Of a DNA stretch of 13,771 nt, positions 1-13,771 are shown one piece after another. How positions within the stretch are numbered: the stretch's first letter is position 1; each line of letters starts with the position of its first letter. Location: contig JAUYGW010000199.1 of the NCBI GenBank assembly GCA_030690245.1, forward strand, positions 1-13,771. The letters are read 5' to 3'. Both the position numbers and the translations under genes were made by a program. Origin of the DNA: Gallionella sp. GTDB lineage: Bacteria; Pseudomonadota; Gammaproteobacteria; Burkholderiales; Gallionellaceae. Under the pieces are notes generated by a model that ran no database searches, was not told the DNA's origin, and worked only from the letters and a program-made list of their open reading frames with translations.

Positions 1-131
1 TCAATCGCTTTCGTAAGCTGCTGGTGAGGTACGAAAAACTTGATCGCAGCTTTCTGGCACTCAACCACTTGGCTGCGGCCATCATGGCATTTAGAAAGAT
101 CAAGGTAGATGAAAACATTATTTACGGATAA
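1..131 (+). pseudogene. IS5-family transposase, C-terminal end (cut by window edge)
   Basis: The frame starting at base 3 is open for 42 codons and stops at TAA 129-131. It reads NRFRKLLVRYEKLDRSFLAL, then NHLAAAIMAFRKIKVDENII and a final YG. A basic FRKLLVRYEK block followed by a hydrophobic LNHLAAAIMAFRK helix is the usual carboxy end of DDE transposases of the IS5 group, lying after the catalytic glutamate. Everything upstream is outside the window, so I cannot tell whether the copy is intact. No terminal inverted repeat was recognised after the stop, and a tRNA fragment follows 115 nt later, so this end looks like a junction of mobile DNA. The family call rests on recalled motif similarity only. 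Confidence 0.7.
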
Positions 132-246
132 GCTCTAAGTCAAAATATTTACTGGCTTACGTGCCGACAAAGTTAGCCAAGCGCGGAACCAAGCTAAATC
201 AAACCAAACAAAAAACCCGTAACTCATTGAATTAAGCTCTTGCGTA

Positions 247-297
247 TGGGGTGACTGATGGAGCTCGAACCCACGGCAACCGGAATCACAATCCGAA
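247..297 (-). pseudogene. 3' fragment of tRNA-His (GTG anticodon), att-like remnant
   Basis: Read on the minus strand, the segment matches the 3' part of bacterial tRNA-His. It has the anticodon stem-loop with TTGTGAT as loop (anticodon GTG), a variable region, a T arm with TTCGAGC loop, the 3' acceptor strand CAGTCAC, the His-specific C discriminator and an encoded CCA. The 5' acceptor strand and the D arm are absent: upstream there is no sequence pairing with CAGTCAC and no D-loop motif. The T stem contains a G-T closing pair (TCCAT in place of CCCAT) and the anticodon stem has a T-G pair, consistent with decay. Homology starting at the anticodon stem and running to the 3' end is the classical shape of an integrase attachment duplicate. 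It is unlikely to give a functional tRNA. Confidence 0.75.
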
Positions 298-338
298 ATT
301 TGCGCCTTACTGAAAGCAAGCGCTGGCGTGGCTGTAAA

Positions 339-352
339 CGGCAAAATTGCCG
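339..352 (-). terminator. Small hairpin just after glgA, possible weak terminator
   Basis: CGGCAA pairs with TTGCCG around a two-base loop, 15 nt past the glgA stop on the minus strand, followed by TTTA only. The stem is short and the T tract is poor, so this is a weak candidate for the operon's end. Confidence 0.3.
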
Positions 353-366
353 GATATTGCGGCCTT

Positions 367-1818
367 CTATTCATGCCGCGCCAGCACCTTCAAATACACC
401 GCTCGGTAAGCCTCGGCGCTGCGCTGCCAGCTGAAATCCTTGGACATGCAGTTCTTGCGCAGCGTTTTCCATTTTGCCCGGTCGCGGTACAGGCCGATCG
501 CGCGCTGGATCGCGGCGTACAGATTATCGGCGGTCATGCCGTGGAACGCGAAGCCGCTGGCGCTGCCGTCCTTGAGCGTTTCCGGCGTGCAGTCCACCAC
601 CGAATCGGCCAGGCCGCCGGTGGCGTGGACGATGGGCGGGGTGCCGTAGCGCTGGCTGTACAACTGGTTCAGGCCGCAGGGCTCGAAGCGCGACGGCATG
701 ACGAACAGGTCCGCCCCGGCTTCGATCTGGTGCGAGAGATCTTCGCTGAAACCGATATGCGCGCCGATCTTGCCGGGATAGCGGCGCGACAGGTCGCGTG
801 CGGCTGCTTGCATTTGCGCCTCGCCGGTGCCGAGCATGACCAGTTGCGCCGGCAATCCGGTCAGGCGCGGCGCGATTTCCAGCAGCAAGTCCAGCCCCTT
901 CTGGTGGGTGAGGCGGCTGACCACGCCGAGCAGCGGCACACCCGGATCGAGGTTCAGCCCCATTCTGCTTTGCAGCGCTTCCTTGTCGGCGGCCTTGCTG
1001 GCCATGCGCGCGCGGCTGTATTTTTTGGTGAGGTGCGGGTCGGTCGCCGGGTTCCATTCTTCGATGTCGATGCCGTTGAGGATGCCGGTCAGCTTGCTGC
1101 GGCGACTGGCCAGCAGGCCCTGCATGCCGAAGCCGAGCGGTTCCTGCTGGATTTCCTGCGCGTAGTTCGGGCTGACGGTGGTGATGTGGTCGGCATAGAA
1201 CAGCCCGGCCTTGAGGAACGACAGGTTGCCGTAGTATTCCACCCCGTCGATGCTGAAACAGGATGGCGGCAAATGCAGCTCGCTCACCGTTTCAGGCGGG
1301 AAAATCCCCTGAAAAAGCAGGTTATGGATGGCGAGTATGCTCGGTGCGGAACCTTGCGCGAAGTGCAGGTACGCGGGCGTCAGGCCGGTTTGCCAGTCGT
1401 TGCAATGCACCAGGTCGGGACGCCAGGCGAGCGGCGACTCGTTGCAGCCCAGCACCGCGGCAACCCTGGAGAGCAGTCCGAAGCGCAGCGCGTTGTCCGC
1501 CCAGTCGCGACCGCCGGCATCCTGGTAGAGCCCACCGTCGCGATCGTACAGAACCGGGCAATCGAGCACCAGCAGCGGCACGTCGTGCGCCATCGTGCCG
1601 CACAACAACCGCGCCGGCGGAAAGCCAGGCAAGGCATCGAAGGTCGCGACGACTTGAGATTGCGCCAGTTGCGCGATGACCTGCCGGTATCCCGGCACCA
1701 GGATGCGCACGTCCACGCCGATGGCGCGCAAGGCGGCGGGCAACGCGCCGCTCACATCGCCCAAGCCGCCGGTCTTGACCAGCGGGGCGACTTCGGAGGT
1801 CGCGAACAGGACTTTCAA
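367..1818 (-). CDS. glgA: Glycogen synthase, ADP-glucose type (GT5)
   Basis: This enzyme transfers glucose from ADP-glucose to the non-reducing end of alpha-1,4-glucan and acts in the cytoplasm. The 483-residue protein is close to the roughly 480 usual for bacterial GlgA. The N-terminal Rossmann domain opens with the ADP-glucose-binding KTGGLGD motif (residues 15-21), followed by HCNDWQTGL (138-146) and NGID (248-251). The C-terminal domain has SRLTHQKGLDLL (301-312) and SRFEPCGLNQLY with the conserved Glu379, then TGGLADSV. The start is a TTG codon at 1818, chosen because an AAGGA ribosome-binding site lies 7 nt upstream and because the family begins exactly with KVLFATSEVAPLVKTGG. It is the last gene of the minus-strand series, 220 nt after the glgP stop, and that gap is filled by dyad element A, whose arm ends just upstream of the ribosome-binding site. 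Confidence 0.96.
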   Translation of the reverse strand: MKVLFATSEVAPLVKTGGLGDVSGALPAALRAIGVDVRILVPGYRQVIAQLAQSQVVATFDALPGFPPARLLCGTMAHDVPLLVLDCPVLYDRDGGLYQDAGGRDWADNALRFGLLSRVAAVLGCNESPLAWRPDLVHCNDWQTGLTPAYLHFAQGSAPSILAIHNLLFQGIFPPETVSELHLPPSCFSIDGVEYYGNLSFLKAGLFYADHITTVSPNYAQEIQQEPLGFGMQGLLASRRSKLTGILNGIDIEEWNPATDPHLTKKYSRARMASKAADKEALQSRMGLNLDPGVPLLGVVSRLTHQKGLDLLLEIAPRLTGLPAQLVMLGTGEAQMQAAARDLSRRYPGKIGAHIGFSEDLSHQIEAGADLFVMPSRFEPCGLNQLYSQRYGTPPIVHATGGLADSVVDCTPETLKDGSASGFAFHGMTADNLYAAIQRAIGLYRDRAKWKTLRKNCMSKDFSWQRSAEAYRAVYLKVLARHE

Positions 1819-1832
1819 CTTGAATTCCTTAT

Positions 1833-2012
1833 TTGAACCACGAAGAACACGAAGGCCGCGAAGAAGAACAACAATGTAGTTTTCCCAAAATTCGATTCGC
1901 GTTGCGGGTGATACCCGGCATCATGCAGTCCACGAATCGGGGCTGGCAGGGATGGGCGGGTTTATGCCCAACTCGCAAAATTCTTCGTGATCTTCGTGCC
2001 CTTAGTGGTGAA
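1833..2012. repeat. Dyad element A (9-nt-unit inverted arms) between glgP and glgA
   Basis: The left arm (1833-1865) consists of TTGAAC followed by the 9-nt units CACGAAGAA, CACGAAGGC and CGCGAAGAA. The right arm (1981-2012), read in reverse complement, gives CACTAAGGG, CACGAAGAT and CACGAAGAA. The 115-nt core is itself foldable: CGATTCG (1893-1899) pairs with CGAATCG (1933-1939), and inside lies TGCGGGT / ACCCGGCA around a GAT loop (1903-1920). The element occupies nearly the whole gap from the glgP stop (2039) to the glgA ribosome-binding site (about 1826-1831). No reading frame of interest lies in it. Confidence 0.8.
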
Positions 2013-2038
2013 GTTTTTTTCAGCAATCCCTGCATCGG

Positions 2039-4600
2039 TTACAGCCAGCGCATCATGCCCATTTCAAACGTGTGCGTCAGCATCTCGTGGGAAGGATAGG
2101 TGCGGATGCGGTATTCCAGTTTGCCGCATTTCTCCGGCTGTATCTCCAGAGCGAATACGGTCTCGCCCGCTTCGGTTGCAGCACCGGTGGCCTCGAAACG
2201 GTAGCGGTGCAAACTCTGCAATTTGTCGCGCTTGGTAAGCAAGCCCAGCAGCAACTCCACGACCACGTCGCCGGGCTGGAGACCGTTCAGATTGACCGCG
2301 ATTTCGAGACGCAGACTTTCGCCATAGTCGATCTCCCGCCGTCCGGTATCCAGGCGGTGCAGCGTGACGCCGTGCCAGGCTTCGCGGATACGCGCCTTCC
2401 AGGCGGCGACGATCTGCGCGTTTTCGTAGTGGTTCTGCTGGTACAGGAGATGTTGCTGGCTGGCCGGCAGGTAGCACTTGGCGAGGTATTCGCCCACCAT
2501 GCGCTTGGCGTTGAAGCGCGGCATGATGGTGGCCATCGAGCGCTTGGACATCGTCACCCAGTCCGGCGACAAGCCCATCCTGCTGTGCTCGTAATACAGC
2601 GGCACCACCTGGTCCTGCAGCAGTTCGTAGAGGGTGTGAGTCTCTTCGCGGGTACGCACTTCCTCGTTCAGCGATTCCGACACCGGTTTGATCGCCCAGC
2701 CGTTCCTGCCGTCGTAGCTCTCGCCCCACCAGCCGTCCAGCACCGATAAGTTAATCGTACCGTTGATGCCGGCCTTCATGCCGGAGGTGCCGCTGGCTTC
2801 CAGCGGATACAGCGGATTATTCAGCCAGACATCCACCCCGGAGACCAGCTTGCGCGCCAGCGCCAGGTCGTAGCCTTCCACCATCAATATCTTGCCGACG
2901 AATTCCGGCATCTTGGAAATATGGGTGATGTGGCGGATCAGATCCTGGCCGGGAACGTCTGCCGGGTGCGCCTTGCCGGCGAAGATGAACACCACCGGGC
3001 GCTCCGGGTTGTTCATGATGGCGCGCAGCCAGTTCAGGTCGCCGAACAACATGGTCGCGCGCTTGTAGGTGGCGAAGCGGCGCGCGAAACCGATGGTGAG
3101 GACGTTGGGGTTTTCCGGGTTGACGTACTTGAGCAGGCGATCCAGGTGCGCCTCGGAGCCGTTATTGCGAAAATGCTGCGCGGTAATGCGCTCGCGCACC
3201 ATGCTCAACATCTTTGCCTTCAGCCACTGGCGCGTGCTCCAGAACAGGTGATCCGGAATGCGCATGACGCCTTCCCAGAATTCCACGTCGTTCATGCGCG
3301 CACTCCATTCCAGTCCGAGCTGGCGCTGGAACACCTCGACCCATTCGGTCGCCAGGAAGGTCGGCACGTGTACGCCGTTGGTGACGTAAGTCATCGGGTT
3401 TTCCTTGTGCTCGATCTCCGGCCACATATCGCCGCAAATGGCCGAGGACACTTCGCCGTGGATGCGCGACACGCCGTTATTGAAACGCGTGCAGCGGATC
3501 GCCAGCGCCGTCATGTTGAAATCGGGGCTGTCCTTGGCGCGGCCCAGCGCCAGAAATTCCTCGCGGCTCAGCTTGAGCTCCGGGTAATAGTGTTCGAAAT
3601 ATGCCTGCACCAGCCCTTCGTTGAAATGATCGTGTCCGGCCGGTACCGGGGTGTGCGTGGTGAACACGGTGTTGACCGCCACATACTCCAGCGCGGTGGC
3701 GAAATCCAGCCCTTCGAGCGCGATCTTCTGGCGGATGCGCTCCAGCGCCAGGAAGGCCGCATGCCCTTCGTTGATGTGCCATACCGTCGGCTTGATGCCC
3801 AATTCCTGCAAGGCGAGCACGCCGCCGATGCCGAGCACGATCTCCTGTTCGATGCGCGTCACCTTGTCGCCGCCGTACAGGCGGTGCGTGATGTCGCGGT
3901 CATGCACATTGTTGCTTTCCAGGTCGGTATCCAGCAGATACAGCGTGATGTGCCCGATTCTGGCCTGCCATATCTTGACGTCGAGCTTGCGATTGGGCAG
4001 ATTTACCGAGGTGTAGGCTTCCGAGCCGTCGCTGCGTTTGGCCGGGGTGATGGGCAGGTCTTCGAAATGCGAGTCATGGTTGGTGGCGATCTGGTTGCCG
4101 TCGCCGTCTATGATCTGGTGAAAATAGCCCTGGCGGTACAGCAGGCCGACACCGACGAACGGCAGGCGCAGGTCGCTGGCAGCCTTGCAATGATCGCCCG
4201 CGAGGATGCCAAGACCGCCCGAGTAAATCGGCAGGCTTTCGTGGAAGCCAAACTCGGCGCAGAAGTAGGCGACCAGATCGCCCTTGTCCAGCAGATCAGA
4301 ACCCGGCGGCGGGCGGCGGTAATCGTGGTAGGTATCGTAGGCCGCCAGCACGCTGTTGAAGTTGCCGATGAACACCTGGTCTTCCGCCGCATCCAGCAGG
4401 CGCTGTTCATCGATGCGCTTCAGGAACGCTTTCGGGCTTTGTCCGGTGGCCTTCCACAAACCCGGATGCAGACGCGCGAACAGCGCACGGGTGGGGCGGT
4501 CCCAGCTATACCAGAGGTTGTTCGCGAGTTCTTCGAGACGCGCCAGACGCGCGGGAATCTTCGGGCGGACTTGCAGAATATATGAGGTGCTTTTATCCAT
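2039..4600 (-). CDS. glgP: Alpha-glucan phosphorylase, short DUF3417-type
   Basis: This is a pyridoxal-phosphate enzyme that phosphorolyses alpha-1,4-glucan or maltodextrin to glucose-1-phosphate. Of its 853 residues the N-terminus (ARLEELANNLWYSW, about 18-33) is the DUF3417-like region that marks the alpha-glucan/maltodextrin phosphorylase subfamily rather than the classical glycogen phosphorylases. It is followed by SGGLGILAGDHCKAASDL (127-144) and WHINEGHAAF. The cofactor lysine is Lys609 in EASGTSGMKAGINGT. The frame is open 144 nt further upstream to a GTG at 4744, but that extension translates dyad element B, so I start at the ATG at 4600, where family-like sequence (MDKSTSYILQ) begins. 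No clear Shine-Dalgarno sequence precedes this ATG, so the start is less certain than the function. A candidate promoter sits 49 nt upstream. The protein is clearly different from the second phosphorylase at 9653-12115. Confidence 0.93.
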   Translation of the reverse strand: MDKSTSYILQVRPKIPARLARLEELANNLWYSWDRPTRALFARLHPGLWKATGQSPKAFLKRIDEQRLLDAAEDQVFIGNFNSVLAAYDTYHDYRRPPPGSDLLDKGDLVAYFCAEFGFHESLPIYSGGLGILAGDHCKAASDLRLPFVGVGLLYRQGYFHQIIDGDGNQIATNHDSHFEDLPITPAKRSDGSEAYTSVNLPNRKLDVKIWQARIGHITLYLLDTDLESNNVHDRDITHRLYGGDKVTRIEQEIVLGIGGVLALQELGIKPTVWHINEGHAAFLALERIRQKIALEGLDFATALEYVAVNTVFTTHTPVPAGHDHFNEGLVQAYFEHYYPELKLSREEFLALGRAKDSPDFNMTALAIRCTRFNNGVSRIHGEVSSAICGDMWPEIEHKENPMTYVTNGVHVPTFLATEWVEVFQRQLGLEWSARMNDVEFWEGVMRIPDHLFWSTRQWLKAKMLSMVRERITAQHFRNNGSEAHLDRLLKYVNPENPNVLTIGFARRFATYKRATMLFGDLNWLRAIMNNPERPVVFIFAGKAHPADVPGQDLIRHITHISKMPEFVGKILMVEGYDLALARKLVSGVDVWLNNPLYPLEASGTSGMKAGINGTINLSVLDGWWGESYDGRNGWAIKPVSESLNEEVRTREETHTLYELLQDQVVPLYYEHSRMGLSPDWVTMSKRSMATIMPRFNAKRMVGEYLAKCYLPASQQHLLYQQNHYENAQIVAAWKARIREAWHGVTLHRLDTGRREIDYGESLRLEIAVNLNGLQPGDVVVELLLGLLTKRDKLQSLHRYRFEATGAATEAGETVFALEIQPEKCGKLEYRIRTYPSHEMLTHTFEMGMMRWL

Positions 4601-4631
4601 GGTTTTGTGCCCGGCAGTAAATTGAAATGTG

Positions 4632-4643
4632 TCTTCGCGAAGA
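4632..4643. promoter_or_regulatory. Perfect 12-nt palindrome at the predicted glgP transcript start
   Basis: TCTTCGCGAAGA is fully self-complementary and begins 5 nt downstream of the candidate -10 box, where a repressor operator could sit. Its half-site CGCGAAGA is the same word that forms units of the neighbouring dyad arms, so it may be a relic of such an element and not an operator. Confidence 0.4.
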
Positions 4644-4648
4644 GGCGG

Positions 4649-4654
4649 ATTATA
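4649..4654 (-). promoter_or_regulatory. Candidate -10 box for glgP-glgA
   Basis: On the minus strand this reads TATAAT, a perfect -10 hexamer, 48 nt before the glgP ATG. The -35 position offers only weak matches (such as TTCTGG or TCTGGA at 16-18 nt spacing). The predicted transcript start falls inside the palindrome at 4632-4643. Confidence 0.4.
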
Positions 4655-4704
4655 GCGTAAGAGCCCTGCCTTCCAGAATTGAATCTGCGTCCTTAAAACG
4701 GCAG

Positions 4705-4964
4705 TTGAACCACGAAGGGCTGATAGAACTACTAGCCATTCCACTAGGCGACCAAAGAACGTTCGCCAAGTGGCTGGTTAACGAAGAACGCGAAGAAAAA
4801 CAGAAATATCAACCTTAAAACCTCAGTTCAAGCCACAGAGTTCACAGAGAACACAGAGAATGTCAGGGTTTATCCGCCTTTCGTGCTCCCACCAAAAAGG
4901 TGAATGGACTTCTTGCTATAACCGTTTGGTTTTACTCTGTGAACTCTGTGTTCTTCGTGGTGAA
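4705..4964. repeat. Dyad element B (composite) between pgl and glgP
   Basis: This is a mosaic of 9-nt units. The outer left part starts TTGAAC plus CACGAAGGG (4711-4719), is interrupted at 4720-4780 by a palindromic mini-element, and resumes with ACGAAGAA and CGCGAAGAA up to 4797. An inner left arm (4827-4860) has CACAGAGTT, CACAGAGAA and CACAGAGAA. The right arm (4935-4964), in reverse complement, reads CACGAAGAA, CACAGAGTT and CACAGAGTA, combining the outer unit type with the inner one. The core (4861-4934) contains a CACC / GGTG hairpin around five A residues (about 4890-4903). It fills most of the 387-nt gap between pgl and glgP; the rest holds the candidate glgP promoter. Confidence 0.75.
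4720..4780 (+). repeat. Palindromic mini-element, copy 1 (61 nt), inserted in dyad B
   Basis: From CTGAT to GGTTA this matches the inverse of 6727-6781 in glk; the first 21 nt agree at 19 positions and the last 16 at 14. Predicted fold: outer stem ACTAG (4731-4735) with CTGGT (4774-4778), a CCATT bulge, a middle stem CCACT (4741-4745) with AGTGG (4769-4773), an A-A mismatch, an inner stem GGCGA (4747-4751) with TCGCC (4763-4767) and an 11-nt loop. Deleting 4721-4780 joins C4720 to ACGAAGAA and restores an unbroken run of 9-nt units, so it looks like a late insertion. Confidence 0.75.
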
Positions 4965-4987
4965 TTTTTTGGGTTATCCGGTACTTT

Positions 4988-5683
4988 TCACCGGCCCGGC
5001 AATGCGGCGCGATCGAGATGCCACTCGGCGGCCGCAACGCGCGCCGCAGGCAGGGATTTTCCCAGCAATATCTGCTCCAGCGCATCGCGCTTCCCCGCAC
5101 CGGCCACCAGGAAGATGCGCTGCCGTGCCGCATTCAATGTGCCCAAGCCCAGTGTAACCCGCTCGGCGGGCGGCTTCGGGGCGTCGAATACCGGCACGGT
5201 CGCCGCCATGCTGCCGGTTGCCGGATTGCCCGGGAACAGGCTGGCGATATGCCCGTCCTCGCCCATGCCCAGCAGCACCAGATCCAACGGCGTAGCTTGC
5301 TCCAGCACCGCCGCATACCGGGCGGCAGCCTCGCGCGCGCCCAGTTCAGCCGGAATGGCGTGGATATTGGCCGACGGGATGGCGACCTGCTCCAGCAGGG
5401 TCTCGCGAGCCATGCGGTCGTTGCGCCCGGCATCTCCGGCTGGCAGGCAACGCTCGTCGCCGAAATAAACCTGTACATGCGCCCAGTCGACAGACAGGTG
5501 GCGCAGTTTTTCATAGCAACGGCGCGGCGTTTCGCCGCCGGCCAAGGCGAGATGAAACACGCCGCGCGCCGCAATCGCCTGCGCGGCCAATTCCGCAATG
5601 CGTTGCGCGACCGAGGCGCTCAACCCTTCCGGATCATCATGCACAAAGACGGCCTGTGCATTCGGCAAATCGGCGATATTCAT
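4988..5683 (-). CDS. pgl: 6-phosphogluconolactonase, DevB/Pgl type
   Basis: It hydrolyses 6-phosphoglucono-delta-lactone to 6-phosphogluconate, the second step of the oxidative pentose phosphate pathway, in the cytoplasm. The protein has 231 residues, a normal size for the family. It shows the glucosamine-6-phosphate isomerase/lactonase fold motifs: ALAGGETPRRCYEKL (46-60), YFGDERCLP (73-81) and LLGMGEDGHIASLFPG (137-152), the last containing the acid and histidine residues used in catalysis. The frame extends 14 codons upstream into dyad C. The ATG at 5683 was chosen because AGGGTGA lies just upstream at good spacing and because homologous-looking sequence starts there. It sits between glk (157 nt upstream) and glgP, and both gaps are filled by dyad elements. 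Confidence 0.94.
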   Translation of the reverse strand: MNIADLPNAQAVFVHDDPEGLSASVAQRIAELAAQAIAARGVFHLALAGGETPRRCYEKLRHLSVDWAHVQVYFGDERCLPAGDAGRNDRMARETLLEQVAIPSANIHAIPAELGAREAAARYAAVLEQATPLDLVLLGMGEDGHIASLFPGNPATGSMAATVPVFDAPKPPAERVTLGLGTLNAARQRIFLVAGAGKRDALEQILLGKSLPAARVAAAEWHLDRAALPGR

Positions 5684-5706
5684 TTGTGTCACCCTGGAAA
5701 ATACAA

Positions 5707-5843
5707 TTGAGCCACGGATGAACACGGATTTACACAGATGGACAATGGGTTACCTCTGCTTTTTTCAAGACCGTTTTGGTGAAATTTCAACCCTTCATAA
5801 CACGATATTTTATCCGTGTTCATCCGTGTAAATCTGTGGCTAA
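5707..5843. repeat. Dyad element C (10-nt-unit arms) between glk and pgl
   Basis: The left arm (5707-5741) is built of CACGGATGAA, CACGGATTTA and CACAGATGGA. The right arm (5811-5843), in reverse complement, reads CACAGATTTA, CACGGATGAA and CACGGATA. The arms match best when shifted by one unit. The core (5742-5810) is AT-rich, with a TGAAATTTCA palindrome near 5779-5788. The right arm overlaps the last codons of glk and contains its TAG stop. Confidence 0.8.
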
Positions 5844-6958
5844 CCAAGGTTTTTAGGGTTGTTGGCTAGTTGCGCGGCACGCAACGCCGCGCCGAACAGC
5901 GCGGCGCGGTCATTCAGGATCACCCTGACCGGCATGGCTTCGAGCAAGGGGCACATCCGGCCCTTATTCAGGAACGCATCGAGGAACGCGCCATCCTGCA
6001 ACAGCGGCAAAATTTTCGGTGCGATGCCGCCGCCCAGATACAGGCCGCCTTTGCTCATCATCTTGAGCGCGAGGTTGCCCGCTTCCGCCCCGTACAGACG
6101 CACAAACCAATCCAGCGTTTTGATGCATATCTTGTCGCGGCCGGACAATGCGGCGCTGGCAATGGCGGCCGCCGCATCGCCGTTGCGCATTTCCTCGGTG
6201 AGCCATTGCGGTACGGCAACGCGATGATAAAGGCACAGGAATTCATGCAGGCTGAGCAAGCCCGTGCCGGATACCACGCGTTCCCAACTGATATGCTGAT
6301 GCCGTTGCTGCAGGTAGCGCAGCAAGGACATTTCCAGTTCATCGCCCGGGCTGAAACTGGCATGCCCGCCTTCCGTCGCAAACGGGTGGTGGCATTGCCC
6401 GTCCCAAAACAAGCCCGCCTCGCCCAGGCCGGTTCCTGCGGCAATCACGGCGACATTGCCGCTGGCGTCAGGCGCACCGGCCTGCAAAGTCAGCAAATCA
6501 TCCGCGCCCAATGCCGGCAAGCCATAGGCAGTCGCTTCCAGGTCGTTGAGCAGGGTGCAATGCGCAAAGCCGAATTGCCGTTGCAAGGCATCGGCATCGA
6601 TACGCCAGGGCAAATTGGTGGTTTGCACCACCCTGCCCCGCACCGGGCCGGCGACACCGAAAGCCGCGTGGTTAAAGTGATACTCGCGTAGCGAGACCGC
6701 GTCCCTCTCTCCCGCAAGCGGGAGATAACCAGCAACTTGCCCGCTTGCGGGCTTAGTCGAATGGCTAGTTGTTCCATCAGAGTTAGGAGAGAGGGAAGGT
6801 TCGACATCCGCCAGAAACTCGCCGAGCAAGTCTGCAAATTTGGCGTAATCGCGGCTCGGATAATCGGCTTCACGCTCGATCCGCACTTGCGTACCGGTGA
6901 CTTCAACGGTCGCGAGGCGCGTCTTGGTGCCGCCGATGTCGCCTGCAAGAAAATTCAT
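5840..6958 (-). CDS. glk: Glucokinase with an in-frame repeat insertion
   Basis: It phosphorylates glucose with ATP to glucose-6-phosphate, feeding Zwf. At 372 residues it exceeds the 320-330 usual for proteobacterial Glk. Family marks: phosphate-binding GDIGGTKTRLA (7-17), FGVAGPV (100-106), the catalytic Asp139 in LLNDLEATAYGL, AAGTGLGEAG and EGGHASFSPGDE. The surplus of about 40 residues lies at about 53-93, between LADV and FNHAAFGVAGP; it is Ser/Gly/Pro-rich and is encoded by a nested palindromic repeat (6704-6796), with the reading frame kept. The ATG at 6958 was chosen because MNFLAGDIGGTKT is the normal family start. There is no Shine-Dalgarno sequence: the arm of dyad E touches the start codon, and the frame remains open upstream through that arm to a GTG at 7033. 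The TAG stop lies within dyad C. Activity of the enlarged protein is plausible, since all core motifs are intact, but unproven. Confidence 0.92.
   Translation of the reverse strand: MNFLAGDIGGTKTRLATVEVTGTQVRIEREADYPSRDYAKFADLLGEFLADVEPSLSPNSDGTTSHSTKPASGQVAGYLPLAGERDAVSLREYHFNHAAFGVAGPVRGRVVQTTNLPWRIDADALQRQFGFAHCTLLNDLEATAYGLPALGADDLLTLQAGAPDASGNVAVIAAGTGLGEAGLFWDGQCHHPFATEGGHASFSPGDELEMSLLRYLQQRHQHISWERVVSGTGLLSLHEFLCLYHRVAVPQWLTEEMRNGDAAAAIASAALSGRDKICIKTLDWFVRLYGAEAGNLALKMMSKGGLYLGGGIAPKILPLLQDGAFLDAFLNKGRMCPLLEAMPVRVILNDRAALFGAALRAAQLANNPKNLG
6704..6796. repeat. Nested palindromic repeat inserted within glk coding sequence
   Basis: The outer 10-bp stem CCCTCTCTCC (6704-6713) pairs with GGAGAGAGGG (6787-6796). 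Inside are two perfect hairpins, CTCCCGC / GCGGGAG around AA (6710-6725) and GCCCGC / GCGGGC around TT (6740-6753). The inner part, 6727-6781, is the second copy of the mini-element found in dyad B. Without it the outer part resembles the common proteobacterial CCCTCTCC...GGAGAGGG intergenic repeat (recalled, not searched). The block contributes about 40 codons without a stop in the glk frame. Confidence 0.75.
6727..6781 (-). repeat. Palindromic mini-element, copy 2 (55 nt), inside the glk insertion
   Basis: Read on the minus strand it runs from CTGAT to GGTTA and has the same fold as copy 1: an outer stem ACTAG / CTGGT, the CCATT bulge, a middle stem CGACT / AGTTG, an unpaired A region and an inner stem GCCCGC / GCGGGC with an AA loop. 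The middle stem differs from copy 1 at both sides of one pair (G-T here, C-G there), so pairing is preserved. Confidence 0.75.
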
Positions 6959-7053
6959 GAGCTGGTAGCCAGTAGCCAGTAGCCAGTAGCAAAACAGGGC
7001 CGCGCGCAGCGCGACAAAACTGCTACGCGCCACCCGCTACAAGCTACAAGCTC
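6959..7053. repeat. Dyad element E (7-nt-unit arms) between zwf and glk
   Basis: The left arm (6959-6990) is GAGCTG followed by GTAGCCA repeated three times and GTAGC. The right arm (7022-7053), in reverse complement, starts GAGCTT and carries GTAGCTT, GTAGCGG and a final GTAGC. The core holds CGCGC / GCGCG around a three-base loop (7001-7013). The architecture matches elements A to D but with a different unit length and sequence. It spans from the base after the glk start codon to 5 nt before the zwf stop codon. Confidence 0.75.
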
Positions 7054-7058
7054 CATTC

Positions 7059-8564
7059 TTAGTAAGCCTCCACATTGGCGCCGTCCAGATTCAGCGAGTG
7101 GCGCCAGAACTGGTCGTCGCGGTCGAACAGCCGGTAGGTGCCGCGCGGCCCCCAACTGCCCGCCTGATAAGTATTGATGAAATCGCGCTCCATCGCCCAC
7201 ACCTTGAGGATCGGATCGACCACGCGCCACGCCGCTTCCACCTCGTCGATGCGCAGGAACAGCGAATGGTCGCCGTGGATCACGTCCAGCAGCAATCCCT
7301 CGTAGGCGTCGTAATCCTCGTCGCCGCCCTTACGGTATGTCGCGTCCAGGCTGATGGTGCGGGTATGCAAATCCAGTCCGGGCACCTTGACCTGCACCTC
7401 CATTTTCAGGCAATCGTTGGGCTGGATGCCGAGCATGATCCAGTTCGGCTGTGGCGGACCGTGGCGCGTGTGGCGCAACAAGTCCTGCGGCGGGCTTTTG
7501 AAGCGGATGCAGATCGCCGAGCTGCCCTCCGCCATGCGCTTGCCGGTGCGCAGGTAGAACGGCACGCCCGCCCAGCGCCAGTTGTCGATGAACAGCTTCA
7601 GCGCCGCATAAGTCTCGGTGGTGCTGTCCGCCGCTACGCCGGGCTCTTCCAGATAGCCCGGCACCGTCTGGCCGTTGATGGTGCCGCTGGCGTACTGGCC
7701 GCGGAAGGCATGGGCGTGCACCGAGTTCTGCGTGATCGGACGGATCGCTTTCAGTACTTTCACTTTTTCGTCGCGCAGGTGCTCGGCGGACATCGTCACC
7801 GGCGGCTCCATCGCCACCAGCGCCAGCAATTGCAGCAAATGGCTCTGGATCATGTCGCGCAGCGCGCCGGCGCCTTCGTAGTAATCGGCGCGCCCTTCGA
7901 TGCCCAGCGTTTCGGAATGGGTGATCTGCACATGGTCGATGTAGTGGTGGTTCCACAGCGGTTCCAGCAACAGGTTGGCGAAGCGGAACACCATCACGTT
8001 CTGCACCGTGCCCTTGCCGAGGTAATGGTCGATGCGGTAAATCTGCGGCTCGTTCAGGTGACGGTACAGGCTGGCTTGCAGGGTTTGCGCGCTGAGCAAA
8101 TCGTAACCGAAGGGTTTTTCGATCACCACGCGCCGCCAGCCGTTCTTCTGTTTGAGCAGACCCACGTTGCCCATCTTTTCGACGATGACGGGATAATCCG
8201 CCGGGCGCACCGCCATGTAATACACCACGTTGGGCGGGAAAGCCGGATTTTCCTCGACCAGCTGCCGCAAGCGCGTGTAGGCCGCGTCGTCGCCGGGCGG
8301 GATGGCGAAATAATGCAACCGCGCGCAAAAGCGTTGCAGCGCGGTTTCATCGATTCCCTGCGGATAGACTGGTCGCAGGATGCCCGTGACGAAGTCCAGC
8401 CACTCCTCGCGCTGCCGTGGCGCGATGTCGCAGCCCAGGATCACCATGTGTTCCGGCAGGCGTTTAGCCGTCTCCAGGCGGAACAGTGCCGGGATCAGCT
8501 TGCGCCGGCTCAGGTTGCCGCCTGCACCGAATATCGCCAGCGTGCAAGGCTCAGATAACTTCAT
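7059..8564 (-). CDS. zwf: Glucose-6-phosphate 1-dehydrogenase
   Basis: It oxidises glucose-6-phosphate to 6-phosphoglucono-delta-lactone and produces NAD(P)H, the entry step of the oxidative pentose phosphate pathway. At 501 residues it has the usual length. The N-terminal Rossmann motif is GAGGNLSRRKLIPAL (13-27), the EKPFG segment is at 149-153, and the substrate-binding RIDHYLGK is at 177-184 with His180. The likely catalytic base is His242 in RDMIQSHLLQLLALVAMEPP, and GPRGTYRLFDRDDQFWR lies near the end. Two departures from the family pattern are seen: Asn17 where Asp is usual in GxxGDL, and Gly185 where Glu is usual after DHYLGK. The ATG at 8564 overlaps the gnd stop (ATGA), with GGCGGA upstream in the end of gnd, so translation is probably coupled. 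Confidence 0.96.
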   Translation of the reverse strand: MKLSEPCTLAIFGAGGNLSRRKLIPALFRLETAKRLPEHMVILGCDIAPRQREEWLDFVTGILRPVYPQGIDETALQRFCARLHYFAIPPGDDAAYTRLRQLVEENPAFPPNVVYYMAVRPADYPVIVEKMGNVGLLKQKNGWRRVVIEKPFGYDLLSAQTLQASLYRHLNEPQIYRIDHYLGKGTVQNVMVFRFANLLLEPLWNHHYIDHVQITHSETLGIEGRADYYEGAGALRDMIQSHLLQLLALVAMEPPVTMSAEHLRDEKVKVLKAIRPITQNSVHAHAFRGQYASGTINGQTVPGYLEEPGVAADSTTETYAALKLFIDNWRWAGVPFYLRTGKRMAEGSSAICIRFKSPPQDLLRHTRHGPPQPNWIMLGIQPNDCLKMEVQVKVPGLDLHTRTISLDATYRKGGDEDYDAYEGLLLDVIHGDHSLFLRIDEVEAAWRVVDPILKVWAMERDFINTYQAGSWGPRGTYRLFDRDDQFWRHSLNLDGANVEAY

Positions 8565-9481
8565 TTTTTTCCGCCCGCATGTTTGACCGCATGGCCGCCG
8601 AAGGCATTGCGCATCATGGATAGCAGGCGGTAGCCGTAACCGGTTTCATTCTGGCTGTTGAAGCGCATCTGCAAGGCCAGCGTCAGCACCGGCGCGGCGA
8701 CGCCCTGATCGATTGCCTCCACCGCCGTCCAGCGCCCCTCACCGGAGTCCGGCACATAAGGTGCTATGGATGTTAATTCCTGGTCGTATTTCAGCGCTTC
8801 CGCGGTGAGGTCGAGCAGCCAGCTGCGCACCACCGAACTGTGCCGCCACAACTCGGTGACCTGCGCCAGATCGAGCGCGAATTCCTTCTTGCCGCGCAAC
8901 AGTTCCAGGCCTTCGGCGAAGGACTGCATCATGCCGTACTCGATGCCGTTGTGGATCATCTTGGTGTAGTGGCCCGCGCCGACCGGCCCGACATGCGCCC
9001 AGCCGCGATCCGCAGCGGGCGCCAGGGCTTGCAGGACCGGGGTCATGATTTTTGCGACTTCGGACGTTGCCCCGACCATCAGGCAATAGCCGTTCTCCAG
9101 CCCCCAGACACCGCCGGAGGTGCCGGAATCCATGAAGCCGATGCCCTGCTCCGCCAGCCAGGCGCCGCGCCGCTGGCTGTCGTGGTAGTTGGAATTGCCG
9201 CCGTCCACGATGATGTCGCCCTGAGACAGCAGCGGCGCCAGCGCACGGATTTGCTGCTCGGTTATTTCCCCGCTCGGCAACATCAGCCACACCACGCGCG
9301 GACCGGATAATTTCGCGACTGCGTCCTCTACCGAGGCGGCACCCAACATCCCTTCCTCTGCGGCAAGCTGCGCGACCGCTTCCGCCGACCGGTCATAACC
9401 GACTACTTCGATCCCGCCACGGCGCAGCCTGCGCACCATGTTGCCGCCCATCTTGCCCAACCCGATCATCGCCAGCCGCAT
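8561..9481 (-). CDS. gnd: 6-phosphogluconate dehydrogenase, short (GntZ/YqeC-like) type
   Basis: It oxidatively decarboxylates 6-phosphogluconate to ribulose-5-phosphate. At 306 residues it belongs to the short class, not the roughly 470-residue enterobacterial class. It has the dinucleotide motif GLGKMGGNMVRRL (7-19), then GNSNYHDSQRR, the substrate signature SGTSGGVWGLENGYCLMVG and KMIHNGIEYGMMQSFAEG with the catalytic lysine. Asp30 follows the second beta strand (VVGYDRS) where NADP enzymes usually have Asn-Arg, which suggests NAD preference; this is inference. The ATG at 9481 was chosen because GGGGGA lies 3-8 nt upstream and the glycine motif starts at once; the open frame extends 21 codons further without family features. 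It is the first gene of the minus-strand operon and diverges from the second glgP. Confidence 0.95.
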   Translation of the reverse strand: MRLAMIGLGKMGGNMVRRLRRGGIEVVGYDRSAEAVAQLAAEEGMLGAASVEDAVAKLSGPRVVWLMLPSGEITEQQIRALAPLLSQGDIIVDGGNSNYHDSQRRGAWLAEQGIGFMDSGTSGGVWGLENGYCLMVGATSEVAKIMTPVLQALAPAADRGWAHVGPVGAGHYTKMIHNGIEYGMMQSFAEGLELLRGKKEFALDLAQVTELWRHSSVVRSWLLDLTAEALKYDQELTSIAPYVPDSGEGRWTAVEAIDQGVAAPVLTLALQMRFNSQNETGYGYRLLSMMRNAFGGHAVKHAGGKK

Positions 9482-9652
9482 AAGTCCCCCAAAGAAATAA
9501 TTCAAGCCGCACGACCGCCTTATGCCGGCCGCAAAATTACGCATGACACTTGGTAATGATACACCTCGATATGCGTAAAAAAGATGATTTACCTAAGGCT
9601 GCAACAGGGGGAAAATGAAAATTCCGCAGCGATTGCAGTCCGGGAGGACAAG
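9482..9652. promoter_or_regulatory. Divergent intergenic region between gnd and second glgP
   Basis: This 171-nt region must drive both the six-gene minus operon and the plus-strand glgP. No promoter with good -35 and -10 boxes was found on either strand. It holds a perfect 8-bp inverted repeat, TTACGCAT (9537-9544) and ATGCGTAA (9571-9578), and a strong Shine-Dalgarno GGGAGGA (9642-9648) for the plus-strand gene. It is the only gene boundary of the operon, other than the gnd-zwf overlap, without a dyad element. Confidence 0.55.
9537..9578. promoter_or_regulatory. Inverted repeat, possible operator for the divergent promoters
   Basis: TTACGCAT and ATGCGTAA are perfect inverted copies with a 26-nt spacer, so the arm centres are 34 bp apart, close to three helical turns. 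The position between two divergent starts fits a regulator site, but no regulator gene is in the window. Confidence 0.4.
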
Positions 9653-12115
9653 ATGCCAAATGACCATCAGCACAAACCGCTCAACCTCAATCTGAGTTCG
9701 GTTAAGCAGTCCATGAACAATCACCTCATTTTTTCCGTCGGCAAGGATACGATCACCGCCACCCACCGCGACTGGTTTTTCGCCCTCGCCGAAGTTGTGC
9801 GCGAACGCCTGATCGAGCGCTGGATGGAAACCATGCGCCGCTACTACCACAATGACGCCAAGCGGGTGTATTACTTTTCCATGGAATTTCTCATCGGGCG
9901 CAGCCTGATGAACAGTGTGCTCAATGTCGGTTTTCTCGATGAAGTTCGCCAGGCTTGCATCGAAGCCGGCATCGATCTGGACAAGGTTACGGAACTGGAA
10001 TTCGATGCCGCGCTCGGCAATGGCGGGCTGGGAAGGCTGGCGGCCTGTTTCCTCGATTCCATGGCGACCATCGGCCTGCCCGGCTACGGGATGGGTATCC
10101 GCTACGAATATGGCATGTTCAACCAGAAAATTGAAGACGGCTGGCAGGTGGAGCATCCGGATAACTGGCTGCGTTATGGTAATCCGTGGGAATTTTCGCG
10201 CCCCGAAGTGCTCTACCCGGTGAAATTTCACGGTCATGTGGTGCAATACTGCGATGAAGGCGGCACTCCGCACCACCACTGGATAAACACGGAAGATGTC
10301 ATGGCGATGGCCTATGACACGCCGGTTCCGGGCTATGGCCTCGACACCGTCAACAATATGCGCCTGTGGTCGGCCAAGGCTTCGCGCGATTTCGACCTCA
10401 AGCATTTCAATGAGGGCAACTACATCAAGGCGGTGGAAGACAAGAACGAATCGGAAAACCTGTCCAAGGTGCTCTACCCCGACGACACCACCGATATGGG
10501 CAAGGAACTGCGCCTCAAGCAGCAGTATTTCTTCGTCAGCGCTTCGCTGCAGGATATTCTTTACCGCTTCCGCAAACACCATGAAACCTTCGACAAGCTG
10601 CCGGACAAGGTGGCGATCCAGCTCAACGACACCCACCCCTCCATCGCGATCCCGGAACTGATGCGCCTGTTGCTCGACATACACCATCTGGAATGGGAGC
10701 ACGCCTGGGATATCACCACCCGCACCTTTGCCTATACCAACCACACGCTGATGCCGGAAGCGCTGGAAACCTGGGCGGTGTCCCTGTTTGAGTCGGTGCT
10801 GCCGCGCCATCTGCAAATCATTTATGAAATCAACCAGCGCTTTCTGCAGGGGGTCATGCACCGTTTCCCCGGCGACAACGAACTGCTCAAACGCATGTCC
10901 ATCATCGACGAAACGCATGGCCGCCGCGTGCGCATGGCATATCTGGCCATCGTCGGCAGCCATCATGTCAACGGCGTGGCACGGCTTCATTCCGAACTGA
11001 TGAGAACCACCATCTTCGCCGACTTCGACCGCTATTTCCCGGGCAAACTCACCAACATCACCAACGGCATCACCCCGCGCCTGTGGCTGAATCAGGCCAA
11101 TCCGGGACTGGCCGGCCTGATCACCAGCCGCATTGGCAAGGATTGGATCACCGATCTGTCGCATCTGCGGCAGTTATCCAAACTGGCCGACGACCACTCC
11201 TTCCAGACCGAATTCCGCGCCGTGAAACGCGCCAACAAGGAGCGCCTGGCCGAGCTGGTAATGGACAGGCTGGCTCTCGAAATCAACCCGGACAGCCTGT
11301 TCGATGTGCAGGTCAAACGTATCCACGAATACAAGCGCCAGCTGCTCAACCTGCTCCATGTCGTCACGCTGTATAACCGCATCCGCTCCAACCCATCGAT
11401 CGATGTCGTGCCGCGCACCGTGATCATTGCCGGCAAGGCGGCGCCCGGCTACGCTACCGCCAAGCTCATCATCAAGCTCGCCAATAGCGTGGCGGATATC
11501 GTCAACAACGATCCGGCCGTGCGCGGTTTGCTGAAACTGGTGTTCATCCCGAATTACGATGTATCCACCGCCAGCATCATCATTCCCGCGGCAGACCTCT
11601 CGCAACAAATCTCCACGGCGGGTACCGAGGCATCCGGCACCGGCAACATGAAACTCGCCCTCAACGGCGCACTGACCATCGGCACGCTAGACGGGGCCAA
11701 CATTGAAATAATGGAGGAAGTAGGCAAAGACAACATCTTCATCTTCGGGCTTGACGCACGGGAAGTCGCCGCATTGAAAGGCTCCGGATACAACCCGTGG
11801 GACTATTACCACGCCAATGCCGAACTGAAACGGACGCTGGACATGATCGCCTCGGGTTACTTCTCGCCCGAACAGGCCGACCGCTTCCAGCCCCTCGTCA
11901 ATAACCTCACCCACGGCGGGGACCATTACCTGCTGCTGGCCGACTATGCCGCCTATGTTGCCGCGCAGGAGCGGGTGGAAGCGCTATACCGCGACCAGCA
12001 ACAATGGATGCGTTGCGCCATTCTCAATGTTGCCGGCATGGGAAAATTTTCCAGCGACCGCGCGATCGGTGAATATGCCGAAAAAATCTGGGGTGCGAAA
12101 CCGGTGCTTAAATAG
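9653..12115 (+). CDS. glgP: Glycogen/starch phosphorylase, classical GT35 type
   Basis: It removes glucosyl units from glycogen as glucose-1-phosphate using pyridoxal phosphate. At 820 residues it is close to the roughly 815 of enterobacterial GlgP. Conserved blocks: YYFSMEFLIGRSLMNSVLN, LGNGGLGRLAACFLDSMATI, PGYGMGIRYEYGMF, QLNDTHPSIAIPELMRLL, YTNHTLMPEALETW and VKRIHEYKRQLLN. The cofactor lysine is Lys667 in EASGTGNMKLALNGALTIGTL (split here: EASGTGNMK, then LALNGALTIGTL). The frame is open 23 codons upstream to an ATG at 9584, but the ATG at 9653 has GGGAGGA 4 nt before it and homologous-looking sequence follows it, so that start is preferred. It diverges from gnd and converges with the tRNA cluster, ending 51 nt from tRNA-Leu without an obvious terminator. 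Confidence 0.96.
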   Translation: MPNDHQHKPLNLNLSSVKQSMNNHLIFSVGKDTITATHRDWFFALAEVVRERLIERWMETMRRYYHNDAKRVYYFSMEFLIGRSLMNSVLNVGFLDEVRQACIEAGIDLDKVTELEFDAALGNGGLGRLAACFLDSMATIGLPGYGMGIRYEYGMFNQKIEDGWQVEHPDNWLRYGNPWEFSRPEVLYPVKFHGHVVQYCDEGGTPHHHWINTEDVMAMAYDTPVPGYGLDTVNNMRLWSAKASRDFDLKHFNEGNYIKAVEDKNESENLSKVLYPDDTTDMGKELRLKQQYFFVSASLQDILYRFRKHHETFDKLPDKVAIQLNDTHPSIAIPELMRLLLDIHHLEWEHAWDITTRTFAYTNHTLMPEALETWAVSLFESVLPRHLQIIYEINQRFLQGVMHRFPGDNELLKRMSIIDETHGRRVRMAYLAIVGSHHVNGVARLHSELMRTTIFADFDRYFPGKLTNITNGITPRLWLNQANPGLAGLITSRIGKDWITDLSHLRQLSKLADDHSFQTEFRAVKRANKERLAELVMDRLALEINPDSLFDVQVKRIHEYKRQLLNLLHVVTLYNRIRSNPSIDVVPRTVIIAGKAAPGYATAKLIIKLANSVADIVNNDPAVRGLLKLVFIPNYDVSTASIIIPAADLSQQISTAGTEASGTGNMKLALNGALTIGTLDGANIEIMEEVGKDNIFIFGLDAREVAALKGSGYNPWDYYHANAELKRTLDMIASGYFSPEQADRFQPLVNNLTHGGDHYLLLADYAAYVAAQERVEALYRDQQQWMRCAILNVAGMGKFSSDRAIGEYAEKIWGAKPVLK

Positions 12116-12166
12116 TGCAGTTTGGTTATGGCCAGCAAGGGGGGGCAGTAGTCTGAGAGTCGCCTC

Positions 12167-12255
12167 TGGTGCCCGGGACCGGAATTGAACCGGTACGGCC
12201 TTTTCAAGCCGACGGATTTTAAGTCCGTTGTGTCTACCAATTTCACCACCCGGGC
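12167..12255 (-). tRNA. tRNA-Leu (TAA)
   Basis: On the minus strand GCCCGGG forms the 5' acceptor arm and pairs with CCCGGGC at the 3' end, followed by an A discriminator and an encoded CCA. The anticodon loop CTTAAAA gives TAA, and a long type II variable arm and a GGTTCAATTCC T arm are present. It is the third tRNA of the Gly-Cys-Leu cluster, the order known from enterobacterial glyW-cysT-leuZ. Confidence 0.95.
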
Positions 12256-12262
12256 GGGTATT

Positions 12263-12336
12263 TGGAGGCGAGACCCAGAATCGAACTGGGATAGGCGGAT
12301 TTGCAATCCGCTGCATAACCATTTTGCTATCTCGCC
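12263..12336 (-). tRNA. tRNA-Cys (GCA)
   Basis: The minus strand starts GGCGAGA and ends TCTCGCC with a T discriminator and an encoded CCA. The anticodon loop ATTGCAAAT contains GCA, and the T arm has GTTCGATTC. At 74 nt it is typical. It lies 7 nt before tRNA-Leu in the same transcript. Confidence 0.95.
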
Positions 12337-12364
12337 GTAGCGCAAATCTACAGCTTGAAATGAT

Positions 12365-12392
12365 TGAGGGAAAGCCAGAATGCTTTCCCTCA
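12365..12392. other. Perfect 11-bp hairpin between tRNA-Gly and tRNA-Cys
   Basis: TGAGGGAAAGC (12365-12375) pairs fully with GCTTTCCCTCA (12382-12392) around a 6-nt loop, in the 60-nt spacer of the tRNA precursor. No T tract follows on the minus strand, so it is not a standard terminator. It could be a processing signal for RNase III or an attenuator of the distal tRNAs; which of these cannot be told from sequence. Confidence 0.55.
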
Positions 12393-12396
12393 GATT

Positions 12397-12472
12397 TGGA
12401 GCGGGAGAAGAGTCTCGAACTCTCGACCTCAACCTTGGCAAGGTTGCGCTCTACCAACTGAGCTACTCCCGC
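12397..12472 (-). tRNA. tRNA-Gly (GCC)
   Basis: The minus strand begins GCGGGAG, pairs with CTCCCGC and ends with T and an encoded CCA. The anticodon loop TTGCCAA gives GCC. D arm GCTCAGTTGGTAGAGC and T arm GAGTTCGAGACTC are standard. At 76 nt it is the first tRNA of the cluster. Confidence 0.96.
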
Positions 12473-12486
12473 GTAACGAGTTGCGC

Positions 12487-12514
12487 ATTATAGGGATATT
12501 CAAATGCCTGTCAA
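12487..12514 (-). promoter_or_regulatory. Sigma70 promoter of the tRNA Gly-Cys-Leu cluster
   Basis: On the minus strand a perfect -35 TTGACA (12509-12514) and a perfect -10 TATAAT (12487-12492) are separated by 16 nt, followed by the GC-rich discriminator GCGCAACTCG, as in stringently controlled stable-RNA promoters. It lies between the tatD stop and the tRNA-Gly 5' end, about 15 nt upstream of the mature tRNA. Confidence 0.85.
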
Positions 12515-12536
12515 TAATCTTGCCGAAATTTTACTG

Positions 12537-13310
12537 TTAAATTATTTGCAATCCGAATAAACGCATGAAATTCTCCGTGGTGCGCTGCCCCACTTCGCTG
12601 ACATCAATGCCGCGCAACAGGGCGATCTCCTCGGCAACATGTTTCACATACGCCGGCTGGTTAAGCTTGCCGCGAAATGGCACCGGTGCCAGATAGGGCG
12701 CATCGGTCTCGATCAGGATGCGCTCCAGCGGCACGCGCTGCGCGACCTCCTTGATCTGCTTGGCGCTCTTGAAGGTGACGATACCGGAGAAGGAGATGTA
12801 GAAACCCATCGCCAGCGCGGCCTCGGCCACTTCCCAGGTTTCGGTGAAGCAGTGCATCACCCCGCCTGCTTCGGCGGCATTCTCCTCCGCCATGATGCGT
12901 AATGTGTCCGCCGCCGCCTCGCGGGTGTGGATGATGAGCGGCTTGCCGCATTCGCGCGCGGCGCGGATATGGTTGCGGAAACGCGTGCGCTGCCATTCCA
13001 GATCGCCCTTCAGCCGAAAATAATCCAGGCCGGTTTCGCCGATCGCGATCACCCTGGGATGCTGCGCCAGCTCGACCAGGCGGGCGGCATCGGGATCTTC
13101 TACCCCTTCGTAATCGGGATGCACCCCCACCGAGGCATAGATATTCGGATGCTGTTCGGCCAGCGCCAGCACCTGCGGAAAACCCGCCAGGTTGACCGAG
13201 ACGCACAGCGCGGCGGCCACGTCGTTCTGGCGCATTTGCGCCAGCACATCGTCGATGTTTGCGGTCAGTTCGGGGAAGTTGAGATGGCAGTGTGAATCGA
13301 CAAATGGCAT
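12537..13310 (-). CDS. tatD: TatD-family metal-dependent hydrolase/DNase (YcfH-like)
   Basis: A 257-residue TIM-barrel hydrolase, a normal family length. The metal and catalytic residues are present: His7 and His9 in DSHCHL, Glu92 in GETGLDYF, His128 in IIHTRE, His153 in VMHCFTE and Asp203 in ETDAPYLAPVPFRGK. The family includes 3'-5' exonucleases for DNA and related hydrolases; the true substrate here is unknown. The usual RGKxNEP motif reads RGKLNQP. The ATG at 13310 has AGGAT 4 nt upstream. It lies downstream of holB on the same strand, as in many Proteobacteria, with dyad element D in between and no pilZ gene. The stop is 23 nt upstream of the tRNA promoter. Confidence 0.93.
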   Translation of the reverse strand: MPFVDSHCHLNFPELTANIDDVLAQMRQNDVAAALCVSVNLAGFPQVLALAEQHPNIYASVGVHPDYEGVEDPDAARLVELAQHPRVIAIGETGLDYFRLKGDLEWQRTRFRNHIRAARECGKPLIIHTREAAADTLRIMAEENAAEAGGVMHCFTETWEVAEAALAMGFYISFSGIVTFKSAKQIKEVAQRVPLERILIETDAPYLAPVPFRGKLNQPAYVKHVAEEIALLRGIDVSEVGQRTTENFMRLFGLQII

Positions 13311-13330
13311 GATTATCCTGAAAAAATTAT

Positions 13331-13469
13331 TTCACCACGAAGAACACGGAGATCACGAAGGTTTTTCATTTGGCATCCACTGGATTTTCTGTGCAGCCCA
13401 TCGTTCTTCTTCGCGTTCTTCGCGTTCTTCGTGGCCTTCGTGGCCTTCGTGGCCTTCGTGGTTACAAAA
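13331..13469. repeat. Dyad element D with expanded 9-nt tandem arm between holB and tatD
   Basis: The left arm (13331-13366) reads TTCAC then CACGAAGAA, CACGGAGAT and CACGAAGGT. The right arm (13404-13469) holds six consecutive 9-nt units at 13407-13460, which in reverse complement are CACGAAGGC three times, CACGAAGAA once and CGCGAAGAA twice. The arms are separated by a 37-nt core. It fills most of the gap between holB and tatD and is closest in unit sequence to element A. Confidence 0.8.
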
Positions 13470-13471
13470 GG

Positions 13472-13771
13472 TTATTCAAGCATGAGCTGGCGATAGGAGA
13501 ACAGCAGCGACTCCAGGAACAGCTTGGGGTTGAGCGTATGCCGCGCTTCGCGTTTCGCGCCTTGCAGGTAGCCTTGCAGCCGCGCCAAGGTTAATGGCGC
13601 GATGGACTCGACCAGCTTTCTGATGGCGGCCTCTTCGCCGGGATGGTAGCGCAGCTTGCCCGCCAGCTTCATCGCGCTCAGGTCGTAGCTCCATTGTTGC
13701 AGCCATTGCACGACCACGACCTGCTCGGTTTTCTGCAACGCCTCCGCCAGCGCGAACACGTCCAGCGCGGC
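13472..13771 (-). CDS. holB: DNA polymerase III delta' subunit, C-terminal end (partial)
   Basis: The last 99 codons of a minus-strand gene that enters from beyond the right edge; the frame is open to the final base. The residues end in LNPKLFLESLLFSYRQLMLE, the type of helical collar C-terminus seen in the clamp-loader subunit delta'. The segment ALAEALQKTEQVVVVQWLQQW, split here as ALAEALQKTE and QVVVVQWLQQW, also fits the third domain. The ATPase-like and zinc domains lie outside the window. The identification leans on the tatD neighbour as well as this C-terminal pattern. Delta' is part of the clamp-loading complex of the replicative polymerase. Confidence 0.78.
   Translation of the reverse strand, partial: AALDVFALAEALQKTEQVVVVQWLQQWSYDLSAMKLAGKLRYHPGEEAAIRKLVESIAPLTLARLQGYLQGAKREARHTLNPKLFLESLLFSYRQLMLE

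Follow-up and report, generated by a model that had tools for sequence, protein, structure and literature searches.

Two segments of a 13,771-nt stretch of DNA from Gallionella sp. (the window) are two copies of a palindrome, 54 or 60 nt in length, that is mobile and belongs to the GTDB genus Gallionella. Dozens of copies of this mobile hairpin of 54-60 bases are found per genome in many Gallionella-type iron bacteria. Insertion is seamless, occurs mostly between C and T, and neither duplicates nor removes any base. Copies sit in-frame inside housekeeping genes, and such residence is common in the element family. We assign a probability of roughly 0.55 to the reading that these copies form a non-autonomous, single-hairpin mobile family moved in trans by a single-strand transposase of the HUH/Y1 type.

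Copies in the window and their distribution

The window constitutes contig C194 of a metagenome-assembled genome (MAG G000; 2.34 Mb in 357 contigs, 82.5% complete). An earlier, sequence-only reading of the window had described a palindromic mini-element at 4720-4780 and 6727-6781. Both copies exist, with the shared ends, the change of a C-G pair to G-T, and the unrelated yet paired inner stems that had been claimed. Their edges required correction: analysis of the junctions places them at 4721-4780, with position 4720 belonging to the flank, and at 6726-6779. The features discussed below are:

4708..4720, plus strand: left part of the CACGAAG-type repeat that is the target of copy 1 (sequence)
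4721..4780, plus strand: copy 1, 60-nt form, intergenic between glgP-like and pgl-like genes (pattern, blastn, junctions, covariance model)
4721..4732, plus strand: leader of copy 1, TGATAGAACTAC (junction analysis; leader conserved in the alignment)
4733..4780, plus strand: hairpin of copy 1, TAGCCA...TGGTTA (alignment fold)
4781..4797, plus strand: right part of the CACGAAG-type repeat that is the target of copy 1 (sequence)
5840..6958, minus strand: glucokinase gene, frame open across the insert (PF02685 over ORF residues 29-388)
about 6678..6797, minus strand: 120-nt glk insert, a carrier repeat that contains copy 2, limits known to within several bases (300 versus 180 nt in 9 of 12 loci)
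6726..6779, minus strand: copy 2, 54-nt form, part of the glucokinase reading frame, where it encodes the peptide DGTTSHSTKPASGQVAGY (pattern, junctions, glk comparison)

Other repeats are present in the window. An inverted repeat at 5723-5838 (arms 5723-5744 and 5817-5838, 86% complementary) lies near the start of the pgl-like gene. Inverted pairs of the CACGAAG type, the same repeat type that copy 1 targets, occur at 1819-2020 and 13323-13480, near the glgA-like gene and the ORF at 12537-13310.

The source MAG and its relatives hold many further copies; the absence that would have refuted the earlier reading was not observed. The exact pattern ACTAGCCATTN{12,42}CTGGTTA matches it 43 times (19 forward and 24 reverse), and the reversed pattern, used as a control, does not match it at all. 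A blastn search of the MAG with copy 1 as query returned 42 matches, the last of which (E 5.24) is a chance match. A covariance model recovered at least 66 copies in the MAG and from at least 1 to at least 145 in nine other genomes; these counts are lower bounds, as 150 candidates per genome were scored. The exact pattern is present in 62 of 73 genomes of the same genus, the MAG included, at 0 to 89 copies each, and was found in none of the 48 genomes of other families in our first distribution survey. A wider draw at the level of the order detected the element in 13 of 399 genomes, including 6 of 7 Gallionella and 2 of 3 members of a sister genus (g50); none of three genomes from genera g51-g53 had it, and five genomes of three other families hold 1 to 7 copies. 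The element family is thus found mainly in Gallionellaceae. A pattern scan of genome contigs gave at least 118 stretches, and among the matches listed a few stand under other names (Treponema, Actinobacteria). Sixteen stretches in a viral collection fit the pattern, two of which (L320 and L326) look like real elements.

The element nests in itself and in other repeats. At one locus of the MAG (L004; C19, 461-3510), two inverted copies with identical 50-nt cores are separated by 1.2 kb, each enclosed in the same larger palindrome; they adjoin an ORF at 530-1372 (281 aa, DUF4357 domain). A longer, autonomous version of the element was considered and rejected, the orphan ends in the examined loci resembling decayed copies or chance matches. 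At the gathering threshold only three tRNAs in the window match Rfam, and neither copy of the element does. A literature search (most subscription journals lay outside its scope) found no paper on the element or on such repeats in Gallionella.

Fold and covariation

Covariation was analyzed with 61 copies of the 60-nt form, which align almost without gaps. In this alignment 94.3% of cells pair, against 81.1% in shuffled alignments, and two-sided change is seen in 11 of 17 pairs (6.8 when shuffled) and in 154 cells (47 when shuffled). The covariation score is 0.369, compared with 0.126 for shuffled and at most 0.081 for slid alignments. The proposal that pairing is kept through changes on both sides is therefore borne out by the covariation test that the sequence-only reading had suggested. 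The number of further pair types does not exceed that of the shuffles (26 versus 24.0, with 72 of 500 shuffles reaching 26). The inner stem was examined separately in the 50-nt core, with 119 distinct copies that include a false match from L117. Its six pairs form in 0.889 of cells versus 0.675 with shuffled 3' arms, the maximum of 2000 shuffles being 0.711. The inner stem is hypervariable yet paired, and the loop and ends are conserved. Copies were selected by their ends with the stems inside left free, so the conservation of the ends is partly a product of that selection.

The fold drawn previously needs correction in its outer part. Instead of the outer stem ACTAG/CTGGT with the bulge CCATT, the fold of the 61-copy alignment prefers TAGCCA/TGGTTA as the outer stem, with TT/C forming a small internal loop. 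For copy 1 this register has an energy of -10.2 kcal/mol, against -8.1 kcal/mol for ACTAG/CTGGT, and two copies show an A-T to G-C change in it; copy 2 alone folds nearer to the earlier drawing. The outer stem TAGCCA/TGGTTA places the end of the hairpin at the right end of the element, so that the element opens with a leader, TGATGNAACNAC, and closes with the 3' foot of the hairpin. The consensus of the 61 rows begins TGATGnAACnACTAGCC, and its ends read TGATG... and ...TGGTTA. Taken singly, copies are only moderately more stable than shuffled sequences on the element strand (z -3.10 for copy 1 and -1.65 for copy 2). On its opposite strand copy 1 is more stable still (-13.3 versus -10.6 kcal/mol, z -4.42); a strand-specific reading is therefore not favoured.

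Insertion sites and residence in genes

The start of the element was set by a motif that begins with T, which fixes that base by definition and leaves the flanking bases free. Among 254 distinct contexts the left flanking base is C in 222, the right flanking base is T in 240, and both hold in 208. After similar sites were collapsed, the C↓T junction (the arrow marks the junction) remains in 45 of 64 contexts. CT makes up 5% of the dinucleotides of the examined loci. The right end of the element is A↓T. Direct duplications at the junctions of the 254 contexts are not above those of shuffled flanks. When joined, the flanks read as ordinary repeats, such as CCTGAGCC↓TGTCGAAGG and CTCCCC↓TGACAAGGGGAG, and some are older copies of the element itself, nested at ACTAC↓TAGCCA. 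Copy 1 belongs to a minority target class, C↓A, its joined flanks reading ...gaagggc↓acgaag....

Empty sites are found in comEC. A 60-nt insert stands at catccgc↓tgttg in one locus (L388) and at the same place in another (L390), and the site is uninterrupted in 11 of the 20 orthologous loci, L391 among them (flanks 92% and 86% identical). Seven further loci carry other inserts at the same spot, so that 9 of the 20 (L388-L407) are occupied there, by in-frame inserts that vary from 24 to 102 nt. Each of the 20 gaps is divisible by three; their ends were extrapolated from BLAST and are less sure at low identity.

Two ideas about site choice were set aside. Hairpin loops do not appear to be preferred targets, a strict criterion selecting 40 of 180 sites and, among control CT sites, 195 of 900; base pairs across the junction showed no clear difference from the controls either (p 0.077). 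Nor was a replication-strand bias seen by GC skew (62 of 114 positive), a measure taken from skew alone with gene orientation uncontrolled.

The sequence-only reading had missed that copy 2 lies in-frame inside glucokinase, as the PF02685 match and the glk loci show. The interrupted protein still fits its Pfam family end to end. The span between two fixed motifs of glk is 300 nt in the MAG and in G045, 261 nt in G010, and 180 nt in 9 of 12 loci. At roughly the position that copy 2 occupies, the G010 glucokinase (L217) has a different carrier repeat alone, which encodes the peptide PHPNPLPKGEGT.

Pfam matches bracket the element in 18 of 30 sense ORFs that span one. By our interpretation of the Pfam names, these encode PolA, LeuRS, GlnE, MutS (twice, at different places), PheT, ComEC, an AMP-binding enzyme, a UvrD/PDDEXK protein, a transglutaminase, MetG, a HemN-type radical SAM protein, MoeA, GatB, CysS (twice), a Mur ligase and the glucokinase of G045. 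The remaining 12 fail the bracketing rule, and in some of them the element may precede the true start. Bracketing was seen in 1 of 10 ORFs of a second set (a PrmC-like one), in which L170 has a second stretch, and in 3 of 10 antisense ORFs; none of these fractions is unbiased, because the ORFs were chosen for length. In PheT of the MAG the insert occupies residues about 453-517 and is absent from G021 at 95% identity. Of 254 copies, 235 have a length divisible by three (60 nt in 176, 54 nt in 53 and 57 nt in 6), and two of the three sense frames of the element are open. Since there are so few length classes, these lengths may reflect descent rather than selection on each copy.

Movement of the element and its relation to known repeats

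The transposase TnpA_REP is described as acting on REPs in single-stranded form: it cleaves them at C↓T, a relative cuts at CA as well, and the attacking 3' base has to be C (PMC8266576). Since C↓T is the target in most contexts here, single-strand transposition in trans appears to be the best mechanism. The C↓T junctions with their C↓A minority, the folding and the lack of duplication together point to a reaction of the TnpA_REP/IS200-like type. We infer that copying passes through a folded single strand, as the sequence-only reading had suggested, and the seamless insertion at C↓T backs this. The folded strand would be recognised by an enzyme supplied in trans, most likely a single-strand transposase of the HUH/Y1 type with kinship to TnpA_REP. 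This enzyme would cut the left side at C↓T and the right side at A↓T, and the excised folded strand would be joined into another C↓T. Insertions would persist in tolerant parts of proteins, because nearly all copies are multiples of three and two of three sense frames are open.

A linked Y1/RAYT transposase, which the earlier reading had suggested looking for, did not turn up in the part of the genus's Y1 genes that was examined. In 40 Y1 loci the nearest element lay 238 bp away and six were within 1.2 kb; none of the Y1 loci in sets of 35 and 40, which partly comprise the same genes, is directly flanked by the element. Several RAYT subfamilies exist in Gallionella genomes (L272-L307), many flanked by different GTAG-type REPs. 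Among 29 RAYT genes whose flanks were examined by eye, most have their own GTAG-type repeats; the flanks hold repeats other than the element or none that we recognised. Across the 73 genomes the number of Y1 hits correlates weakly with copy number (rho 0.39), which may reflect only a general mobile load. Eight of these genomes with at least 5 exact copies, the single-contig G040 among them, have no match to PF01797, and nine have Y1 hits and no copies of the element. Further points weigh against this mechanism: the right junction is A↓T instead of C↓T, neither a strand bias by GC skew nor a preference for hairpin loops was seen, copy 1 folds more stably on its opposite strand, and further pair types do not exceed the shuffles. 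A bolder proposal, which we hold tentatively, is that an undescribed single-strand recombinase that is neither RAYT, integron integrase nor IS110 moves this one-hairpin element of codon-tuned length into essential genes of free-living bacteria; the family would then be an independent counterpart of the Rickettsia palindromic elements (RPE), still spreading in lineage-specific subfamilies.

Imperfect palindromes are corrected by template switching on a folded strand (quasipalindrome repair), and such repair, rather than selection for mobility, might keep the stems paired. This account, compatible with movement by a transposase, is a minor possibility that would suit an inner stem that varies and still pairs beside a conserved loop and ends; conserved ends and loop together with precise insertion, however, demand more than repair. 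An element that is itself immobile and is carried along within larger repeats, whether these recombine or move, is improbable. A CCCGC carrier adjoins the element on the right in 81 of 220 contexts, and glk and other genes hold carrier plus element, but the other 139 contexts lack that carrier and the comEC insert is the 60-nt element alone.

The folded hairpin and variable terminal stem recall an attC site, and an integron integrase scored over the cut-off in 6 of 12 genomes searched. Movement by such an integrase is nonetheless very improbable and was set aside: neither a RYYYAAC nor a GTTRRRY box occurs in a representative 60-nt copy examined together with its flanks, copies are scattered, and the copy-bearing genomes G000, G040, G021 and G225 have no integrase over the cut-off. 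Palindromes with perfectly paired attC-type R boxes were seen in 2 of 7 regions around integrase genes (L409 10515 and L411 2005). A MITE of a classical DDE transposon, or an element moved by an IS110-type recombinase, would likewise be short, multicopy and without coding capacity, and the IS110 family occurs in 8 of 20 genomes searched. Both have a very slight chance, as the element has no terminal inverted repeats and no target duplication above shuffles, and the search for IS110 gave no match in 6 of 10 genomes that bear copies but did in 4 of 10 without them. Least credible is a structured regulatory RNA kept for its function at each site; covariation is strong, but unrelated genes harbour copies in either orientation, relatives lack them at the corresponding positions, and the Rfam matches in the window are to tRNAs only.

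Several described systems resemble the element. Like the RPE, as described in PMC3767692, it is a palindrome that occupies housekeeping proteins in-frame; in both, a single gene can hold different inserts close together (here comEC), and PheT is a shared host (here in the MAG). The likeness is one of description: RPE are given there as 100-150 bp, whereas the present element has 54 or 60 nt, a C↓T junction and a Gallionella host. GTAG/CGTC REPs are similarly short, multicopy stem-loops, some of them intragenic in repair genes, and intragenic REPs are known from other genomes (PMC3733652); TnpA_REP cuts them at C↓T (PMC8266576), the sequence at most insertion junctions here, although the right end of the present element is A↓T. 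Unlike them, the element has a longer hairpin with a hypervariable inner stem, no RAYT gene found directly flanked by it and, in the 61-row alignment, no terminal unpaired GTAG or CGTC tag. IS200/IS605 elements and their miniature derivatives, as known partly from PMC8266576 and partly from general background, also insert without duplication at a short fixed target and have a hairpin recognised as a single strand. They differ in their Y1 transposase gene and a hairpin at each end, the present element having one hairpin in 54-60 nt and no coding sequence.

The hypervariable but paired inner stem provides a lineage mark for the copies. How palindromic repeats enter protein genes without breaking them is a long-standing question in Rickettsia. 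With a short unit, boundaries exact to the base, empty sites in relatives and dozens of host species, the mechanism of insertion and the tolerance of the reading frame become directly testable, as do the consequences for enzymes such as PheT, PolA or MutS.
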